Assembly: GCF_003226535.1 (NCBI RefSeq)
Contig: NZ_QKOB01000009.1
Location: 1 to 64,000 of the forward strand
Source: Meiothermus sp. Pnk-1
Lineage (GTDB): Bacteria > Deinococcota > Deinococci > Deinococcales > Thermaceae
Direction of reading: 5' to 3'
DNA length: 64,000 bases
A program made the translations under genes and the position numbers. Positions 1-64,000 of the stretch are shown in pieces. Within the stretch, counting starts at the first letter, position 1. Every line of letters begins with the position of its first letter. Below the pieces are notes generated by a model. That model was not told the DNA's origin. It did no database searches and was given only the letters and a program-made list of their open reading frames with translations.

Positions 1-190
1 CCCCCGCGTTTAGCGTCTGGCGTTTTGCGTATTGCGTAAGACGTACAACGTACGACGTATGACCTAAGTCGCGTTTAGCGTCTGGCGTTTTGCGTATTGC
101 GTACGACGTATACCAACCCCACCCCAGCCCTCCCCTGCTAGGGGGGGAGCACCCCACGTTCAGCGTCTGGCGTTTTGCGTACAACGTGAG
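1..190. repeat. Composite intergenic repeat: 7-bp-period arrays around a C-rich core
   Basis: Stretches at 6-62, 71-112 and 157-188 are built of degenerate 7-mers, first GCGTnTn units (GCGTTTA, GCGTCTG, GCGTTTT, GCGTATT) and then RCGTAyG units. Between the second and third arrays, 113-156 carries a C-rich core with a TCCCCTGCTAGGGGG inverted repeat. The same core and arrays recur in reverse orientation at about 35357-35536. The window begins with CCCCC directly before GCGTTTA, as at 1442-1448 where hairpin modules precede, so more of this element may lie upstream. No long ORF is supported here. Confidence 0.85.
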
Positions 191-212
191 GTGATTTACC
201 CGGACGCTAAGC

Positions 213-1193
213 TCACGGTTCGAACAGCTCTTGCGAGGCTGGCAGAGGGTAGCCCAGGTGATGATAGGCCCGCTCGGTGGCGACCCGGCCCCGCGGGGTG
301 CGCTTGAGGAAGCCGAGCTGGATCAGGAAAGGTTCATGGACTTCCTCGAGCGTTGCGGGGTCTTCGGAGAGGGCGGTGGCCAGGGTCTCGAGGCCCACCG
401 GCCCTCCTCCGAAGCGCTGCAAGAGGGTCTCTAGGATCACCCGGTCGCGCCGCTCGAGGCCCATCGAATCTAGGCCCAAAGCATCCAGGGCTTCGCGGGC
501 CCGCTCCAGGGTCACGGTGTCTTCCCCGGCCACCTCGGCGTAGTCGCGCACCCGGCGGAAAAGGCGCTTAGCGATGCGCATAGTACCCCGGGAACGCCGC
601 CCGATCTCGTGAGCGGCCTCCTCGGTGATGGCAAGCCCCATCAAGGCAGCGTCGCGCACGATCCCTTGGGCTAGCTCTTCCTCGGTGTAAAACTCGAGGT
701 GCTCGATGATGCCAAAGCGGCTACGCAAGGGGCCAGAGATCAGGCCGGGGCGGGTGGTGGCTCCGATTAGGGTAAAGCGCGGCAAATCCAGCCGCAGCGT
801 GCGAGCGGCAGGCCCCTGGCCGATGACGATATCGATCTTGAAATCTTCCATCGCCGGGTAGAGGTGCTCCTCGGCAGCGCGGGAGAGACGGTGAATCTCG
901 TCGATAAACAAGACGTCGCCCTCCTCGATGGAGTTGGTCACGATGGCCGCCAGGTCTCCGGGCTTCTCGATGGCCGGGCCGCTGGTGACCCGGATGTTCA
1001 CCCCGAGTTCGTTGGCGATCACGTGTGCTAGGGTAGTTTTGCCCAGCCCAGGGGGTCCGAAAAGCAACATGTGGTCGAGCGGCTCCCCTCGGTTTTTGGC
1101 CGCCTGCAAATACACCGCGAGCTTTTCCTTGAGCCGCCGCTGGCCCACGTAATCCTCGAGACGCTTGGGCCTTAGGGTTAGATCGCCTTCCAC
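213..1193 (-). CDS. ruvB: RuvB, Holliday junction branch-migration helicase
   Basis: ATP-driven motor of the RuvAB complex that migrates Holliday junctions during recombinational repair. The 326-residue protein has the AAA+ Walker A GPPGLGKT at 46-53, Walker B DEIH at 98-101, the sensor/arginine-finger region [18 protein letters not shown] and a C-terminal winged-helix region, at the usual family length. Start is GTG at 1193. A TATGAT box lies 6 nt upstream, with TTGCAA 19 nt further as a possible -35, which fits a leaderless mRNA; there is no convincing Shine-Dalgarno site. ruvA and ruvC are not adjacent, as in other Thermaceae where the ruv genes are scattered (family knowledge). Repeat DNA flanks the gene on both sides. 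Confidence 0.96.
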
Positions 1194-1199
1194 CCTAGC

Positions 1200-1224
1200 A
1201 TCATACTCCGAAACACGATTATGA
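1200..1224 (-). promoter_or_regulatory. Candidate leaderless promoter of ruvB
   Basis: TATGAT (1200-1205, minus strand) ends 6 nt before the GTG start at 1193. TTGCAA lies 19 nt upstream at 1219-1224, a slightly long spacing. Confidence 0.5.
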
Positions 1225-1261
1225 TTGCAACATAATCAACGCGGCCCTAGTGCACTGGCAA

Positions 1262-1445
1262 CTTATTTGTGCTGACTCAGACGTCGTACGTCGAACGTCA
1301 TACGAAGGGGATCGGTCCCTCGGGTGTACGGGCGTAGCCCGTCCCGACAGGGGATCGTCCCCTAGGTGTACGAGCTTTGCTCGTCCCGACAGGGAATCTA
1401 CCTCTAGGTGCACGGAGCTTGCTCCGTCCCGAAGGGAATCTACCC
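1262..1445 (+). repeat. Tandem hairpin modules with covarying stems
   Basis: After a short 7-mer-like stretch (1278-1304) there are three modules of about 42-45 bp. Each holds a GGGATCGTCCCC-like segment and then a hairpin followed by CCCGA. The hairpins are ACGGGC-GTA-GCCCGT (1328-1342), ACGAGC-TTT-GCTCGT (1370-1384) and ACGGAGC-TT-GCTCCGT (1412-1427). The stems differ in sequence but each is fully paired, so structure is kept while bases change. This lies in the 373-bp gap between ruvB and the HD gene, where no gene is supported. Confidence 0.8.
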
Positions 1446-1552
1446 CCGCGTTTAGCATAAGACGTACGACGTAGGACGCAAGTCGCGTTTAGCGTATAGC
1501 GTACGACGTATGACCTAAGTCGCGTCTGGCGTTTTGCGTATAGCGTACAATG
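1446..1552 (+). repeat. 7-bp-period array
   Basis: GCGTTTA-type and ACGTACG-type 7-mers run directly on from the hairpin modules. They include the linker TGACCTAAGTCGCGT, which is also present at about 60-75. The HD gene ends at 1567, so the repeat fills the intergenic space. Confidence 0.8.
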
Positions 1553-1566
1553 AAGTTACCGGCGCA

Positions 1567-2220
1567 CTAGCCCTCTCCAGCATCTAGCACGTCTTTTCCC
1601 TCCCACTCGAGCAGAAACCGCTGTACGAACGCTTCCATGTACCGATGCCGCTCTTCGGCAATCTTCCGGGCGGTTGGGGTATGCATGCGGTCTTTGAGCA
1701 GAAGGAGCTTTTCGTAAAAGTGGGCTAGTGAACTGCCGGACTTGTTGCGGTACGCCTCAAAAGAGGCATGGAGTTCGGGCAGCTCCTCGGGGTCGTACAG
1801 GGGGCGCTGCTTGAAGCCTCCGTAGGCGAAGGCCCGGGCAATCCCGATGGCCCCGATGGCGTCGAGCCGGTCGGCGTCTTGCACCACCTGGCCCTCGAGC
1901 GTGGGCATCTCGTCGGGAACCCCGGCCCCCTTGAAGCTCACCCGTTGGCAAATATCCAGGACCTGCCGGATCGTCGGGGGAGGCACCCGAAGCTCGGTCA
2001 ACAAGGGCTCGATTACCGGATCGTGGGGGTATTTCCAGTCCTCGAGGTCGTGGCAGAGCGCGGCCAGCTCGACCAGGTAGAGATCGGCCTGCTCGGCTGC
2101 GGCGATCCGTTTCGCCATCCGCCACACCCGCCAGATGTGCCACCAATCGTGGCTGCCTTCGCTCACCGAGCGGGCCTTGACCCGCTCGGCCAGGGATTGG
2201 ATGTGCTGCTTTATCCTCAC
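1567..2220 (-). CDS. HD-domain phosphohydrolase (YedJ/YpgQ-like)
   Basis: A 217-residue all-helical HD-superfamily protein. Metal ligands are visible as His24 (SHDWWH), the His57-Asp58 pair (LCHDLEDWKY) and a distal Asp in DADRLDAIGAIG. Layout and length match the YedJ/YpgQ group, whose members hydrolyse nucleotides or pyrophosphate bonds; the substrate here cannot be told from sequence. Start is GTG at 2220, with TACGAT ending exactly 6 nt upstream (2227-2232) and no Shine-Dalgarno site, so a leaderless mRNA is likely. It is divergent from the pseudouridine synthase gene with only 35 bp between the two chosen starts. Confidence 0.85.
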   Translation of the reverse strand: MRIKQHIQSLAERVKARSVSEGSHDWWHIWRVWRMAKRIAAAEQADLYLVELAALCHDLEDWKYPHDPVIEPLLTELRVPPPTIRQVLDICQRVSFKGAGVPDEMPTLEGQVVQDADRLDAIGAIGIARAFAYGGFKQRPLYDPEELPELHASFEAYRNKSGSSLAHFYEKLLLLKDRMHTPTARKIAEERHRYMEAFVQRFLLEWEGKDVLDAGEG

Positions 2221-2226
2221 CCCGTA

Positions 2227-2248
2227 ATCGTACTTGGGTGGGTAAGCT
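2227..2248. promoter_or_regulatory. Back-to-back overlapping -10 boxes for divergent genes
   Basis: Minus-strand TACGAT (2227-2232) is 6 nt before the HD-gene GTG. Plus-strand TAAGCT (2243-2248) is 7 nt before the GTG at 2256 of the rluD-type gene. The two -10 boxes are 10 nt apart, so each promoter's -35 region falls at or inside the other gene's start and both could not be occupied at once. Confidence 0.5.
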
Positions 2249-2255
2249 GTTACTC

Positions 2256-3200
2256 GTGCTGCGCTTTACCGCTCAAGGCGTTCGCCTCGACCAAGCGTTG
2301 GCCTACGAGGCTAAAACCTCGAGGGTCAAGGCCCAGGAGTGGATCGAAATGGGCCTCGTGCGGGTGGACGGTAAGCCGGTAACCAAGGCCTCTTACCGGC
2401 TAAAGGGGGAGTGGGTGGAGGTCGAGCCTCCCCCCGAACGCCCCCCCAGCGTCGAGCCGGAAAATGTGCCGCTCGAGGTTCTCTACGAAGACCAGGACCT
2501 GGTAGTGGTCAACAAACCTGCGGGCATGATCACCCATCCCGCCCCAGGGGTTACCTCGGGAACCTTGGTGAACGCAATTCTGGGGCGTTATGCCGAGCTA
2601 AGGGGGGTGCTAGCGACCCAGCTCGAGGACGAAGAAGCACCTTCACGACCCGAACTCATCCGGCCTGGCATCGTTCACCGGCTCGATAAGGACACCTCGG
2701 GGGTGATCCTGGTGGCCCGCCACGAGGCCGCCCACCGCCGGCTCTCCGAAGCTTTCCGGGGTCGCAGCGTTTACAAGCGCTATCTGGCGATTACCGCGGG
2801 CCACCCTAAAGAGGGAACCTTCGCCGCCCCTATCGGACGCCACCCGGTGGACCGCACCCGGATGCACGTGGGAGGGATCGCCGCCCGCTACGCCGAGACC
2901 GACTTCGAGATCCTGGCGACTTCCGGCCAGTACGCCTTGGTAAGCGCCGTCCTGCACACCGGGCGGACCCACCAGATTCGGGTCCACCTCAAAGCCTTGC
3001 ACGCCCCCATCCTGGGTGACGAGGTGTACGGCAAGCCCTCAGGGTTGATCGCCCGGCAGGCCCTCCACGCCTACGAACTGCGCATCCAGCACCCCCGCAC
3101 CGGGAAGTACCTCGAGTTCACCGCCCCAGTGCCCGCCGATATGGTCGGGGCCTGGGAGGCTTTGGGTGGAACCTGGCCGGAGATGCTTGTTTCGGCGTAA
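2256..3200 (+). CDS. rluD: RluA/RluD-family pseudouridine synthase
   Basis: Converts uridine to pseudouridine in RNA, in RluD's case in helix 69 of 23S rRNA. The 314 residues hold an N-terminal S4 RNA-binding domain (about 8-60) and the RluA catalytic domain, whose signature GIVHRLDKDTSG puts the catalytic Asp near residue 144. HTGRTHQIRVHL follows near the C-terminus. An upstream in-frame GTG at 2238 is possible. I prefer 2256 because TAAGCT lies 7 nt before it and the protein then begins directly with the S4 lead-in. Target specificity (RluD versus RluB/C-type positions) is inferred from overall similarity only. Confidence 0.88.
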   Translation: MLRFTAQGVRLDQALAYEAKTSRVKAQEWIEMGLVRVDGKPVTKASYRLKGEWVEVEPPPERPPSVEPENVPLEVLYEDQDLVVVNKPAGMITHPAPGVTSGTLVNAILGRYAELRGVLATQLEDEEAPSRPELIRPGIVHRLDKDTSGVILVARHEAAHRRLSEAFRGRSVYKRYLAITAGHPKEGTFAAPIGRHPVDRTRMHVGGIAARYAETDFEILATSGQYALVSAVLHTGRTHQIRVHLKALHAPILGDEVYGKPSGLIARQALHAYELRIQHPRTGKYLEFTAPVPADMVGAWEALGGTWPEMLVSA

Positions 3201-3242
3201 GCCGTGAGGCTACAGCTTCAGCTGGGCCAAAGCTTGGTGGGT

Positions 3243-3248
3243 TAGCTT
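3243..3248 (+). promoter_or_regulatory. Candidate leaderless -10 box of the PAP2 gene
   Basis: TAGCTT ends 6 nt before the GTG at 3255. No clear -35 is seen, and the gene could also be read from the rluD transcript. Confidence 0.35.
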
Positions 3249-3254
3249 GGGCGG

Positions 3255-3914
3255 GTGCTGGCTCGAGTCCTTGGCTACTACAAGAAGCGGGGTCCACTCC
3301 TGCTGCTTCTCTTCTTGGGCATCCTGCTCCCCCTCATCGTCTTGGGGGTTTTGTCCGACGAGGTCTTAGAGCGTGAGGACATCCGCCTCGACCGCTGGGT
3401 CATCGGTTTGATGCACCCGCTGGCTTCCCCGACCCTGCAGAAGATCGGCCTGGTGTTACGGTTTTTGGGCGGGGTAGAGGTGCTGGGGGCAGCTTCGCTT
3501 TTCATCGTGGGGTACTTGTTCCTTAGAAAACGCTTCTGGAAGGCCGTGTTTTTCGCCCTCGCGATGGGGGGTGCGGTGGGGCTGAACCTGCTGGCCAAGG
3601 CTTTTTTTCGCCGTGACCGCCCGCTCGAGGCCCTCTTGCATGAGCCCAACTACAGCTTCCCCAGCGGCCACGCCAGCGGAAGCATGGCCTTCGCGATGGC
3701 GGTGATCGTCCTCCTCTGGCCGAGCCGCTGGCGGTGGTGGGCGGTGATGGTGGGTATCGGCTTTACGTTGCTGGTGGGGGTTTCCCGGATTTACCTGGGC
3801 GCCCACTACCCCTCGGACGTGCTGGGCGGGTGGATGGCCTCGCTGGCCTGGGTGCTCGGGTTGCGTCAGGTGTTGCGCTCGAGGCTCAGGCCCTCGAGAC
3901 CTGAGCCTCACTAG
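3255..3914 (+). CDS. PAP2-family membrane phosphatase
   Basis: Integral-membrane phosphatase of the type 2 phosphatidic acid phosphatase family, acting on lipid phosphates such as phosphatidate, phosphatidylglycerophosphate or undecaprenyl pyrophosphate. All three motifs are present in 219 residues: K-x6-RP (KAFFRRDRP, 115-123), PSGH (136-139) and SR-x5-H-x3-D (177-188). Several hydrophobic segments surround them, beginning with one at about 14-34. Start is GTG at 3255, 54 bp after rluD. The 3' end overlaps the tail of the convergent DUF4188 gene by 29 bp. The exact substrate is not predictable. Confidence 0.9.
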   Translation: MLARVLGYYKKRGPLLLLLFLGILLPLIVLGVLSDEVLEREDIRLDRWVIGLMHPLASPTLQKIGLVLRFLGGVEVLGAASLFIVGYLFLRKRFWKAVFFALAMGGAVGLNLLAKAFFRRDRPLEALLHEPNYSFPSGHASGSMAFAMAVIVLLWPSRWRWWAVMVGIGFTLLVGVSRIYLGAHYPSDVLGGWMASLAWVLGLRQVLRSRLRPSRPEPH

Positions 3915-4395
3915 GGGCTTCGCTCATCCGCCCCCGCATGCTCTCCAGCCTCCCCCTCACCTTCACGGCTTTGGTCGCCTGTGCGAGGCCGTAGGGCGGC
4001 ATGTTGATATAGACGTTCTCAAAGGCTCCGGCCTCGACCTGGTACGTTTCGTGCCAGATCCCCACCGCGCCCCCCTTGAAAGACTGGCGGAAAAACTGCT
4101 TCCAGGCTTCGGGGTGCAGATCGGGCTCCTGGCGGGCGAAGCGCTCCAAGTCCTCGGTGCTCCTCCAGTACTGCACCATGACGGTCTCACGAAAGTTCAA
4201 GCTGAGGAAGGGGCCATTCGCACCCAGAAACCCGCTCTCGGGATGCTGGTAAAGATATCTCACCATGGGCTCCATGGCCCTCGCTACCGGCAGCCAATCG
4301 CGCCAGCGCAGCCAGTTGTTGACCCGCATTCCGATGAGGAAAACCACCAGCGGGCCTTCGTGTTTTGCCGTGAAACGTCCAGTTTGGGGGCTCAT
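3886..4395 (-). CDS. DUF4188-family (monooxygenase-like) protein
   Basis: A 169-residue protein resembling the DUF4188 family, small ferredoxin-like alpha/beta proteins related to antibiotic monooxygenases. The conserved feel is in FLIGMRVNNWLRW, SLNFRETVMVQYWRS and WHETY. Activity is unknown. ATG at 4395 is chosen because it overlaps the TGA of the upstream NmrA-like gene as ATGA, a sign of translational coupling; an ORF extends 18 codons further upstream but lacks this logic. It is the last gene of the tetR operon. An oxidative or detoxification role for the operon is only an inference from the company of an SDR protein and a TetR regulator. Confidence 0.7.
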   Translation of the reverse strand: MSPQTGRFTAKHEGPLVVFLIGMRVNNWLRWRDWLPVARAMEPMVRYLYQHPESGFLGANGPFLSLNFRETVMVQYWRSTEDLERFARQEPDLHPEAWKQFFRQSFKGGAVGIWHETYQVEAGAFENVYINMPPYGLAQATKAVKVRGRLESMRGRMSEAPSEAQVSRA

Positions 4396-5372
4396 GCTGA
4401 CTCCCGGGCAGTTTTCAGGGTGGATGGGAGGGGGTGCCGCCGGTACCACTCGAGCGTCCGCCGTAGGGCTTCTTCCATCGGCGTATGCAAGTCTCCGAAA
4501 GCTGTTGCGAATTTTGACGAATCTACTACATAGGGCCGCTCGAACTGATAAAGCATCTCCTGCATCTCTTGTAATACCGGCATGAACCTACTGACCACCC
4601 TCAAGGCTAACCCCCCTAGGGTGCGAATTCTGAGCGGTTTCCCGGCGAGACGGGCAGCGAGTTCCAACACCTCGCGCCTAGTCTGAGTGGGGGGATTGGG
4701 CACGTGCCAGACTTTCCCGAAAGCCTCTTCGTGTTCACCTAGAGTGACCAGGGCCTTTCCAAAATCTTCTATGTAGGTAAGGGTGTGGGGCAGATCGATA
4801 TTGCCGATTTGCAAAACCGCTTGGCCGCGCAGCAGAGCGGGAAATACCCGACTCCCCAAGATAGACTGATCGGTGGCGTAGGGGCCGAAGAAGTTTGCGC
4901 CGCGTCCGAACGTGACCCGGACTCTACCTTCACGGTGAGCTTGCAGCATCGCCTCCACGGCCTTGGCCCTGGCCCGGCCTTTGCGGGTGGTCGCGTTCAT
5001 GGGCCGGTCTTCGCGGATGGGGCCTGCGGCCTGATCGTACATGTAGAGATTGTCCCCGATCACTAGCCGGGCTCCGGTCTCTTTGGCGGCTTCCAGAATG
5101 TTCTTCCACATCCGGGGCAGGTCGGTTTCCCAGGCCGCGCCGGAGTAAGCCGGGGCCACACAGTTGTAGATCACCGCAGCTCCGTCCGCAGCCACGCGAG
5201 ATTGTGTGGGGTCATATACGTCTACGGCCACCACCTCGACCCCAGCAGGCAGGTCACCCATGCGACCGCTGCGGTTGACCATCCGCACCTTTTGGCCGCG
5301 TCGTAGCAGCTCCCTCATAACCGAGCGCCCTAAGGGGCCAGTGCCGAACACCACATGCAGTTCCTTCGACAT
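4392..5372 (-). CDS. NAD(P)-binding NmrA/extended-SDR-like protein
   Basis: A 326-residue Rossmann-fold protein with the dinucleotide-binding loop VFGTGPLGRSV near residues 8-18, followed by the basic stretch expected for NADP preference (MVNRSGRMG). It looks like an epimerase/dehydratase-type SDR; the usual YxxxK appears only loosely (NLYMYDQA), so it may be a redox sensor or ether-type reductase, not a classical epimerase. A good Shine-Dalgarno (GGAGG) precedes ATG at 5372. It follows the DUF2269 gene by 9 bp and overlaps the DUF4188 gene by 4 nt, so the three are one transcription unit. Confidence 0.8.
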   Translation of the reverse strand: MSKELHVVFGTGPLGRSVMRELLRRGQKVRMVNRSGRMGDLPAGVEVVAVDVYDPTQSRVAADGAAVIYNCVAPAYSGAAWETDLPRMWKNILEAAKETGARLVIGDNLYMYDQAAGPIREDRPMNATTRKGRARAKAVEAMLQAHREGRVRVTFGRGANFFGPYATDQSILGSRVFPALLRGQAVLQIGNIDLPHTLTYIEDFGKALVTLGEHEEAFGKVWHVPNPPTQTRREVLELAARLAGKPLRIRTLGGLALRVVSRFMPVLQEMQEMLYQFERPYVVDSSKFATAFGDLHTPMEEALRRTLEWYRRHPLPSTLKTARESA

Positions 5373-5381
5373 GTTTCCTCC

Positions 5382-5831
5382 TTAAGCAGGTTTGCACACC
5401 ATGAAGTAGAGATTCAGCAGCGGCAAGACCGTGGCGACAATGCCGAACACGCCCCATAGGTTGGCCAGCCGCCAGTACGCTGCGGGGATGCTCTCCTGGT
5501 TGGCAAAAGCCCTGGCCATGCGGGCCTGGACGAGCTGGATGGGGACGAGCCAGATTACCCCCGAGGCCACGAACAGTGCCCGGCCCCAGCCCACCCAGGT
5601 GGCCCCCTCCCAGCGTCCGGCCATCAGCTCGCCGGTTACGATGATCAGCCCCACGCCCAGCGCGGTGAAAGCGAAATCGGTGATGGTCACCAGCCGCTGG
5701 GCATGGGCCACGATGGTCGAGTGGCGGGTGCGGTCGGCCAGCACCTTCCACAGGGCGCTGACGAGGATGTTGCCCAGGAAGATGACCGCGCCGAGCACGT
5801 GGAGCGACTTGAGCAAAAGGTAGCCATCCAT
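5382..5831 (-). CDS. DUF2269-family integral membrane protein
   Basis: A 149-residue protein with four hydrophobic segments, beginning YLLLKSLHVLGAVIFLGN, the hallmark opening of DUF2269 proteins. The function of the family is not known. ATG at 5831 has a strong Shine-Dalgarno (AAAGGAAA) in front; longer readings upstream have no such site. It sits 71 bp downstream of the tetR gene and 9 bp upstream of the NmrA-like gene, so it is probably the first target of that regulator. Confidence 0.8.
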   Translation of the reverse strand: MDGYLLLKSLHVLGAVIFLGNILVSALWKVLADRTRHSTIVAHAQRLVTITDFAFTALGVGLIIVTGELMAGRWEGATWVGWGRALFVASGVIWLVPIQLVQARMARAFANQESIPAAYWRLANLWGVFGIVATVLPLLNLYFMVCKPA

Positions 5832-5902
5832 GGTGTTTTCCTTTCGATTGATTACCGCATTCACGCAACTTAACACCGTAAACCTCGCGGGCAAAAAAAG
5901 AG

Positions 5903-6562
5903 CTATGGACCCAGGCCCCGGTCGGTCATCTCGAGGTAATTCCTCATCAACCGCCGGGCTTCGGACTCTTCCCATTTAGGGATGACCCCTCGCATGGATA
6001 GTGCCAGCGAGACGATCCCGTGGACCCCTGACCACAGCAGGTTGGTGGTCTCTATGGGGTCACCCATGCGAATGGCCCCCGCTTTCATCGCCTCGATGAC
6101 GGCATTCATCAAGATCGTGTAGGAGTTGGAGCCCTGCACCTCCCCCTTGGAATCGGTCGCTTTGGTCACCCAGTCGCTCCTTTGCATGAACATCACCTGG
6201 TAGTGCAGGGGGCGGGAAAGGCCGAACTCGAGGTAAGCCCAGGCTAGAGCATGCAGCCGTTGGAGGGGGTCGGGGTTTTGCCGATAGGCCCTGCCCAAGG
6301 CTTCGGTAAACTCGGTGAAGCCTTGCTGGCAAACAGCAAACAGCAGATCCTCTTTGTCTTTGAAGTACAGGTAGATGGTGGTGGGGGTATAGCCTATAGC
6401 TTCGGCTACCTGACGCAGGCTGAAACCTTCGTATCCTTCCCGCTCGAACAGCTGAGTGGCGGCCTCGAGGATGGCCTGGCGCGTCTCCTGCCGCCGTCGC
6501 TCGCGACGTTCTACGCTTTTCTGGCGGATGCGGGTTTGGCGAGTGGCGGCAGCTTTGCTCAC
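5903..6562 (-). CDS. TetR-family transcriptional regulator
   Basis: A 219-residue regulator with an arginine/lysine-rich N-terminal tail and a TetR helix-turn-helix at about 27-72 (AILEAATQLFEREG ... TPTTIYLYFKDKEDLL). The C-terminal part is a helical ligand domain, resembling the TetR_C_13/WHG class by eye. Start is GTG at 6562. The promoter TTGACG-17-TAAATT ends 6 nt before that GTG, so transcription should begin at the start codon. It leads an operon with DUF2269, NmrA-like and DUF4188 genes and likely regulates it and itself. Ligand unknown. Confidence 0.88.
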   Translation of the reverse strand: MSKAAATRQTRIRQKSVERRERRRQETRQAILEAATQLFEREGYEGFSLRQVAEAIGYTPTTIYLYFKDKEDLLFAVCQQGFTEFTEALGRAYRQNPDPLQRLHALAWAYLEFGLSRPLHYQVMFMQRSDWVTKATDSKGEVQGSNSYTILMNAVIEAMKAGAIRMGDPIETTNLLWSGVHGIVSLALSMRGVIPKWEESEARRLMRNYLEMTDRGLGP

Positions 6563-6568
6563 GGGTTC

Positions 6569-6597
6569 AATTTACTTTACAATGTTATTTTCGTCAA
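6569..6597 (-). promoter_or_regulatory. Promoter of the tetR-DUF2269-NmrA-DUF4188 operon
   Basis: The -35 TTGACG (6592-6597) and -10 TAAATT (6569-6574) are separated by 17 bp and the -10 ends 6 nt before the GTG. This is one of the best-supported leaderless promoters in the window. Confidence 0.75.
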
Positions 6598-6796
6598 TCC
6601 CTCAGCGCCTGCAATAGCCCCCAAAGTTCCCTCGCGTCTATAAGATAGCATTTTCCCAACCCAAATTTCGCGTTGTGGGAGTATCGGGTAAACAAGCCGA
6701 CGTAGAGGGAAAACAGCACAGCAACAATTGGGGGCCCCAGTCTCTCTGATAGTAGGGGAGGCCCAGCGACGATTGTGTGGTAGGAGCTTTATGGCT

Positions 6797-8086
6797 CTAC
6801 GGGCCACCCAAGGCGGGGTTCTGCTCACCCTCCCTACCCCGTGTCGCCCACCAGACTACCATCAACCCGAGGATCGCCGCCACCACCGAGGAAGCGAGCA
6901 CACCCAGCTTGGCCTGGTCCAGCAGCGCCGGTGCCTCGGCAAATCCCAGGGCGGCCACGAACAGCGACATGGTGAAGCCAATCCCACCCAGGAACCCCGC
7001 GCCCAGGATCATCTGCCAGTTGACCCCGGCGGGCAAGGCGGCCAGACCTAAGCGTACTGCAAGCCAGGACACCAGGAAGATACCGAGGGGCTTGCCCAGT
7101 AACAGCCCCCAAAAAGCCCCCATTCCCACGGCACCGAGACCCGCCCCGGAAAGCGTCACCCCGGCGTTGAAAAAAGCGAAGACCGGCATGATGAGGTAGG
7201 TAGACCAGGGGTGTAGAGCGTGCTCGAGCCGGTGCAGCGGGCTTTGTGCCCGCGCCAGGGTTTTTTCCAGGTGTTCCATCTCGGCTTCGAGCATCTCGGG
7301 CTCTTTTCGGGCAGCTTCGTCGAGCTGGCTTTGCAGGTCGGGCAGGCTGATACGGCGGGTCACCGGCACCGCCAGGGCCAGCAGCACCCCGGCCACGGTG
7401 GGACTCACCCCTGACTCAAGCATGAAGTACCACATGAAGGCCCCGATCAGCAGGTAAATGCTCAGCCGGGTCACCTTGAGGCGGCCCGCCAACAAGGCTA
7501 GAGCGAAAAAGCCTAGCGAACCGAGTAGGGCCACGAGGTTGAGCGAGGAGGTGTAGAAAAAGGCGATCACCAGCACCGCCCCCAGGTCGTCCACGATGGC
7601 GAAAGCGGTCAGAAAGACCTTGAGCCCCAGCGGCACCCGCTTGCCCAATAGGGAAAGCACCCCAAGGGCGAAGGCTATATCGGTGGCCATCGGCACCCCC
7701 CAGCCTGGCTGCCCCGGCCCCCCCGCGTTGAGGCTGGTGTAGATCAGTGCGGGCACGATCATCCCGCCAATGGCTGCCACAATGGTGAGGGCCGCCCGGC
7801 GGGGGTTGGAAAGCTCGCCCATCACGATCTCGCGCTTGATCTCGAGCCCCACCAGCAAAAAAAAGAAGGCCATGAGGAAATCCTTGACCCAGGAAGCCAG
7901 CGTCTTTTCCAAGCTCCACCCACCCACGCTCAGGCTTATGAGCATCTTTTTGAGGTCGAAGTACCAGCTTGAGGCTGGAGAGTTGGCCAGAATGAATGCC
8001 GCCAGCGCGAACCCAAAGAGGATCAGTCCACCCCGGGCCTCGCTGTCCCAGAAGCGCTGGATCGGACTGAGTAGGGTTTGGATCAT
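6797..8086 (-). CDS. nhaA: NhaA Na+/H+ antiporter
   Basis: Secondary transporter exchanging cytoplasmic Na+ (or Li+) for H+ at the cell membrane. The 429 residues contain about 12 membrane segments. The ion-binding signature is present: Asp in ATDIAFALG (about 134) and the Asp-Asp pair in AIVDDLGAVLVIA (about 166), matching E. coli Asp133, Asp163 and Asp164. A charged, probably helical insert (about 250-290, rich in E, R, K and Q) sits between the two halves. The leader has a strong Shine-Dalgarno (GAGGTGAGG) before ATG 8086 and a structured 5' UTR of about 88 nt, unlike the many leaderless neighbours. Confidence 0.96.
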   Translation of the reverse strand: MIQTLLSPIQRFWDSEARGGLILFGFALAAFILANSPASSWYFDLKKMLISLSVGGWSLEKTLASWVKDFLMAFFFLLVGLEIKREIVMGELSNPRRAALTIVAAIGGMIVPALIYTSLNAGGPGQPGWGVPMATDIAFALGVLSLLGKRVPLGLKVFLTAFAIVDDLGAVLVIAFFYTSSLNLVALLGSLGFFALALLAGRLKVTRLSIYLLIGAFMWYFMLESGVSPTVAGVLLALAVPVTRRISLPDLQSQLDEAARKEPEMLEAEMEHLEKTLARAQSPLHRLEHALHPWSTYLIMPVFAFFNAGVTLSGAGLGAVGMGAFWGLLLGKPLGIFLVSWLAVRLGLAALPAGVNWQMILGAGFLGGIGFTMSLFVAALGFAEAPALLDQAKLGVLASSVVAAILGLMVVWWATRGREGEQNPALGGP

Positions 8087-8174
8087 ACCTCACCTCGCTG
8101 CTTTGCAATTAAATTAGGGGGAAGACCTTTGACAGTCTCCACCCCACCGGCTGTCGGAGGCCGGACTCCTGCTG
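8087..8174 (-). promoter_or_regulatory. Structured 5' leader of nhaA, candidate ion-responsive element
   Basis: From the predicted start (about 8174) the RNA can form GACAG...CTGTC (about 22 nt including loop) or a competing CCGGC...GCCGG pairing that uses the same region, upstream of an A/T-rich spacer and the Shine-Dalgarno site. nhaA leaders in other bacteria carry Li+/Na+-sensing riboswitches (nhaA-I, nhaA-II). I cannot match this one to those consensus folds by eye. Confidence 0.35.
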
Positions 8175-8180
8175 CGGGCA

Positions 8181-8209
8181 ATAATACCCTGGCAGCACGT
8201 TTGTTACAA
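8181..8209 (-). promoter_or_regulatory. nhaA promoter
   Basis: TTGTAA (8204-8209), 17-bp spacer, TATTAT (8181-8186). The predicted transcription start near 8174 gives an untranslated leader of about 88 nt. Confidence 0.6.
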
Positions 8210-8322
8210 AAGAATATACCATAGACCCCAGGATAAGGAGCTTTGTGGGGCGAAATTGGGCGATGAGCAATGGGCCAAAGAAATTTGGGGGTGCGGCATG
8301 ACCAATGCCCTGCAATCGAACC

Positions 8323-9297
8323 ATGCGCAAGGATAAGCTCCAGCGAAAGCTGGAAGAAATCGCCCGGCTGCGTGAGGAAGGCCCCTCGGCCTCGGCCTGG
8401 GTCGCGCTCGAGCGGGTACTCGAGAAGGAGCCGGGGCTGGTGGTGGCGAAGGCCGCCCACCTGGCCGCGGAGTGGGAGGCCAGCGAACTCGGCGGGGGAC
8501 TGGTAGCCGCCTTCGACCGGCTCATCATGGGTGGTTCCGCCCTCGATGCCCAGTGCTGGGGCAAGGTGGCGCTGCTCAAGGCCCTACGCCAACTCGAGTG
8601 GCCCGATTACCGGGTCTACGCCCGGGGCTGCCGGGTGCGGCAGATGGAGCCGGTATGGGGCGGGCGGGAGGACAGCGCGGCCAGCCTGCGAGTCCTCGCG
8701 TTCCAGGGCTTGGCCGATTGCCTGAGCGCTCCCGAGCAGGCGGTGCTCGAGGCCCTGGCCGACCTCTTGGCGGACCCGGTGGGGTTGGTGCGGGCCGATG
8801 TAGCCCGGGCGGCTCCGGGCACCGGATACCTGGCTGCCGCTTACCCACTCCGCTTGAAGGTGCGGCTGGGGGAGGAAGACCCTCGGGTGCTGGGCGCTTG
8901 TTTCGATAGCCTGCTGGCCTTGCAGCGTTCGGACGCGGTGGGGTTCGTGGCTGAGTACGCCCAGACCGAAAAGCCCGAGGTCCGGGCCGAAGCGCTCACG
9001 GCGTTGGCTGCTGCCGATCTCGAGGAAGCCGTGAACGTCGCTCGGGAAGCCTGGGGCCGACTGTCCGATCCCCGGTTCAAAAAAACCTTGCTCTTGGCCT
9101 TCGGGAGTTCTCCGGTCGCATCGGCACGAGAATTTTTGCTGGGGATCTTGGCGGAAGCACCGCTGCCACTGGCCGCCCAGGCCCTCGAGGCTCTACGGCC
9201 TCGCGCCGACGCCGAAACCCGCCGGGTGATTGGGGAGAAAGTGGAAGCTCGAGGGGACGAACGGCTGCTCGAGGCTTTCCACAAACAGTTCGGGTGA
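8323..9297 (+). CDS. HEAT-repeat-like helical protein, function unknown
   Basis: A 324-residue alanine/leucine-rich, probably all-helical protein. Recurring helix pairs such as VLEALADLLADPVGLVRADVARAA, DPRVLGACFDSLLALQRSD and KPEVRAEALTALAAADLEEAV look like HEAT or armadillo repeats from about residue 140 to the end. I do not recognise a family; such proteins usually act as protein-binding scaffolds. ATG at 8323 opens the basic helix MRKDKLQRKLEEI; an ATG six codons earlier (8305) is the alternative. Neither has a clear Shine-Dalgarno or -10 box. It is transcribed divergently from nhaA and convergently with the aminotransferase gene. Confidence 0.7.
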   Translation: MRKDKLQRKLEEIARLREEGPSASAWVALERVLEKEPGLVVAKAAHLAAEWEASELGGGLVAAFDRLIMGGSALDAQCWGKVALLKALRQLEWPDYRVYARGCRVRQMEPVWGGREDSAASLRVLAFQGLADCLSAPEQAVLEALADLLADPVGLVRADVARAAPGTGYLAAAYPLRLKVRLGEEDPRVLGACFDSLLALQRSDAVGFVAEYAQTEKPEVRAEALTALAAADLEEAVNVAREAWGRLSDPRFKKTLLLAFGSSPVASAREFLLGILAEAPLPLAAQALEALRPRADAETRRVIGEKVEARGDERLLEAFHKQFG

Positions 9298-9332
9298 GGC
9301 CCTTGACCCCACCCGATGGTATCTTCTAGCTT

Positions 9333-10529
9333 TCAGCCTTTTGCCGTGAGCAGCATCGAGCGTACCACCTGGCCCAGCCGCTCGATCCCCACCCGGATGT
9401 CCTCCGGCGAGGCATTGGAGAAGGAAAGCCGCATGGTGTTGGCCCCCGAGCCGTCGGGGTGGAAGGGCTGGCCGGGTACGAAGGCCACCTTCTGCTCTAC
9501 CGCTTTCTTGAGCAACTCGGCGGAGTCGAGGCCCTCGGGGATCTCGAGCCACAAGAACATCCCTCCCTCGGGCTTGTTCCAGTGGGCTTCCTTGGCGAGG
9601 TGCTGCTCGAGGGCGGCGAGCATCAGGTCCCGACGCTCGCGGTAGGTGTTGCGGATCTTCACCACCAGCTCCGGCAAGACCGTCTGGGCCAGCTCGTACA
9701 GCAGCATCTGGTTGAGGGTAGGGGTATGCAGGTCGGCACCCTGCTTGAGCTGCACCAGACGGCTTACCACCTCGCGCGGCCCTACCACCCAGGCCACCCG
9801 CAAGCCCGGCGAGAGGGTCTTGGAGAAGGTGCTCTGGTAGATGACGTTGCCGCCGCCCAGTTCCTGGTCGAGCTCGTAGAGGGTGGGCAGGATCTGGCCG
9901 GAGAAGGCCAGGTGGTGGTAGGCGTCGTCCTCGAGGATGGGCGTCGCGTAACGGCGGGCTACCTCCACCAGCTTCTTACGCCGGGAGAGATCCATGTGCC
10001 GCCCAGTGGGGTTTTGGAAGCTGGGCAGGGCGTAGATGAACTTGGGCTGGTGTTGTTTTAGGATCTCCTCCAGCGCCTCCACCACCATTCCGCCCTCGTC
10101 CATCGGCACGCTGAGGTATTCGGGTTCGTAGGGGGTGAACGACTGCAAGGCGCCCAGGTAAGTGGGAGACTCCACCACCACCGTGTCCCCCGGCCCGAGG
10201 AAGAGCTTGCCCACCAGGTCCAAGGCCTGTTGCGATCCCGTGGTGATGAGCACCTGGTCGGGCGCGGTGTGGGGTAGCCCGGCAGCTACCCACTCGCGCA
10301 GGGGCGGGTATCCCTCGGTGGTGCTGTACTGCAAGGCCAGGGTTCCGTGCTGGCTGAGCACCTTGTCGGCGGCTCGTCGCATCTGCTCCACGGGGAAGAG
10401 ATCGGGCGCGGGCAAGCCCCCCGCGAACGAGATGATCCCGGGCTGTTGGGTTACCTTGAGGATTTCGCGGATGGCCGAACTTTTGATCCGGCCCATGCGC
10501 CCCGCGAAGCGCGATTCCCAGTTGTCCAT
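9333..10529 (-). CDS. lysN: PLP-dependent aminotransferase, LysN-like (2-aminoadipate aminotransferase)
   Basis: Fold-type I aminotransferase of 398 residues, closely resembling T. thermophilus LysN, which transaminates 2-oxoadipate in the alpha-aminoadipate lysine route and also acts on leucine, kynurenine and glutamate. Shared segments include SFAGGLPAPDLFP, LQYSTTEGYPPLR, LITTGSQQALDLVGK, PSFQNPTG and KQGADLHTPTLNQML. The PLP lysine is in STFSKTLSPGLR (about residue 238). ATG at 10529 has TATACT exactly 6 nt upstream, so the mRNA is probably leaderless. The family is broad, so lysine biosynthesis is an inference; other lys genes are not nearby. Confidence 0.8.
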   Translation of the reverse strand: MDNWESRFAGRMGRIKSSAIREILKVTQQPGIISFAGGLPAPDLFPVEQMRRAADKVLSQHGTLALQYSTTEGYPPLREWVAAGLPHTAPDQVLITTGSQQALDLVGKLFLGPGDTVVVESPTYLGALQSFTPYEPEYLSVPMDEGGMVVEALEEILKQHQPKFIYALPSFQNPTGRHMDLSRRKKLVEVARRYATPILEDDAYHHLAFSGQILPTLYELDQELGGGNVIYQSTFSKTLSPGLRVAWVVGPREVVSRLVQLKQGADLHTPTLNQMLLYELAQTVLPELVVKIRNTYRERRDLMLAALEQHLAKEAHWNKPEGGMFLWLEIPEGLDSAELLKKAVEQKVAFVPGQPFHPDGSGANTMRLSFSNASPEDIRVGIERLGQVVRSMLLTAKG

Positions 10530-10535
10530 GCCTCG

Positions 10536-10541
10536 AGTATA
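10536..10541 (-). promoter_or_regulatory. Candidate leaderless -10 box of the aminotransferase gene
   Basis: TATACT ends 6 nt before ATG 10529 in the 43-bp gap after the dNTPase gene. No clear -35. Confidence 0.5.
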
Positions 10542-10572
10542 AACCTAACGGGCGTTCGTTGTATTTTGGAGG

Positions 10573-11715
10573 CTATGACCAAGGGTCGAAGAGGCGGCTG
10601 TATTCCTCCAGGGCGAATCGGTCGGTCATGCCCGCGATGTAGTCGCACACTGCCCGGTGTAGCCCTTCCCGCTCCGCGGCTTTACGTACATTTGGCGGCA
10701 GCATCTCGGGGAGTTCGGTGTACTGGCGGAAGAGCTCGGTGAGCACCCGCTTGCTCTTGCCGACCTCGCGCACGACGAGGTGATGGCGGTAGAGGTTGGC
10801 GTAGAGGAAATCCCTCAGCTCAACGAGCTGATCTTTTAGCTTTGGGGAGTAGCAGGCCAGCGGGGTGGCGTGGTTGCGCACGTCCTCGAGGCTTTGGATC
10901 TTGCCCGCCTCGAGCGCTCCCTGGGTCGCCAGGATAGTATCGGTGATGATGAGGCCCAACAGCTCGCGGATGAAGACGCGGCGGTGGAACTCGGAAAGCC
11001 TCTCCAGGTCTAGGCCCAGTTCCTCGGCCAACTCGCGCAGCAGGGAAACCTCGACGAGCTGGGCGGGAGAGAGGATGCCTGAGCGCAATCCGTCATCGAG
11101 ATCGTGCGCGTTATAGGCGATCTCGTCGGCCAGGTTGACGATCTGGGCCTCGAGGCTAGGCCGTTTGTCGGGCTCGAAGGCGCCATCCGGCACGTCGTAG
11201 GCGGTTTCGTGCTTCATGATGCCTTCGCGGGTCTCCCAGGTCAGGTTGAGCCCGCGAAAGCCGGGGTAGCGCTCTTCCAGCTGGGTCACGATGCGCAGGC
11301 TCTGGCGGTTGTGGTCGAAGCCGCCGTGCTCCGCCATCAGCTCGTGCAAGACTCGCTCTCCGGCATGTCCGAAGGGCGGGTGGCCCAAGTCGTGGGAGAG
11401 GGCGATGGTTTCACAGAGATCCTCGTTGAGGCCCAGGGCGCGGGCGATGCTCTTGGCGACTTGGGCTACCTCGAGGGTATGGGTGAGCCGGGTGCGGTAG
11501 TAGTCGCCTTCGTAGTTGACGAAGACCTGGGTCTTGTACTCGAGCCGCCGGAAAGCGGTGGTGTGGATCACCCGGTCGCGGTCTTTTTGAAAGGCGGTGC
11601 GGTAAGCCGACTCCTTTTCGGGGAACTCGCGCCCCCGGCTCTGGCCGGACTTGGAGGCGTAGGGGGCTAGGATTTGGGCTTCGCTTTGCTCGAGGCGTTC
11701 ACGAGGAAAAAGCAT
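10573..11715 (-). CDS. dgt: Deoxynucleoside triphosphate triphosphohydrolase (dGTPase-like)
   Basis: Hydrolyses dNTPs to deoxynucleoside and tripolyphosphate, trimming the dNTP pool. The 380 residues carry the HD signature in order: HTTAFRRLEYKTQVF with the ligand-sensing arginines, RLTHTLEVAQVAKSIA, and the HD pair in ALSHDLGHPPFGHAGE. The third aspartate is in NLADEIAYNAHDLDDGL. Length fits the type 2 dGTPase-like proteins; the T. thermophilus homologue is activated by dNTPs (family knowledge). ATG at 11715 lacks a Shine-Dalgarno or -10 box. fabF ends 28 bp upstream on the same strand, so co-transcription with fabF is likely. Confidence 0.92.
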   Translation of the reverse strand: MLFPRERLEQSEAQILAPYASKSGQSRGREFPEKESAYRTAFQKDRDRVIHTTAFRRLEYKTQVFVNYEGDYYRTRLTHTLEVAQVAKSIARALGLNEDLCETIALSHDLGHPPFGHAGERVLHELMAEHGGFDHNRQSLRIVTQLEERYPGFRGLNLTWETREGIMKHETAYDVPDGAFEPDKRPSLEAQIVNLADEIAYNAHDLDDGLRSGILSPAQLVEVSLLRELAEELGLDLERLSEFHRRVFIRELLGLIITDTILATQGALEAGKIQSLEDVRNHATPLACYSPKLKDQLVELRDFLYANLYRHHLVVREVGKSKRVLTELFRQYTELPEMLPPNVRKAAEREGLHRAVCDYIAGMTDRFALEEYSRLFDPWS

Positions 11716-11743
11716 GGCCTGGGTGTGGGAGTTCTGGGCGATA

Positions 11744-12973
11744 CTAAACGCGCTTGAATAGCAGCGAGGCGTTCATCCCCCCGAAGGCGAAGGAGTTGGA
11801 GAGGACATAGTCCACCTTCTGTTCCCGTGGGGTGTTGGGGATGAAGTCCAGGTCGAGTTCGGGATCGGGGTCGGTGAGGTTGATGGTAGGAGGCAGTACC
11901 CCGTGGTAGAGGGCTTGGATGCTGGCGATGGCCTCGATGGCCCCCGCTGCCCCCAGCAGGTGCCCGGTCATGCTCTTGGTGGCGGTGATCGGGATACGGT
12001 AGGCGTGGTCCCCGAAAAGCTGCTTGATGGCCTTGACCTCGGCCTTGTCCCCCACCGGGGTAGAGGTGGCGTGGGCGTTGATGTGCCCCACTTGCTCGGG
12101 GCGGATACCCGCGTCGCGGATCGCGGCTCGCATGGCCAGCGAGGCCCCTAGCCCTTCGGGGTGCGGCTCGGTGACGTGGTAGGCGTCGGCGCTGCGGCCA
12201 AAGCCCACCAGCTCGGCATAGATGCGGGCTCCTCGGGCTTTGGCGTGCTCGTACTCCTCGAGCACCAAGATGGCTGCCCCCTCCGAGAGCACGAAGCCGT
12301 CGCGCGAAGCGGAGAAAGGGCGGCTAGCTTTTTCGGGTTCGTCGTTGCGGGTGGAGAGGGCCCGCATCACGTCGAAGCCACCCATGGCCATCGCCGTCAC
12401 CACCGCCTCGCTTCCCCCGGCTACCATCACCTCGGCCTCGCCAAGCTGGACGATCCGAAATGCGTTGCCAATGGCATCGGCACCGGTGGTGCAAGCCGTC
12501 ACCGAGGTGGAGGAGGGGCCCATGAAGCCATAGCGCATGGCGAGCTGTCCAGAGGCCATGTTGGCGATGATCATGGGGATGAAGAAGGGAGAGAGGCGGT
12601 CCGGGCCGCGCTCGAGGAATATCCTTGACTGTAGCTCCCAGGTCTCCATCCCGCCGATCCCCGAGCCCACCAGGGTGCCGATGCGGGTTTTGTCTTCTTT
12701 TTCCAGATCCAATCCAGAATCTTTCAGGGCCAGCTCCCCCGCGATCAGGGCCAGCTGGACGAATCGGTCCAGGCGGCGCAACTCCCGCTTGTCGATGTAC
12801 TCCTCGGGGTTGACGTCTACCTCTCCCGCGATCTGGCAGCGCAATTTGGAAGGGTCAAAGCGGGTAATGCGGCGGACGCCGCTTTTACCCTCGAGCTGGG
12901 CTTTGTGAAAGGCCTCGTTGCCGATGCCGATCGGCGAGACCGGCCCCATGCCCGTGATGACGACTCGTCGCAT
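11744..12973 (-). CDS. fabF: FabF, beta-ketoacyl-ACP synthase II
   Basis: Condenses malonyl-ACP with acyl-ACP in fatty-acid elongation, in the cytoplasm. The 409 residues include the Cys nucleophile in SVTACTTGADAIG (about 162) and the two catalytic histidines in NAHATSTPVGD and KSMTGHLLGAAGA, plus FAFGGMNAS at the C-terminus. It lies downstream of acpP but behind an intrinsic terminator, and has its own TATAAT box 7 nt before ATG 12973, so it can be expressed separately from the rest of the fab cluster. Confidence 0.97.
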   Translation of the reverse strand: MRRVVITGMGPVSPIGIGNEAFHKAQLEGKSGVRRITRFDPSKLRCQIAGEVDVNPEEYIDKRELRRLDRFVQLALIAGELALKDSGLDLEKEDKTRIGTLVGSGIGGMETWELQSRIFLERGPDRLSPFFIPMIIANMASGQLAMRYGFMGPSSTSVTACTTGADAIGNAFRIVQLGEAEVMVAGGSEAVVTAMAMGGFDVMRALSTRNDEPEKASRPFSASRDGFVLSEGAAILVLEEYEHAKARGARIYAELVGFGRSADAYHVTEPHPEGLGASLAMRAAIRDAGIRPEQVGHINAHATSTPVGDKAEVKAIKQLFGDHAYRIPITATKSMTGHLLGAAGAIEAIASIQALYHGVLPPTINLTDPDPELDLDFIPNTPREQKVDYVLSNSFAFGGMNASLLFKRV

Positions 12974-12980
12974 AGAGAAG

Positions 12981-12986
12981 ATTATA
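12981..12986 (-). promoter_or_regulatory. fabF promoter, consensus -10
   Basis: A perfect TATAAT ends 7 nt before ATG 12973. The -35 region is weak. The transcript would be essentially leaderless. Confidence 0.6.
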
Positions 12987-13013
12987 GCCGAATGCCCGAG
13001 GCCCGGCGCTGAA

Positions 13014-13044
13014 CAAAAAAGCCAGGGGTGGGTCCGCTCCTGGC
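13014..13044 (-). terminator. Intrinsic terminator between acpP and fabF
   Basis: On the minus strand GCCAGG...CCTGGC (13021-13044) with a C/A-rich loop is followed at once by six T residues. It begins 18 bp past the acpP stop, so most acpP transcripts should end before fabF. Confidence 0.75.
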
Positions 13045-13061
13045 GTACGAAGCAAGGGGAT

Positions 13062-13295
13062 CTAGCCCTTCTTGCTTTGGATGAAGTCGATAGCGTCCTG
13101 GACGGTACGAATTTTCTCGGCCTCCTCGTCGGAGATCTCCAGGCCGAACTTGTCCTCCAGGCCCATGATCAGTTCTACCGTGTCGAGGCTGTCGGCCCCC
13201 AGGTCCTCGATAAAACGGGCTTCCGGCGTGACCTTGTCGGCTTCCACGCCCAGCTTGTCCACGATCACTTCCTTAACGTCGTCGAGAATGGCCAT
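13062..13295 (-). CDS. acpP: Acyl carrier protein
   Basis: Carries the growing acyl chain on 4'-phosphopantetheine during fatty-acid synthesis. At 77 residues it is the normal length and acidic, with the attachment serine (Ser36) in [15 protein letters not shown] at 13295 has a strong Shine-Dalgarno (GGAGG, about 8 nt upstream); a longer reading begins ten codons earlier but lacks a ribosome-binding site. It has a separate extended -10 promoter and a leader with two hairpins, followed by a terminator, which suits its need for more protein than its neighbours. Confidence 0.97.
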
Positions 13296-13326
13296 GATTA
13301 AACCTCCATTTCCTGTTGGAGCCACG

Positions 13327-13376
13327 GTCGAGCCCCCGGCTCGACTTGAACCACGAGCCTCCGGCGTGGGATTCTA
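13327..13376 (-). promoter_or_regulatory. acpP promoter and hairpin leader
   Basis: An extended -10 (TG-G-TAGAAT; TAGAAT at 13371-13376) starts a leader of about 70 nt. The leader holds CCACG...CGTGG and then a perfect 8-bp stem, GTCGAGCC-GGG-GGCTCGAC, at 13327-13345. There is no T-tract after it, so it is more likely a stabilising or regulatory hairpin than a terminator. Confidence 0.5.
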
Positions 13377-13430
13377 CCATAGCGCTAAGAAAAGTATGGT
13401 AAGGGGTAGGAGGCTGGGGTGCAAGTGTCT

Positions 13431-14168
13431 TCAGTGCGGAGTCATCCCGCCATCCACACAGAGGGTCTGCCCGTTGATATACGCGGCTTCTTCCGAGGCC
13501 AGGAAAGCCACCGCCGCTGCGACTTCCTCCGGCTTACCAAAGCGGCCTGCGGGGATCTGTTTGAGGTATTCTTGCCGCAGGTTTTCGGGGAGCTTAGCGG
13601 TCATGTCCGACTCGATAAACCCGGGCGCCACGGCGTTGACGGTGATTCCTCGGCCAGCGTATTCCTTGGCGACGACCTTGGTAAAGCCGATCAACCCGGC
13701 CTTGGCCGCCACGTAGTTGGCCTGGCCGGGGTTGCCCAAGATACCCACCACGCTGGCGATGTTGACGATGCGTCCCCACCTGGCGCGCATCATGATCTTC
13801 ACCGCCTCGCGGGTGGCGTGGAAGATAGCCGAGAGGTTGGTCTCGATCACCGCGTTCCAGTCTTCGTCCTTCATGCGGATGAGCAGGGTATCGCGGGTGA
13901 TGCCGGCGTTGTTAACCAGGATGTCTAGCCCTCCCAAGGCGGCGTGAGCCTCGGTGACGAGCTTACCTGCCGTGTGGGGGTCGGATAGGTTAGCCCCCAG
14001 CACCACCGCTTGAGGCGCGCCAAGCTCTCTGGCCTCGGCCGCTACGGTTTCCGCGGCTTCCCGGTTGGAGCCGTAATGAATGGCGAGGGCGTGGCCCCGC
14101 CGGGCGAATTCCAAAGCGATGGCCTTGCCGATCCCTCGTGACGAACCGGTGACAAGTGCTTTACGCAT
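13431..14168 (-). CDS. fabG: FabG, 3-oxoacyl-ACP reductase
   Basis: NADPH-dependent reduction of beta-ketoacyl-ACP in each elongation cycle. A 245-residue classical SDR with TGSSRGIGKAIA at the N-terminus, NNAGITRD (about 87-94), the catalytic Ser-Tyr-Lys ending in YVAAKAG (Tyr about 152), and a C-terminal CVDGGM. It overlaps fabD by 8 bp, and acpP starts 135 bp downstream with its own promoter. Confidence 0.96.
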   Translation of the reverse strand: MRKALVTGSSRGIGKAIALEFARRGHALAIHYGSNREAAETVAAEARELGAPQAVVLGANLSDPHTAGKLVTEAHAALGGLDILVNNAGITRDTLLIRMKDEDWNAVIETNLSAIFHATREAVKIMMRARWGRIVNIASVVGILGNPGQANYVAAKAGLIGFTKVVAKEYAGRGITVNAVAPGFIESDMTAKLPENLRQEYLKQIPAGRFGKPEEVAAAVAFLASEEAAYINGQTLCVDGGMTPH

Positions 14169-15078
14169 ACCCTCTCCCTAAGGCTTCGGCAATTTCCGCC
14201 GGGTTGGTCAGGCTGTTGGCCTCTACCCCCTCGAGCGTCCTTTCGACCAGCCCGGTGAGCACACGCCCCGAGCCAAACTCGAGGAACTTCGCTACCCCAT
14301 GGGCCTTGAGGCTTTGCAGGATCTCCACCCAGCGTACTGAGTGGGTGATCTGTTCGAGCAGCAGGGTTTTGATGCGCTGCGGATCGGTCTCGGGTTGGGC
14401 GCTGACGTTGGAGTAGACCGGGAACTTGGGGGAGGAGAAGGGCACCCCCTCGAGGTCTCGAGCCAGCCGCTCGCGGGCCGGGTGCATCAGGGAGGAGTGA
14501 AAGGGCGCCGACACCGGGAGGATCACCGCCCGCGCCCGCCGGGCCTTGAGCCGCTCTACCGCTTGGTTCACCCCCTCCGCCCTTCCCGAGATCACGGTCT
14601 GTTCGGGGCTGTTTAGGTTAGCCAGCTCCACCCCTGCTATCCCTGCGATCTCCTCCAGGATGACCTCGAGGGGAACTTTGAGGATGGCGGCCATGGCCCC
14701 TTGGCCTAGCGGTACGGCCTCCTGCATGTATTCGCCGCGTTTACGCACCAGCCGCAGGGCATCCTCGAGGGCGAGGGTGCCTGCGGCCGCATGGGCCGTC
14801 CACTCCCCCAAAGAATGCCCGGCGGCGTAGGCGGGCTCCGGGCCTTCGGCCTCGCGGTAGGCCTGATAAGCAGCGTACCCTACGGCTAAAAGCGCAGGCT
14901 GTTGGTTGGCGGTGAGCTTGAGCTGGTCTTCGGGGCCCTCCCACATCAGCCGGAGGAGCCCGGGAAGGGTAGATTCTGCGCGCTCGAGGGCTTCTCGGGC
15001 CGCTTTGGAGCCTTCATAAAGGGCCTTGCCCATGCCGACCTCTTGCGAGCCCTGGCCGGGGAACAGCGCTGCGATCAT
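14161..15078 (-). CDS. fabD: FabD, malonyl-CoA:ACP transacylase
   Basis: Loads malonyl groups onto acyl carrier protein. The 305 residues open with the family signature ALFPGQGSQ; the active-site Ser89 is in GHSLGE, with the His of the catalytic dyad in SAPFHSSLM. ATG at 15078 overlaps the fabH stop as ATGA, which argues for this start over a GTG-like start seven codons upstream. fabG begins 8 bp before its end, so fabH-fabD-fabG are translationally linked. Confidence 0.96.
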   Translation of the reverse strand: MIAALFPGQGSQEVGMGKALYEGSKAAREALERAESTLPGLLRLMWEGPEDQLKLTANQQPALLAVGYAAYQAYREAEGPEPAYAAGHSLGEWTAHAAAGTLALEDALRLVRKRGEYMQEAVPLGQGAMAAILKVPLEVILEEIAGIAGVELANLNSPEQTVISGRAEGVNQAVERLKARRARAVILPVSAPFHSSLMHPARERLARDLEGVPFSSPKFPVYSNVSAQPETDPQRIKTLLLEQITHSVRWVEILQSLKAHGVAKFLEFGSGRVLTGLVERTLEGVEANSLTNPAEIAEALGRGYA

Positions 15079-16103
15079 CGTCCCCCTCCGCCCCACCACG
15101 TCAGCACGCTGGCGGCCCAGGTGAGCCCGGCCCCGAAGGTCACGAAGAGGATATGATCACCATCTTGGATCCTTCCGGCGTCGAGGGCCTCCTGCAAGGC
15201 GATGGGCATCGAGGCGGTGGAGGTGTTGCCATAGCGGTCCACGTTCACCACCACCCGCTCCCAGGGCAGCCCTAACCGCTCGCGGGCCGCGTCGATGATG
15301 CGCAGGTTGGCCTGGTGGGGGATGAAGACCTCGATATCCTCCGGGGTGAGGCCGGCTTTCTCGATGGCCTCGAGGGTAGCAGTGTTCATCACCCGCACCG
15401 CGAACTTGAAGACTTCCCGCCCGTTCATGTAGGTGTGCTTGGCCAAAGCAGTACCGTCGGGCAGGCGGGGAGCGATACAGGCCATGGAGAGCTCCTTGGC
15501 TCCGTCACCGTCTGCGCCGAGCACGAAGCTCTTGAAGCCGTACCCCGGCGGTACCCGACCTACCACGGCAGCCCCGGCTCCATCGCCGAATAGCACCGCG
15601 GTAGAGCGGTCGTTCCAGTCTAGAATCTTGGAAAGAGCCTCCGCCCCGATGGCCAGCACCTTACGGGCCAATCCGGAGTGCACCATGGCGTACGCCTGGG
15701 CTAGGGCGTACCCCCAGCCGGGGCAGCCCGCCAGCAGATCGTAAGCCCCGGCTTGCAGGCCGAAGCGGGCTTGTACCAAGGCTGCCGTTGCGGGGAAAAG
15801 GGCATCTGGGGTGTTGGTGGCGACGATCACCAGATCCACCTCTTGCAGGGCTTCCCGGCCATGCCGCTGAATGAGATCCTCCACCGCCCGGAAGGCCAGG
15901 GTCGAGGTGAATTCGTCATCGGTGGCAAGCCGGCGTTCCTTGATGCCCGTACGGCTCACGATCCATTCATCGGAGGTATCCATGATCGCCTCAAAGTCCT
16001 GGTTGGTCATGACTTTGGGGGGAGCGTAGGTGCCGAGGGCGAGGATGCCGATGCCCGAGCGGTTCTCGCTGAGAAAAGGCGTCTCTTGGGCGGATGCGTT
16101 CAT
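15075..16103 (-). CDS. fabH: FabH, beta-ketoacyl-ACP synthase III
   Basis: Initiates fatty-acid synthesis by condensing an acyl-CoA primer (branched or straight) with malonyl-ACP. The 342 residues contain the Cys-His-Asn triad: Cys127 in LLAGCPGWGYA, His in FIPHQANLRI and Asn in VDRYGNTSTAS. It follows rpmF by about 150 bp. TATACT (16114-16119) lies 10 nt before ATG 16103, so a separate promoter with a very short leader is possible in addition to read-through. plsX, which often sits between rpmF and fabH, is absent here. Confidence 0.96.
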   Translation of the reverse strand: MNASAQETPFLSENRSGIGILALGTYAPPKVMTNQDFEAIMDTSDEWIVSRTGIKERRLATDDEFTSTLAFRAVEDLIQRHGREALQEVDLVIVATNTPDALFPATAALVQARFGLQAGAYDLLAGCPGWGYALAQAYAMVHSGLARKVLAIGAEALSKILDWNDRSTAVLFGDGAGAAVVGRVPPGYGFKSFVLGADGDGAKELSMACIAPRLPDGTALAKHTYMNGREVFKFAVRVMNTATLEAIEKAGLTPEDIEVFIPHQANLRIIDAARERLGLPWERVVVNVDRYGNTSTASMPIALQEALDAGRIQDGDHILFVTFGAGLTWAASVLTWWGGGGR

Positions 16104-16252
16104 AGCTCTAAAAAGTATACCGGGCGGCCCTGCCAGCGCCGACCCGGTAAGCTTGAACCCGGTTTAGACTTTTCCCGCCTAGACCATAAAGACACCAGCA
16201 AAACCCCCATGAGGGGATTGCCGTTGGAGGCCTTGGCTGTTTTCCGATAAGT

Positions 16253-16435
16253 TTAGACCTCGAGCACCTTTCTCCCGTCGTAATACCCGCAGCTGCTGCA
16301 AACGGTGTGAGGGGGCTTGAGGGTTTTGCACTCGGGGCAGGCCACCAGGGTAGGGGGGGTGAGGGCGTGGTGGCTGCGGCGGCTATCGCGCCGGGCCTTT
16401 GAGGTTTTTTTCTTCGGTACAGGGTGCTTGGCCAT
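16253..16435 (-). CDS. rpmF: Ribosomal protein bL32
   Basis: Component of the 50S subunit; 60 residues, beginning MAKHPVPKKKTSKARRD as bL32 proteins do. A complete zinc ribbon is present (CPEC...CSSC), so this is the zinc-binding form. ATG at 16435 has a clear Shine-Dalgarno (GGAGG). It lies directly downstream of the yceD-type gene, a very conserved pairing in bacteria. Confidence 0.97.
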   Translation of the reverse strand: MAKHPVPKKKTSKARRDSRRSHHALTPPTLVACPECKTLKPPHTVCSSCGYYDGRKVLEV

Positions 16436-16522
16436 TGCAGTCCTCCAACTTTACGAGCCCTGGGGCAGCCAGGGCTGCTTCGGGCACACGGCTTGCTAGT
16501 ATAGCAGACTCGAGGGGTTTTG

Positions 16523-17062
16523 TCAGACCTCGTCGAGGAGCCGTCTCAAACCAGCCAGCTGGCCGCTTCCGTGGGCTGGCTCATGGCCGCAGTCCAGCAC
16601 GTTTCGGTTGGCACCACAAACCGGACATAGCCCCTTACAATCCTCCTTGCAGAGCACCGTAAAGGGCATCGCGGTGATGTAGGCTTCACAGAGGAAAGGG
16701 GAGAGGTCGAGGTCGGGATGCCCAAAGAGGTATATCTCCTCCTCGTCTTCCTCGATGAGCTCTACCTGATCCCGGCCCGGTTCGTAGCGAAGCATGTGTT
16801 GGAAGTAAGCTCGCACCGCAGCCGGGGTGGGCTCGAGACAGCGAGCGCACTCCATCACCACCTTCCCCGCGATCTCGCCCGACAGCCAGAACTCTCCATC
16901 CCCCAAGGCGGTGACCGAAGTTTTCCAGAGGGTGCGTCCGTCCAGCTCGAACCTCTCTTCTCCGGCGTGTATAGCCCCTTGCATTTCTCCCCTGCTCTCG
17001 GCGGTGCCCCCTTCGCGCAACAACCGGGACAGGTTGATGCTCTGTATCTCGAGAGGATCCAT
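16523..17062 (-). CDS. yceD: YceD/DUF177 protein, 23S rRNA accumulation factor
   Basis: DUF177 family protein of 179 residues, linked in E. coli and plants to 23S rRNA accumulation. The CxRC motif (CARCLEP) is in the middle and a CKxxCxGLCPxCG zinc-ribbon-like motif near the C-terminus. ATG at 17062 is chosen because a good promoter (TTGACC-18-TAGACT) ends 8 nt before it; a longer reading would start upstream of that promoter. It heads the yceD-rpmF-fab cluster. Confidence 0.88.
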   Translation of the reverse strand: MDPLEIQSINLSRLLREGGTAESRGEMQGAIHAGEERFELDGRTLWKTSVTALGDGEFWLSGEIAGKVVMECARCLEPTPAAVRAYFQHMLRYEPGRDQVELIEEDEEEIYLFGHPDLDLSPFLCEAYITAMPFTVLCKEDCKGLCPVCGANRNVLDCGHEPAHGSGQLAGLRRLLDEV

Positions 17063-17070
17063 AGCTTTCG

Positions 17071-17100
17071 AGTCTACTCCCTCGCCCTGCTTTGGGTCAA
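17071..17100 (-). promoter_or_regulatory. Promoter of the yceD-rpmF-fab cluster
   Basis: TTGACC (17095-17100), 18-bp spacer, TAGACT (17071-17076), then 8 nt to ATG 17062. Confidence 0.7.
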
Positions 17101-17159
17101 GAAATGTGTGTAGATATGCATAACTGAATAAAAAAGATCCAGACGGCAAAAACCGAGAT

Positions 17160-17165
17160 TATAGT
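17160..17165 (+). promoter_or_regulatory. Candidate leaderless -10 box of the arginase gene
   Basis: TATAGT followed by 6 nt and ATG 17172. The -35 is weak. It shares the 109-bp divergent region with the yceD promoter. Confidence 0.5.
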
Positions 17166-17171
17166 GGGGGC

Positions 17172-18068
17172 ATGGGTAAGCGGATTGGCGTGCTAGGGGT
17201 ACCGATGGACCTGGGGGCTGGGCGGCGTGGGGTGGATATGGGGCCCAGCGCGCTGCGGTATGGGCAGCTTCACGAGGCGCTAGAGGCTCTGGGCCATGCC
17301 GTGGACGATTACGGCGATATTGATGTGCCGGTGGTGGAGAGCATTCGCTCTGAGCACGGGCGGAATGGCCTGGCCTACCTCGAGACCATCCGTAAGGCCT
17401 GCCAAGACACCCTGGAGAAGCTCCTAGAGTTCCCTGCCGATGTCTTCCCCATCGTGCTGGGGGGAGACCACTCGATCGCCATGGGCTCGGTGAGCGGGGC
17501 CAGCCGCAGGGAGCGCATCGGAGTGATCTGGGTGGATGCTCACGCCGATTTCAACACCCCTGAGACCTCCCCCAGCGGGAACATCCACGGTATGCCCCTG
17601 GCCGCCTTGTGCGGCCTGGGCGACCCCCGCTTGGTCAACCTGGGTTGGGAAGGTCCCAAGGTGCGCCCGGAAGATGTGGTACTTATCGGCGTCCGCAGCC
17701 TGGATAAGGGCGAGGTGGCCCTGCTGCGCGAGCGCGGGGTGACGGTATACACCATGAAGGAAATCGATACCCTGGGCATCTCCGCCGTCGCGGGGGCCAC
17801 TTTGGAAAAGCTTAGGGGCATCTCCAGGATTCACCTCTCCCTGGATGCCGATGTTCTCGACCCCGAGGTAGCCCCTGGAGTGGGCACGCCGGTCAAGGGG
17901 GGGCTGACCTACCGCGAAGCGCACCTGCTGATGGAACTGTTGGCCGACGCGGGGGTCGTCACCAGCTTGGACTTGGTGGAGGTCAACCCCATCCTCGACC
18001 GGGAGAACCGCACCGCGCAGATGATGGTAGAGCTTGCGAGCAGCCTTCTGGGGAAGAAGATTTATTAG
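17172..18068 (+). CDS. rocF: Arginase
   Basis: Hydrolyses arginine to ornithine and urea with a binuclear Mn centre. The 298 residues show every ureohydrolase ligand block: GGDHS (His100), DAHADFN (Asp122, His124, Asp126) and SLDADVLDPEVAPG (two Asp), followed by VEVNPILD. The arginase-type N-terminus GVPMDLGAGRRGVDMGPSALR and DFNTPETSPSGNIHGMP distinguish it from agmatinase or formimidoylglutamase. Transcription starts at or next to the ATG. No other arginine genes adjoin it. Confidence 0.95.
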   Translation: MGKRIGVLGVPMDLGAGRRGVDMGPSALRYGQLHEALEALGHAVDDYGDIDVPVVESIRSEHGRNGLAYLETIRKACQDTLEKLLEFPADVFPIVLGGDHSIAMGSVSGASRRERIGVIWVDAHADFNTPETSPSGNIHGMPLAALCGLGDPRLVNLGWEGPKVRPEDVVLIGVRSLDKGEVALLRERGVTVYTMKEIDTLGISAVAGATLEKLRGISRIHLSLDADVLDPEVAPGVGTPVKGGLTYREAHLLMELLADAGVVTSLDLVEVNPILDRENRTAQMMVELASSLLGKKIY

Positions 18069-18172
18069 CGGTTTGACCGTAGCCGACCAGGCCGAGGGCC
18101 AGGAAGGCTAAGCAGGGGAGGGTTGGGGTTGCGTACGCAAAACGCACGAGAGACCGGCGCGAGCGTTTCCGG

Positions 18173-18178
18173 TAGAAT
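18173..18178 (+). promoter_or_regulatory. Candidate leaderless -10 box of hisA
   Basis: TAGAAT followed by 6 nt and the GTG at 18185. Short 7-mer-like sequence (GCGTACGCAAAACGC, about 18131-18145) lies just upstream. Confidence 0.5.
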
Positions 18179-18184
18179 CCCGTT

Positions 18185-18886
18185 GTGTTGGTGATCCCTG
18201 CCGTGGACATCCAAGGGGGCCGCGCGGTGCGGCTTTTGGGGGGCGACCCCGAGCAACAGACCGTTTACTTTGAAGACCCGCTCGAGGCCGCATTGCACTG
18301 GCAAGGCCAGGGGGCGCAGTTCTTGCACTTGGTGGACCTGGACGCGGCCACCGGGAGAGGGGAGAACCGGGCTGTCTTGCGGCGGATTGCCCAACACCTC
18401 TCCGTTCCCTTTGAGGTGGGGGGAGGGGTGCGGAGCTTGGAAGCTGCCCGTGAACTGCTTGCTTTGGGGGCCGCGCGGGTGGTGGTAGGTACGCTAGCCG
18501 TGAAAGCCCCTGCGCTGCTCGAGGCCATGCTGGCCGAGTTCGGCCCCGAGCGGGTAGCGGTGAGCTTGGATGCCAAGGGCTTGGAGGTAGTCGTCGCAGG
18601 ATGGGCTGAGGGCACTGCCCAGGACGTGCGGGATCTAGCCAAAACCATGTACCAGATGGGGGTGAAGACCCTCATCTATACCGACGTCCGCCGCGACGGC
18701 ACGCTGGCGGGGCTCGACCTGGAAATGGTAAAGAGCGTCCGGGCGGCCTGGCCCGGCTTCCTAATCGCGGGCGGGGGAATCGCCAGCGACGCTGACCTCG
18801 AGGACCTACACAAGCTGGGGGTGGAGGGTGCCATCACCGGCAAGGCCGTGTACGAGGGGCGGATTGATTTGCGGCGATGGGTGTAA
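18185..18886 (+). CDS. hisA: HisA, ProFAR isomerase
   Basis: Fourth step of histidine biosynthesis: isomerises N'-[(5'-phosphoribosyl)formimino]-5-aminoimidazole-4-carboxamide ribotide. The 233-residue (beta-alpha)8 barrel carries the catalytic Asp8 (VIPAVDIQGG) and the second Asp in IYTDVRRDGT, with phosphate-binding loops FEVGGGVR and LIAGGGIAS. GTG start at 18185 matches both the family N-terminus and the leaderless -10. It stands apart from other his genes. Confidence 0.95.
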   Translation: MLVIPAVDIQGGRAVRLLGGDPEQQTVYFEDPLEAALHWQGQGAQFLHLVDLDAATGRGENRAVLRRIAQHLSVPFEVGGGVRSLEAARELLALGAARVVVGTLAVKAPALLEAMLAEFGPERVAVSLDAKGLEVVVAGWAEGTAQDVRDLAKTMYQMGVKTLIYTDVRRDGTLAGLDLEMVKSVRAAWPGFLIAGGGIASDADLEDLHKLGVEGAITGKAVYEGRIDLRRWV

Positions 18887-18920
18887 AGGAGTATAGGACG
18901 TGCGGCTATTCTAAAACGTT

Positions 18921-18926
18921 TAGACT
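18921..18926 (+). promoter_or_regulatory. Candidate leaderless -10 box of the LapA-like gene
   Basis: TAGACT followed by AAGGCC (6 nt) and ATG 18933. AAGG could also serve as a weak Shine-Dalgarno site. Confidence 0.45.
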
Positions 18927-18932
18927 AAGGCC

Positions 18933-19250
18933 ATGAAGATCCTCAACTGGCTGACGGTGCTGCTCACCCTGGGGGTGATCGGGACGAGCTATGGCCTATA
19001 TCGCCTCGAGCCAACCCTGGTGATAGGGACTCCCTGGGGGAGTCTGCACGTGGCCTACCTGCTGGCCGGGGGTTTCGCCGCCGGGGGGTTGGTGATGGGG
19101 TTTTTTCTGCTGGCCAACTGGTGGGGTTTTCAGCGCGTTTTGCGCCGCCGGGGAGCGGAATTGCGTAAGTTGAGGGGCGAGCTCGAGGCCTTGCGCCAGG
19201 CCCACCCCGAGGAAGTAGTGCGGATCCCGGATCGTCCCGAAGCGCCGTGA
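18933..19250 (+). CDS. LapA-domain-like small membrane protein
   Basis: A 105-residue protein with a hydrophobic helix at about 4-22, a second at about 43-65 (YLLAGGFAAGGLVMGFFLLANWW) and then a basic, coiled-coil-like tail (RRRGAELRKLRGELEALRQ). This layout matches LapA/DUF1049 proteins of the cytoplasmic membrane, which in E. coli work with LapB to control lipopolysaccharide synthesis; the role in Thermaceae is unclear. recJ follows about 100 bp downstream on the same strand. Confidence 0.7.
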   Translation: MKILNWLTVLLTLGVIGTSYGLYRLEPTLVIGTPWGSLHVAYLLAGGFAAGGLVMGFFLLANWWGFQRVLRRRGAELRKLRGELEALRQAHPEEVVRIPDRPEAP

Positions 19251-19352
19251 AAGGCCATACGCCCTGCGCCGCAGGCCGTACCTCCAAAGACTGCTCGTCG
19301 CCGACCGCGTAGTGTGTCGCTATCCCTGCCGTACGACCCCCTGGAGTGTTGG

Positions 19353-21494
19353 ATGATCTGGAAGTTCCGTCCCTGGCCTGCTCGAGCCGAGCTCGAGCCC
19401 CTGATGTTCACCTTGGGAATTCCCCCCTTGGCGGCGGCCGTGCTCTATAACCGGGGCTTTCGCGATCCTAAGCTGCTTGACCCCCCCCTGGAGTTGCTGC
19501 CGATTAGGGGCTTGGAGGAAGCCGCTGGGCGGGTGATTCAGGCCCTTGAGAGGGGGGAACGCATTCGCATCCACGGCGACTACGATGCCGACGGCCTGAC
19601 CGGGACCGCGATCCTGCTGGGCGGGCTGGCGCGGCTGGGGGCTAGGGTGCACGCCTTCGTACCTCACCGGCTCCACGAGGGCTACGGGGTGCTGATGGAC
19701 CGGATCCCCGAGCACCTCGAGGCCTGTGAGCTCTTCATCACCGTGGACTGCGGCATCTCTAACCACGCCGAGCTCAGGAGTTTGGTGGAAAACGGGATCA
19801 GCGTGCTCGTCACCGACCACCACTCGCCGGGCGAGGTCCTGCCCCCCGGCCTCATCGTCCATCCGGCCCTGACCCCCGAGCTCCACGGGCTTCCCCACCC
19901 GACGGGGGCGGGGGTGGCCTATTTGCTCTTGTGGAAAGTCAGGGAGTTGTTGGGGCTGGCGGCCCCGGTGGAATTCGCCGATCTAGCGGCCATCGGAACC
20001 ATTGCGGACGTGGCTCCGCTGTTGGGTTTCAACCGGGCGTTGGTTAAAGAGGGGTTGCGTCAGCTGCGCCAATCGGCTCACCTGGGTTTACGTGAGTTGG
20101 CTGGCCAGCACTGCAAGGACTACACCGCGGTGGAGGTGGCTTTCCGCATCGCCCCTCGAATCAACGCCGCTTCGCGGCTGGGAGAGGCTGAACTCGCCCT
20201 CGAGCTGCTCACTACCGATAATCCCTGGGCCGCTCGACGGTTGGCGGAGGACCTGAATATCCTCAACGCCCGCCGCCAGAGGATCGAGGAGGAGATGCTC
20301 AACCGGGTGTTGCCCACCCTTGACCACGCCGCCCCGGCCTACGTAGTGCACGATCCAGAGGGAAATGCAGGGGTGATGGGAATTGTGGCCAGCCGGATCT
20401 TGGAGCGGTTTTACAAGCCGGTCTTCATCATCGCCGAGGGAAAGGGCAGCGTGCGCTCGACGCCCGGCATCAGCGCGGTGGGGGCATTGCGGGCCAGCGC
20501 TGGCTTCCTCAAGCGCTTTGGTGGGCACGCGCAGGCTGCGGGGTTTGCCATCGCCGAGGAGAACATCCCCCTCTTTCGGGAAGCCGTCTACCGCTACGTG
20601 GCCCAGCATCCGGCCCCGATCCCCGAGGTTCACCTGGACGGCAGCCTCAGCGGAGAGGACTTCGCCGAGCTGTACGAGGCTTTGCAGTTCCTCGAGCCTT
20701 TGGGTCAAGAAAATCCCGAGCCCCTTTTCTACCTCAGGGGCAAGCCGGAGAGGGTGGCCACGATGGGCGAGGGCCGTCACCTGCGGTTTTACCTGGATGG
20801 GATCAAGGTGGTGCGCTGGAAAGACTCGGGCGAGAATCTGCCGCAGGCCGAAGTCGAGCTAGCGGCCAGCCTGACCGTTAACGAATGGCGGGGAGAACGG
20901 GCGCTCGAGCTGCGGGCCCTCGCCTACCGCGCTCCACAGCCAGACGAGGCCCCCCCCGACGACGCGGGCTGGGCCAAGCCGGTCGCCTTTCGGAGCGTTT
21001 TGCAGGAGGTTGTAGCGGCGAAGTTACCCGTGTATGTGGCCCCCGAGGGAGCAGCCTGGTTCGCCGCTCGAGGGGTTCCAGTGGTCTGCCCAGAGGAAGC
21101 CGAAGTGTGGTTCGGCCTCCCGGAGTCGGCGGTTTCCCCCCCCAGCGTCGTACGGGTTGCCCTTTCCGAGAAAGCGCTGAACGGGCTCGTTCCCCAGGTA
21201 GGTAAACCCCATTTCCGCAAGGTTGTCGCAGCCTGGGAACGGGGTTTGGCCCCGGGCGAACCCTGGGCCACGGTCTTCCACGAGCTGGGCCTTAGGGATC
21301 CGGCTTTGGCGGAGGGCGCCAACCTTTACGCCTCCGCTACCTATCGCTGGCTCAGCTTGCGGGCGGCGTTGGGGCGGCGACTGGCGACGGCTTACCGAAT
21401 CCGCTCGGTGGAGATGTTGTCCGAGGCCATTGAGCGTTGGTGGGAGCTTGCAGTCAACTTGAAGGAGGGCAGGCGTGTACCGGCGCTTCCGTGA
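19353..21494 (+). CDS. recJ: RecJ, single-strand-specific 5'-3' exonuclease
   Basis: Degrades single-stranded DNA 5' to 3' in recombination, mismatch and base-excision repair. At 713 residues it is slightly longer than the T. thermophilus enzyme. DHH motifs are intact: HGDYDADGLTG, TVDCGISNHAE and VTDHHSPG, then the DHHA1 region with MGIVASRILE, GSVRSTP and RFGGHAQAAGFA, and an OB-fold/C-terminal domain. ATG at 19353 has a Shine-Dalgarno GGAG six nt upstream and matches the family start; an earlier in-frame start at 19314 is less likely. The next gene begins inside its 3' end. Confidence 0.95.
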   Translation: MIWKFRPWPARAELEPLMFTLGIPPLAAAVLYNRGFRDPKLLDPPLELLPIRGLEEAAGRVIQALERGERIRIHGDYDADGLTGTAILLGGLARLGARVHAFVPHRLHEGYGVLMDRIPEHLEACELFITVDCGISNHAELRSLVENGISVLVTDHHSPGEVLPPGLIVHPALTPELHGLPHPTGAGVAYLLLWKVRELLGLAAPVEFADLAAIGTIADVAPLLGFNRALVKEGLRQLRQSAHLGLRELAGQHCKDYTAVEVAFRIAPRINAASRLGEAELALELLTTDNPWAARRLAEDLNILNARRQRIEEEMLNRVLPTLDHAAPAYVVHDPEGNAGVMGIVASRILERFYKPVFIIAEGKGSVRSTPGISAVGALRASAGFLKRFGGHAQAAGFAIAEENIPLFREAVYRYVAQHPAPIPEVHLDGSLSGEDFAELYEALQFLEPLGQENPEPLFYLRGKPERVATMGEGRHLRFYLDGIKVVRWKDSGENLPQAEVELAASLTVNEWRGERALELRALAYRAPQPDEAPPDDAGWAKPVAFRSVLQEVVAAKLPVYVAPEGAAWFAARGVPVVCPEEAEVWFGLPESAVSPPSVVRVALSEKALNGLVPQVGKPHFRKVVAAWERGLAPGEPWATVFHELGLRDPALAEGANLYASATYRWLSLRAALGRRLATAYRIRSVEMLSEAIERWWELAVNLKEGRRVPALP

Positions 21495-22044
21495 GGCCCA
21501 CGAGGTCCGTATCCACACCATCCACTACCGGCTATACGGGATGATGTACCTGATTCCCGGCGGGGGCACCGCAGACCTTCTCAACGCCGAGGGGAAAGAC
21601 TACCTTCCCACCACTGGGGTCTTGCTCTATGAAGCCGGTTACCAACACCCTCCCGACCCCAAAGACCTCAAGGCCAGCGCCGACTTCGTGGCGGTGCAGA
21701 AGGGCCATATCCGCTGGCTTGTGGGAGGGCGCCCCGCCACCTTGCGCACTTCGCGGGCCATGGTCGAGCGGCGGCGGCTGGCCCTGCTCTACGCCGGCTA
21801 TTTCCTTGCGGGGGAGCTCGAGCTTCCCAAAGGGGTCCGGCTCTCGGACTTTCTCTCCACCACTAAGCCCTTTCAGACCCTGTACGACGTAGGGCTCTAC
21901 CTCCTGCAACCCCGGCGCCCGGTGATTGAGCTCGAGCCTTACGAACGCTTTGAGTTCGTGACGGTAAACCTGGCCCAGGTCGAGGGGGTGCTCGAGGCTC
22001 CGGCGGGCTCGCCTGAGGATACCCGGTTGACGCTCTTCGGGTGA
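21475..22044 (+). CDS. Conserved hypothetical protein overlapping recJ
   Basis: A 189-residue soluble protein with no signal peptide or membrane helix and no motif I recognise. It is rich in aromatic and charged residues (REAHEVRIHTIHYRLYGMMYLIPGG) and seems to be a mixed alpha/beta fold. Start is GTG 21475 with a strong Shine-Dalgarno (AAGGAGGG) located inside recJ; the coding regions overlap by 20 bp. This tight overlap with recJ suggests co-translation and perhaps a role in DNA repair, which is inference only. Confidence 0.75.
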   Translation: MYRRFREAHEVRIHTIHYRLYGMMYLIPGGGTADLLNAEGKDYLPTTGVLLYEAGYQHPPDPKDLKASADFVAVQKGHIRWLVGGRPATLRTSRAMVERRRLALLYAGYFLAGELELPKGVRLSDFLSTTKPFQTLYDVGLYLLQPRRPVIELEPYERFEFVTVNLAQVEGVLEAPAGSPEDTRLTLFG

Positions 22045-22056
22045 GGAAAGAGCGCC

Positions 22057-22560
22057 TCAGCGGTTAGGGTCGCCGTAGGGGAAGATGGGGTCGCAGTGGG
22101 GGTCGCTGCTGGGGGTGATGGCGTTGTCGGCCCTTACGAAGGCGCTGCCCTCGGTTCCGTTGAACCCGCGCACCCACAGCCGGTGAGCGACCGGAGTCAC
22201 CACGATGGTCTGGGCTTCCACCCCGAGGCGCTGGATCTGCCCGTCGCCGTCGGTATCGGCGGCGATGTAGGAGACGATGTTGTTGTTGCCCAGATCGAAA
22301 AACTGCACGTCGCCTAAGTATTTGGCCTCGGGGTCATCGGTGGGAGTCTTCAGGTTGGGGTCATCCTTGGTGACGTAGACCTCGAGCCGGGTCAAAAGCC
22401 CGCTCTTGTTGAAGCGGAAGTCAATCAGGGTATCGCGGTTGGTGCAGAATGTCGCTTGGCTTTGAAGGTTGCTGATGACCGGAGGAACCAGCTTGACCTC
22501 AACCACCCCACAGCTCGCCAGCAGCGCGCCCACAATGGGAAGCAAGAAGGCTTTTTTCAT
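22057..22560 (-). CDS. Small lipoprotein, function unknown
   Basis: A 167-residue secreted lipoprotein: basic N-terminus MKK, hydrophobic h-region and a lipobox LLASC with the lipidated Cys near residue 17. The mature part has many Asp/Asn residues, including DTDGDG, which looks like a calcium-binding loop. No catalytic motif is visible. TAGCCT lies 7 nt before ATG 22560, so a leaderless mRNA is possible. It converges with the recJ-linked hypothetical gene with a 12-bp gap. Confidence 0.75.
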   Translation of the reverse strand: MKKAFLLPIVGALLASCGVVEVKLVPPVISNLQSQATFCTNRDTLIDFRFNKSGLLTRLEVYVTKDDPNLKTPTDDPEAKYLGDVQFFDLGNNNIVSYIAADTDGDGQIQRLGVEAQTIVVTPVAHRLWVRGFNGTEGSAFVRADNAITPSSDPHCDPIFPYGDPNR

Positions 22561-22611
22561 GCTTCTCAGGCTATGCCTCGAGCGTGAGACGGCCTTAGGC
22601 GGGGTGTTAAG

Positions 22612-23262
22612 TCAGGGTGCGGCTTCTCTCACCCCGCTTTTTCGCAAGTCCAGCACCTCTTTGCGCAGGTTCTGCCGGGCTCTGGCCTCGAAGCGTTGGC
22701 GGAAGGGGGCGGTGTGGTAGATGTAGGGGCGCTCGAGGAAACCCATCAAAATCCGCGCTCGCCCCTCTTGGTAGCGTTCCTCGGGCATCCAGGCGTACTC
22801 GAGGCGGATGGCCCGGGCGTAAGCGGCGTAGGCCCCGGGCGGGAAACCCAGGACCGCTAGATCCGCGTCGAGCAGCCAGGCGGCGGCCTCGTCGGGGGCC
22901 TGGTGGGTCTGGGTCGCCAGGATTAGCCCTCCCACCCGCTCGCCCAGCGCTTCCTCGAGCCCCAGAGCGTTCAGCTGGGTTTGGGCTAGCTCGGCGCTGC
23001 GCTTCTCGTTGTCGGTGCGGGCGGGGTCATATACGGCATCGTGAAACCACCCCGCCAACTCGACGGCGGAGCGCTCCGGGATGGCGTATCCCTCTAGCAG
23101 AGAAAACAGCACCTCGAGATGGGACAGGTTGTGGTAGGCCCGGTGGATTTCGCTGTAGCGTCGGCAGAGGTCTTCGAACACCCCCCCGGCGGTGCCCTTC
23201 GCGAGGCCAAGGGCGTCCATCAGCCGGCGCCACCGCCAGGCCAGCTTGTTACGGATGCGCAC
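22612..23262 (-). CDS. HD-superfamily metal-dependent hydrolase
   Basis: A 216-residue predicted metal-dependent HD protein of the COG4339 type. The motif order is YHNLSHLEVLFSLLEGY (first His ligands), WFHDAVYDP (HD pair) and LLDADLAVLG (distal Asp). Substrate is not known. Start is GTG 23262 with an excellent Shine-Dalgarno (AAAGGAGG, 7 nt upstream); the frame stays open further upstream only as shadow coding within valS. It follows valS by 44 bp and is probably the third gene of the T-box-controlled operon. Confidence 0.8.
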   Translation of the reverse strand: MRIRNKLAWRWRRLMDALGLAKGTAGGVFEDLCRRYSEIHRAYHNLSHLEVLFSLLEGYAIPERSAVELAGWFHDAVYDPARTDNEKRSAELAQTQLNALGLEEALGERVGGLILATQTHQAPDEAAAWLLDADLAVLGFPPGAYAAYARAIRLEYAWMPEERYQEGRARILMGFLERPYIYHTAPFRQRFEARARQNLRKEVLDLRKSGVREAAP

Positions 23263-23306
23263 AGCCGGGCCTCCTTTGCCCCGAGTGCGGCTAGCCTGAA
23301 CCCCGC

Positions 23307-25925
23307 CTACTGGAGCCGGGCCAAGTTGTCGCGGATGCGCTCGAGCTGGGCCCGGTGCTCGGCCAGCCGCTCGCGTTCGGCCTCGACCACCTCGGGCTTG
23401 GCCCGCTCCACGAAGCCAGGGTTGGCCAGTTTGCGCTCGGCGCTCTCGACAGCCTTCTCCAGCTCGGCTAGGCGTTTTTTCTGGCGCTCGAGGAAGCCCG
23501 ATAGGTCCCCCTTCGGTTGCAGGTAGACGGTCACGCTGGGGGTCACCTGGGCAATGGCCTTCTCGGGGGTGCCCAGCGTGGCCTCGGCCCTGGCGAGAAA
23601 GCGGAAGAGGGCCAGGTTCTCCATGACCAACCCCGCGCCCGGGCCGTCGAGGTGGATCAAAATCTCCTGCTGGGGGGCTACGCCCAGCTCCGCGCGCAGG
23701 TTGCGGGTGGCGGTGATGGCCTCTTGCAGGGTCTCGAAGGCCCGCTCGGCCTCGAGGTCGCGCCCGCCGGGCGTGGGCCACTCTTGCAGGGCGAGTTGCT
23801 TGGGGTCGCCGGTCAATGCCTCGTATAGCTCGGAGGTGATGAAGGGCATGATGGGGTGCAGCAGCTTGAGCAGCGTGGCGAGGGTGGTCTCGAGGGCCTG
23901 CATCGTGGCCTGGTTGCCCTCGCGCAGCGCGGGTTTGGCCGCCTCGAGGTACCAGTCGCAGAACTCGCTCCAGACCAGCTCGTAGATCAGGCGGGCCGCG
24001 CGTCCCAGGTCGTAGGCCTCGTAGGCCTCGGTGATCTCGGCGATGCCCCGGTTGAGGCGGGAGGTCATCCAGCGGTCGGCCAGGGTCAGGTCTTCGCGTT
24101 TTGCGTCTTGCGTTTGGCGTATAGCGTCTTTGTTCATCAGCACGAAGCGCGCCGCGTTGTAGAGCTTGTTGGCGAAGTTGCGCCCCTGCTCGTAGCGCCG
24201 GGGGTCGTGGCGGATGTCCTGCCCGCCGGTGGCCAGGTAGTCCCAGGCGAAGCGGCAGGCGTCGGCCCCGTACTGGTCGATGAGCTCGAGGGGATCGATG
24301 CCGTTGCCCTTACTCTTGGACATCTTCTGGCCCTTGGCGTCGAGGTAGAGGCCATGCAGCACGATGGTGTGGAAGGGGGCTTGGCCGGTGAACTGGTAGC
24401 CCGACATCTGCATGCGGGCCACCCAGAAGAAGAGGATGTCGTAGCCCGTCACCAGCACGTCGGTGGGGTAGAACTTCTTCAGGTCCTCCGTATCGTCGGG
24501 CCAGCCCAGGGTGGAAAAGGGCCACAGCGCCGAGGAGAACCAGGTGTCGAACACGTCCTCGTCGCGCCTGAGCTTGAGCCCGGCGTAGCGGGGGTCTTGG
24601 TCGCAGTCGAGGTCGGGGTTTTCGGGGTCGGGCACGTAGACGTTGCCCTCCTCGTCGTACCAGGCGGGGATTTGGTGGCCCCACCAGATCTGCCGCCCGA
24701 TGGCCCAGTCGCGGATGTTCAAGAGCCAGTCGCGGTTCACCTTCTCCCAGCGCTCGGGCACCAGGCGCATCTCGCCGCGCTCGAGCCCCTCCAACACCTT
24801 CTGGGCCACCGGCTTCATGCGCACGAACCACTGCGTCAGCAGCATGGGCTCGATGGGCTCCTTGGTGCGCTCAGAGAGGGGAAGCTGCACGGTGTGGGTC
24901 TCCACGCCCTTGAGGTAGCCCTCCTCCTCGAGCCGCCGGGCCACCTTTTCGCGCGCCTCGAAGCGGTCGAGGCCGCGGAACTCCTCGGGCACCAGCTCGC
25001 CCGTCAGCTTGGCGTTCAGGTCGATGACGCTGGGCATCTCCAGGCCGTGTCGCAGGCCGATCTCGAAGTCGGTGGGGTCGTGGGCCGGGGTGATCTTGAG
25101 CGCGCCGGTGCCGAACCCGCGCTCCACGGCCTCGTCGGCGATGATCGGAATGAAACGGTCGGTGAGGGGGATGCGCACCCGACGGCCCACCAGGCCTTTA
25201 TAGCGCTCGTCCTCGGGGTGCACCGCCACCGCCACGTCGGCGAAGATGGTCTCGGGGCGCTGGGTGGCGATTTGAATTCCACCCGGCTCGTCCTCGAAGG
25301 GGTACTCGAGCACCCAGAGCTGGCTAGGGCGCTCTTCGCGCTCGACCTCGAGGTCGGAGAGCACCGTCTGCGCCACCGGGTCCCAGTTCACGATGCGCTT
25401 GCCGCGGTAGGCCAGCCCCTGGTGGTAGTACTCGATGAAGGCCCGCCGTACCGCGCGGGAGAGGCCAGGGTCCATGGTGAAGCGCTCGCGGCTCCAGTCG
25501 CAGCTCGCCCCGATGCGGCGAAGCTGATAAAGGATGGTGCCGCCGTTCTTCTCCTTGAACTCCCACACCCGCTGCAAGAACCTCTCCCGGCCCAGGTCGT
25601 GGCGGCTCTTGCCCTCCTTGGCCAGCTCGCGCTCGACCAGCACCTGGGTGGTGATGCCGGCGTGGTCGGTGCCGGGGAGGTAGAGCGCTTCGTAGCCTTG
25701 CATGCGCTTGAAGCGGATGATGGTGTCGATGAGGGTGTTGTCCAGCGCGTGCCCTAGGTGCAGGTTGCCGGTCACGTTGGGCGGGGGGATCACGATGGTG
25801 AAAGGCCCCTTGCCCTTGCCCGCGTTGAGCTCGGGCCTAAGCGGGTTTTTGGCCCACTCCTCGGCCCAGCGGGGTTCTACTGCGTGTGGATCGTAGGTTT
25901 TGGCTAGCTCTGCGTGTTCGGTCAT
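23307..25925 (-). CDS. valS: Valyl-tRNA synthetase
   Basis: Charges tRNA-Val with valine and edits mischarged threonine. The 872 residues follow the ValRS plan: HIGH motif as HLGH (56-59), CP1 editing domain with TDRF and DPTDFEIG, GYDILFFWVARM, KMSKS near 534, the anticodon-binding domain and a C-terminal coiled coil rich in E, K and R. ATG 25925 overlaps the Nudix stop as ATGA and has an AGGAGG-type site. Residues about 600-611 (IRQTQDAKRE) are encoded by a 7-bp-period repeat array and have no counterpart I can recall in Thermus ValRS. Confidence 0.97.
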   Translation of the reverse strand: MTEHAELAKTYDPHAVEPRWAEEWAKNPLRPELNAGKGKGPFTIVIPPPNVTGNLHLGHALDNTLIDTIIRFKRMQGYEALYLPGTDHAGITTQVLVERELAKEGKSRHDLGRERFLQRVWEFKEKNGGTILYQLRRIGASCDWSRERFTMDPGLSRAVRRAFIEYYHQGLAYRGKRIVNWDPVAQTVLSDLEVEREERPSQLWVLEYPFEDEPGGIQIATQRPETIFADVAVAVHPEDERYKGLVGRRVRIPLTDRFIPIIADEAVERGFGTGALKITPAHDPTDFEIGLRHGLEMPSVIDLNAKLTGELVPEEFRGLDRFEAREKVARRLEEEGYLKGVETHTVQLPLSERTKEPIEPMLLTQWFVRMKPVAQKVLEGLERGEMRLVPERWEKVNRDWLLNIRDWAIGRQIWWGHQIPAWYDEEGNVYVPDPENPDLDCDQDPRYAGLKLRRDEDVFDTWFSSALWPFSTLGWPDDTEDLKKFYPTDVLVTGYDILFFWVARMQMSGYQFTGQAPFHTIVLHGLYLDAKGQKMSKSKGNGIDPLELIDQYGADACRFAWDYLATGGQDIRHDPRRYEQGRNFANKLYNAARFVLMNKDAIRQTQDAKREDLTLADRWMTSRLNRGIAEITEAYEAYDLGRAARLIYELVWSEFCDWYLEAAKPALREGNQATMQALETTLATLLKLLHPIMPFITSELYEALTGDPKQLALQEWPTPGGRDLEAERAFETLQEAITATRNLRAELGVAPQQEILIHLDGPGAGLVMENLALFRFLARAEATLGTPEKAIAQVTPSVTVYLQPKGDLSGFLERQKKRLAELEKAVESAERKLANPGFVERAKPEVVEAERERLAEHRAQLERIRDNLARLQ
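24094..24128. repeat. 7-bp-period array inside the valS coding region
   Basis: Five consecutive 7-mers, GCGTTTT-GCGTCTT-GCGTTTG then GCGTATA-GCGTCTT (after two leading bases), match the intergenic arrays at 6-62 and 1446-1552 in period and sequence. It lies at a surface-like junction between the class I core and the anticodon-binding domain and keeps the reading frame open. Confidence 0.75.
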
Positions 25926-26359
25926 AGCCCCTCCTCGTGGTTGAGCCTCGAGCGCAGCGTCTCGAGCTTGGCCTCCAAATTCCAGTTCGGCCGAACGTCC
26001 CCGAGAGGTACGAAGCGCTGGAGATAGGCCAACCCAGCGCCTTCCTCTCCGCTCAGGACAGCCCACTTCCAGGCGTTCGGGGTAGCTGCTGGCGCCTCCA
26101 GCCAGAAGAAATACCAGCGCTCCGGCTGGTTTCGCCCGGAAGGTGAGTTCAGGGTCGAGCTTCCCAAAAAGCGGGGGTTCTCCGGCTTTAACCCGGCTTC
26201 CTCCCAGCTCTCCCGCACCGCGGCTTGCGCAGGGGTTTCTCCTGGCTCGATGCCGCTTGCGACGACCGACAAACCGGCTTCCAGGCTGGCGTCGCCGTGC
26301 TCAAAGACAAGCCCCTCGCTTCGACCCCTGGTGATGTAGCAGACTGCCCGGTTGCGCAT
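25922..26359 (-). CDS. Nudix hydrolase
   Basis: A 145-residue Nudix-fold pyrophosphohydrolase. The Nudix helix is SGIEPGETPAQAAVRESWEEAGL-like, shown here as GIEPGETPAQAA and VRESWEEAGL, with the REx2EExG core intact and the first canonical Gly replaced by Ser. The substrate class cannot be told. ATG 26359 is preceded by GGGAGGGGG, and the T-box leader ends just upstream, so this is the first gene of the operon; its stop overlaps the valS start. Expression would therefore follow valine-tRNA charging, unusual company for a Nudix enzyme. Confidence 0.85.
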   Translation of the reverse strand: MRNRAVCYITRGRSEGLVFEHGDASLEAGLSVVASGIEPGETPAQAAVRESWEEAGLKPENPRFLGSSTLNSPSGRNQPERWYFFWLEAPAATPNAWKWAVLSGEEGAGLAYLQRFVPLGDVRPNWNLEAKLETLRSRLNHEEGL

Positions 26360-26379
26360 ACCCCCTCCCAAAGCGAAAA

Positions 26380-26644
26380 CGCCCGCACAGATACCCTGCA
26401 CGGACGAGGAAACCCCCGCGGTACCACCGCGCTTCTCGGGCCTTAGCCCAAGCACTCGGACGTGCTGTGACGGGCACTCCCGGAGGGCTCTACTTGGCCA
26501 ACGGCCTTTCTTCCCCCTGGCTCGCGGGCGACGTTCGGTCTCGCAACCTTCGGATTCTCTCTCAGCCCCCCTCGCGGGTGGAAGAATCCTCTCTGTGAAG
26601 TGGGAGAGACCTACTCTTCCCGGTCAACGCCTGAGTTCAGTATA
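26380..26644 (-). promoter_or_regulatory. T-box riboswitch (valine) upstream of Nudix-valS-HD
   Basis: Minus-strand leader starting just after TATACT (26639-26644). The T-box core GGTGGTACCGCG is at 26417-26428, in the context AGAAGCG...GGGGTTTCCTCGTCC typical of antiterminators. AAGAGTAGG at the 5' side contains the AGTA bulge of Stem I, and GAAC-GUC-G on the 3' side places a candidate valine specifier GUC at 26530-26532. A following stem CCGTGCAG...CTGTGCGG (two G-U pairs) with GCGTTTTCGCTTT could be the competing terminator. T-boxes sense uncharged tRNA and raise expression when the amino acid is scarce. Confidence 0.88.
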
Positions 26645-26706
26645 CACGGAGGGTGACCCGAATGCTGCGGCTGGTGGGCGGATCTCGAGGGCCTATCGGG
26701 CTAACT

Positions 26707-27144
26707 TTATTTCATCTCCACCATGCCGCAGGCGATGCTGGCTCCCACCGGTTGGGGGCTGTTGGAGTGGACGTTGACGTAGGTGGTGCCCGAGGGGTAC
26801 TTGACGCTGGCCGGGAGCTTGGTGAAAGCCACCGCGTTGCCGTTGGCATCGGCTACCAAGCTGGCGAGACCGAGGAGCTTGTCGCCGTTTTGGGCTTGGC
26901 AGTTGGCGTCCCCCTTGTCGTTGTAGTGGATGTGGTTGGCGTAGCTGCCGGAGCTTGGCTTGAGGCCCTCGAGCCGCACGAAGACCTCATGCTCGCCCGA
27001 AGGCAGGGTCAGGATCACCGCGGTACCCTTGAGCCCCCCCTCTCCGGTGAGCATGGCGTAGCGCACCTCCGGCTTGCCCATCTGGGCCAGGGCAAAAATC
27101 CCCACCATCCCTGCTATCGCCAAAATTGCCATGATCCGCTTCAT
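26707..27144 (-). CDS. Secreted Cu/Zn-SOD-fold (CHRD/SodC-like) protein
   Basis: A 145-residue exported protein with a signal peptide (about 1-20, ending FALAQ). The mature part resembles the Cu/Zn superoxide dismutase beta barrel: NHIHYNDKGDANC, NVHSNS and the terminal ACGMVE with the paired cysteines of SodC. Fewer histidines remain than the six needed for a full Cu/Zn site, so it may be a Cu-only or metal-free relative, not an active dismutase. It has an excellent Shine-Dalgarno (AAGGAGGT) and a promoter TTGAGC-16-TATAGC. Confidence 0.7.
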   Translation of the reverse strand: MKRIMAILAIAGMVGIFALAQMGKPEVRYAMLTGEGGLKGTAVILTLPSGEHEVFVRLEGLKPSSGSYANHIHYNDKGDANCQAQNGDKLLGLASLVADANGNAVAFTKLPASVKYPSGTTYVNVHSNSPQPVGASIACGMVEMK

Positions 27145-27190
27145 GCTGGACCTCCTTCCCCAAGGGGGCCTTACCTTGGCTGGGCCAGGT

Positions 27191-27218
27191 GCTATAGGAT
27201 GCTCGAGGTCTGGCTCAA
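27191..27218 (-). promoter_or_regulatory. Promoter of the SOD-like gene
   Basis: TTGAGC (27213-27218), 16-bp spacer, TATAGC (27191-27196). The leader is about 40 nt and ends in a strong Shine-Dalgarno site. Confidence 0.5.
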
Positions 27219-27359
27219 GCTTCAGTGTCTCAGAATTTGCCCTTGACGAATGTGGGCCAGCTCGAGGTAGAGGCCCGCGGCTTTGCCTTGCCCTTCGCTG
27301 TGGAACCCGAGCCCCCTTCAATGTGACCCCCCCCCCTGTTAGCGGGCGCACCCTCTGTT

Positions 27360-27365
27360 TAGGCT
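27360..27365 (+). promoter_or_regulatory. Candidate near-leaderless -10 box of mrp
   Basis: TAGGCT ends 7 nt before ATG 27373; the -35 is weak. Confidence 0.4.
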
Positions 27366-27372
27366 GATCCCG

Positions 27373-28422
27373 ATGGGTACGATTAGCGAAGCCTCGGTGT
27401 TGGAGGCCCTCAAAACCGTCAACGATCCTGAGCTGCACAAGGATCTGGTGACCTTGGGAATGGTCGAGAAGATCGTGGTGGAGGGGGCTAAAGTGGGGGT
27501 AAAGATCAACCTTACCACCCCCGCCTGTCCGCTCAGGGAGCGGATCGAGTCCGATGTGCGGACGGCCCTCGCCAAAGTGGGGGCCCACCACGTGGAGATT
27601 CAGTTTGGGGCGCAGGTGCGCTCCCCCGGGCAGATGGCCTTGCCGGGGATCAAACACGTCATCGCCATCGCCTCGGGCAAGGGCGGGGTGGGGAAGAGCA
27701 CCGTGGCGGCTAACCTGGCGGTAGCGCTGGCCCAGGAGGGGGCCAAGGTGGGTTTGCTCGACGCCGACATCTACGGCCCCTCGCAGGCTCAGATGTTCGG
27801 TACACAGTCCCAGAAGCTCATGGTGGACGACCAAAAGCGCATCGTGCCGCTCGAGCGCTACGGGATCAGGCTTCTCTCCATCGCCAACATTGTGCCCGCT
27901 GGGCAGGCTTTGGTCTGGCGCGGACCTATCCTGCACGGCACGGTGCGGCAGTTCTTACAGGACGTGGCTTGGGGTGAGCTTGATTACCTGATCGTGGACT
28001 TGCCTCCCGGTACTGGAGACGTGCAACTCTCGCTCTCCCAGCTGGCTAAACTCTCCGGGGCGGTGATCGTCACCACCCCCCAGGATGTAGCCCGCATTGA
28101 CGCAGAGCGCGCTTTGGATGGGTTCAGGAAAGTCCAGGTGCCGATTTTGGGGATTGTCGAGAACATGTCGTTCTTTGAACAGGCGGGGCAAAAGACCTAT
28201 ATCTTCGGGCAGGGGGGTGGGCGCAGGATGGCCGAGACCTACCAGACCGCCTTTTTGGGGGAGATTCCCCTGGCCCCCTCGGTGCGCGAGGGGGGGGACG
28301 CGGGCACCCCGGTGGTGGTATCGGCTCCCGATTCCCCGGAAGCTCAAGCCTTTCGCCAGATCGCGCGCAACCTAGCGGGGCAGATGTCGGTGCAGACTTT
28401 TATGTCGCTGCCGATGGCATAG
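27373..28422 (+). CDS. mrp: Mrp/ApbC (NBP35-type) Fe-S cluster carrier ATPase
   Basis: P-loop ATPase thought to carry or insert Fe-S clusters. The 349 residues have an N-terminal DUF59/MIP18 domain (1-80, with TTPACPL) and a ParA/MinD-like domain with the deviant Walker A GKGGVGKS (102-109), DADIYGPS and VDLPPGTGD. The CxxC pair that binds the bridging cluster in most Mrp proteins, expected after ENMSFF, is missing (here EQAGQKTYIFG). The next gene downstream encodes a SufR-like Fe-S regulator, which supports a role in Fe-S metabolism. Confidence 0.92.
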   Translation: MGTISEASVLEALKTVNDPELHKDLVTLGMVEKIVVEGAKVGVKINLTTPACPLRERIESDVRTALAKVGAHHVEIQFGAQVRSPGQMALPGIKHVIAIASGKGGVGKSTVAANLAVALAQEGAKVGLLDADIYGPSQAQMFGTQSQKLMVDDQKRIVPLERYGIRLLSIANIVPAGQALVWRGPILHGTVRQFLQDVAWGELDYLIVDLPPGTGDVQLSLSQLAKLSGAVIVTTPQDVARIDAERALDGFRKVQVPILGIVENMSFFEQAGQKTYIFGQGGGRRMAETYQTAFLGEIPLAPSVREGGDAGTPVVVSAPDSPEAQAFRQIARNLAGQMSVQTFMSLPMA

Positions 28423-28529
28423 CAACCCGGCTTCCAGTTACGAATTGGAGTTGTGGAACAATAGCTAGGGTAGAGGTACTCACTCTGCCATTTGCGCTTT
28501 ATGGGCCAAGCCCATAGCGGGAGCCCTGA

Positions 28530-29129
28530 ATGGTTGGTCTGGGTGATACCAAGCTGAAAATCCTCGAGCGCCTGCGTACCCAGGCGGCCAGTGTCACCGA
28601 TCTGGCCGATGAGATGGGGATTAGCCGGGTGGCAGTGCATAAGCACCTGGAAGACCTTATGCGCGAGGGCTTGGTGCGGGCTAGAGTGGAAAAGTGCGAG
28701 GGGCGGGGTCGCCCTAAGCAGGTCTTCGTAGCGGTAGACGAGCAGGCCGGTTATGTTCGGCTATGCGATGAGGTGCTCGTACACCTCAAGGAGCTGTTCG
28801 GCGCCGGGGCGGTGCTTCAGGTGCTCTCCCGGCGCAACGAGCGGCTGGCCGAGACGCTAGCCCCGCGGCTTGCGGGGCTTTCTTTGGAGGATAAGCTGTG
28901 CGTGCTCGCAGGCTACCTCACCGAGCAGGGGTACCAGGCCCGCTGCTACGAGGAAAATGGGCACTGGTACCTAGAGCAGGGCCGCTGCCCCAAGCTCGCC
29001 CTCTCCTCTGGCCACGCAGAGCTATGCCAGGCTGAGCTACAGCTTTACGAGCGGCTCCTAGGGGTTCCGGTGGTGCGGGAAGAGCGCATTGCGGCGGGGG
29101 GAGAGTGTTGCCGGTACCGGATTGGCTGA
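28530..29129 (+). CDS. SufR-like transcriptional regulator with four cysteines
   Basis: A 199-residue winged-helix repressor. The DNA-binding domain occupies about 8-65 (SVTDLADEMGISRVAVHKHLEDL). The C-terminal domain has Cys153, Cys166 (spaced C-x12-C) and Cys193-Cys194, the pattern that holds a [4Fe-4S] cluster in cyanobacterial and actinobacterial SufR, the repressor of suf Fe-S assembly genes. ATG 28530 follows a GGGAG site by 7 nt. It lies 107 bp after mrp, so sensing of Fe-S status is a fair inference. Confidence 0.8.
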   Translation: MVGLGDTKLKILERLRTQAASVTDLADEMGISRVAVHKHLEDLMREGLVRARVEKCEGRGRPKQVFVAVDEQAGYVRLCDEVLVHLKELFGAGAVLQVLSRRNERLAETLAPRLAGLSLEDKLCVLAGYLTEQGYQARCYEENGHWYLEQGRCPKLALSSGHAELCQAELQLYERLLGVPVVREERIAAGGECCRYRIG

Positions 29130-29205
29130 GCAGGGCTTTAGCCATCCGATGGTGTGGGATCGGATCCTTTCGCCTGCAACATGAGGCCTGGAGCGTCTAG
29201 AGGTT

Positions 29206-29838
29206 ATGACCCACAAAGCTAGGTTCTACGTGGTCTGGAAAGGCCGAAACCCCGGTATTTACGCCACTTGGGTTGATACGGAGGCTCAGGTCAAAGGCTT
29301 CGCTGGCGCCAAATTCAAAGGTTTTGATTCGCTGAAAGCCGCACAGCTTGCTTTTGAGGGTGCTGCCCAACCTAAAGCCGAGCAGGGGGCCCTTTGGCAC
29401 CTGACTTCGCCCGGCGGAGAGATGCCGGAGCAGCCCATCCCTGACTCCCTCTCGGTGGATGCCGCTTGTAGTGGGAATCCGGGATGGCTCGAGTACCGCT
29501 GCTTGGATAACCGCACCGGTCGGGTCGTGTTCAAAGAAGGCCCTTTCCAGGATGGCACCAACAACGTGGGTGAGTTTTTGGCCATCGTCCAGGCGCTGGC
29601 TTGGTGTAAGGAAAAGGGCCTGAAGCTGCCCGTCTATTCGGACTCGAGGGTGGCGATCTCCTGGGTTCGCCAAAAAAGGTGTAAGACCAACCTAAAGCCC
29701 ACCGAGCACAACCAAAAGCTCTTCGCCCTGATCCGCTGGGCCGAGCGCTGGTTGGCCGAGAACCCCTACGACAACCCGGTGCTCGAGTGGAACTCCAGGC
29801 TATGGGGCCAAATCTCCGCCGACTACGGGCGGAAGTAG
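29206..29838 (+). CDS. rnhA: Ribonuclease H with N-terminal hybrid-binding domain
   Basis: Cleaves the RNA strand of RNA-DNA hybrids. The 210 residues start with a viroplasmin/RHBD domain (about 5-50: FYVVWKGRNPGIYATW, GAKFKGFDSLKAAQLAF) that binds hybrids and promotes processivity. The RNase H1 domain carries the DEDD residues in SVDAACSGNPG, NVGEFLAIV, YSDSRVAISW and the last Asp in SADYGRK. This two-domain plan is like eukaryotic and Bacillus halodurans-type RNase H1. It is convergent with the TauE gene. Confidence 0.92.
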   Translation: MTHKARFYVVWKGRNPGIYATWVDTEAQVKGFAGAKFKGFDSLKAAQLAFEGAAQPKAEQGALWHLTSPGGEMPEQPIPDSLSVDAACSGNPGWLEYRCLDNRTGRVVFKEGPFQDGTNNVGEFLAIVQALAWCKEKGLKLPVYSDSRVAISWVRQKRCKTNLKPTEHNQKLFALIRWAERWLAENPYDNPVLEWNSRLWGQISADYGRK

Positions 29839-29843
29839 GGGCC

Positions 29844-30620
29844 CTAGGGTTTCGGCTTGCCGACCTCGAGCGCTTTAGGCTGGCCTCTCAGGTTGCGAAT
29901 GGCCGTCCAGATCAACACTGCGGCGAAGGTCACCCGCAACCAGACTTCGGGCAGCTGGTTAGCTACCAGCCCCCCTGCGAAGGCCCCCCCGATGATCCCT
30001 ATGACCAGCCCAGGCACCACTTCGCGGGCCAGGTGGCCGTGTTTGTAGTGGGTGTAAGAGCCTACCAGGGCCGAGGGAATCATGGCCAGAAGCGAAGTCC
30101 CCTGGGCTACGTGCTGCTCCAGGCCTGCCAGCAGGACCAAAATCGGCACGATGATGGTTCCGCCTCCCACTCCCAACAGCCCCGAGGCAAACCCGGCCAG
30201 CAGCCCTGCCGCTCCCATCGGCAACACCCGAAGCCACCCCTGGAGCGGTTCTTCAACGTGGGGGATGTAGGGTTTGAGGATCAACAGAAAGGCCACGGCG
30301 ATCAAATACCAACCGAAGATGCGCTTGAGCCGCCGTTCGGAGAGCTGGTTGGCGAAGAGGGCTCCGGCCCTCGCGCCGATCATCGCGGTAGGGATGATAA
30401 ACAGCGCTGCTACCCAATCCACGGCTCCCTGGCTGGCGTAGGTGAAAGCTCCGGCGAAGCCGGTGAACGCCACGGCTACCAGGCTGGTGGCGGTGGCCCG
30501 GTGCTGGCTGAGCTTGAGCAGGCTCACCATCAAGGGTACCGCGATGACCCCGCCGCCCAGGCCCACCAACCCGCCGAAAATTCCCGATAAAAGACCGATC
30601 CAGAGGCTTGGCAGATTCAC
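29844..30620 (-). CDS. TauE/SafE (DUF81) family membrane exporter
   Basis: A 258-residue protein with about eight hydrophobic helices and the duplicated glycine-rich motifs of the family (IFGGLVGLGGGVIAVPL near 14-28 and LLAGFASGLLGVGGGTIIVP near 139-158). Family members export sulfite, sulfoacetate or related organosulfur anions; the substrate here is open. GTG 30620 overlaps the stop of the 94-residue gene as GTGA. A TATAAC box also ends 6 nt before that GTG, so both coupled translation and an internal leaderless transcript are possible. Confidence 0.85.
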   Translation of the reverse strand: MNLPSLWIGLLSGIFGGLVGLGGGVIAVPLMVSLLKLSQHRATATSLVAVAFTGFAGAFTYASQGAVDWVAALFIIPTAMIGARAGALFANQLSERRLKRIFGWYLIAVAFLLILKPYIPHVEEPLQGWLRVLPMGAAGLLAGFASGLLGVGGGTIIVPILVLLAGLEQHVAQGTSLLAMIPSALVGSYTHYKHGHLAREVVPGLVIGIIGGAFAGGLVANQLPEVWLRVTFAAVLIWTAIRNLRGQPKALEVGKPKP

Positions 30621-30901
30621 CCGTTCGTTATACCACTTTTAGATTCAAATTCAGGGTGCAAGAGGAAGGGGATCAAGTGCTGATGCAGAAAATCTTCCAC
30701 CTGAGCATCGTCCTCGAGCTGCCCGGCTTGCTGATATAGGTCGGCCACCGCATCGGCGTAGCGGTCCGGGTAATCATCCAAGGCCAAACCTTGGGGTTCC
30801 CACTGGGCCTCCGCCTGACGCACGGCTGCGTTGTGTTGGGCCACGAACTCGGCCCAGCCGGCCAGCAGGTCTAACAGCATCTGCACCTTAGAAAGCGCCA
30901 T
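30617..30901 (-). CDS. Small hypothetical protein upstream of TauE
   Basis: A 94-residue acidic protein (many D, E, Q), likely helical, with no motif I recognise. ATG 30901 has TAGGAT 5 nt upstream and the stop overlaps the TauE GTG start by 4 nt. The overlap suggests that the two products are made together, but no function can be proposed. Confidence 0.6.
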   Translation of the reverse strand: MALSKVQMLLDLLAGWAEFVAQHNAAVRQAEAQWEPQGLALDDYPDRYADAVADLYQQAGQLEDDAQVEDFLHQHLIPFLLHPEFESKSGITNG

Positions 30902-30989
30902 GCCTTATCCTATCCCAGCTCCCAGGCCGCGGGCACATCACCGCCAGCCAGGGCAGCCCCCGCGCCTTCATTCAGCGCTCTGGTGCGGG

Positions 30990-31946
30990 TTACACCACGG
31001 GGTTGGGGGGTTCTTGGCCGGATAGAACCGCCAGCAGGTTCCTTACCGCGACCTCGGCCATGCGCTCGCGGGTTCGGCGGCCCGCCGAGCCCAGGTGAGG
31101 GGTCACCACGACGTTAGGGAAAAAGAGCAGGGGGTGATTCGCCGGCAGAGGCTCGGGGTCGGTTACGTCGAGCCCGGCTCCGCCCAGATGCCCTGAGCCA
31201 AGCGCCTCGAGCAGGGCTGGGGTATCCACGATGGGGCCTCGAGCGGTGTTGACCAAAATGGCCCCAGGTTTCATCCGAGCGAAGCGCTCGCGGTTTAGCA
31301 GCCGGTGCGTATCGGGAGTAAGGGGGGTATGGAGGGATACGAAATCACTGTCGGCGAGCAAGCCCTCGAGGTCGCGGTACTCGGCGCCCAGCGCCAGGGC
31401 CTCGGGTTTGGGGGTGCGCGAGTGGTAGAGAAGGCGCATCGAGAATCCCCTAGCCCGCCGGGCCATGGCCTGCCCGATGGCGCCAAACCCTATGAGGCCC
31501 AAGGTAGCGCCGTGAAGTTCGCTTCCGAGCAAAAGCTCGGGATGCCAGGTCTTCCATTCGCCTCGGCGCACGTAGTCCACCCCCTCCACGATTCGCCTGG
31601 CCACCGCGCACAGCAGCGAGAAAGCCAGATCGGCGGTGGCCTCCATGTTTACCCCAGGGGTATTGGTGACCCGGATGCCCCGGGCTTGGGCCGCGTTGAG
31701 ATCTATGTTGTTGACCCCTACGGCGTAATTGGCGATCACCCGCAGGCCGGGCCCCGCCGCGTCCATCACGGCGGCGTCAACGAAGTCGTCCACGGTGGGA
31801 ATCAGGCCGCAGATACCCTGTACCCGCTCGAGCAAGACTTCCCTCGGCGGCGGTAGAAACTCGGGCCAGATGTCGAATTCGAAGCCAGCCCGCCGAATCT
31901 CTTCCAGGGCAGGACCAGGGAGGTGGCGGGTGATGAGTACGCGCAT
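30990..31946 (-). CDS. D-isomer-specific 2-hydroxyacid dehydrogenase (glyoxylate/hydroxypyruvate reductase type)
   Basis: NAD(P)-linked reduction of a 2-oxoacid. The 318 residues hold the nucleotide-binding GFGAIGQAMA (about 150-159) and the catalytic Arg (NTARGP), Glu (DPEPLP) and His (TPHLGS). Similarity is highest by eye to GyaR-type glyoxylate reductases. ATG 31946 lies 2 bp after the stop of the M50 protease gene, so these two are co-transcribed. Substrate specificity is inferred from family only. Confidence 0.88.
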   Translation of the reverse strand: MRVLITRHLPGPALEEIRRAGFEFDIWPEFLPPPREVLLERVQGICGLIPTVDDFVDAAVMDAAGPGLRVIANYAVGVNNIDLNAAQARGIRVTNTPGVNMEATADLAFSLLCAVARRIVEGVDYVRRGEWKTWHPELLLGSELHGATLGLIGFGAIGQAMARRARGFSMRLLYHSRTPKPEALALGAEYRDLEGLLADSDFVSLHTPLTPDTHRLLNRERFARMKPGAILVNTARGPIVDTPALLEALGSGHLGGAGLDVTDPEPLPANHPLLFFPNVVVTPHLGSAGRRTRERMAEVAVRNLLAVLSGQEPPNPVV

Positions 31947-31948
31947 CT

Positions 31949-33070
31949 TCACCCCCGGTTGGCTTCCTGCCAGAGGGTCTGCCCGACCATCCGCACCTGC
32001 AAGGCCCGCAGCAGATCGGTCTTGGAGAGGATCCCCACCATCTGGCCGTTTTCCAGCACCACCAGCCGGGAGAAGTGGCACTCGGCCATCCGCTTGAGGG
32101 CCTCCAGGGCGCTCGCATCCGGGGAGATGGCCTCGAGCTTACCCATCCGCTCGAAGACGGGGGCTTGCGGGTCGGCCCCGTGCAGGTTCTCCAAGCTCAC
32201 CAGCCCCAGCACCCGCCCCTCCTCCACCACCGGGTATCCCATGTGGCGCTCGAGCAACATCCGCTGGAGCAGCTCACCTATAGGTAGGGTCGGGGGTACG
32301 CTTTTCACCTCGCGGGTCATCAGGTCGCGCACCCGCACCCCCCTTAGGGCCTCGCTCGAGACAGCCTGCTCGGCTTCGCTGCTAGCCGCCATATACACGA
32401 AGAAGGCCACTAGCACCAAGAAGAGGTTGAACACCAAGAGTCCGAAGAGGCCCAAGGCGAAAGCGATCAGACGGCTGATCCCGGTGGCGATGCGGGTGGC
32501 CTCGAGGTAGGGGCGAGAGAGGGCCAGCAACGAGCGCAAGACCCGCCCACCGTCCAGAGGAAGCGCCGGGAGCAGGTTGAACAGGGCCAGGCTCAGGTTG
32601 ATAAAGGCCAGGTACCCCAACAGAAACTGCCACCCGGCGGCCTCCGGTAGCACCCCGCGCAGCAAGGTGAAGACCCCTGACAGGGCCAGGCTCACCAGCG
32701 GCCCTACGATGGCGACGACCGCTTCGGCCCCACGGGTACGGGGCATATCGCTGAGCTGGGCTACCCCACCCAAAAGCCAAAGGGTGATCTCGCGGGTCTC
32801 TACCCCGTACATCCGCGCGGTGACGGCGTGCCCCAGCTCGTGGATGACCACGCTGGCGAAGAGCCCCAAAGCGGCTAGTAACCCCAGCAGGTAGGGGGTG
32901 TAGCCCTCGAGCAGGCCAGGGTCGGGCCTGACCCCTAAGAGTTGCAGGTAGGTGGGAAGCCGGCTCCCGATCAGGAAGGCGAAGAGGGGCAAGACGACCA
33001 GAAAGCTCACGTCCAGCGAGATTGGAATGCCAAGGAGCTTGAAAGGGAGCCGCAGGGCACTTCTGGACAT
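31949..33070 (-). CDS. Site-2-type M50 metalloprotease with two CBS domains
   Basis: A 373-residue intramembrane protease. Zinc motif HELGH is at 77-81 in a membrane helix; the third ligand is in LPALPLDGGRVL (about 168). Several membrane segments precede a soluble pair of CBS domains (about 240-365: VRDLMTREVKSVPPT, HMGYPVVEEGRVLGLVSLENL, SRLVVLENGQMVGILSKTDLL) that probably sense adenine nucleotides. ATG 33070 lies exactly 6 nt after TAGACT. Related proteins release anchored transcription factors; no anti-sigma gene is nearby. Confidence 0.9.
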   Translation of the reverse strand: MSRSALRLPFKLLGIPISLDVSFLVVLPLFAFLIGSRLPTYLQLLGVRPDPGLLEGYTPYLLGLLAALGLFASVVIHELGHAVTARMYGVETREITLWLLGGVAQLSDMPRTRGAEAVVAIVGPLVSLALSGVFTLLRGVLPEAAGWQFLLGYLAFINLSLALFNLLPALPLDGGRVLRSLLALSRPYLEATRIATGISRLIAFALGLFGLLVFNLFLVLVAFFVYMAASSEAEQAVSSEALRGVRVRDLMTREVKSVPPTLPIGELLQRMLLERHMGYPVVEEGRVLGLVSLENLHGADPQAPVFERMGKLEAISPDASALEALKRMAECHFSRLVVLENGQMVGILSKTDLLRALQVRMVGQTLWQEANRG

Positions 33071-33076
33071 AACCTC

Positions 33077-33082
33077 AGTCTA
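33077..33082 (-). promoter_or_regulatory. Candidate leaderless -10 box of the M50 protease gene
   Basis: TAGACT, then GAGGTT (6 nt), then ATG 33070. GAGG could also act as a close Shine-Dalgarno site. Confidence 0.5.
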
Positions 33083-33197
33083 GCGAAGTCCGGGCGGGAA
33101 TAGCGGAAGAGCGCAGGGCTCGAGCTATGCTACAATGCGCTCGAGCGTATGACCCAGCCCACCTAAACTTCCCAAACCGGGCATCGGCAGCCCCTAG

Positions 33198-34583
33198 ATG
33201 GGGCGGGTTCTGGTTTGTTTGGGGGTTTGTGTGTGGAGTTTGCTGCGGGACTCTACTATCCGTATCGTTTGGGTTGGGGAGGTTGTCAACGAGTTTGGTA
33301 ATGCCCTCCACTACTGGGCGCTGGCCTGGCTGTTATTCCGGGCTTACCCCGAGCGGCCCTGGGTGGCGGCTAGCGTGTTATCGCTGCAGGCTTTGGGCCT
33401 GTTGGTCGGCGCCACACTGCTCGGCCCAAATCTAGATCGCTGGAACCGCCGGAGGCTTTTGGCCGGGAGTAACTTCGGGTTGGCGGCGCTGGTAGGGCTG
33501 ATTCCGCTTTTAATCCAGGCCGATTTTGGACTGGCGGGGTTGTTCGGGGCAGCCTTGGGGATCGGCTTTTTAACCAGCCTGAGCGTTCCCTTGCTGCAGG
33601 CCATATTGCCCTCGCTGGTTATCCCGGAGCGCCTGCAACCCCTGCAAGCCCTTTTCGGCCTGACTGCCTCGCTCAGCAGCCTCACCGCGCCCTTGATTGC
33701 GGGCCTGCTCATTGCTGCCATAGGGGCGGGGCCGGGGATGTGGATCAATGCGGCCACGTTCGCCTTCGCCGGGCTGTGCTACCTCTGGGTGCGGTTTCCC
33801 CCGCAGCGCTACCCCGAGCGTTCCGAGGGTTCGGCTTTCCAGCGGTGGTGGGGGCAGGTACGGGTGGGGCTGGAGTTTGTTCGCTCGAGGCCCGCCGTGT
33901 GGGGGATCATCCTGATGGTCGCGGGGCTCAACGCCTTCGCCGACACCTACAACTCCTTGTTCTTGCCCCGCCTCGCCGAACGCTTTTTCACCGACCTCCA
34001 ACTCCCGGCTTGGCTCGGTTCCGACCCCCAGGCAGCGGGGCGCAGTTTCCTGAGCGCAGCAGCGGTTCGCTATTTGTGGGCAGGCGCTTGGCTAGGTGCG
34101 GGGCTAGCCCCGAATCTCGCCCTGGCACTGTGCTTCTGCTTTTTGCAGGGGCTGGGGTTTGCCCCGGTCTCGGTGCTGGTCGGCACGCTCTTGGGCCGAC
34201 TGGTGCCCGAGGAGCTTCGTGTACTCATCTCCCCGCTGGGGCTGGGAGGGGCGGTGCTATGGTTGTTCTTGGCGGTGGCCCTGCCGGTGGGGGTCGAGCG
34301 GCGAAAGCTTTACAGCCAGCTTCTGAGCCAGCGTAGCCAGTTTTCGCCCAGCACCCCGGCCCTGGCCCCCTCGGGCAACAAATCCCCGATCTTGGCGAGG
34401 TCGCCGGGCTGGTCTAGCCCCTCGGGGTTCTCGTCCCGGCCAAATCCCCCGTCGAAGTCCGAGCCGATGCCGAGGTGCGCCCACCCGGTGAGCCGGGCGT
34501 TGTGCTCGAGGTGGGTTTGCACCACGCGCAAGGGCACCCGCGGCATCCCCCGGTGCCAGGCGGGGTCGAGGAAGAGGTTATAA
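33198..34583 (+). CDS. MFS transporter, probably truncated or decaying
   Basis: The reading frame gives 461 residues. Residues about 25-280 look like the first seven helices of an MFS_3-type exporter (VWVGEVVNEFGNALHYWALAW; GPNLDRWNRRRLL). Helix 8 is mostly missing between LPRLAERFF and AVRYLWAGAWLGAG, and the segment after RLVPEELR is short. The last 91 residues are not membrane-like and are antisense to the dipeptidase gene (34310 onward), so the native C-terminus seems lost and the frame runs on by chance. Start is uncertain (ATG 33198 or GTG 33231). It may be non-functional. Confidence 0.55.
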   Translation: MGRVLVCLGVCVWSLLRDSTIRIVWVGEVVNEFGNALHYWALAWLLFRAYPERPWVAASVLSLQALGLLVGATLLGPNLDRWNRRRLLAGSNFGLAALVGLIPLLIQADFGLAGLFGAALGIGFLTSLSVPLLQAILPSLVIPERLQPLQALFGLTASLSSLTAPLIAGLLIAAIGAGPGMWINAATFAFAGLCYLWVRFPPQRYPERSEGSAFQRWWGQVRVGLEFVRSRPAVWGIILMVAGLNAFADTYNSLFLPRLAERFFTDLQLPAWLGSDPQAAGRSFLSAAAVRYLWAGAWLGAGLAPNLALALCFCFLQGLGFAPVSVLVGTLLGRLVPEELRVLISPLGLGGAVLWLFLAVALPVGVERRKLYSQLLSQRSQFSPSTPALAPSGNKSPILARSPGWSSPSGFSSRPNPPSKSEPMPRCAHPVSRALCSRWVCTTRKGTRGIPRCQAGSRKRL

Positions 34584-35305
34584 AGCACTACTCCCACGAT
34601 CCCCCCCCGAAGGGCAATGGTTCGGATCGTCTCATCGCTCAGGTGACGGTTGGCTAGGGGTGAATCCCATCCGCCCATCAGGGCCCGAGCGTTGGAGTGC
34701 GTGGCGCAGAGCGGCCCCCGCCAAAGCTCGAAAGCCTCCCCTACGGCCTGCTCGTCCATGTGCGAGAGGTCCAGGGCCAGGCGGTGTTCTTGCATCGCCG
34801 CCAGGAGTTCCCGCCCCAACTCGGTGAGGCCGCCAGGCTCGCGGGTTCCTCCGGCGTAGCGGGTGCGGTTCCAGGAGGGGCCGATGAGCCGCACGCCCTG
34901 CTCGGCCCAGAAACTTACCTCCTTGGGTTCGCGCACCGGTTCCGCCCCTTCCATCAGCACCACCAGGCCGGTCACCCGGTCCGATTCCCAGGCTGTGAGG
35001 TGAGCCTCGAGTTCGGCCTTGTTCGTAACCAGCCGCACCCACCCGGCCTCCTGCCAGCGCCGGTACACGTCCAGCTGGGCCAGCGCCGCCCGGTGGGCCG
35101 TTTCGGGGTCGGAGCACTTCCTCGGCGGGGCGAACAAGGTGGCAAAGACCAGCGCCACGCCGCCCTCCTGCAGCGCCGGGAGGGTAACGGTAGGCATACC
35201 CTCGGTACCCGGGTCGCGCTTGCGGATCTCCGCGAGGGGCAGGGTGAGGTCGCGGCCAAGCTCGAGGGCGCCATAAGCGAGGTCGAGGTGAGCATCCACG
35301 ATCAT
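34310..35305 (-). CDS. Membrane-dipeptidase-like M19 peptidase
   Basis: Amidohydrolase-fold zinc dipeptidase of 331 residues, related to renal dipeptidase. Ligands are seen in order: DAHLDL at the N-terminus, the bridging Glu in LMEGAEP, His in LDLSHMDE, His in CATHSN and Asp in IGSDFDGG. Such enzymes cleave dipeptides, including D-amino-acid-containing ones. ATG 35305 is 6 nt after TAGCAT. Its 3' end overlaps the convergent MFS frame by 274 bp; conserved motifs show that this strand is the functional one there. Confidence 0.9.
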   Translation of the reverse strand: MIVDAHLDLAYGALELGRDLTLPLAEIRKRDPGTEGMPTVTLPALQEGGVALVFATLFAPPRKCSDPETAHRAALAQLDVYRRWQEAGWVRLVTNKAELEAHLTAWESDRVTGLVVLMEGAEPVREPKEVSFWAEQGVRLIGPSWNRTRYAGGTREPGGLTELGRELLAAMQEHRLALDLSHMDEQAVGEAFELWRGPLCATHSNARALMGGWDSPLANRHLSDETIRTIALRGGIVGVVLYNLFLDPAWHRGMPRVPLRVVQTHLEHNARLTGWAHLGIGSDFDGGFGRDENPEGLDQPGDLAKIGDLLPEGARAGVLGENWLRWLRSWL

Positions 35306-35311
35306 GGGCCT

Positions 35312-35317
35312 ATGCTA
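35312..35317 (-). promoter_or_regulatory. Candidate leaderless -10 box of the M19 dipeptidase gene
   Basis: TAGCAT ends 6 nt before ATG 35305; -35 weak. Confidence 0.5.
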
Positions 35318-35356
35318 CTAAACGCAGGGGGAGGCTTTGGCTATGTTTCGGTGTAC

Positions 35357-35580
35357 CGCTAAACGCGACTTGCGTCGTACGCTATACGCTGTACGCAAAA
35401 CGCTAAACGCGGGGTGCTCCCTCCCCTAGCAGGGGAGGGCTGGGGTGGGGGTGGTATACGCCCTACGTCGTACGCCATGCGCAAGACGTGACTTAGGTCC
35501 TACGTCGTACGTCGTACGCAAAACGCTAAACGCGGGGGACGGGCGGTGCCCGTACACCCGGGGGGCGATCCCCTTCGAGC
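35357..35580 (-). repeat. Composite intergenic repeat, inverted copy
   Basis: Read on the minus strand the order is: a GGGGATCG-type segment, hairpin ACGGGC-ACC-GCCCGT (35539-35553), 7-mer array (35457-35536), C-rich core with the TCCCCTGCTAGGGG inverted repeat (about 35411-35456), and a second 7-mer array (35368-35410). This is the same set of parts as at 1-190 and 1303-1552, in opposite orientation. It fills most of the 354-bp gap between the dipeptidase and the peptide transporter genes. Confidence 0.85.
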
Positions 35581-35605
35581 CCTCTGCGCTCCCTAGGCGC
35601 GTCGC

Positions 35606-35634
35606 TTGACCCCCAGGGGGGCAGGTTGTAACCT
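35606..35634 (+). promoter_or_regulatory. Promoter of the peptide ABC transporter operon
   Basis: TTGACC (35606-35611), 17-bp spacer, TAACCT (35629-35634). The leader of about 20 nt ends with AAAGGAGG before ATG 35660. Confidence 0.75.
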
Positions 35635-35659
35635 AGCCTGCAGTAGGAAAGGAGGCCCT

Positions 35660-37237
35660 ATGAAGCGCGTTGTTCTATACTTGGCTACCCTCGCCTTCGC
35701 CTTTGGCTTAGGGATGGCCCAGGACGCTCGCCAGACCACCCTCATCTACGGGGGAGACTGGTCAGACTTGATTACCCTCGACCCCCAGGTGTCGTACGAG
35801 TTTACCGGCGGGCTCATCACCGATAACCTCTATGAGACCCTGGTCAAATTCGAGGGCACCGACCTCAGCACCCTCAAGCCGGGGCTGGCCGAGAGCTGGA
35901 AGGTAGAGCGGGGCGCCAACGCCTGGACCATCACCTTCAACCTGCGCAAAGGGGTGAAGTTCTCCAGCGGTAACGAGTTCACCGCCAAGGACGTGGTCTA
36001 CACCTTCGAGCGGGCCTTGGCCCTCAAGGGGCCGGGGTCGTTCCTCTTCACCGACATCGCCGCCCTTCAGCCGGGGGCCACCAAGGCGCTGAGCGACTAC
36101 GTGGTACAAGTAAGCCTGCCCAAGACCTCCTCGCCCAGCACTTTCCTCTCGATCCTGACCTTCAACATCGGGGGCATCGTGGACTCCGCCGAGGTGCAGA
36201 AAAACGCCAAGGGGAACGACTACGGCAAGGAGTGGCTCACCGATCACTCCGCAGGCTCCGGGCCGTTCCGCCTGGTGCGCTGGGACCGGGGCTCGCAGGT
36301 GTTGCTCGAGGCCAATCCCAATGCGCGCAACAAGCCTAAGCTCCAGCGCATCATCATGCGCGAGATCAAGGAGGCCACCGTGCTGCGCACCGCGCTCGAG
36401 TCCGGCGAGATCGACATCGCCGAGGGTCTCACGCCCGAGGCGGTCAAGGCCCTCTCGGGCAACCCCCGCTTCAAAATCATCAAAGCCGACAGCCTGCGGC
36501 TCAACTACCTGGGCATGAACGTCAAGGAAGGGAGCCCCTTTGCCAACCTCAAGGTGCGGGAGGCGGTGCGCTATGCCATCAACCAGGACGAGCTGGTGAA
36601 CGGGCTGGTGCAGGGCAACGGCACCAAGATCCAGACCATCATCCCCAAGGGCCTCTTGGGCTATAACCCGGCTACCCCCTACAAGTTCGACCCGGCCCGG
36701 GCCAAGAAGCTCCTGGCTGAAGCCGGTTACCCCAACGGCCTCGAGTTTGAGCTGCTGGTGAGCACCGGCATCTGCGGCGGAGGGGTTCCCTGCGCCGATA
36801 TCGCGGCCAAGCTGCAATCGGACTTCGCCAAGGCCGGGCTCAAGGCCAACGTCAAGGCCATCGCCAACGCCGAGGTGCTGCGCACCTACCGCGCCCAAAA
36901 CCACCAGATGGTGCTGGTGGGCTGGAGCCCCGACTTCCCCGACCCCGACGGCAACGCCACCCCGATGGCGGACTTCGCCGCCAAGAGCATCGCCTGGCGC
37001 AACGTCTGGAACAACCCCACCGCCTCCAAGCTGGCCAACCAGGCCTCGCTCGAGACCGACCCCAACAAGCGGGCCGCGCTCTACAAGCTCCTCACCGAGC
37101 TGGTGCTGCGGGAGGGCCCCTACGCGATCCTCTACCAGCCTGCGGTGCCCATCGGTATGTCGGCTCAGGTCCAAGGCTTCGTGCGCAGCGCCATCGGCAC
37201 GGTGCGCTTCGAGAACCTCAGCAAGGCTCAGCCCTAG
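35660..37237 (+). CDS. Peptide ABC transporter substrate-binding protein (family 5, DppA-like)
   Basis: Extracytoplasmic receptor of a dipeptide/oligopeptide importer, 525 residues. The signal peptide (MKRVVLYLATLAFAFGLGMAQ) ends near residue 20 and no lipobox Cys is present, so it is a soluble or loosely held receptor. The SBP_bac_5 pattern is clear: DNLYETLVKFEG, LRKGVKFSSGNEFTAKDVVYTFE, SGPFRLVRW, VREAVRYAINQDEL and LLAEAGYPNG. ATG 35660 is chosen by its AAAGGAGG site; a start 18 codons upstream overlaps the promoter. Permease genes follow. Confidence 0.94.
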   Translation: MKRVVLYLATLAFAFGLGMAQDARQTTLIYGGDWSDLITLDPQVSYEFTGGLITDNLYETLVKFEGTDLSTLKPGLAESWKVERGANAWTITFNLRKGVKFSSGNEFTAKDVVYTFERALALKGPGSFLFTDIAALQPGATKALSDYVVQVSLPKTSSPSTFLSILTFNIGGIVDSAEVQKNAKGNDYGKEWLTDHSAGSGPFRLVRWDRGSQVLLEANPNARNKPKLQRIIMREIKEATVLRTALESGEIDIAEGLTPEAVKALSGNPRFKIIKADSLRLNYLGMNVKEGSPFANLKVREAVRYAINQDELVNGLVQGNGTKIQTIIPKGLLGYNPATPYKFDPARAKKLLAEAGYPNGLEFELLVSTGICGGGVPCADIAAKLQSDFAKAGLKANVKAIANAEVLRTYRAQNHQMVLVGWSPDFPDPDGNATPMADFAAKSIAWRNVWNNPTASKLANQASLETDPNKRAALYKLLTELVLREGPYAILYQPAVPIGMSAQVQGFVRSAIGTVRFENLSKAQP

Positions 37238-37296
37238 CGAGGCTCCGTATGGGAAGCCGGAGGTGAAGGCTGCTCCGGCTTCTGCTTTCTAAGTCT

Positions 37297-38304
37297 ATGT
37301 TTTCCTACCTCGTTCGCCGGTTGTTTTTTGTCATCTTCGTCGTGTGGGGGGTCACCTTCGCTACGTTTTTCATCGCCCAGGTGGTTCCCATCGACCCAGC
37401 GGTGGCTGCGCTGGGCGATAACGCGCGGGAAGAACAGATCCAGGAGTTCCGCGAGCGCTACGGCCTGAACAAGTCCAAGCCCGAGCAGTACCTCATCTAC
37501 ATGAAACGCCTGTTCGCGGGGGACTTGGGTAACTCCCTACGCACCCAGCGCCCCGTACTCGAGGACCTTCGGGAATTCTTCCCGGCTACTGTCGAGCTTT
37601 CCGTGGCCGCTTTTTTGGTCGCGCTCGCCCTGGGAATCCCTATGGGGATCTGGGCAGCCATTCGGCAGAACTCCTCGGTGGACGTGGGGGTGCGGATCTT
37701 GGCGCTGTTCGGCGGGGCTACCCCGGTCTTCTTCCTGGCGGTGCTGCTGCAGTATGTGCTGGCCCAGCGGCTTGATGTACTGCCGGTGCAGGGCCGCCTG
37801 GACGGCTTTTTGTTCCCTCCGCCGCGCGTCACTGGAATGGTGGGGGTTGACGCTTTGTTGGCTCGAGACTGGACGGCCTTTTTTGACTCGCTCAAACACC
37901 TGATCCTTCCGGCTTTCGTGCTGGGGGCTTTCTCGGCGGCCATCCTAACCCGCATGACTCGGGCCACTATGCTCGAGGTGCTCTCGCAGGATTACATCCG
38001 CACCGCCCGGGCCAAGGGATTGGCGGAGCGGGTGGTAATCTTTCGCCACGCCCTCAAGAACGCCTCGCTGCCGGTGTTGACCCTGCTGGGCGGGCTTTTG
38101 GGCGGTTTGCTCTCGGGGGCGGTGCTCACCGAGACCATCTTCAGCTGGCCCGGCATCGGGCGCTACGTGACCCAGTCCGCCACCAGCCTGGACTTCCCGG
38201 CAGTGATGGGCGTGACCTTGCTGGTGGGGCTGGTCTATGCCCTCATCAACCTGGTGGTAGACCTCCTATATGCCTTTCTCGACCCCAGAATTCGCTACGC
38301 TTAG
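37297..38304 (+). CDS. dppB: Peptide ABC transporter permease, DppB type
   Basis: Membrane channel subunit of 335 residues with six predicted helices. The DppB N-terminus is typical (MFSYLVRRLFFVIFVVWGVTFATFF). The EAA loop that docks the ATPase is in LSQDYIRTARAKGLAERVVIFRHALKNA (about 228-256). It starts 59 bp after the binding-protein gene. No ATPase genes (DppD/DppF) are in the window, so they must be encoded elsewhere. Confidence 0.94.
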   Translation: MFSYLVRRLFFVIFVVWGVTFATFFIAQVVPIDPAVAALGDNAREEQIQEFRERYGLNKSKPEQYLIYMKRLFAGDLGNSLRTQRPVLEDLREFFPATVELSVAAFLVALALGIPMGIWAAIRQNSSVDVGVRILALFGGATPVFFLAVLLQYVLAQRLDVLPVQGRLDGFLFPPPRVTGMVGVDALLARDWTAFFDSLKHLILPAFVLGAFSAAILTRMTRATMLEVLSQDYIRTARAKGLAERVVIFRHALKNASLPVLTLLGGLLGGLLSGAVLTETIFSWPGIGRYVTQSATSLDFPAVMGVTLLVGLVYALINLVVDLLYAFLDPRIRYA

Positions 38305-38311
38305 GTGAAGC

Positions 38312-39172
38312 ATGGCCGTCGCTATCCAAGCCCCGACCTCTCGACGTTCCCGCCCGCTGCGGCGCTTCCTGCGCAACAAGGGCGGGTTGATCGGCCTGGG
38401 ACTTTTGGTATTGCTGGTGCTGGTAGCCGTGCTGGCTCCGGTGATCACCCCCGACCCCATCGCGCAAGACATCTCCGCCCGGCTCCAGCCGCCCTCCGCG
38501 CAACACCTCCTGGGCACCGATCAGCTGGGCCGCGACGTGTGGGCTAGGGTGGCCCACGGGGCGGGGATCTCGCTCAGGGTGGGCTTTGGGGTGGTGATCC
38601 TGTCGGTGTTGATCGGGGTGGTGGTGGGGCTGTTGGCCGGTACCCTGGGCGGGGCCTGGGACAACCTGCTGATGCGCTTTACCGACATCTTCTTCGCCTT
38701 TCCTTCGCTCATCCTGGCGATGGCCATCGCTGCAGCCCTGGGTCCCAACCTCAACAACACCGTGATCGCGGTGGCGTTGGTGAGCTGGCCGATTTATGCC
38801 CGGCTGGTGCGGGCCAACGTGCTGGCCCTGCGCGAGCGCGAGTACGTGGAAGCGGCGCGGGCCTTGGGGGCTAGCAGCCTGCGCCTGATGCTGCGCCATC
38901 TCCTGCCCAACACCCTCACCCCCGTTTTCGTGCAGGCCAGCTTTGATGTGGGCGGGGCTATCCTCACCGCTGCCGGACTCTCCTTCATCGGTTTCGGGGC
39001 CCAGCCCCCCACCCCGGAGTGGGGTGCGATGGTTTCCGAGACGCGCAATTTCATCGCCGAGGCCATCTGGGCTCCGACGGCCCCAGCGGTGGCGATCCTG
39101 CTGACGGTGCTGGCCTTCAACCTGTTGGGGGACGCCCTGCGGGACGTGCTCGATCCCAGGGCGAGGGACTGA
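38312..39172 (+). CDS. dppC: Peptide ABC transporter permease, DppC type
   Basis: Second channel subunit, 286 residues. It has the DppC/OppC N-terminal helix and the LLGTDQLGRDVWARVAHGAGISL block (about 70-92), then five more helices and the EAA loop LREREYVEAARALGASSLRLMLRHLLPN. It begins 7 bp after dppB, so the two are surely co-transcribed. The operon ends here and faces the convergent quinone oxidoreductase gene. Confidence 0.94.
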   Translation: MAVAIQAPTSRRSRPLRRFLRNKGGLIGLGLLVLLVLVAVLAPVITPDPIAQDISARLQPPSAQHLLGTDQLGRDVWARVAHGAGISLRVGFGVVILSVLIGVVVGLLAGTLGGAWDNLLMRFTDIFFAFPSLILAMAIAAALGPNLNNTVIAVALVSWPIYARLVRANVLALREREYVEAARALGASSLRLMLRHLLPNTLTPVFVQASFDVGGAILTAAGLSFIGFGAQPPTPEWGAMVSETRNFIAEAIWAPTAPAVAILLTVLAFNLLGDALRDVLDPRARD

Positions 39173-39191
39173 GCGCGATGGCGGGAATTTT

Positions 39192-40157
39192 TCAGGGCTC
39201 GAGCACCACCTTCCCGGTGCTGGCCCGTTGCAGTACGTACTGGAAAGCCTGAGCGGCTTCTTCTAGCCGGAATACCCGGCCCACTACTGGCCTCACGTGG
39301 CCCGCGGCCAGCAGGGGGGTGAGGAACTGGGTAGCCTCCAGCATGGCCTCGCGGTCGGCCAGGAAGGGCACCAGCCACACCCCGATCACCGATAGGTTCT
39401 TTTTCATCAGCTCCACCGGACGCAACGTGGCCTGCTGCTGGCTGGCCGAGCCGATCACCAATAGACGCCCGCGCGGAGCCAGCATCCGCAGGCTTTGGGC
39501 GAAGCCTTCCCCGCCGACCAACTCCATCAGCACATCCACGCCCTTGCCGCTGGCCTCGCGGACTTTGGCCTCGAGCTCGGGGTCGGTGGAGAGAAAAGCG
39601 TGATCGGCCCCCAGGCTGCGGGCTAGCTCGAGCTTCTCCTCCCGCGAGGCGGTGGCGATCACCTGCAAGCCCATCGCCTTGGCCACCTGCACCGAAGCCG
39701 TGCCCAAGGCCCCGCCCGCGGCCTGGATCAGCACGCTCTCGCCCACTTTGGCCTGCCCCAGGCTGTGGAGGGCGAAGAAAGCGGTGTAGAAAGAGACTGG
39801 CAGGGCAGCCGCTTGGTGGGGGCTCAGGTTGGGAGGAACCGGCAGCACGGCCTGGGCCGGCACGGTCGCGTATTCGGCAAAAGCCCCGCTCCCCAGGGCA
39901 GCTACCAGCTGGCCGGGCTGCAAGCCCTCCACCCCTTCGCCCAGCTCCTCGATCGTCCCGGAGAACTCCATTCCCGGCACGTAGGGCAAGCGGGTGCGGG
40001 TGAGGTACTCCCCCCGCACCGCCAAGATGTCGGCAAAGTTGAGCCCGATGGCCCGCACCCGAACCAAGACCTCGCCTGCTTTGGGCGCGGGCTTGGGGAG
40101 CTCAGCCAGCTGCAACACCTCAGGGCCGCCCAGTTTTTGCACCACGATGGATTTCAT
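39192..40157 (-). CDS. Zinc-free quinone oxidoreductase (MDR family)
   Basis: NADPH-dependent medium-chain reductase of 321 residues, like QorA/zeta-crystallin. The N-terminus MKSIVVQKLGGPEVLQL is typical, with GLNFADILAVRGEY in place of the zinc-binding cysteines and the nucleotide site AAGGALGTASVQVAKAMG (about 140-158). It probably reduces quinones or enones, perhaps for detoxification. ATG 40157 overlaps the DinB stop as ATGA and has GAGGAGGC in front. Confidence 0.9.
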   Translation of the reverse strand: MKSIVVQKLGGPEVLQLAELPKPAPKAGEVLVRVRAIGLNFADILAVRGEYLTRTRLPYVPGMEFSGTIEELGEGVEGLQPGQLVAALGSGAFAEYATVPAQAVLPVPPNLSPHQAAALPVSFYTAFFALHSLGQAKVGESVLIQAAGGALGTASVQVAKAMGLQVIATASREEKLELARSLGADHAFLSTDPELEAKVREASGKGVDVLMELVGGEGFAQSLRMLAPRGRLLVIGSASQQQATLRPVELMKKNLSVIGVWLVPFLADREAMLEATQFLTPLLAAGHVRPVVGRVFRLEEAAQAFQYVLQRASTGKVVLEP

Positions 40158-40639
40158 CTTGCCTCCTCTGCGATGCGCTCGAGCTGCCCCAGGTGGTTGA
40201 GATCGTGCCCGGCGACGAAGCGCAGGAGCATCCGCAGGCTTTCCCACTCCTCCCGCTCGGGGTGGTAGTAGGTGCGCTCCAGGTCTTCCTCGCTCAGGCC
40301 GCGCAAGAGTGCGAGGTTCCAGGCCCGCAGGGCCTTAAAGGTCTCATAGGCTAGCCCCATGGGCAAGCCCCCGTAGCGTACGGCCCAGGCGTCCTGGTCG
40401 AAGGGCTGTACCGTGTGGTTGTCCTGCGCGAGGGTCTGGCGGAAGCGAAAGCCCATGGCTAGCTCGGTGTCGGCCAGGTGGCACAGAATTTCGCGCGCGG
40501 TCCACTTACCCGGAGCATAGCTCCTCTCGGGCTCGAGCCGGGGCAAAAGTGCCTCGAGCTGCTGGGGGGTGTCTGCTAGGCAAGCTAGCGGGTCACGCTC
40601 CCCCAGCAGGCCGATTATGCGGGCAAGATAGGGATTCAT
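40154..40639 (-). CDS. DinB-superfamily protein
   Basis: A 161-residue four-helix protein of the DinB/DUF664 type. Three histidines that form the usual metal site appear as HLADTE (near 55) and HDLNH (near 146-150). Many relatives are thiol-dependent transferases (bacillithiol or mycothiol), while others have unknown function. ATG 40639 is exactly 6 nt after TAGCAT. It is translationally coupled to the downstream quinone oxidoreductase, which hints at a shared stress or detoxification role. Confidence 0.8.
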   Translation of the reverse strand: MNPYLARIIGLLGERDPLACLADTPQQLEALLPRLEPERSYAPGKWTAREILCHLADTELAMGFRFRQTLAQDNHTVQPFDQDAWAVRYGGLPMGLAYETFKALRAWNLALLRGLSEEDLERTYYHPEREEWESLRMLLRFVAGHDLNHLGQLERIAEEAR

Positions 40640-40645
40640 GCTTCC

Positions 40646-40651
40646 ATGCTA
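40646..40651 (-). promoter_or_regulatory. Candidate leaderless -10 box of the DinB-quinone oxidoreductase operon
   Basis: TAGCAT ends 6 nt before ATG 40639. The short space to the tldD-pmbA operon holds a degenerate 7-mer-like stretch (about 40668-40681). Confidence 0.5.
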
Positions 40652-40684
40652 TCGCGCCGCTAACCCCTCGCGTCTTGCGCTCAG

Positions 40685-41998
40685 CTACGCCCCCGCAAAC
40701 GACAGCTCCGCCACCTCGACCATGGGGGCCCCCAGGGCCATGCCCCAGTACTCCCACTCGAGCTCACCCCCTACCGCGCTGATGCTTTGCAAAAGCGTGA
40801 GCAGGTTTCCGGCCACGGTGAAGTTCTCCACCGCGTAGGCCACCTCACCCCCCTCGAGCTTGAGGCCCAGGGCCTGCAGGCTGAAGTCGCCCGAGATGGG
40901 GTTGGCCCCGGCGTGGAGGCCCATCATCTCGGTCACCAGGACCCCCTCTTCCAGCCGGACCCCGGATCCGGGCTTGAGGAAGAGGTTGGAGTAGCCCACC
41001 CCCAGCACGCCCTTGTAGCCGCGTTGGGCGTGGCCGGTGGACTCCACGCCCATCTTCCGCGCGGTCTCGGAGTTGTGGGCAAAGCCCTTCAGCACGCCCT
41101 GCTCGATGATGACCAGAGGGCGCGAAGGCGTCCCTTCGGCGTCGAAGGGGCGCGAGGCGATGCCGCCCGGCAAGGTGGGGTCGTCCACGATGGTCACCAG
41201 CCCGGAGGCCACCCGCTCCCCCACCCTGTCCGCCAGCAGGCTCTTGCCCTCGAGCACGTTCTTGGCCGAGAACAAGAAGCTGATGACGCCCAGGAGCTGG
41301 GCGAAAGCCTTGGGCTCGAAGTAGGCGCGGTATTTCCCGGTCTTGAGGGGCCTAGCCCCCAGCAGGCGGGCGGTGCGCTCGATGAGTTCCAGGGCGGTCT
41401 TGCCGGGCTCGAGGGCGTGGAACTCCCGGCTCACATCGACGTTCCAGCTCTGCTTGGGTGCCCCGCCCCTCTCGAGGATGGCCGAGCCCATCAACACGCT
41501 CACCCCGGTACGGTAGCCTCCGCTGGCCCCTTGGGTCGAACCCAACACCACCTCGACCTCCTGCTCCCGGTAGGCGGTGCGGGGCACCTGCTTGACCCGC
41601 GCGTCCTGACGCAAGGTGGCCTCCACCGCCAAGGCCGCGGCCTGCTTCTTTTCCAGGGGGGCCGAGAGCCCCTCGCCCAGCAGGTCGTGCTGTCCCAGCG
41701 CCTGCCCTGCCGGGATAAAAGCCTCCCCTCCGGCCTGGAGCAGGGCGTTTTCGTAGGCTTCCTGCATCGCCCAGTCCAGGGCCTCGGGGGTCTTCTCCTC
41801 GGTGTAGGCGTAGCCCACCTTGCCCTCCACCACCACCCGCACCCCGAGGCCGCCCTGGGTGGCCTGGGTGATCTCCTCCAGCCGCCCCTCGAAGGCGCTG
41901 AGGCTCATCTCGCGGGTCTCGGTGGCCAGCACCTCGGCCTCGAGGCCTATCTGGCGGGCTTTTTGCAGCAGGTAGTCCTTGGCTTCTTCGAAGTTCAT
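40685..41998 (-). CDS. pmbA: PmbA/TldE, inactive partner of the TldD protease
   Basis: A 437-residue subunit of the TldD/TldE heterodimer, which unfolds and cleaves small peptides (microcin B17, CcdA in E. coli). It has the TldE fold but no HExxxH motif, as expected. Recognisable parts are LSAFEGRLEEITQATQGGLGVRV and AHNSETARKMG. ATG 41998 overlaps the tldD stop as ATGA, so both subunits are made together; the longer open frame upstream is a shadow within tldD. Confidence 0.9.
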   Translation of the reverse strand: MNFEEAKDYLLQKARQIGLEAEVLATETREMSLSAFEGRLEEITQATQGGLGVRVVVEGKVGYAYTEEKTPEALDWAMQEAYENALLQAGGEAFIPAGQALGQHDLLGEGLSAPLEKKQAAALAVEATLRQDARVKQVPRTAYREQEVEVVLGSTQGASGGYRTGVSVLMGSAILERGGAPKQSWNVDVSREFHALEPGKTALELIERTARLLGARPLKTGKYRAYFEPKAFAQLLGVISFLFSAKNVLEGKSLLADRVGERVASGLVTIVDDPTLPGGIASRPFDAEGTPSRPLVIIEQGVLKGFAHNSETARKMGVESTGHAQRGYKGVLGVGYSNLFLKPGSGVRLEEGVLVTEMMGLHAGANPISGDFSLQALGLKLEGGEVAYAVENFTVAGNLLTLLQSISAVGGELEWEYWGMALGAPMVEVAELSFAGA

Positions 41999-43389
41999 GC
42001 CTGACCTCCCACCACGATCTCGGAGATCAGCAGGTGGGGCTGGCCTACCTCTACCGGCAGGCTCCCCGAGAGGCTGCCACACATGCCGGGAGCGGTCTCG
42101 AGGTCGCTGGAGACCGCCGCGATCTTCGAGATGCTGTCGGGGCCCTTGCCCACCAACATGGCTCCTCGCACCGGCTCCTCGATGCGGCCACGACGGATGA
42201 TGTAAGCCTCCTTGACCCCGAAGTTGTACTCCCCCGAACCCGGCTTGACCTGCCCCCCGCCCATGTCCTTGGCGTAGAGGCCAAACTCGATCCCCTCGAA
42301 GAGCTTCTCTTTGGGGGTGTCGCCGGGGGCGATGAAGGTGTTGCGCATGCGGCTGGTGGGGGCGAAGGTGTAGTCCTGGCGGCGTCCGGAGCCCGTGGGG
42401 CGCAAGCCGGTACGCAAGGCGCCCCAGCGATCGACCATGTAGCCCTTGAGCACGCCGTTCTCGATGAGCACGGTACGCTCGGTGGCCAGGCCCTCGTCGT
42501 CGAACTCGGAGGAGCCCCAGCCGTGGGGGGTGGTGCCGTCGTCGATGTAGGTGACGCAAGAGCTGGCCACCTTCTCGCCCAGCCGGTCGGAGAGCACGCT
42601 GGCCTTCTTGGCTACCGAAGTGGTCTCCAGCAGGTGCCCCAGCGCTTCGTGGAAGATCACCCCGCCGAAGGCGTTGCCGATGACCACCGGCATGGTGCCC
42701 GCCGGGGCAGGCTTGGCCCGCAGGTTGGTCATGGCCTGCTCTCCGGCCTGGCGGCCCACCACGCTGGGGGGGTAGAGTTCGAAGAGCTCGAGACCCACGC
42801 TCTTCCCCGGCCCCATGCTCCCGGTCTGCATCCCACCCTCACCCTGGGCGATGGCGGTCACCACGTAGCGGGTGCGCACCCGGCGGTCTTCGACCCACTT
42901 CCCCTCGGAGGTCGCCACCAGCACCTCCTGCTCCCACTCCAACAGTTGGGTCTGCACCTGTTTGATCTCGGGGGCCACGCGGGCCGCCGCCTCGGCCTCC
43001 AAGAGCCGCTCGAGGCGGTAGCGCCGGTCCTTGGCCAACAGCGGGACCTCGGGCGCGTGCAAGCCCTGCGCGGCCTGCTTGCGAAAGTCCAACCCGCCCC
43101 GCCCCTGGGCGTCCACCTGCCCGGCCCGACCCTTGAGCTTGACCAGGGTCTCGGTCAGCTCCAGCAAGCTCTCAGCCGAAAGGTCGTTGGTGTAGGCGTA
43201 CACCACCTCGGTGCCGTAGAAGAGGCGCAGCCCCGCGCCGTACTCGAGGCCGCTGGCGGCCTCCTTGACCTCGCCGTTCAAGACCCGCATGCCCCGCCGC
43301 TTCCAGCGCTCCACGTATAGCTCAGCGAAGTCCGCCCCCCCGGAGCGGGCCGTGCGGAGTACGTCGCTGACCAAAGTTTCCGCTAGCAT
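41995..43389 (-). CDS. tldD: TldD metalloprotease
   Basis: Catalytic subunit of the TldD/TldE protease, 464 residues. The active-site block VIFHEALGHLLE (HExxxH, about 238-243) is complete, with CGSLSG near the C-terminus supplying the third zinc ligand as in the family. ATG 43389 has AAAGGAG. The promoter ATGACC-17-TAGACT carries a TGACC-N4-GGTCA palindrome over its -35, suggesting repressor control. Confidence 0.94.
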   Translation of the reverse strand: MLAETLVSDVLRTARSGGADFAELYVERWKRRGMRVLNGEVKEAASGLEYGAGLRLFYGTEVVYAYTNDLSAESLLELTETLVKLKGRAGQVDAQGRGGLDFRKQAAQGLHAPEVPLLAKDRRYRLERLLEAEAAARVAPEIKQVQTQLLEWEQEVLVATSEGKWVEDRRVRTRYVVTAIAQGEGGMQTGSMGPGKSVGLELFELYPPSVVGRQAGEQAMTNLRAKPAPAGTMPVVIGNAFGGVIFHEALGHLLETTSVAKKASVLSDRLGEKVASSCVTYIDDGTTPHGWGSSEFDDEGLATERTVLIENGVLKGYMVDRWGALRTGLRPTGSGRRQDYTFAPTSRMRNTFIAPGDTPKEKLFEGIEFGLYAKDMGGGQVKPGSGEYNFGVKEAYIIRRGRIEEPVRGAMLVGKGPDSISKIAAVSSDLETAPGMCGSLSGSLPVEVGQPHLLISEIVVGGQA

Positions 43390-43419
43390 TGGTTCTCCTT
43401 TCGCCTCAAAATCCCCTAG

Positions 43420-43448
43420 AGTCTACTAAAAACTGACCCGCCGGTCAT
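43420..43448 (-). promoter_or_regulatory. tldD-pmbA promoter with palindromic operator
   Basis: -35 ATGACC (43443-43448), 17-bp spacer, -10 TAGACT (43420-43425). A perfect inverted repeat TGACC-CGCC-GGTCA covers 43434-43447 and includes the -35. Confidence 0.6.
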
Positions 43449-43573
43449 CCACCGGGAGTACGATTGGAGCGGCTGTACGCGCGCTAAACGCGGTGGATCA
43501 TCCGCGTGCACCAGCGGGATACCGTCCTCGGATAGGGCCAGTGCGCCAGGCGGCTGGCCCGAAGGGAGCGGGG

Positions 43574-44527
43574 CTATGGCGGCGAGGAACCGTATGGCCT
43601 GAGCCGCCGGACCTGGGCCGATAGCTCGGCCACGGCTTTCTCCAAGGCCAGCCGGGAGTCGCGCCCGGTCTTGGCGGCTTGCTCGGCTTTGACCAGGATC
43701 TCGAGGGCTTGGTCCAGCACCTCTGGGTTGACGGTCTTGGCGAGGGCCAGGGTCTGCTTGGCCGCGTAAGGATGCATCCCCAATAGGCCCGCGGCCTCAC
43801 GCTCGCCCAAGAGCGGGTTCTCGTAGAGCTGTGCCCAGGCCTGGGCCAGCTTGGCGTACTGCCACGACAGCGCGCCGAGAATCCGAATGGGATCCTCCCC
43901 GCGCTCCATGAGCCCCCGTAGCTGCCGGAAAGCTGTCGAGGTCTTGCCCTCGGTGACCGCGCGCACCAGGTCGAAGCCGGAGAGGGGGGCCTCCAGCGCA
44001 ACCAGGGCTTGCACCTTCTCAAGCGTGACCGGTGGGGTAACCAGGGTGAGCTTGTCGAGTTCCCGCTGGAGTGCTTCGAGCCCCAACGCCGGGTTCTCCG
44101 CGGTGCTTCGGCCCCCTAGCAAGCTGGCCAGGTACTGGTGGATGGCGGCGTTGGTCTTGAGGCCCATGGCCTTGGCCCGGTTCTCTATCCAGCGCACCAG
44201 GTCTTTGCCCTGAGGGGTGGGATGCTCGCGGATGCGTTCTTTGCCGTACCACTTGCTCCGGGCGGCGGTGGGCTTGGGGTCTAATAGCAGCACTATGGCC
44301 ATCTCCGGGAGGGGCTCGAGGGCCTCCTTGAGGAGCTTCCACTCCCCCTCGCCGATCTCGCGCAAATCCACCAGCGCCCCGCTCGGCCCGAACAGGCCGC
44401 CGCTGGCCTCTTGCGCCACCAGCGCTGGCTCCGGGGGCAACAGGCGGGGGGAGAGGCCCCGCACCCTGGCCTCTTGCAGCAAGGCCTCCCGGGCCAGCAA
44501 GGGATCGCCGGTAAACGCCAGGAGCAC
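43574..44527 (-). CDS. holA: HolA, DNA polymerase III delta subunit
   Basis: Clamp-loader wrench subunit that opens the beta clamp. The 317 residues have the delta pattern: degenerate AAA+ N-terminus (LLAFTGDPLLAREALLQEA, with no P-loop), KWYGKERIREHPTPQGKDLVRWI, ENPALGLEALQRELDKLTLV and a helical collar domain (ALSWQYAKLAQAW; HPYAAKQTLALA). Start is GTG 44527, 26 bp after the gcdH stop, so it is likely read from the gcdH transcript. Confidence 0.9.
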   Translation of the reverse strand: MLLAFTGDPLLAREALLQEARVRGLSPRLLPPEPALVAQEASGGLFGPSGALVDLREIGEGEWKLLKEALEPLPEMAIVLLLDPKPTAARSKWYGKERIREHPTPQGKDLVRWIENRAKAMGLKTNAAIHQYLASLLGGRSTAENPALGLEALQRELDKLTLVTPPVTLEKVQALVALEAPLSGFDLVRAVTEGKTSTAFRQLRGLMERGEDPIRILGALSWQYAKLAQAWAQLYENPLLGEREAAGLLGMHPYAAKQTLALAKTVNPEVLDQALEILVKAEQAAKTGRDSRLALEKAVAELSAQVRRLRPYGSSPP

Positions 44528-44553
44528 GGCTCGGCCACCCCTTCCCGCGATGA

Positions 44554-45714
44554 TCAGCCGAGCGCGTTGTGCCCGGTGAACTCCCGCCCCAGGATCAGGG
44601 TATGGATGTCGTGGGTGCCCTCGTAGGTGTCCACGGTCTCGAGGTTCAGCATGTGCCGGATGCTGTGGTACTCGAGGGTGATCCCGCTTCCGCCCAAGAT
44701 CTCTCGGGCCGAGCGGGCCGCGTTCAGCGCCGAGCGCACGTTATCCCGCTTGCCGAGGGAGACCTGGGCCGGGCGCAGCTTCCCGGCGTCCTTGAGCTGG
44801 GCCAAGCGCCAGGCGAGCAAAAGCCCCTTGGTGTGGTCGGCGGCCATCCGCACCAATTTTTCCTGCACCAGTTGGCGCGCGGCGATGGGTTTGCCGAAGG
44901 TGGTGCGGCTTTGGGCGAAGGCGAGGGCTTCGCTGTAGACGGCCTCAAGCGCCCCCAAAGCTCCCCAGGCGATGCCGAAGCGGGCTTGGGTGAGGCAGGA
45001 GAGCGGGGCCTTGAGCCCTTCGGCCTTGGGGAGCATCAGGCTAGCGGGGAGGCGCACCTCCTGGAGCACCAACTCGCTGGTCACGCTGGCGCGCAGGCTC
45101 ATCTTGTGCTTGACCTCGTTGGCCGCGAAGCCCTTGGTATCGGTCGGCACGATAAAACCGCGCACCGCCCCGGCTTCGTCCTTGGCCCATATCACCGCGA
45201 TGTGGGCCAGGTTGCCGTTGGTGATCCACATCTTGCTGCCCGAGAGGACGTAGTGGTCGCCATCCCTATAGGCCCGGGTCTTCATGTTGCTGTCGGGGTC
45301 GGAGCCCCCGTCCGGCTCGGTGAGGCCAAAGCAGCCGATCATCTCGCCGCGGGCCAGCTTGGGCAGGAACTCGCGCTTTTGCTCTTCCGAGCCGTAGGCG
45401 TAGATAGGGTACATCACCAGGCTCGACTGTACGCTGGCGAAGCTCCTGAGGCCCGCGTCGATGCGCTCGAGTTCGTAGGCCATCACCCCGTAAGTGGCGC
45501 TGCTGGCCCCACCGCCCCCGTACTCGGTGGGGAGGGTAGGGCCGAAGAAGCCCAATTCGGCGAACTTAGGGATGAGGTGACGGGGGAATTCCCCCGCCTC
45601 CCACCAACGGTTGATGTGGGGCAAGGCCTCGGCCTCGAGGAAGCGCCGGGCCGCTCGCTGAACCTCGCGCTCCTCGGGGGTGAGGAGCTCTTGCACCTGT
45701 AGGAAGTCGAACAT
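44554..45714 (-). CDS. gcdH: Glutaryl-CoA dehydrogenase (acyl-CoA dehydrogenase family)
   Basis: FAD enzyme that oxidises and decarboxylates glutaryl-CoA to crotonyl-CoA in lysine/tryptophan breakdown. The 386 residues show the acyl-CoA dehydrogenase plan with [14 protein letters not shown] and [12 protein letters not shown]. The C-terminal [31 protein letters not shown]-type region is typical of GcdH; the catalytic Glu is in [12 protein letters not shown] 45714 lies exactly 6 nt after TATTCT. A TRAP-TAXI transporter operon is next upstream on the same strand. Confidence 0.9.
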
Positions 45715-45720
45715 AGCAGG

Positions 45721-45726
45721 AGAATA
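45721..45726 (-). promoter_or_regulatory. Candidate leaderless -10 box of gcdH
   Basis: TATTCT ends 6 nt before ATG 45714; -35 weak. Confidence 0.5.
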
Positions 45727-45839
45727 CCAAAGGGGGTACACCCTCGTAGAGCCCCTATTCCCCTTAGCCGGAGCCAGGCCCGTTGTACGCGGCACAAGGC
45801 ATTGCCCCAACGCGAGCCATCTTTGCCACGCTGCGAAGC

Positions 45840-48203
45840 TCAGCGCTGTGCATCCTGAGGATTTGGGCTATGGGCGAGCTCCCGCCGCAGGAAGAAAAGC
45901 AAGCACGCTACCAGCGGAACGAAGCCCATCCACAGATTGGGGTAAGGGTAGAAGAGGGACATTGCCAGCAGGCCCATGGCCCAGCTTTCCCAGCGCCGCA
46001 AGGGACGGCGGGTATAGCCTACCGTGGCGGCGGCCAGGAAGAATATGGCCATAGCGGTAAAGAAGAAGCGCTCGAGGATGATCAGCCACCCCCCGAGGCC
46101 CGGTACGTTTTGTAGCACCGGCAGGATCAGCAGACCGGTGCCGGTGAAGGAGAGCAGGAAGAAGAAGCCGATGATGTATTTGGCCAGCGCTACCCGCGCG
46201 GCGTAGACTCCGGTGGTGATGGGGTCGGTCTTGAACACCGAGGCCGAGGCGTACGCCGAGAGCGCCACCGGGGGAGTCACGTCGGCCAGCACCGCGTAGT
46301 AGAAGAGAAACATGTGGGTGGCCAGGGTTGCGGCCAGGGCAGCTTGCTGCTCGGGCAGACCGTAGCCGGCGAAGTTGGCCTTGGCCAAGTTGATGATGGC
46401 TGGGGCGGTGAGCGAGGAAGTGAGCACGTAGGTGGCGGTGGGGGGCACCCCCATCCCCAGGATCAGGCTGAAAAGGGCCGTCACCACCGTGGCCAGGATC
46501 AGGCTTTCCCCCGAGATCTGCCCCAAAAAGATGGAGAACTTAGAGGGCAGCCCGGTGATCACCATCATGGCGAAGATCAGGTTGGCCGCCACGATGGCGG
46601 CGCCGATAGGGACGAGCTGGCGGAAGCCCTCGGCCAGGCCGTCGGCGATGGGCGCGAAGGCCGCCATGAACTTCCCTTCCATCGCCGAGGGGAAGGCAAA
46701 CGTGCCCAAGATCAGTCCCAAAAAGGCCAGCGTGAGGTGAAAGAGGGGGATTTCGCCGTATCCCACACCCAGTAAGGGAGGCAGAAAGAACCCCGCCAGG
46801 GCCAGCAGGACTCCTAGCCCCAGCCCCAGCGGATACCAGCGGCTTTTCATGGCTTGGCGGAGCGGTTCGGGGCGCAGGGTGGGGTCTAGGTAGCACACCA
46901 GGATGAAGGCCAGCGCGGCCAGGTACACCGCAGTGGCCACCTCGGCCCCCCGGTATAGCAGGACCACGATGACGAGGATGGGCAAGAAGATCGTGCTGTA
47001 GCGCAGAGCGTAGCGACGGTGCAGGCTTTCGTCGGCCCCCACCGGAGGTAGCTGGGCCTTGCGGGCATAGAACTCGTTGTAGGTGAGGATCGAAAACAGG
47101 TAGAGCAAGCAAGGGCCGATGGCCATCACCATCACCCACAGGTAGCTGATCTGCAGGATTTCTACCATGATGAAGGCGATGCTGCCCAGCACCGGAGGGG
47201 TGATGAGGGCGATGGTCCCGGCGGTAGCGACCAAGCCGGCGGCGGTCATGCGGTCATAGCCCGCCTTCTCGTACAGCGGTTTGGTCAGGGTGGCTACAAA
47301 CTGGGTGTCGGCAGCCCCCGAACCGCTAAACATGCCCATAAAGACCGAGGCGATACCGGTGACCCGGCCTGGGGTCTGCGGGGTGCGGCCCACCAGCGCC
47401 AGGGCGATGTTGGCGACTACCCGGCCCAGCCCCAGCGCCCCGATCAGTCCCGAGAGAATGGTGAAATAGACCAGGTACTTCGCCGACACCCCGGTGATGA
47501 GGCCGTAGATCCCGGCCTCGGTCTCGTTGTAGGTTTTGCCCAGCAAGAGGTCGATGCCGTTCTTGGCCCCGCGGAAGGTGCCGGGGACCAGGTGGCCGTA
47601 AAGGTTATAGGCTAGGAAGATCAGCACCAGCGAGGGCATCACCGGCCCCAGCAGGCGGTAGACCAGCCCCAGCACCAGGATGATCAGGCTAAAGGACATG
47701 GTCATATCCCAGCCGGTAGGGATTACCGCGCGGTAGACCAGTTCCTCGTAGAAGCGAAGCTGGTAGGCCAGCGGGGCGATGGAGAGCAGGGCCGCCAGCA
47801 AGTCGGTGTAGCGACGGGTGGTGGGGAGCAAGGCTGGGAGCACCGCCAGGGCCCAGGCCAAAGTCCCGGCCAGCCGGCCCTCGAGCGGGATCGCTACCCC
47901 CGGCACGTTGGGCACCCAGAAGGTATAGAGGAAGGGCAGGGTGAGCGCCACGAAGACCCACGACCCCACAGTGCGCCGCTGGGGGAGCCCCTGGGCGGTG
48001 AGCAGGTATCCGGCGAAGACCAAGAAAAACACGTGCACTGCCCGCTCGAGCTGCACCACGTCGAGGATCGAGATGTCGCTGCGGGAGAATGGGGTAAAGG
48101 GGTGAAGGACCAGATAGAGGCTGTAAAGGGCGGCCACCAACAGCACCACCCAGGTGAACCGCCGTAGCGGGGTCTTTTGCGTGCTCTCCTGAGATAGCTC
48201 CAT
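45840..48203 (-). CDS. TRAP transporter fused permease (DctQM type, TAXI system)
   Basis: A 787-residue permease in which the small and large TRAP subunits are fused, with around 18 hydrophobic helices. FSGSGAADTQFVATLTKPLYEKAGY and LGMGVPPTATYVLTSSLTAPA are the DctM signatures. It takes up organic acids with Na+ or H+ using the upstream TAXI receptor. ATG 48203 is preferred because GAGGTGAGG lies just upstream; a GTG three codons earlier (48212) overlaps that site. It follows the receptor gene by about 100 bp. Confidence 0.9.
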   Translation of the reverse strand: MELSQESTQKTPLRRFTWVVLLVAALYSLYLVLHPFTPFSRSDISILDVVQLERAVHVFFLVFAGYLLTAQGLPQRRTVGSWVFVALTLPFLYTFWVPNVPGVAIPLEGRLAGTLAWALAVLPALLPTTRRYTDLLAALLSIAPLAYQLRFYEELVYRAVIPTGWDMTMSFSLIILVLGLVYRLLGPVMPSLVLIFLAYNLYGHLVPGTFRGAKNGIDLLLGKTYNETEAGIYGLITGVSAKYLVYFTILSGLIGALGLGRVVANIALALVGRTPQTPGRVTGIASVFMGMFSGSGAADTQFVATLTKPLYEKAGYDRMTAAGLVATAGTIALITPPVLGSIAFIMVEILQISYLWVMVMAIGPCLLYLFSILTYNEFYARKAQLPPVGADESLHRRYALRYSTIFLPILVIVVLLYRGAEVATAVYLAALAFILVCYLDPTLRPEPLRQAMKSRWYPLGLGLGVLLALAGFFLPPLLGVGYGEIPLFHLTLAFLGLILGTFAFPSAMEGKFMAAFAPIADGLAEGFRQLVPIGAAIVAANLIFAMMVITGLPSKFSIFLGQISGESLILATVVTALFSLILGMGVPPTATYVLTSSLTAPAIINLAKANFAGYGLPEQQAALAATLATHMFLFYYAVLADVTPPVALSAYASASVFKTDPITTGVYAARVALAKYIIGFFFLLSFTGTGLLILPVLQNVPGLGGWLIILERFFFTAMAIFFLAAATVGYTRRPLRRWESWAMGLLAMSLFYPYPNLWMGFVPLVACLLFFLRRELAHSPNPQDAQR

Positions 48204-48306
48204 ATACCTCACCTCTGTTGGGGTAACTGAGCCGATTGTACTCGCTTGCTAAAGAAAGCCTCCTCGCCCTGAGCAAGCGAGGAAGGCCCTAAGCGCTGGA
48301 GGTCGG

Positions 48307-49314
48307 CTACTTGATAGCCCCCACCTCGCGGAAGTAGCGCACCGCCCCCGGATGGAAGGGAATCACCGTCTTGGCGGCGTAGAGATCGGCGCTACTTTTG
48401 AGGGTGGTGTCGCGGGCCGCGGTGGTGGCGGTCTCGAGGGTTTTGATGTTGTCGAAGACCGCTTTGGTGATGGCATAGGCTAGGTTATCGGGCATCGAGG
48501 CCGGGCATACGAAGACGTTGCCGGTGAAAAGCGCAGGGGTATCGGTGGCGGTACCGTAGACGCTTTTGGGCACTACCCCGGTGCTTACGATGCCGGGGAA
48601 ACGCTTGAGGAGAACCTGAGCGGTGGTGCTTTGCGGGGTTACGGGCACTAGGCGGATGCGGTCGCCCTTGCGCAGCAGGGACTGGCCCAGCTCCACGACG
48701 CTGGAGGTAGGCACCCCGCCGACCCAGAAGTAGGCGTCGATGGTCCCTTCGGCCAAGGCCTTGGCGCTCTCGGCAGCGGGCAGGCGTTCGCGCTTGCTGA
48801 AGCTCTCCGGTTTGACATTGGCCCCTTCGAGCACCAATAGCGCCAGGTTCTCGGTGGAGGAGCCCGGCTGCCCGGTGGAGACCCGTTTGCCCTTGAGGTC
48901 TTGCACCACTTTGATCCCGGTCTTCTCGGTGGTCACGATGTGGATGAGGCTGGGGTACATGTAGAAGAGGATCCGTTGGCTATCGGCTCGCTTCTCCTTG
49001 AAGCGGGGTTCTTGGCCGGTATAGGTGACCAGCGCCGCATCCGTGGTGGTGAGGGCGCAGTAGTAGGTGTTGGCGGCGGGATCGGTGCGGTCACGCAACA
49101 GGAGCAGGTTGTCGTAGGAACCGCCGGTTTGCTGCGCGGTGGCATCGGCTACGCCGGTTTCGCTCAAGATCTTGGCGACCGCTTGGCCGTAGAAGAAAAA
49201 CACCCCGCCGGTGCTGCCGGTAGGCACCACCACGCGCGGCTTCTGGGCCAGGGCGGCCCCAGATAGCAAGCAGAGGGATACACCGAGAAGCACTCGCGAA
49301 AACCCGTGTTTCAC
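48307..49314 (-). CDS. TAXI-family TRAP transporter substrate-binding protein
   Basis: Periplasmic receptor of 335 residues with a signal peptide (about 1-23, ending GAALAQ). VVVPTGSTGGVFFFYGQAVAKILSE and TAQQTGGSYDNLLLLRDR are TAXI-family hallmarks. Known TAXI receptors bind glutamate, 2-oxoglutarate and similar dicarboxylates. Start is GTG 49314 with GGAGGTGAAG in front. It forms one transporter with the fused permease. Neighbouring gcdH suggests an acid such as glutarate, but this is only a guess from context. Confidence 0.92.
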   Translation of the reverse strand: MKHGFSRVLLGVSLCLLSGAALAQKPRVVVPTGSTGGVFFFYGQAVAKILSETGVADATAQQTGGSYDNLLLLRDRTDPAANTYYCALTTTDAALVTYTGQEPRFKEKRADSQRILFYMYPSLIHIVTTEKTGIKVVQDLKGKRVSTGQPGSSTENLALLVLEGANVKPESFSKRERLPAAESAKALAEGTIDAYFWVGGVPTSSVVELGQSLLRKGDRIRLVPVTPQSTTAQVLLKRFPGIVSTGVVPKSVYGTATDTPALFTGNVFVCPASMPDNLAYAITKAVFDNIKTLETATTAARDTTLKSSADLYAAKTVIPFHPGAVRYFREVGAIK

Positions 49315-49344
49315 ACTTCACCTCCAGGGTATAAATGCACCCCC

Positions 49345-49373
49345 ACACTACGGTTCGGTAACCGGGCTGTCAA
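49345..49373 (-). promoter_or_regulatory. TRAP-TAXI operon promoter
   Basis: Perfect -35 TTGACA (49368-49373), 17-bp spacer, -10 TAGTGT (49345-49350), then a leader of about 24 nt with a Shine-Dalgarno site. Confidence 0.7.
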
Positions 49374-49438
49374 GGGTGAGGACGCGGCTCTGCGCCTGAT
49401 GTTTTGTGAGCTGGATCTTCGGGCTGTGAGCCCCCACA

Positions 49439-49469
49439 CTGACCCATCGGTCAGCATCGGGTGTAGCAT
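49439..49469 (+). promoter_or_regulatory. MFS exporter promoter with palindromic operator
   Basis: TAGCAT (49464-49469) ends 6 nt before GTG 49476. A perfect inverted repeat CTGACC-CATC-GGTCAG (49439-49454) covers the likely -35 (CTGACC, 19-bp spacing). The half-site equals that at the tldD promoter. Confidence 0.6.
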
Positions 49470-49475
49470 GGGGAG

Positions 49476-50699
49476 GTGCTTGTCTGGCAACTACTAGGAG
49501 ACCCCCGCTACCGCACCTACTGGCTGGCCCTCTTCACCTCACAACTCGGCACCTGGATGCAGTCCGCTACCCAAGGCTGGTTGGTGCTCGAGCTGACCGG
49601 TTCGGCCGCCAAGCTCGGGCTGGTGGTGGCCTTACAGTTCCTGCCCTCGCTGTTGTTTTCCCTTCCCGCCGGGGTGCTCTCGGATCGCTACCCAAGGCGC
49701 AACCTCCTCTTCCTCACCCAGGGGGGGATGGGGCTGTTGGCTTTTGCTATGTTTGGCCTGATCATCACCGGGCTGGTGCGTTACGAGCACGTTTTGGTGT
49801 TTGCCTTTCTCTACGGGGTGTTCAACGCCATGGACCTGCCGGTGCGCCAGGCCTTCACGGTGGAGCTGGCGGGGAAAGATCGCTACCCCGGAGCCATCGC
49901 CCTCAACTCTTTCGGCTTCAACGTCTCGCGGCTTACTGGGCCGGCCCTGGCCGGGATCCTCATCGCGGGGGTAGGGCTGGGCTGGAGCTACTTGGCCAAT
50001 GCCCTCTCCTTTCTGCCGCTGCTGTGGGTGCTGCTGGGGGTACCCCGGGTGAGCCAAGAGGTCAAGCGGGGCGGGGTGTTGCAGGATGCGCTCGAGGGGG
50101 TGCGCTACGTCTGGCAAGAACCCCTGGTGCGCCAGATCGTGCTCTTGGTGGGGCTTACCAGCATGTTCGGCATGAACTTCCAGACTATCGTTCCGGCCTA
50201 CGCCCGGTTGGTGTTGGGGCTCGAGGCCCAGGGCTTCGGCTTTTTGATGTCGGCGGTGGGGTTGGGCGCGATCGTCGCGGCGCTCATTCAGGCCATCGCC
50301 TCCCAGGTCAGGCCCTTCCGCTCGATCCTCGGCAGCTTCGTGCTGGGGATCGCCCTGCTGGTTTTGGCCCTGCCTATATCGGCCTCCTGGACAGCTTTCT
50401 TTTTAGGGGTGGCCGGTTTCGGGATGATCACTACCCTCATCAATTGCAACACCACCGTCCAGCTCATGTCCCCCGATCGCATCCGGGGCCGGGTGATGTC
50501 GGTGTACTCGATGGTGCTTCTTGGGGTGGGGCCGGTGGGGGCTTACCTGTCGGGCCTTTTGATCGACCTCTTCGGCGGGCGCTGGGGGGTGGCGGTGATG
50601 GGGGGCCTCACCCTGCTCTCGGCCTTGGCCCTGGTGCGCTTCCCCTGGCCGCGCAACCTGAACCCGGTGCAGGCGGAGCCTTCCCCGGCTTCGGATTAG
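49476..50699 (+). CDS. MFS exporter (MFS_3/EntS-like)
   Basis: A 407-residue transporter with 12 predicted helices. The opening PRYRTYWLALFTSQLGTWMQSATQGWLVLELTG and GVLSDRYPRRNLL (motif A region) are typical of MFS_3 exporters for siderophores or drugs; RIRGRVMSVYSMVLLGVGPVGAYLSGLL is the C-terminal equivalent. Start is GTG 49476, leaderless. The operator-like palindrome upstream suggests TetR-type control. Substrate unknown. Compare the damaged MFS frame at 33198, which is from a similar family. Confidence 0.88.
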   Translation: MLVWQLLGDPRYRTYWLALFTSQLGTWMQSATQGWLVLELTGSAAKLGLVVALQFLPSLLFSLPAGVLSDRYPRRNLLFLTQGGMGLLAFAMFGLIITGLVRYEHVLVFAFLYGVFNAMDLPVRQAFTVELAGKDRYPGAIALNSFGFNVSRLTGPALAGILIAGVGLGWSYLANALSFLPLLWVLLGVPRVSQEVKRGGVLQDALEGVRYVWQEPLVRQIVLLVGLTSMFGMNFQTIVPAYARLVLGLEAQGFGFLMSAVGLGAIVAALIQAIASQVRPFRSILGSFVLGIALLVLALPISASWTAFFLGVAGFGMITTLINCNTTVQLMSPDRIRGRVMSVYSMVLLGVGPVGAYLSGLLIDLFGGRWGVAVMGGLTLLSALALVRFPWPRNLNPVQAEPSPASD

Positions 50700-50746
50700 C
50701 GGGAGGCGCAAGCAGCTAATACCCTTTCATGCAGATTCCCTCACCC

Positions 50747-50897
50747 CCCGGGTGCACGGAGCTTGCTCCGTCCCGACAGAGGATCGTCCCCCGGGTGTAC
50801 GGAGCTTGCTCCGTCCCGTAGGGGATCGTCCTCAGCGTTTAGCGTCTGGCGTATTGCGTACGACGTACGACTTCGCTCGGCTACGGTCACGAAGGGG
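50747..50897 (+). repeat. Hairpin modules plus 7-bp-period array
   Basis: Two modules carry the identical 16-nt palindrome ACGGAGC-TT-GCTCCGT (50756-50771 and 50799-50814), each followed by CCCG and a GGATCGTCC segment. They run into a 7-mer array (GCGTTTA, GCGTCTG, GCGTATT, GCGTACG) at about 50832-50870 and a further CTTCG...CGAAG hairpin (about 50872-50896). Same mosaic as at 1262-1552. Confidence 0.8.
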
Positions 50898-51105
50898 TAT
50901 AAACCCAACCAGAGGGGCCCGCTTCCTTCCACCGCGTAAAACGCCCCAAAATGCGTTCACCCCCGCGCTGCAATGCTGTCAGCAGAACCGAGGAGTGCCG
51001 AAGGGGCCGGGGCGTACCGCGGGTTTACGGTTATCGCCCAAGTTCGCCGCCGTCGGCGGGGTTTGCCGAAGCTCGAGCAGGGTCTCGCCCAGCCCATGGC
51101 AAGCC
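50898..51105. other. Intergenic stretch without a recognised gene
   Basis: Two hundred GC-rich bases between the repeat and the wecB stop. I see one hairpin, CCGCC-GTC-GGCGG (about 51047-51059), without a T-tract, and no promoter, RNA gene or credible reading frame. Confidence 0.5.
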
Positions 51106-52224
51106 TCACGGCTGCCAGTCCTCCGGGCGCTCGGCCAAGCCCAGCCGCCAGGCTACGCCCTGGGCTACGCGCTGGGCAGCCTTACCATCGCCGTAGGGGT
51201 TCTTGGCGCCGGACATCCTCTTTCGCTCCGCCGCATCCGCCAAGAGCCCGCTCACGATCTGGTACACCTGTCGGGGATCGGTCCCGGCCAGGCGCAAAAT
51301 GCCCGCTTCTACCCCTTCAGGGCGCTCGGTAACGTTGCGCAACACCACCACCGGCACGCCCAGCGCGGCCCCTTCTTCCTGTAGGCCGCCGGAATCGGTG
51401 ACGATGAGATCGCTCTTGCCCATCAAAGCCGACATCGGGCCGTACTCGAGCGGGTCTAGGAGAAAAAAGTTCGGTACCCCCGCGAGCACCGGCCACACCG
51501 CCTCGCGCACCACCGGGTTGAGGTGCACGGGGAAGACAAAGGTATAGTCGGGGTGGTCGTAGGCAGCCTTGGCCAAGGCTTGGGCCAGCTCGCCCAGCAC
51601 CTCCCAATTTTCGCGGCGGTGGAGGGTCACGGTGACGAGCCTCTCGCGGGGAATTCCTTGAGGAAGCTGCCCCACCTTGGCGGCGAAAAGCACCGCATCC
51701 ACCCCGGTCTGCCCGGTGACGAGTATCCGCCGGGGGTCTTTGTGCTCGGCCAGGAGGTTTTGTTTGGCCAGTGGGGTGGGGGCTAGGTCGAGATCGGTGA
51801 GGGTATCGGTGAGGCGGCGGTTGGCCTCCTCGGGGAAAGGCTCGGCCAGGTTAAAGCTGCGCAAGCCCGCCTCCACGTGCCCCACAGGGATTTGCTGCAA
51901 GAAAGCGGCCCAGGCCACCACGAAGGTTGTGAGGGTATCACCGTGCACCAGCACGTAGTCAGCCCCCAGATCCTCGAGCGCCCTGGCCGCCTGCGGCAGA
52001 ATGCGGGCGGCCAGTTCGGGCAAGGTCTGCCGCTCGGTCATCACGTCTAGGTTGCGTTCGGCGGGCACCTCGAACAGGGAGAGGGCCTGGGCGAGCTGCT
52101 CGCGGTGCTGCCCAGTGAGCAGCACCACCGGCTCGAGGCCGGACTGCCCTTTGAGCGCGTGGTACACCGGGGCCATCTTGGTGGCCTCGGGGCGGGTTCC
52201 AAAAGCGAGTACGACGCGTTTCAT
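51106..52224 (-). CDS. wecB: UDP-N-acetylglucosamine 2-epimerase (non-hydrolysing)
   Basis: Interconverts UDP-GlcNAc and UDP-ManNAc for surface polysaccharide synthesis. The 372-residue GT-B-fold protein begins [13 protein letters not shown] and has [16 protein letters not shown], the family block [21 protein letters not shown] and the nucleotide site [11 protein letters not shown] 52224 is 1 bp after the wecA-type stop. UDP-ManNAc is a building block of pyruvylated cell-wall polymers that anchor S-layers in Thermaceae (family knowledge). Confidence 0.95.
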
Positions 52225-52225
52225 T

Positions 52226-53329
52226 TTAGCCCCCCTCGGCCTGCGACTCTCGCCACACTGCCCGCAGCTTGCGCCATACCGTAAACGCCAATAACCCCGC
52301 GGTAATCAGAGCGGTGACCGCCACCACCCGCCCCGGCACGCTGGGCTGCACGGTCATGGCGATCAGGTTGAAGACCAGGGTCAGGGTCCACAGGGTAAGG
52401 GTGGTGCGCCGTTGGGAAAAGCCGCGCTCGAGCAGCCGGTGGTGGATGTGGTCCTTACCGGGGGTGGACATGGGGTTTTGCCCGCGCAATAGCCGCCGAA
52501 TGACCACCTGAGAGGTATCGAGGATCGGCAACAGCAAGAACAACACCGTAGGGATCAGGCTAAACACCGTGGTGAGCTTGAGGTTGCCCAACAGGCTGGT
52601 GGCGGCCAGCACGTAGCCGAAGAAATAGGCCCCGGCGTCGCCCATGATGATCTTGGAGGGGTGGAAATTGTGCCGCAAGAACCCCAGCGCGGCCCCCGCC
52701 AGGGCGGCCAGCACTAGCGTCCCGGCGGCCCACTCGGGATTTTGCGCCGACACCGCCAGCAGGCACATCGCGGTGATGTAACTAATCCCCCCGGCGAGCC
52801 CATCTACCCCATCCATCAGGTTGATGGCGTTGGTGATGCCCACAATCCAGAAGACGCTCAAAAACACCGAGAGCACCGGATCCAAAGCGGTGCCAAAAGC
52901 CGCGTTGAAGCGGATTCCCACCGCGATCAGCAGCAGCGCCGAGAGCAGCTGGACCACGATACGGAACAGGGGGGGAAGCCCGAACTGGTCATCGATAAAT
53001 CCCACCATCACCAGGATGGCTCCGCCTAGCAAGATCGCCAGCACTTGCACCTGGACCTGCTGGATCAAGATCGGTCGAAGCGCGGTCGCTACGGTCAAAG
53101 CGGCGATCACCCCGGCAAAGATAGCTAACCCCCCCGCGTTGGGCAAAGGCTCTTTGTTGAGCCTGCGGGCGTTGGGTTGGTCAGCCCAGCCTACCTTCAG
53201 GGCGAACTGCCGCACGCGAGGGATGAACCGCCAGGTCACCGTCCAGGCCACGATAAAGGTGAAGATCACGATCAGCCAGCCGGAGCCGCCGGGATCGGCG
53301 ATGCCCAGGGATTTGAGAAAATCGGTCAT
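52226..53329 (-). CDS. wecA: WecA/TagO-type undecaprenyl-phosphate GlcNAc-1-phosphate transferase
   Basis: Membrane enzyme that starts polysaccharide repeat units by moving GlcNAc-1-P onto undecaprenyl phosphate. The 367 residues have about 11 helices and the family motifs [18 protein letters not shown] (about 54-71), the metal-binding Asp pair in [26 protein letters not shown] and the late [10 protein letters not shown]. It sits between upp and wecB on one strand with short gaps, so it is probably co-transcribed with both. Confidence 0.92.
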
Positions 53330-53350
53330 ACGTTATTTGGGATCGCGGGC

Positions 53351-53977
53351 CTACTTGGTTCCGTAGATTCGATCCCCGGCATCTCCCAGCCCCGGCACGA
53401 TATAGCCGTGGTCGTTCAGGTGATCATCGATGGCCGCGACCACCACCTCCACGTCGGGATGCTCGCGCTCGAGGCGAGCGATCCCTTCCGGCGCGGCGAT
53501 GATGCTCATCAGCTTGATATGTTGAGCGCCGCTATTTTTAAGCACCTGAATGGCGTGCACCGCACTCCCCGCGGTGGCTAGCATGGGGTCGGTGAGGAAG
53601 ACGCGGCGGCCCCTGATGTCCTCGGGTAGCTTGGCGTAGTACTCCACGGGGCTTAGGGTTTGGGGGTCGCGGTACAGCCCGATGTGGCCCACCCTGGCGG
53701 CCGGTACCAGCCGAAGAATCCCATCTACCATGATCAGCCCAGCCCGCAAAATGGCCACCAGGGCCAGCTTTTTCCCCGATAGCATGCGGGCTTCCATGCG
53801 GGTGAGGGGGGTTTCGATGGTCACGGGATCGAGTTCCAGGTCTCGCATGGCCTCATAGGCCATGAGCATGCTGACCTCTGCCGTTAGCTCGCGGAAATCC
53901 TTGGAACCGGTGTTTTTATCGCGCAGAATGGCTAGCTTGTGCTGCACCAGCGGGTGGTCTACCACGGTGACGTTCAT
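53351..53977 (-). CDS. upp: Uracil phosphoribosyltransferase
   Basis: Salvage enzyme making UMP from uracil and PRPP. The 208 residues contain the PRPP loop with [13 protein letters not shown] (about 130-142), [20 protein letters not shown], and the uracil-binding C-terminus [21 protein letters not shown] 53977 lies 7 nt after TACGAT. wecA begins 21 bp downstream. Confidence 0.96.
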
Positions 53978-53984
53978 CGGGAGA

Positions 53985-53990
53985 ATCGTA
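53985..53990 (-). promoter_or_regulatory. Candidate near-leaderless -10 box of upp
   Basis: TACGAT ends 7 nt before ATG 53977; -35 weak. Confidence 0.45.
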
Positions 53991-54040
53991 ACACCGCCTC
54001 CGGGGATGGGCTAGGGGGTGGATCGCCAGAGTTTGGGGGC

Positions 54041-54916
54041 TTAGGGAGCATCGAATAGCGTGGGAAACTCCTGGTAAAAACGCCAGGCCTTGGGCATCTT
54101 GTCGGCCACCGCGGCGGCGAATCCGGACGGTTCCTTGGTGCGAAACCAGTGCATGTCGTGGAGGTAGGTGAGGGGTACCCAAAAGCGCAGCCTGGGCCAC
54201 AGGGTTTGGGCATCGGGGTAGCCCCGGACGATATGGCGCAGGGCCTCGAGCGCGGCTTGTTCTCCCAATAGGTCCAGCGTCCCGGTGGTGAGGATGGCCA
54301 GGTCGCGGGCTGGATCGTCGGGCTGGGCCCGTACCCAGTCCACCACCAGGGCTTCGGGGATCGCGCTGTTTATGCCGGAGTTTTTCAGCAGGATGTTGCC
54401 CGCGTGGGGGTCGCGGTGGCAGAAGGCCTGGGGGGTGCCGGCGACCTCGTCAACGTGTCGGTGTAGAGCTTCCACTAGAGCACAAGCTTCGCCTAGGTCG
54501 CATAGCGTGCCGCCGAATTGGGCGAGGCGCTCTTCCAGGCGGGTTCGGCTCACCACGCCGGGCTCTTTGATTCTATGCAGGCGGCGAAAAAACTCCGCCA
54601 GGGCCTCCAAGGCCGCTTGGCTGAAGCGGTCGGGGTGGAAGTTTTGGCCGGGGTAGCGGCGGGTGACGAGAACTCCGTGCCTGGCGACCTCGAGCGCCTC
54701 CACCACCCAGCTTCCCAGGCCAGCTTTGGTCATGTTGAGCGCTTCCAGCCGCGCGGCATAGATGCCCGCCGGTTGGTTGGGGTGGGGGGGCTCGGGAGCA
54801 TAGATCTTGAACACCAGGCCGTCCCCCGCGAAGGTGCGGGCTTCAGCCCCACCGGCCAGCGGGGTGAGCCGGGTACGGTAGTGTGCCTCGAGCTGTTTTT
54901 TGACCTCGGGATTCAC
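54041..54916 (-). CDS. Aminoglycoside/choline-kinase-like phosphotransferase
   Basis: A 291-residue kinase-fold protein of the APH family. LVFKIYAPEP near the N-terminus holds the ATP-binding Lys; the Brenner motif CHRDPHAGNILL (HxDxxxxN) and the metal-binding Asp in LVVDWVRAQ follow. Only a few amino-terminal residues precede the kinase lobe. Start is uncertain: GTG 54916 (9 nt after TATGCT) is preferred over the upstream reading, which would start beyond that box. Substrate unknown: small-molecule metabolism is as likely as antibiotic modification. Confidence 0.75.
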   Translation of the reverse strand: MNPEVKKQLEAHYRTRLTPLAGGAEARTFAGDGLVFKIYAPEPPHPNQPAGIYAARLEALNMTKAGLGSWVVEALEVARHGVLVTRRYPGQNFHPDRFSQAALEALAEFFRRLHRIKEPGVVSRTRLEERLAQFGGTLCDLGEACALVEALHRHVDEVAGTPQAFCHRDPHAGNILLKNSGINSAIPEALVVDWVRAQPDDPARDLAILTTGTLDLLGEQAALEALRHIVRGYPDAQTLWPRLRFWVPLTYLHDMHWFRTKEPSGFAAAVADKMPKAWRFYQEFPTLFDAP

Positions 54917-55150
54917 GCTGCACAAAGCATACCCTAGCCTCGCGGCGCGGATGTCAGGGAAAGCGAAACGAGCGCCCAACCTCGCCAGTCTGGGCCGTAG
55001 CTCGAGCGCCGCAGCGCGTAAAGCCCAGTTCCAGGCTACCCAGCTCGGGTCAGAGTGGCCCTTGAACGCCTCCTCGAGGGGAATCAGGGGTAGGCCTGTG
55101 GCTGGCCAATAGACGATGGGCCCCCGTCCGTGATCCAGAAAAGGAGCGGT

Positions 55151-55477
55151 TCAATGCCGAACCCCATAGAGTTGGAGCAGCGCTACCCCCGCCACGATTA
55201 GCACTAGGCCCAGGATCATGGGAAAGTTGATGCTCTCCCGCAAGAGCACCACCCCCAAGAGGGCGATGAGCGCGGTGCCGAGCCCCGACCAGACCGCATA
55301 GGCGGTGTTGAGCGGCACCGTTTTCAGGGCCAGGCTCAAAAAGTAAAAGGCCGAGGCGTAGCCCACCACTACTACGATGCTGGGCAGAAGTTTGCTGAAG
55401 CCCTGCGAGGCCTTGAGGCCAGTGGAGCCGATCACCTCGGCCAGGATGGCCAAAATGAGATATGTCCAACCACTCAT
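55151..55477 (-). CDS. Small multidrug resistance (SMR) efflux protein
   Basis: A 108-residue EmrE/QacE-type proton-drug antiporter with four membrane helices. The essential Glu14 is in LAEVIGSTGLKAS, and the second-helix/third-helix signature YFLSLALKTVPLNTAYAVWSGLGT is intact. ATG 55477 has AGGAGGC. It starts 21 bp after the tetR stop, so both are one transcript controlled by the palindromic operator at 56024. Likely substrates are lipophilic cations or guanidinium-type compounds. Confidence 0.93.
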   Translation of the reverse strand: MSGWTYLILAILAEVIGSTGLKASQGFSKLLPSIVVVVGYASAFYFLSLALKTVPLNTAYAVWSGLGTALIALLGVVLLRESINFPMILGLVLIVAGVALLQLYGVRH

Positions 55478-55498
55478 AAGTTTGCCTCCTAAGCACCC

Positions 55499-56005
55499 CT
55501 ATCCCGCTTCCTCCCCCGCCAGCGCCCGCAGCCGCTCCAGCACCGCTTGGCGCTCCTCTGGGCCGAGGGTCTCGAGGCCCAGCAGCTGGGCCATGAACAG
55601 CCCGTCGGTGGCCAGCAAGGCGATGCGCGCTTCCGGGGTGCGCACCCGGGCGTACCACCTGCGGCTTCGCTCCCGGATGGTCTGCAACAGCTCGGGGTAC
55701 AAGGCGAGCGCGGCGGCAAGGCTCAGGAAGAGGCCGCCGCTGCCGTCGTACCAGCCCATCTCCACATAAGCCTGGGCGAAGGGTTTGCCGCTTTCGGCCA
55801 GGGCCTGCTCAAAGGCATCCAGATGGTGCTCTAAGAGCGCCCGCACCAAGGCTTCCTTGCTGGGAAAATGGTAAAGGAGACCCCCTTTGCTCACCCCCGC
55901 CGCTTGGGCTACGGCCTCCAGGGTGAGGGCCATCCCTCCCTCTCGCCGGATCACCGCCTCGGCGGCCTCGAGGATTCGGCTGCGGGCATCGGTAGCCGGG
56001 GGCAT
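55499..56005 (-). CDS. TetR-family repressor of the SMR pump
   Basis: A 168-residue regulator. The helix-turn-helix lies at about 22-45 (TLEAVAQAAGVSKGGLLYHFPSKEALV) and the C-terminal ligand domain is shorter than usual. ATG 56005 has GAGGTG before it. A 24-bp perfect palindrome covers its -10 (56024-56047), so autorepression with release by a pump substrate is the likely logic, as for QacR or SmrR-type systems. Confidence 0.88.
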   Translation of the reverse strand: MPPATDARSRILEAAEAVIRREGGMALTLEAVAQAAGVSKGGLLYHFPSKEALVRALLEHHLDAFEQALAESGKPFAQAYVEMGWYDGSGGLFLSLAAALALYPELLQTIRERSRRWYARVRTPEARIALLATDGLFMAQLLGLETLGPEERQAVLERLRALAGEEAG

Positions 56006-56023
56006 ACGTTCACCTCGAAAGTT

Positions 56024-56047
56024 ACTATACCGTCCGGACGGTATAGT
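56024..56047 (-). promoter_or_regulatory. 24-bp perfect palindromic operator of tetR-SMR
   Basis: Half-site ACTATACCGTCC followed directly by its exact reverse complement. The minus-strand -10 TATAGT (56024-56029) is the outer edge of the palindrome, so bound repressor would block RNA polymerase. The plus-strand edge offers a mirror TATAGT (56042-56047) toward the response regulator. Confidence 0.75.
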
Positions 56048-56098
56048 CGGCAACCCCCGGGACCCGGCCGCGCTAGAGGGCAAGGCGCGATAGGATAG

Positions 56099-56758
56099 AT
56101 GCGTATGATTCGCATCGTGTTGGCAGATGACCACGCCTTATTCCGCCAGGGGCTGCGCAGCCTGCTCGAGGCTGAACCGGATTTCCGGGTGGTGGGAGAA
56201 GCGGGGGATGGCCGTGAGGCCTTGCGCCACGTGCTCGAGGCCAAGCCCGACGTCGTGCTGATGGACATCCAGATGCCAGGCTTGGATGGGGTACAGGCCA
56301 CCCGGGAGATCCTGCGGGAGTGGCCCCAGGCCAAGGTCATCATGTTGACCATGTACCGCCAGGACGCCTACGTCTTCGAGGCGGTCAAGGCCGGGGCGCG
56401 GGGCTACATGCTCAAGGATGCCGACGCTAAAGACCTCCTCGAGGCCATCCGCCGGGTCAACCACGGGGAGGTGCTGCTCGACGCCGAGCTGGCCGAGCAG
56501 ATCATCCAGGACTTCAAGGCCAAACGCGAGTCGGTCCCCAAGCCTCACGCCGAACTTTCCGAGCGTGAAGTGCAGATCCTCAAGCTCGTCGCCCAGGGGT
56601 ACACCAACCTGGAGATCGCCGGGGAACTCGCGCTCTCGGAGAAGACCGTGCGCAACCGGCTGAGCGAGATCTTCCAGAAGCTCCACCTCAACAACCGCAC
56701 CCAGGCTGCCCTCTACGCGCTGCGTGAGGGATTGGCTGAGCCGGGGGAGGGGGAATGA
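56099..56758 (+). CDS. NarL/FixJ-family response regulator
   Basis: A 219-residue two-domain regulator. The receiver domain has the acidic pocket (ADDH, residues 9-12), phospho-acceptor Asp in [10 protein letters not shown] (about 56), Thr in LTMYRQD and Lys in [10 protein letters not shown]. The LuxR-type helix-turn-helix is at about 151-205 ([40 protein letters not shown]). ATG 56105 ([10 protein letters not shown]) is a likely alternative start, since TAGGAT ends 8 nt before it. No sensor kinase lies in the window, so it is an orphan. Confidence 0.9.
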
Positions 56759-56795
56759 GCAGCCTCGCCTACCCTCAGGAGCATCCCCGGCCTCT

Positions 56796-57812
56796 ATGAG
56801 CGACCCACGGGTACTGCTGCAAGCTTTTGCCGGTGTTTCCGGGGATGGTCCTCGCGCTGAGTGGTTGGCTCGCCACCTGGGCGCGGCGGGTTTCAGGGTC
56901 TGCCGGGACGAACTCGGTAACCTCTGGGCCGGTCAGGGTTCGCTGCTGCTGGTGGCCCATTTAGATACCGTGCTCACCCCTAGCAAGCCGCTAGCGCAGG
57001 ATGGGCGTTGGTGGGCCCCGGCGGTGGGAGACAACTCCTCTGGGGTGGCGGTGCTGCTGTCGCTGGCGGAGCAGCTGATCCCCCAGGGGGTCACCCTAGC
57101 CTTTAGCGTGGGGGAGGAGGGGCTGGGTAACCTGCGGGGGGCCCGGGCATTGGTGGCGAAGCTCCAGCCCCAGGCTATGGTAGCGGTGGACGGCTATCTC
57201 CCCTCGGTGGTGGTGCAGGCGGTGGGCTCTACCCGGTTGCGCGCCGTCTTTACCGGCCCCGGCGGGCACGCCTGGGGGGACCGGGGCCAAAAGAGCCCGG
57301 TTCCCGCCTTGGGCCAGGCCCTCTCCGCCTTGTACCAGCTGGCCAAGCCGGAGAACGCCAGCCTCAACGTGGGGCGGGTATTCGGCGGGGAGGCGATCAA
57401 CGCCATCCCCCGCGAGGTGGGGCTCGAGCTGGACCTGCGCGCCACCGACTCCCTGCTGCTGGAGACCCTAGAAGACCAATCTCGGCAGACCCTGATGGAA
57501 GCCGCCGGGGCCTACGGGGTCGGCCTCGAGCTGGAGGTACTGGGGCGCAGGCCCGCCGGGCACAGCGCTACCCTCCAGATGATTCAGGCGGCCAAGGAGG
57601 CTTTGAAGGGGGTGGGGCTCGAGGCCCAGCTCACCCCCGGCTCCACCGATGCCTCAGCGGGGGTCGAGCGGGGTATCCCAGCGCTGGCCTTCGGCGTGTA
57701 CCGGGGCGGGGGGGCGCACACCCCACAGGAGTGGGTGGAGCCGGATTCGCTGCTGCTCGGCCAGCAGGCCCTGGCCGAGTTGGTAAGGCGAATTTTGCGC
57801 GCCGGGGTTTAA
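56796..57812 (+). CDS. M20-family metallopeptidase/amidohydrolase
   Basis: A 338-residue di-zinc hydrolase of the M20 (ArgE/DapE/PepV-like) type. Ligands run HLDT (about 50-53), Asp in AVGDNSSG, Glu-Glu in SVGEEGLGN, Asp in VAVDGY and His in GGGAHTPQE; GGHAWGDRGQ belongs to the dimerisation domain. ATG 56796 follows the response regulator stop by 37 bp; longer readings overlap that gene. Substrate not assignable; a peptidase role is likely. Confidence 0.88.
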   Translation: MSDPRVLLQAFAGVSGDGPRAEWLARHLGAAGFRVCRDELGNLWAGQGSLLLVAHLDTVLTPSKPLAQDGRWWAPAVGDNSSGVAVLLSLAEQLIPQGVTLAFSVGEEGLGNLRGARALVAKLQPQAMVAVDGYLPSVVVQAVGSTRLRAVFTGPGGHAWGDRGQKSPVPALGQALSALYQLAKPENASLNVGRVFGGEAINAIPREVGLELDLRATDSLLLETLEDQSRQTLMEAAGAYGVGLELEVLGRRPAGHSATLQMIQAAKEALKGVGLEAQLTPGSTDASAGVERGIPALAFGVYRGGGAHTPQEWVEPDSLLLGQQALAELVRRILRAGV

Positions 57813-58016
57813 GTGTCTTTGGAGGATGCGCCAAGACAGCGCCCAGAAAAGGAAGAGGTGGTCGTTCTGCTCCGAGGCCCGGCGCGTTGGTAGCCTGCAG
57901 GAGTTGGTTCGGTGCCTGGATCGGGGCCGCTGAGCCTGGCGACCGTCCGGCCCTAAAGCGCAAGTTGCGCCCTTGCGTTTAGCGGCTAGCCTTTCTTTTT
58001 ATCCACAAAAAAGCGA
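57813..58016 (+). other. Intergenic region with a stem-loop of possible terminator function
   Basis: A stem CGCAAG-TTGCGCC-CTTGCG (57959-57977), extendable by A-T/G-U pairs, is followed by TTTAGCGG and then CTTTCTTTTT. It could end the M20 transcript. The right arm (GCGTTTAGCGG) resembles a short remnant of the 7-mer arrays. Nothing else is recognised. Confidence 0.3.
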
Positions 58017-58022
58017 TACGAT
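58017..58022 (+). promoter_or_regulatory. Candidate near-leaderless -10 box of the HgdB-like gene
   Basis: TACGAT ends 7 nt before GTG 58030, which supports that start over the ATG at 58021 that overlaps the box. Confidence 0.45.
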
Positions 58023-58029
58023 GCTAGTC

Positions 58030-58872
58030 GTGCGCATCGGTGTGTTGCAAAGCTGGTTGTCAGAGCGCTACTTGCCTTTCTGGGAAGCTTTTCTGCGCGA
58101 GCTGGGGCTCGAGGTCGTTCATCCCCGCGAGAGGGTCGAGCCGCTGGGTTTGGAGCTACCCGCCCCGGCCCGTACCTTAGTGGCTGAGGTAAGCGACCTC
58201 AAGGCCCGAAGGGTGGACTACCTGCTCCTCCCCGACCTTCAGCTTGGGGTGGATAGCTCCCGTGCCGAGGGCCAGTCCCCCTGGCTGGTGGACCTCGAGG
58301 CGGCCCTCTCCCGCTTTATACCGGGTATGCCCCCGAGGCTGGTAGTGCCCGCCGAGCTAAACCCCGATCTGCTGGGGCTGGCTGCCGAGATCGGGCAAGG
58401 GCTTACTCGCAACCCCATGATCACCCGGCGAGTCCTGGAGCGGACCAAGTACCTCCTAAACCTCGAGCCGCCCAGGGTGAAGAACCCCTCCGGCGGGCGG
58501 GCGGTGGGGGTGGTGGCCCAGCCCTACGTACTTTGCGACCCCGAGAACCGCCATCGGCTGCTGGAGGGGCTCGAGGGGGCGGGGCTCACCCCCTTCTTCG
58601 CCGACCTTCCCCCGGCTAAGCTGCGCGAGGAAGGCCGCCAGGTGGCCGAACTAGACCTCCCTACCCACCTGGAGGCCGCCGGGATGCTGCGCTACCTCTC
58701 CCGCCTGGGCCGGGTGGGCGGGCTGGTGTTGCTGGCGGATGAGGAATATGCCCCCTTGCCGTCGGCGGTGCGTAAATGGGCGGGCAAAGGGGTCAAGCCT
58801 TGGCGACTGGTGGGACTTTCGGAGGATTGGCGTCCTGCGTTTGCCGCCCTGGCCGCTGAGCTGTCCTCCTGA
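58030..58872 (+). CDS. DUF2229 / 2-hydroxyacyl-CoA dehydratase-like protein
   Basis: A 280-residue protein that looks like the DUF2229/HgdB fold. The opening RIGVLQSWLSERYLPFWEAFLRELGLEVV matches the family's RIGxPxxLxxYxxxPFW pattern, followed by VAEVSDLKARRVDYLLLPDLQLG. Real dehydratases and activase C-domains keep cysteines for a [4Fe-4S] cluster; here I see only one Cys (VLCDPENR), so no such cluster is expected. No activase (HgdC) lies nearby. Function unknown. GTG 58030 is chosen by the -10 spacing. Confidence 0.55.
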   Translation: MRIGVLQSWLSERYLPFWEAFLRELGLEVVHPRERVEPLGLELPAPARTLVAEVSDLKARRVDYLLLPDLQLGVDSSRAEGQSPWLVDLEAALSRFIPGMPPRLVVPAELNPDLLGLAAEIGQGLTRNPMITRRVLERTKYLLNLEPPRVKNPSGGRAVGVVAQPYVLCDPENRHRLLEGLEGAGLTPFFADLPPAKLREEGRQVAELDLPTHLEAAGMLRYLSRLGRVGGLVLLADEEYAPLPSAVRKWAGKGVKPWRLVGLSEDWRPAFAALAAELSS

Positions 58873-58874
58873 CC

Positions 58875-58925
58875 TTGGGCCCCGGGGCTAAAGGTGCTAA
58901 TGTGGTGGGGGATGAGAACTGACCA
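58875..58925 (+). promoter_or_regulatory. Promoter and operator-like palindrome of the ABC exporter genes
   Basis: TTGGGC (58875-58880), 17-bp spacer, TAATGT (58898-58903), 8 nt to ATG 58912. A perfect inverted repeat ACTGAC-CA-GTCAGT spans 58918-58931 just inside the coding region, a position where repressor binding would block initiation. Confidence 0.5.
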
Positions 58926-60660
58926 GTCAGTATTGGCCTCGCTGTATGAGCTGACCCCCTATCTGCGGCGCTACGCCTGGCCATACATCGGCGGGATCAT
59001 CGCTGGGGTGCTCTCGGTGGTGATGGGGGCGATCTCGCCCTATTTCTTGCGCCACGCGGTAGACGCCATTCGCCTAGAGCAAGACTATCGCCCTTGGGTG
59101 CTGGCGATGGTGGGGGTAGCCCTGTTGTCGGGAGTGTTTTCCTGGGCCAACCGCCAGCTTCTTGTAGTGGCGAGCCGCTACATCGAGCATGACCTCCGCA
59201 TGGACCTCTTCCGCAAGGCCCTTTCTCTAGACGCTTATTTCTATGGCAAAAACCGCATCGGCGACCTCGTCAACAAGTTCAACACCGACCTCGGGGCGGT
59301 GCGCGAGATGCTGGGCGGGGGCATTAACATGGGCTCACGCCTGTTCATGTTCGTGGTATTTGCCGTAGTCTCGATGTACTTGGTAAACGTGCGGCTGGCG
59401 CTGGCGCTCTCGCTGGTCTTCCCGGCGATTTTCCTGATCATGCGCTATGTGCTGCGGTTGATCGACCGGCGTTACCGCGAAAGCCAGGAGGTCTTCGACC
59501 GGATCTCCACCAAGGCCCAGGAGAACTTCTCGGGTATCCGGGTGGTGAAGGGGTTTGCCCTCGAGCAACGCGAGCTCGAGGCCTTCCAAAAGCTCAACCG
59601 CGAATACATAGAAAAAAGCTTGGCCCTCACCCGGGTGGAGGGGCCCATGCGGGCCTTGATGGGCCTGCTGATCGGCATCGCTACCCTGATCGTGCTGGGA
59701 ATGGGGGGCGGGATGGTGATCCGGGGAGAACTCACCGCCGGGCAGTTCGTGCAGTTCAACGCCTACGTGATGATGTTGGCTTGGCCGATTATCGGGCTGG
59801 GTTACACCATCGGCATCTTTCAGCGCGGAGCCACCAGCCAGCGCCGCCTCAAGCAGCTGTGGGACGAGCAACCGCGCATCAAAGAGGCGGGGGAGGGGCG
59901 CCGCCAGGCCCCCTCGAGCCTTTCCGGAGAGGTGCGCTTCGAGGGGGTGAGCCTCGAGCTGGGCGGGCGGAAGGTCCTCGATGAGATCACCCTGACCATT
60001 CCCGAGGGGACCACCCTGGGGATCACCGGGCGCACCGGGAGCGGCAAGACCCTGTTGGTGAGCTTGATCCCTCGGCTTCTGGACCCCACCCAGGGGCGGG
60101 TGCTGTTGGGAGGTTACGACGTGAAAGAACTCCCTTTGGCTACGCTGCGTCAGGCGGTGGGGATGGTCCCTCAAGAGCCCTTCCTCTTCTCCGATACGCT
60201 GGCGGAGAATATCGCCTTTGGCCTGGCCGAGGTGGACCGGGCCCGGGTGGAATGGGCCGCCAAGCTGGCCGGGGTTCACGAGGACATCGTGGGCTTCCCC
60301 CAGGGCTACGAGACCTCGTTGGGCGAGCGCGGGGTGACCCTCTCCGGAGGACAGCGGCAGCGCACCGCGTTGGCCCGTGCCCTGGCCAGGCGCCCTAAGG
60401 TGCTGATCCTCGACGACGCCATGAGCGCGGTGGATACCGAGACCGAAAGCCGCATCCTGAGCGGGCTCAAGACCGTGCTGGGGCAACAGACCACCCTCCT
60501 CATCGCCCACCGTACCAGCACCCTGCGCTATGCCGATTGGATCGTGGTGCTCGAGGGCGGGCGCATCGTTGAGGAGGGCACCCACGAGATGTTGTTGGAA
60601 CAGGGTGGGCTCTACGCCGAGTTGGATCGGATACAGCGCTTGCAGGCGGAGGTCGAGTAG
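58912..60660 (+). CDS. tmrB: ABC exporter half-transporter, TmrB-like (degenerate-site subunit)
   Basis: A 582-residue half-transporter with six N-terminal helices (about 1-310) and an ATPase domain. The Walker A is TGRTGSGKT, signature LSGGQRQR and H-loop IAHRTSTL. The Walker B reads LILDDAMSAVD: Asp replaces the catalytic Glu, as in T. thermophilus TmrB, so this half binds but should not hydrolyse ATP well. It pairs with the next gene. TmrAB is a broad exporter related to the TAP peptide transporter. Confidence 0.88.
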   Translation: MRTDQSVLASLYELTPYLRRYAWPYIGGIIAGVLSVVMGAISPYFLRHAVDAIRLEQDYRPWVLAMVGVALLSGVFSWANRQLLVVASRYIEHDLRMDLFRKALSLDAYFYGKNRIGDLVNKFNTDLGAVREMLGGGINMGSRLFMFVVFAVVSMYLVNVRLALALSLVFPAIFLIMRYVLRLIDRRYRESQEVFDRISTKAQENFSGIRVVKGFALEQRELEAFQKLNREYIEKSLALTRVEGPMRALMGLLIGIATLIVLGMGGGMVIRGELTAGQFVQFNAYVMMLAWPIIGLGYTIGIFQRGATSQRRLKQLWDEQPRIKEAGEGRRQAPSSLSGEVRFEGVSLELGGRKVLDEITLTIPEGTTLGITGRTGSGKTLLVSLIPRLLDPTQGRVLLGGYDVKELPLATLRQAVGMVPQEPFLFSDTLAENIAFGLAEVDRARVEWAAKLAGVHEDIVGFPQGYETSLGERGVTLSGGQRQRTALARALARRPKVLILDDAMSAVDTETESRILSGLKTVLGQQTTLLIAHRTSTLRYADWIVVLEGGRIVEEGTHEMLLEQGGLYAELDRIQRLQAEVE

Positions 60661-60720
60661 AGGTGGTCCCTAGTTTGTCGTGTACGGCTAGGCTCGAGAA
60701 GGGTTATCGGCGGTGCCTGT

Positions 60721-62529
60721 ATGCATGAGGAAGAAGCCTTTCGCAAGTCGTTCGATGCCAAGCTGGCCCGGCGGATCCTGGTGTATGTGCGCCCATACTG
60801 GAAGCAGGTGGCTTGGGCGCTTTTTGCCTTGGTGATCAGCACCCTCACCGCCGCCTCCACCCCGCTTTTTCTCAAGTATGCCATTGATAACGCCATCGTT
60901 CCCCGGGAGGCGCTCGAGGCCGTCCAGCGCTATCGGGTACTCCTGGTAGTGGCGGGGCTATTCTTGCTGGTGCGGGCGGTGGACTTCATCGCCAACTACG
61001 CCCAGACCTACCTCATCGGTTGGGTTGGGCAGCACGTGTTGTATGATCTGCGCAGCGAGATCTTTGCCAAGCTGCAACGCCTGCACCTGGGCTACTTCGA
61101 CAAGAACCCGGTAGGTCGCCTGATGACCCGGGTGACCTCGGACGTGGATGCCATCAACCAGTTCATCACCGGAGGGTTGGTAGGCCTCATCGCTGACGTG
61201 TTCTTGATCCTGGGGCTGGTCATCTTCATGCTGCTGCTCAACGGGAAGCTGGCCCTGGTGGTGCTGGTGATGATGCCGATCTTTCTAGGGGTGACCACCT
61301 GGATTCGCAACGGGATGCGCGAGTCCTACCGCACTATGCGGCTGCGGCTGGCCAAGGTCAACGCCTCGTTGCAAGAGAACCTGGCGGGGGTCCAGACCAC
61401 CCAGCTATTTAGCCGCGAAGCCGAAAACGAGGCCCGCTTCAACCGGCTCTCCCTCGACCTGCGGGCGGCTTGGGTGCAGATCGTGGGATGGTTTGCCCTC
61501 TTTTTTCCCATCGTGGGCTTTTTGGGCGATTTCACGGTGGCCTCGGTGGTGTGGTTTGGCGGGGCTCAGGTGGCGCAGGGGGCCTTGACGCTAGGGCTGC
61601 TGGTGGCCTTTACCGATTACGTGCGGCAGCTCTTCCAGCCGTTGCAAGACCTCTCGGACAAGTTCAACATCTTCCAGGCGGCGATGGCCTCTGCCGAGCG
61701 CATCTTCGGGCTTTTGGACACCCCCGAGGAGGTTGCGGACAAACCTGACGCCAAGCCCGTCCAGCGCTTCCGGGGTGCGATCGCTTTCGAGGACGTGTGG
61801 TTTGCTTACGCCAAGCGGGAAGGGGCTACGGCGGAGGAGTGGGATTGGGTGCTGCGCGGGGTCTCCTTCACAATCCAGCCAGGAGAAAAGATCGCCCTGG
61901 TAGGGGCCACGGGGGCGGGAAAGACCAGCGTGATCAGCCTGGTGGCCCGCTTTTACGATGTGCAGAAGGGGCGGGTGAGCATCGATGGGACCGACGTGCG
62001 CGACTACCGCCAGCAGGATTTGCGGCGCTCCATAGGGATCGTGCTGCAAGACCCCTTCCTCTTTAGCGGAAGCATCGAGGCCAACCTGCGGCTAGGCGAG
62101 GAAAGCATCCCCCTCGAGCGCATCCGGGAGGTTGCCCGCTTTGTCGGGGCGGACGAGTTCATCTCGTCCCTACCCCAGGGGTACCAGACGCTGCTGCACG
62201 AGCGGGGAGGAGGGCTTTCGACCGGGCAGAAGCAACTCTTGGCCCTCACCCGGGCCATCCTCCACAACCCCGACATCCTGCTCATCCTCGACGAGGCCAC
62301 CGCCAACGTGGACTCCGAGACCGAGGCCAAGATCCAAGAAGCCCTCTGGCGGGTAATGGAGGGGCGCACCAGCATCATCATCGCCCACCGCCTCTCCACC
62401 ATCCGGCATGTAGACCGCATCTTGGTGTTCCGCAAGGGCAAGCTGGTGGAGGAGGGTTCGCACGAGGAGCTGCTCGCTAGAGGAGGGTACTACGCCAGGC
62501 TCTACGAGTTGCAGTATGCCCAGGGATAA
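60721..62529 (+). CDS. tmrA: ABC exporter half-transporter, TmrA-like (catalytic subunit)
   Basis: Second half of the heterodimer, 602 residues: six helices (about 20-330) and an ATPase domain with Walker A GATGAGKT, the canonical Walker B LILDEATANVD with catalytic Glu, and an altered signature LSTGQKQL. The two genes therefore form one canonical and one degenerate nucleotide site, exactly the TmrAB arrangement. It begins 60 bp after its partner, and no separate promoter is evident. Confidence 0.88.
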   Translation: MHEEEAFRKSFDAKLARRILVYVRPYWKQVAWALFALVISTLTAASTPLFLKYAIDNAIVPREALEAVQRYRVLLVVAGLFLLVRAVDFIANYAQTYLIGWVGQHVLYDLRSEIFAKLQRLHLGYFDKNPVGRLMTRVTSDVDAINQFITGGLVGLIADVFLILGLVIFMLLLNGKLALVVLVMMPIFLGVTTWIRNGMRESYRTMRLRLAKVNASLQENLAGVQTTQLFSREAENEARFNRLSLDLRAAWVQIVGWFALFFPIVGFLGDFTVASVVWFGGAQVAQGALTLGLLVAFTDYVRQLFQPLQDLSDKFNIFQAAMASAERIFGLLDTPEEVADKPDAKPVQRFRGAIAFEDVWFAYAKREGATAEEWDWVLRGVSFTIQPGEKIALVGATGAGKTSVISLVARFYDVQKGRVSIDGTDVRDYRQQDLRRSIGIVLQDPFLFSGSIEANLRLGEESIPLERIREVARFVGADEFISSLPQGYQTLLHERGGGLSTGQKQLLALTRAILHNPDILLILDEATANVDSETEAKIQEALWRVMEGRTSIIIAHRLSTIRHVDRILVFRKGKLVEEGSHEELLARGGYYARLYELQYAQG

Positions 62530-62536
62530 TAAGGTC

Positions 62537-63079
62537 ATGCCTGAGCCTCGTCTCTTTCCTGCCAAGATCGGCATCCTCACCGTCTCTGATCGGGCCAGCC
62601 GTGGAGAGTACCCGGACCAGAGCGGTCCGGCCATCCGGGAGTACCTCACCGAGGTGCTCACCACCCCCTTTGAGGTGGACTACCGGGTCATCCCCGATGA
62701 GCAGCCCCTCATCGAGCGGGCCCTGATCGAGATGGAAGAGGGGGGCTGTGGGCTGATCCTCACCACCGGTGGGACCGGCCCCGCGCCCCGGGACGTGACC
62801 CCCGAGGCCACCCAGAGGGTGTGTACCCGGATGATGCCGGGCTTCGGCGAGCTGATGCGCAAGGTATCGCTCGAGCAGACCCCCACCGCCATCCTCTCCC
62901 GCCAGACCGCGGGGATTCGCAACGCCTGCCTGATCGTGAACCTGCCGGGCAAGCCCCGCTCGATCCGGCTCTGCCTGGAGGCGGTGTTTCCGGCCATCCC
63001 TTACTGTCTCGATCTTATTGGAGGGCCGTACCTCGAGGGGGATCCGGGTAAGATCCAAGTGTTTCGGCCCACCGGTTAG
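62537..63079 (+). CDS. mogA: MogA/MoaB molybdopterin adenylyltransferase
   Basis: Activates molybdopterin by adenylation before metal insertion in molybdenum cofactor synthesis. The 180 residues show the family blocks ILTVSDRASRGEYPDQSG, LTTGGTGPAPRDVTPEAT (about 75-92) and NLPGKPRSIRLCLEAVFPAIPYCLDLIGG. ATG 62537 is 7 bp past the exporter stop and has AAGG close by (GATAAT lies 6 nt upstream); an ATG at 62516 would overlap the exporter gene. Confidence 0.93.
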   Translation: MPEPRLFPAKIGILTVSDRASRGEYPDQSGPAIREYLTEVLTTPFEVDYRVIPDEQPLIERALIEMEEGGCGLILTTGGTGPAPRDVTPEATQRVCTRMMPGFGELMRKVSLEQTPTAILSRQTAGIRNACLIVNLPGKPRSIRLCLEAVFPAIPYCLDLIGGPYLEGDPGKIQVFRPTG

Positions 63080-63087
63080 GGGTGCAT

Positions 63088-64000
63088 ATGACCTATGCGA
63101 AAGCCCTCGAGTGGCTCTACGGCCAGACCCGTTCGGGAGCGCCGCGCGGCACCCGGCGGGTGGGGGAGGTCCTCGAGCGCCTAGGCCACCCCGAGCGGCG
63201 CTTTCCTGCTGTCCACGTCCTGGGTACCAATGGCAAAGGCAGCGTGGTGGCTTACCTGGAGGCCGCCTTCCGCGCTGCCGGGATACGCTACGGGGCGACC
63301 ACCAGCCCGCATCTGGTGGATTTCCGTGAGCGTATCCGTACTCACCAGGGCCTGATCCCCGAGGAGCAGGTGACCCGGTTCGTGGAGTGGGCCAGGGAGC
63401 AGAACTTCATCGAGCATCCGGCCTTCTTCGATCTGGCTACGGCTCTGGCGTTCGAGCATTTCGCCAAGGTAGGGGTCGAGATGGCCGCTGTGGAGGCGGG
63501 GGTAGGGGGGGTGCTGGACGCCACCAACATCCTCTCCGAGGTGCGGCTCACCGTGCTGACCAACGTGGGGGAGGACCACCTCGAGACCTTGGGGGGTTCG
63601 CTCGAGGCGGTAGCCCGGGACAAAGCCGGGGCCTTCCGTCCGGGGGTGCCGGTGATCACCGCGGCGGAGGGGATCGGTCTGGCGGTGGCCCGCGAGGTGG
63701 CGCAGTCGCGGCGGGCCCCGCTTTATGTGCTCGAGCCCGAAGATGCCCTCTTCGAACTGCCGGTGCCCCCGGCGTTGCGGGGGGAGGTACAGCGGCAGAA
63801 CGCGCGGCTGGCCGCTGCGGCCTTGCGGCTTTTGGGTTTCCCTGAGCCGGCCATCGTGGAAGGGCTACGGGGGGCGGTCCACCCTGGGCGGATGCAGGAA
63901 CTCGAACAGCAGGGGGTGCGGGTGATCCTCGACGGGGCGCACAACCCCCCGGCAGCCCGAGCACTCGCCGAGGAGTTCTCCGGCTATCACCTGGTCTACG
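63088..64000 (+). CDS. folC: FolC, folylpolyglutamate/dihydrofolate synthase (5' part)
   Basis: Adds glutamate to folates. The reading frame runs open from ATG 63088 through the window end, so the 3' end is missing; 304 complete codons are visible. The Mur-ligase-type P-loop is in HVLGTNGKGSVVAYLE, then TTSPHLVDFRERI, EAGVGGVLDATN, LTNVGEDHLETLG and, near the edge, LDGAHNPPAARAL, all FolC signatures. It follows mogA by 8 bp with AGGGGTG before the start. Confidence 0.93.
   Translation, partial: MTYAKALEWLYGQTRSGAPRGTRRVGEVLERLGHPERRFPAVHVLGTNGKGSVVAYLEAAFRAAGIRYGATTSPHLVDFRERIRTHQGLIPEEQVTRFVEWAREQNFIEHPAFFDLATALAFEHFAKVGVEMAAVEAGVGGVLDATNILSEVRLTVLTNVGEDHLETLGGSLEAVARDKAGAFRPGVPVITAAEGIGLAVAREVAQSRRAPLYVLEPEDALFELPVPPALRGEVQRQNARLAAAALRLLGFPEPAIVEGLRGAVHPGRMQELEQQGVRVILDGAHNPPAARALAEEFSGYHLVY

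Follow-up and report, generated by a model that had tools for sequence, protein, structure and literature searches.

The window, a 64,000-nucleotide stretch of the Meiothermus sp. Pnk-1 genome (G000), carries the gene for valyl-tRNA synthetase (ValRS), and a tandem array of 7-mers of the form GCGTNTN runs through its reading frame. The features concerned are the following:

23307..25925, minus strand: valS, valyl-tRNA synthetase of 872 aa, closest solved structure 1GAX
24087..24134, minus strand: variable ValRS linker NKDAIRQTQDAKREDL, 16 aa, between FVLM and TLADRW
24096..24130, plus strand: in-frame array of five GCGTNTN units (GCGTTTT GCGTCTT GCGTTTG GCGTATA GCGTCTT), giving KDAIRQTQDAKR of ValRS from the opposite strand

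The encoded ValRS is 94% identical to its M. silvanus orthologue. Five consecutive GCGTnTn 7-mers had been placed within this frame at 24094–24128 by a preliminary description of the sequence; our analysis confirms the array and positions it two bases away, at 24096–24130. Its units are read on the strand opposite valS, and the encoded segment K-D-A-I-R-Q-T-Q-D-A-K-R corresponds to residues 599–610 counted from the methionine. We shuffled valS with the protein and the codon pool held fixed, exchanging codons among synonymous positions: none of 3,000 shuffles produced five units, and the maximum, four units, was reached once. A chance array given the ValRS protein is ruled out by this result.

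The same 7-mers occur elsewhere in the window, where two-unit GCGTNTNGCGTNT matches number 18 against 0.06 expected, and include these elements:

6..190, plus strand: intergenic-type arrays (6–61, 71–112 and 156–190) of GCGTNTN units grading into ACGTNNN
1281..1549, plus strand: composite of 42-bp repeat modules (TRF 1306–1447) with 7-mer arrays on its flanks
35376..35533, minus strand: 7-mer arrays of the GCGTNTN family
50745..50869, plus strand: composite in which a 7-mer array follows two 43-bp repeat modules

Exact matches to the GCGTNTN pattern lie far above both shuffles and a reversed-pattern control, and the arrays are dispersed and mostly intergenic. We also observed a composite element of 42–43-bp modules (ACGGAGCTTGCTCCGTCCCG-like) that ends in GCGTTTAGCGTCTGGCGTTTTGCGTAT (window positions 1306–1447 and 50745–50831) and is present in tens of copies in the Pnk-1 genome; no module of this sort accompanies the valS array. 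The only same-genus relative of Pnk-1 in our comparison set is G001, which we take to be Meiothermus silvanus DSM 9946, now Allomeiothermus. At orthologous intergenic loci of these two genomes, some arrays are conserved and others are longer, shorter or missing; we saw no target duplication.

To determine how the valS array is distributed, we aligned ValRS from 49 genomes and counted the three-unit pattern genome-wide in 50 Thermaceae (five carriers and 45 others). On the coding strand the array reads ATACGCCAAACGCAAGACGCAAAACGC, and this DNA, with few substitutions, is found in only five of the 49 genomes: Pnk-1, M. silvanus, G002, G006 and Thermaceae MAG015 (G019). These are exactly the five Thermaceae genomes with dispersed GCGTNTN arrays, having 136, 42, 81, 1,298 and 36 exact three-unit matches, respectively, whereas the remaining 45 have zero or one each. 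Both this coincidence and the identity of the array itself bear out the proposal that the valS segment is a member of the dispersed 7-mer family. As a separate observation, G003 (genus g3) has 35 two-mismatch three-unit matches against none in the reversed control and no exact match, possibly reflecting another 7-mer family.

In a ValRS tree calculated with the linker left out, the five carriers fall on one side of a branch (SH-aLRT 87); their nucleotide identity goes down to about 75%. Because the carriers form one ValRS clade, the capture is old rather than recent, and the simplest reading of these sequences is a single event in the carriers' common ancestor that was kept during divergence. 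An event of that age leaves no clean junction or empty site from which to learn how the arrays spread. The hope that junction DNA would be informative in this respect was not realized: the neighboring linkers are too variable to give a clean boundary, and we found no empty site with a clean insertion boundary at the valS linker of relatives.

The linker between FVL[LM] and TLADR comprises 12 residues in Thermus, 16 in carriers and 11–26 in array-free Meiothermus. At the array site, T. thermophilus ValRS (1GAX) is exactly four residues shorter, a net difference of four codons, or 12 bp, in frame. The alignment thus upholds the earlier claim of a shorter Thermus linker directly before TLADRW, but the size of the difference is 12 bp and not 35 bp. 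The companion argument, that bases must have been gained or lost along with the array because 35 bp is not a multiple of three, is not supported, and an insertion of 35 bp accompanied by target duplication was rejected given the 12-bp difference and the lack of a clean junction. One Meiothermus genome in which arrays are absent genome-wide (G011) has a linker, NKDALRQVPEAKGQDL, of equal length and with 10 of 16 residues in common. Given this genome, the extra linker length may predate the array; alternatively, its linker may be a decayed array. Degenerate (two-mismatch) arrays in Meiothermus genomes occur at about the level of the reversed-pattern control, with no excess, so the decay reading is not helped, and we rejected genome-wide decayed arrays as support for an array ancestry of this linker.

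We built a structure model of the window ValRS with 24 aligned sequences to locate the segment. The model predicts a helix at residues 576–605, a loop at 606–615 and a second helix at 616–637, with a mean pLDDT of 72 in the loop block and above 90 around it, and it places the array at the end of the first helix and in the loop preceding the anticodon-binding helices. The preliminary description had proposed checking whether the segment is a surface loop; the model gives a helix end and a lower-confidence loop. Overall, the valS array is real, old and in frame, and it lies in a tolerant loop.

Arrays of this family also enter other genes, in two cases within the frame (the names YqeY and RsmI are a reading of the protein sequences only):

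G000:C1:414446-416545 (loci L188/L251): glnS, with a five-unit in-frame array in the GlnRS–YqeY linker
G001:C1:3149941-3150744 (locus L286): rsmI, with a short array that lies in frame and precedes the C-terminal part

In Pnk-1 GlnRS, the five-unit array encodes KEAERKTPDAKRKTPDARRQAPSAEGQKELPDL, a 7-residue repeat that separates GlnRS proper from the YqeY-like part at the C-terminus, and the linker contains RKTPDAKRKTPDAR. Its counterparts are ERKTPTAKRKTPTAERQ in G002 and EGKPQDAKRQTPSAKRQ in M. silvanus; the segment spans 39 codons in Pnk-1 and 32 in each of the other two, a difference of exactly 7 codons, which equals 21 bp or three units. Matches to Thermus GlnRS stop before the YqeY-like part. 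In G006, the DNA periodicity of glnS is mostly lost, and a similar R/P/A/K-rich repeat peptide is kept. The rsmI product of M. silvanus has QDAKRETQN before its C-terminal part, where Pnk-1 has HDPKHETQN, which is likely a decayed version of the array. The rsmI segment shows no length change relative to Pnk-1 or most Meiothermus, and the array could have arisen there by substitution. In-frame capture is clear for glnS and weaker for rsmI; together with valS, there are at least two clear cases.

Such cases are exceptional. Of 40 array clusters (≤2 mismatches) in the first 1.2 Mb of the M. silvanus genome, one overlaps a gene-like frame, at the purF start, and arrays are therefore largely excluded from genes. 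At this locus, in Pnk-1 (G000:C1, about 22124–22194, L181) as well as M. silvanus (G001:C1:1044828–1044854), an array extends into what is presumed to be the N-terminal start region of purF; it has the other strand orientation and a hydrophobic reading, and a TTG within it could be the start codon. In addition, an acetyltransferase-like open reading frame in Pnk-1 (G000:C16, L298, about 1908–1934) seems to have its C-terminus extended by a tail of polar heptads that an array encodes, IRKTPDAKREKNAKRG.

The unit length has a direct consequence for coding. Because 7 equals 1 modulo 3, each strand of a homogeneous heptamer array specifies a single cyclic heptapeptide, whichever of its three frames is read. 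On the ACGCNAN strand this peptide is the polar and mostly stop-free R-K/Q-T-P/Q-D-A-K, and on the GCGTNTN strand it is the hydrophobic A-F-x-V-L-R-L. The polar strand is used in all three in-gene cases (valS, glnS and rsmI; P = 0.125, not significant alone). As adding or losing a single unit would shift the reading frame of the gene, in-gene arrays are expected to be short and interrupted and to change by three units.

We propose, with a probability of about 0.65, that the dispersed heptameric GCGTNTN satellite entered the valS frame in the common ancestor of Allomeiothermus, genus g2 and the G019 lineage and was retained thereafter. A small in-frame gain, through replication slippage or a templated event, would have set array units into valS, at a site that was presumably a tolerant surface loop joining the catalytic part to the anticodon-binding helices. 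The resulting peptide would have been acceptable because every frame of the strand is a cyclic permutation of the polar heptad, mostly without stops. Only polar-strand captures would be expected to survive inside proteins, and subsequent in-gene length changes would be by three units (21 bp) or a multiple of this, as in glnS. Two observations sit poorly with parts of this proposal: the 12-bp difference in valS is not a multiple of 7, which argues against a simple gain of units, and the array at the purF edge lies on the other strand, against the expected strand bias. The valS segment most likely has no role of its own beyond that of an acceptable linker.

The 12-bp difference would fit better if length came before sequence, with an ordinary insertion of four codons in the ancestor of Meiothermus and Allomeiothermus, part of which was overwritten later by array units via gene conversion or slippage on GCNAARCGC-like codons. 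The array-free G011 linker of equal length is consistent with this order of events, as is an outgroup linker reading GAA GCC AAG CGC GAC, which is near GAC GCA AAA CGC GAA. Most other Meiothermus linkers differ in length, however, which leaves the ancestral length uncertain, and a decayed array is an equally good reading of the G011 linker; we consider this course of events possible but doubtful. At the other extreme, independent convergence by chance or codon bias in a linker rich in Lys, Ala, Gln and Arg, unrelated to the dispersed repeat, is hardly credible. Polar linkers with this make-up are common here, and similar residues occur in some array-free relatives, but convergence would have to contend with the absence of five units from all of the synonymous shuffles, the exact coincidence of carriers with array-bearing genomes and the second case in glnS.

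Selection on the array as DNA or RNA, for instance as a protein-binding site, a replication-related motif or a slow stretch of rare codons between domains, would give the segment more than a linker function. In the eight core codons, from ATA to AAA, no synonymous third-base change is seen among the five carriers where the residue is kept, and a nine-codon window has 10% synonymous differences among carriers compared with 29% for same-residue codons elsewhere. The array codons are also rare in Pnk-1 valS, ATA occurring nowhere else in the gene and GCA twice. Yet 55 of 849 equal-sized windows (6.5%) are as low, which is not significant, so that we rejected strong synonymous constraint as suggestive only; nonsynonymous I/L, Q/R and D/E changes occur at an average rate, and the rsmI and glnS arrays have decayed in some relatives. 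We found no RNA structure in the valS array, which folds worse than shuffles (z = +1.37). Such selection is quite improbable. The favored reading remains capture of the dispersed satellite into a tolerant linker.

In G006, the orientation of long GCGTNTN arrays flips at the following gene and again near 2.66–2.69 Mb (L354–L383, L388–L406):

G006, C3:753622-754917: dnaA

Among the loci listed, all 11 long arrays left of dnaA are on the plus strand, and between dnaA and 1.71 Mb on its right the minus strand carries 13 of 15 (Fisher P = 2e-5). Among the matches listed from a peptide search, the same orientation extends out to 2.66 Mb and is reversed beyond. The strand of flanking genes does not predict array strand at sampled loci, and because orientation flips at dnaA independently of gene strand, it follows replication in this genome. 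The G006 valS array is opposite to the bias of its arm, as expected if coding fixed its strand. In M. silvanus (dnaA at 144), no replication-orientation bias is apparent from array positions. A broader proposal, that GCGTNTN is a replication-polarized repeat that takes one orientation relative to the fork in one species and is kept at the DNA level in genes such as valS by homogenization or selection, appears unlikely to us.

We found no description of Meiothermus heptamers in the open-access literature. The STRR heptanucleotides of heterocystous cyanobacteria are tandem heptanucleotides dispersed in the genome; GCGTNTN shares both properties and differs in unit sequence and phylum. Insertions of rickettsial palindromic elements (RPEs) are tolerated at protein surfaces. 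Like RPEs, GCGTNTN is a dispersed repeat that lies in frame within coding genes at linker positions (valS, glnS and, more weakly, rsmI), but RPEs are long palindromes, whereas GCGTNTN is a short direct array without a fold. RPE domains in proteins have been described (PMC2635572). Closer in kind are the heterogeneous heptamers (GGGANTN)n of Xanthomonas and GGGGA(C/T)T of Nostoc, which are dispersed, mostly intergenic, rare in genes, 2–26 units long and in many cases conserved at orthologous sites (PMC4692102); the same paper mentions tandem heptanucleotides of Calothrix. GCGTNTN has exactly the layout of Xanthomonas GGGANTN, with positions 1–4 and 6 fixed and 5 and 7 free, but it has no runs of three or more G and so no quadruplex, in contrast to the G-tracts of the Xanthomonas kind (PMC4692102). 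Lacking G-tracts, it is the same kind of repeat only, not a member of the G-rich family. That paper reports no leading- or lagging-strand preference for Xanthomonas heptamers, whereas the long G006 arrays are clearly biased and those of M. silvanus are not apparently so, and its excerpted text describes no conserved in-frame capture in essential enzymes for the Xanthomonas or Nostoc heptamers, as is present for GCGTNTN (PMC4692102). The TAACTGA direct repeats of Beggiatoaceae and cyanobacteria are intergenic and can be read through in one orientation, and, like GCGTNTN, they have cases within open reading frames that encode a heptapeptide; those are mostly in hypothetical proteins or at protein ends (PMC4679880), whereas the GCGTNTN arrays lie in interdomain linkers of housekeeping enzymes and are common to several genera.

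The valS and glnS arrays extend the kind of heptameric repeat known from Xanthomonas and Nostoc (PMC4692102) and from Beggiatoaceae (PMC4679880). The best reading is that a heptameric satellite of the same kind as GGGANTN of Xanthomonas is now and then tolerated in the linkers between domains. The replication-polar arrangement seen in G006 would be relevant to the mechanism by which heptamer arrays form. The frame and strand rule predicts strand choice inside genes and 21-bp length steps, both of which can be checked in Xanthomonas, Nostoc and Beggiatoa. In these Thermaceae, satellite DNA has turned into protein within an essential enzyme, a state common to several genera, and a simple rule accounts for why heptamers can do so.
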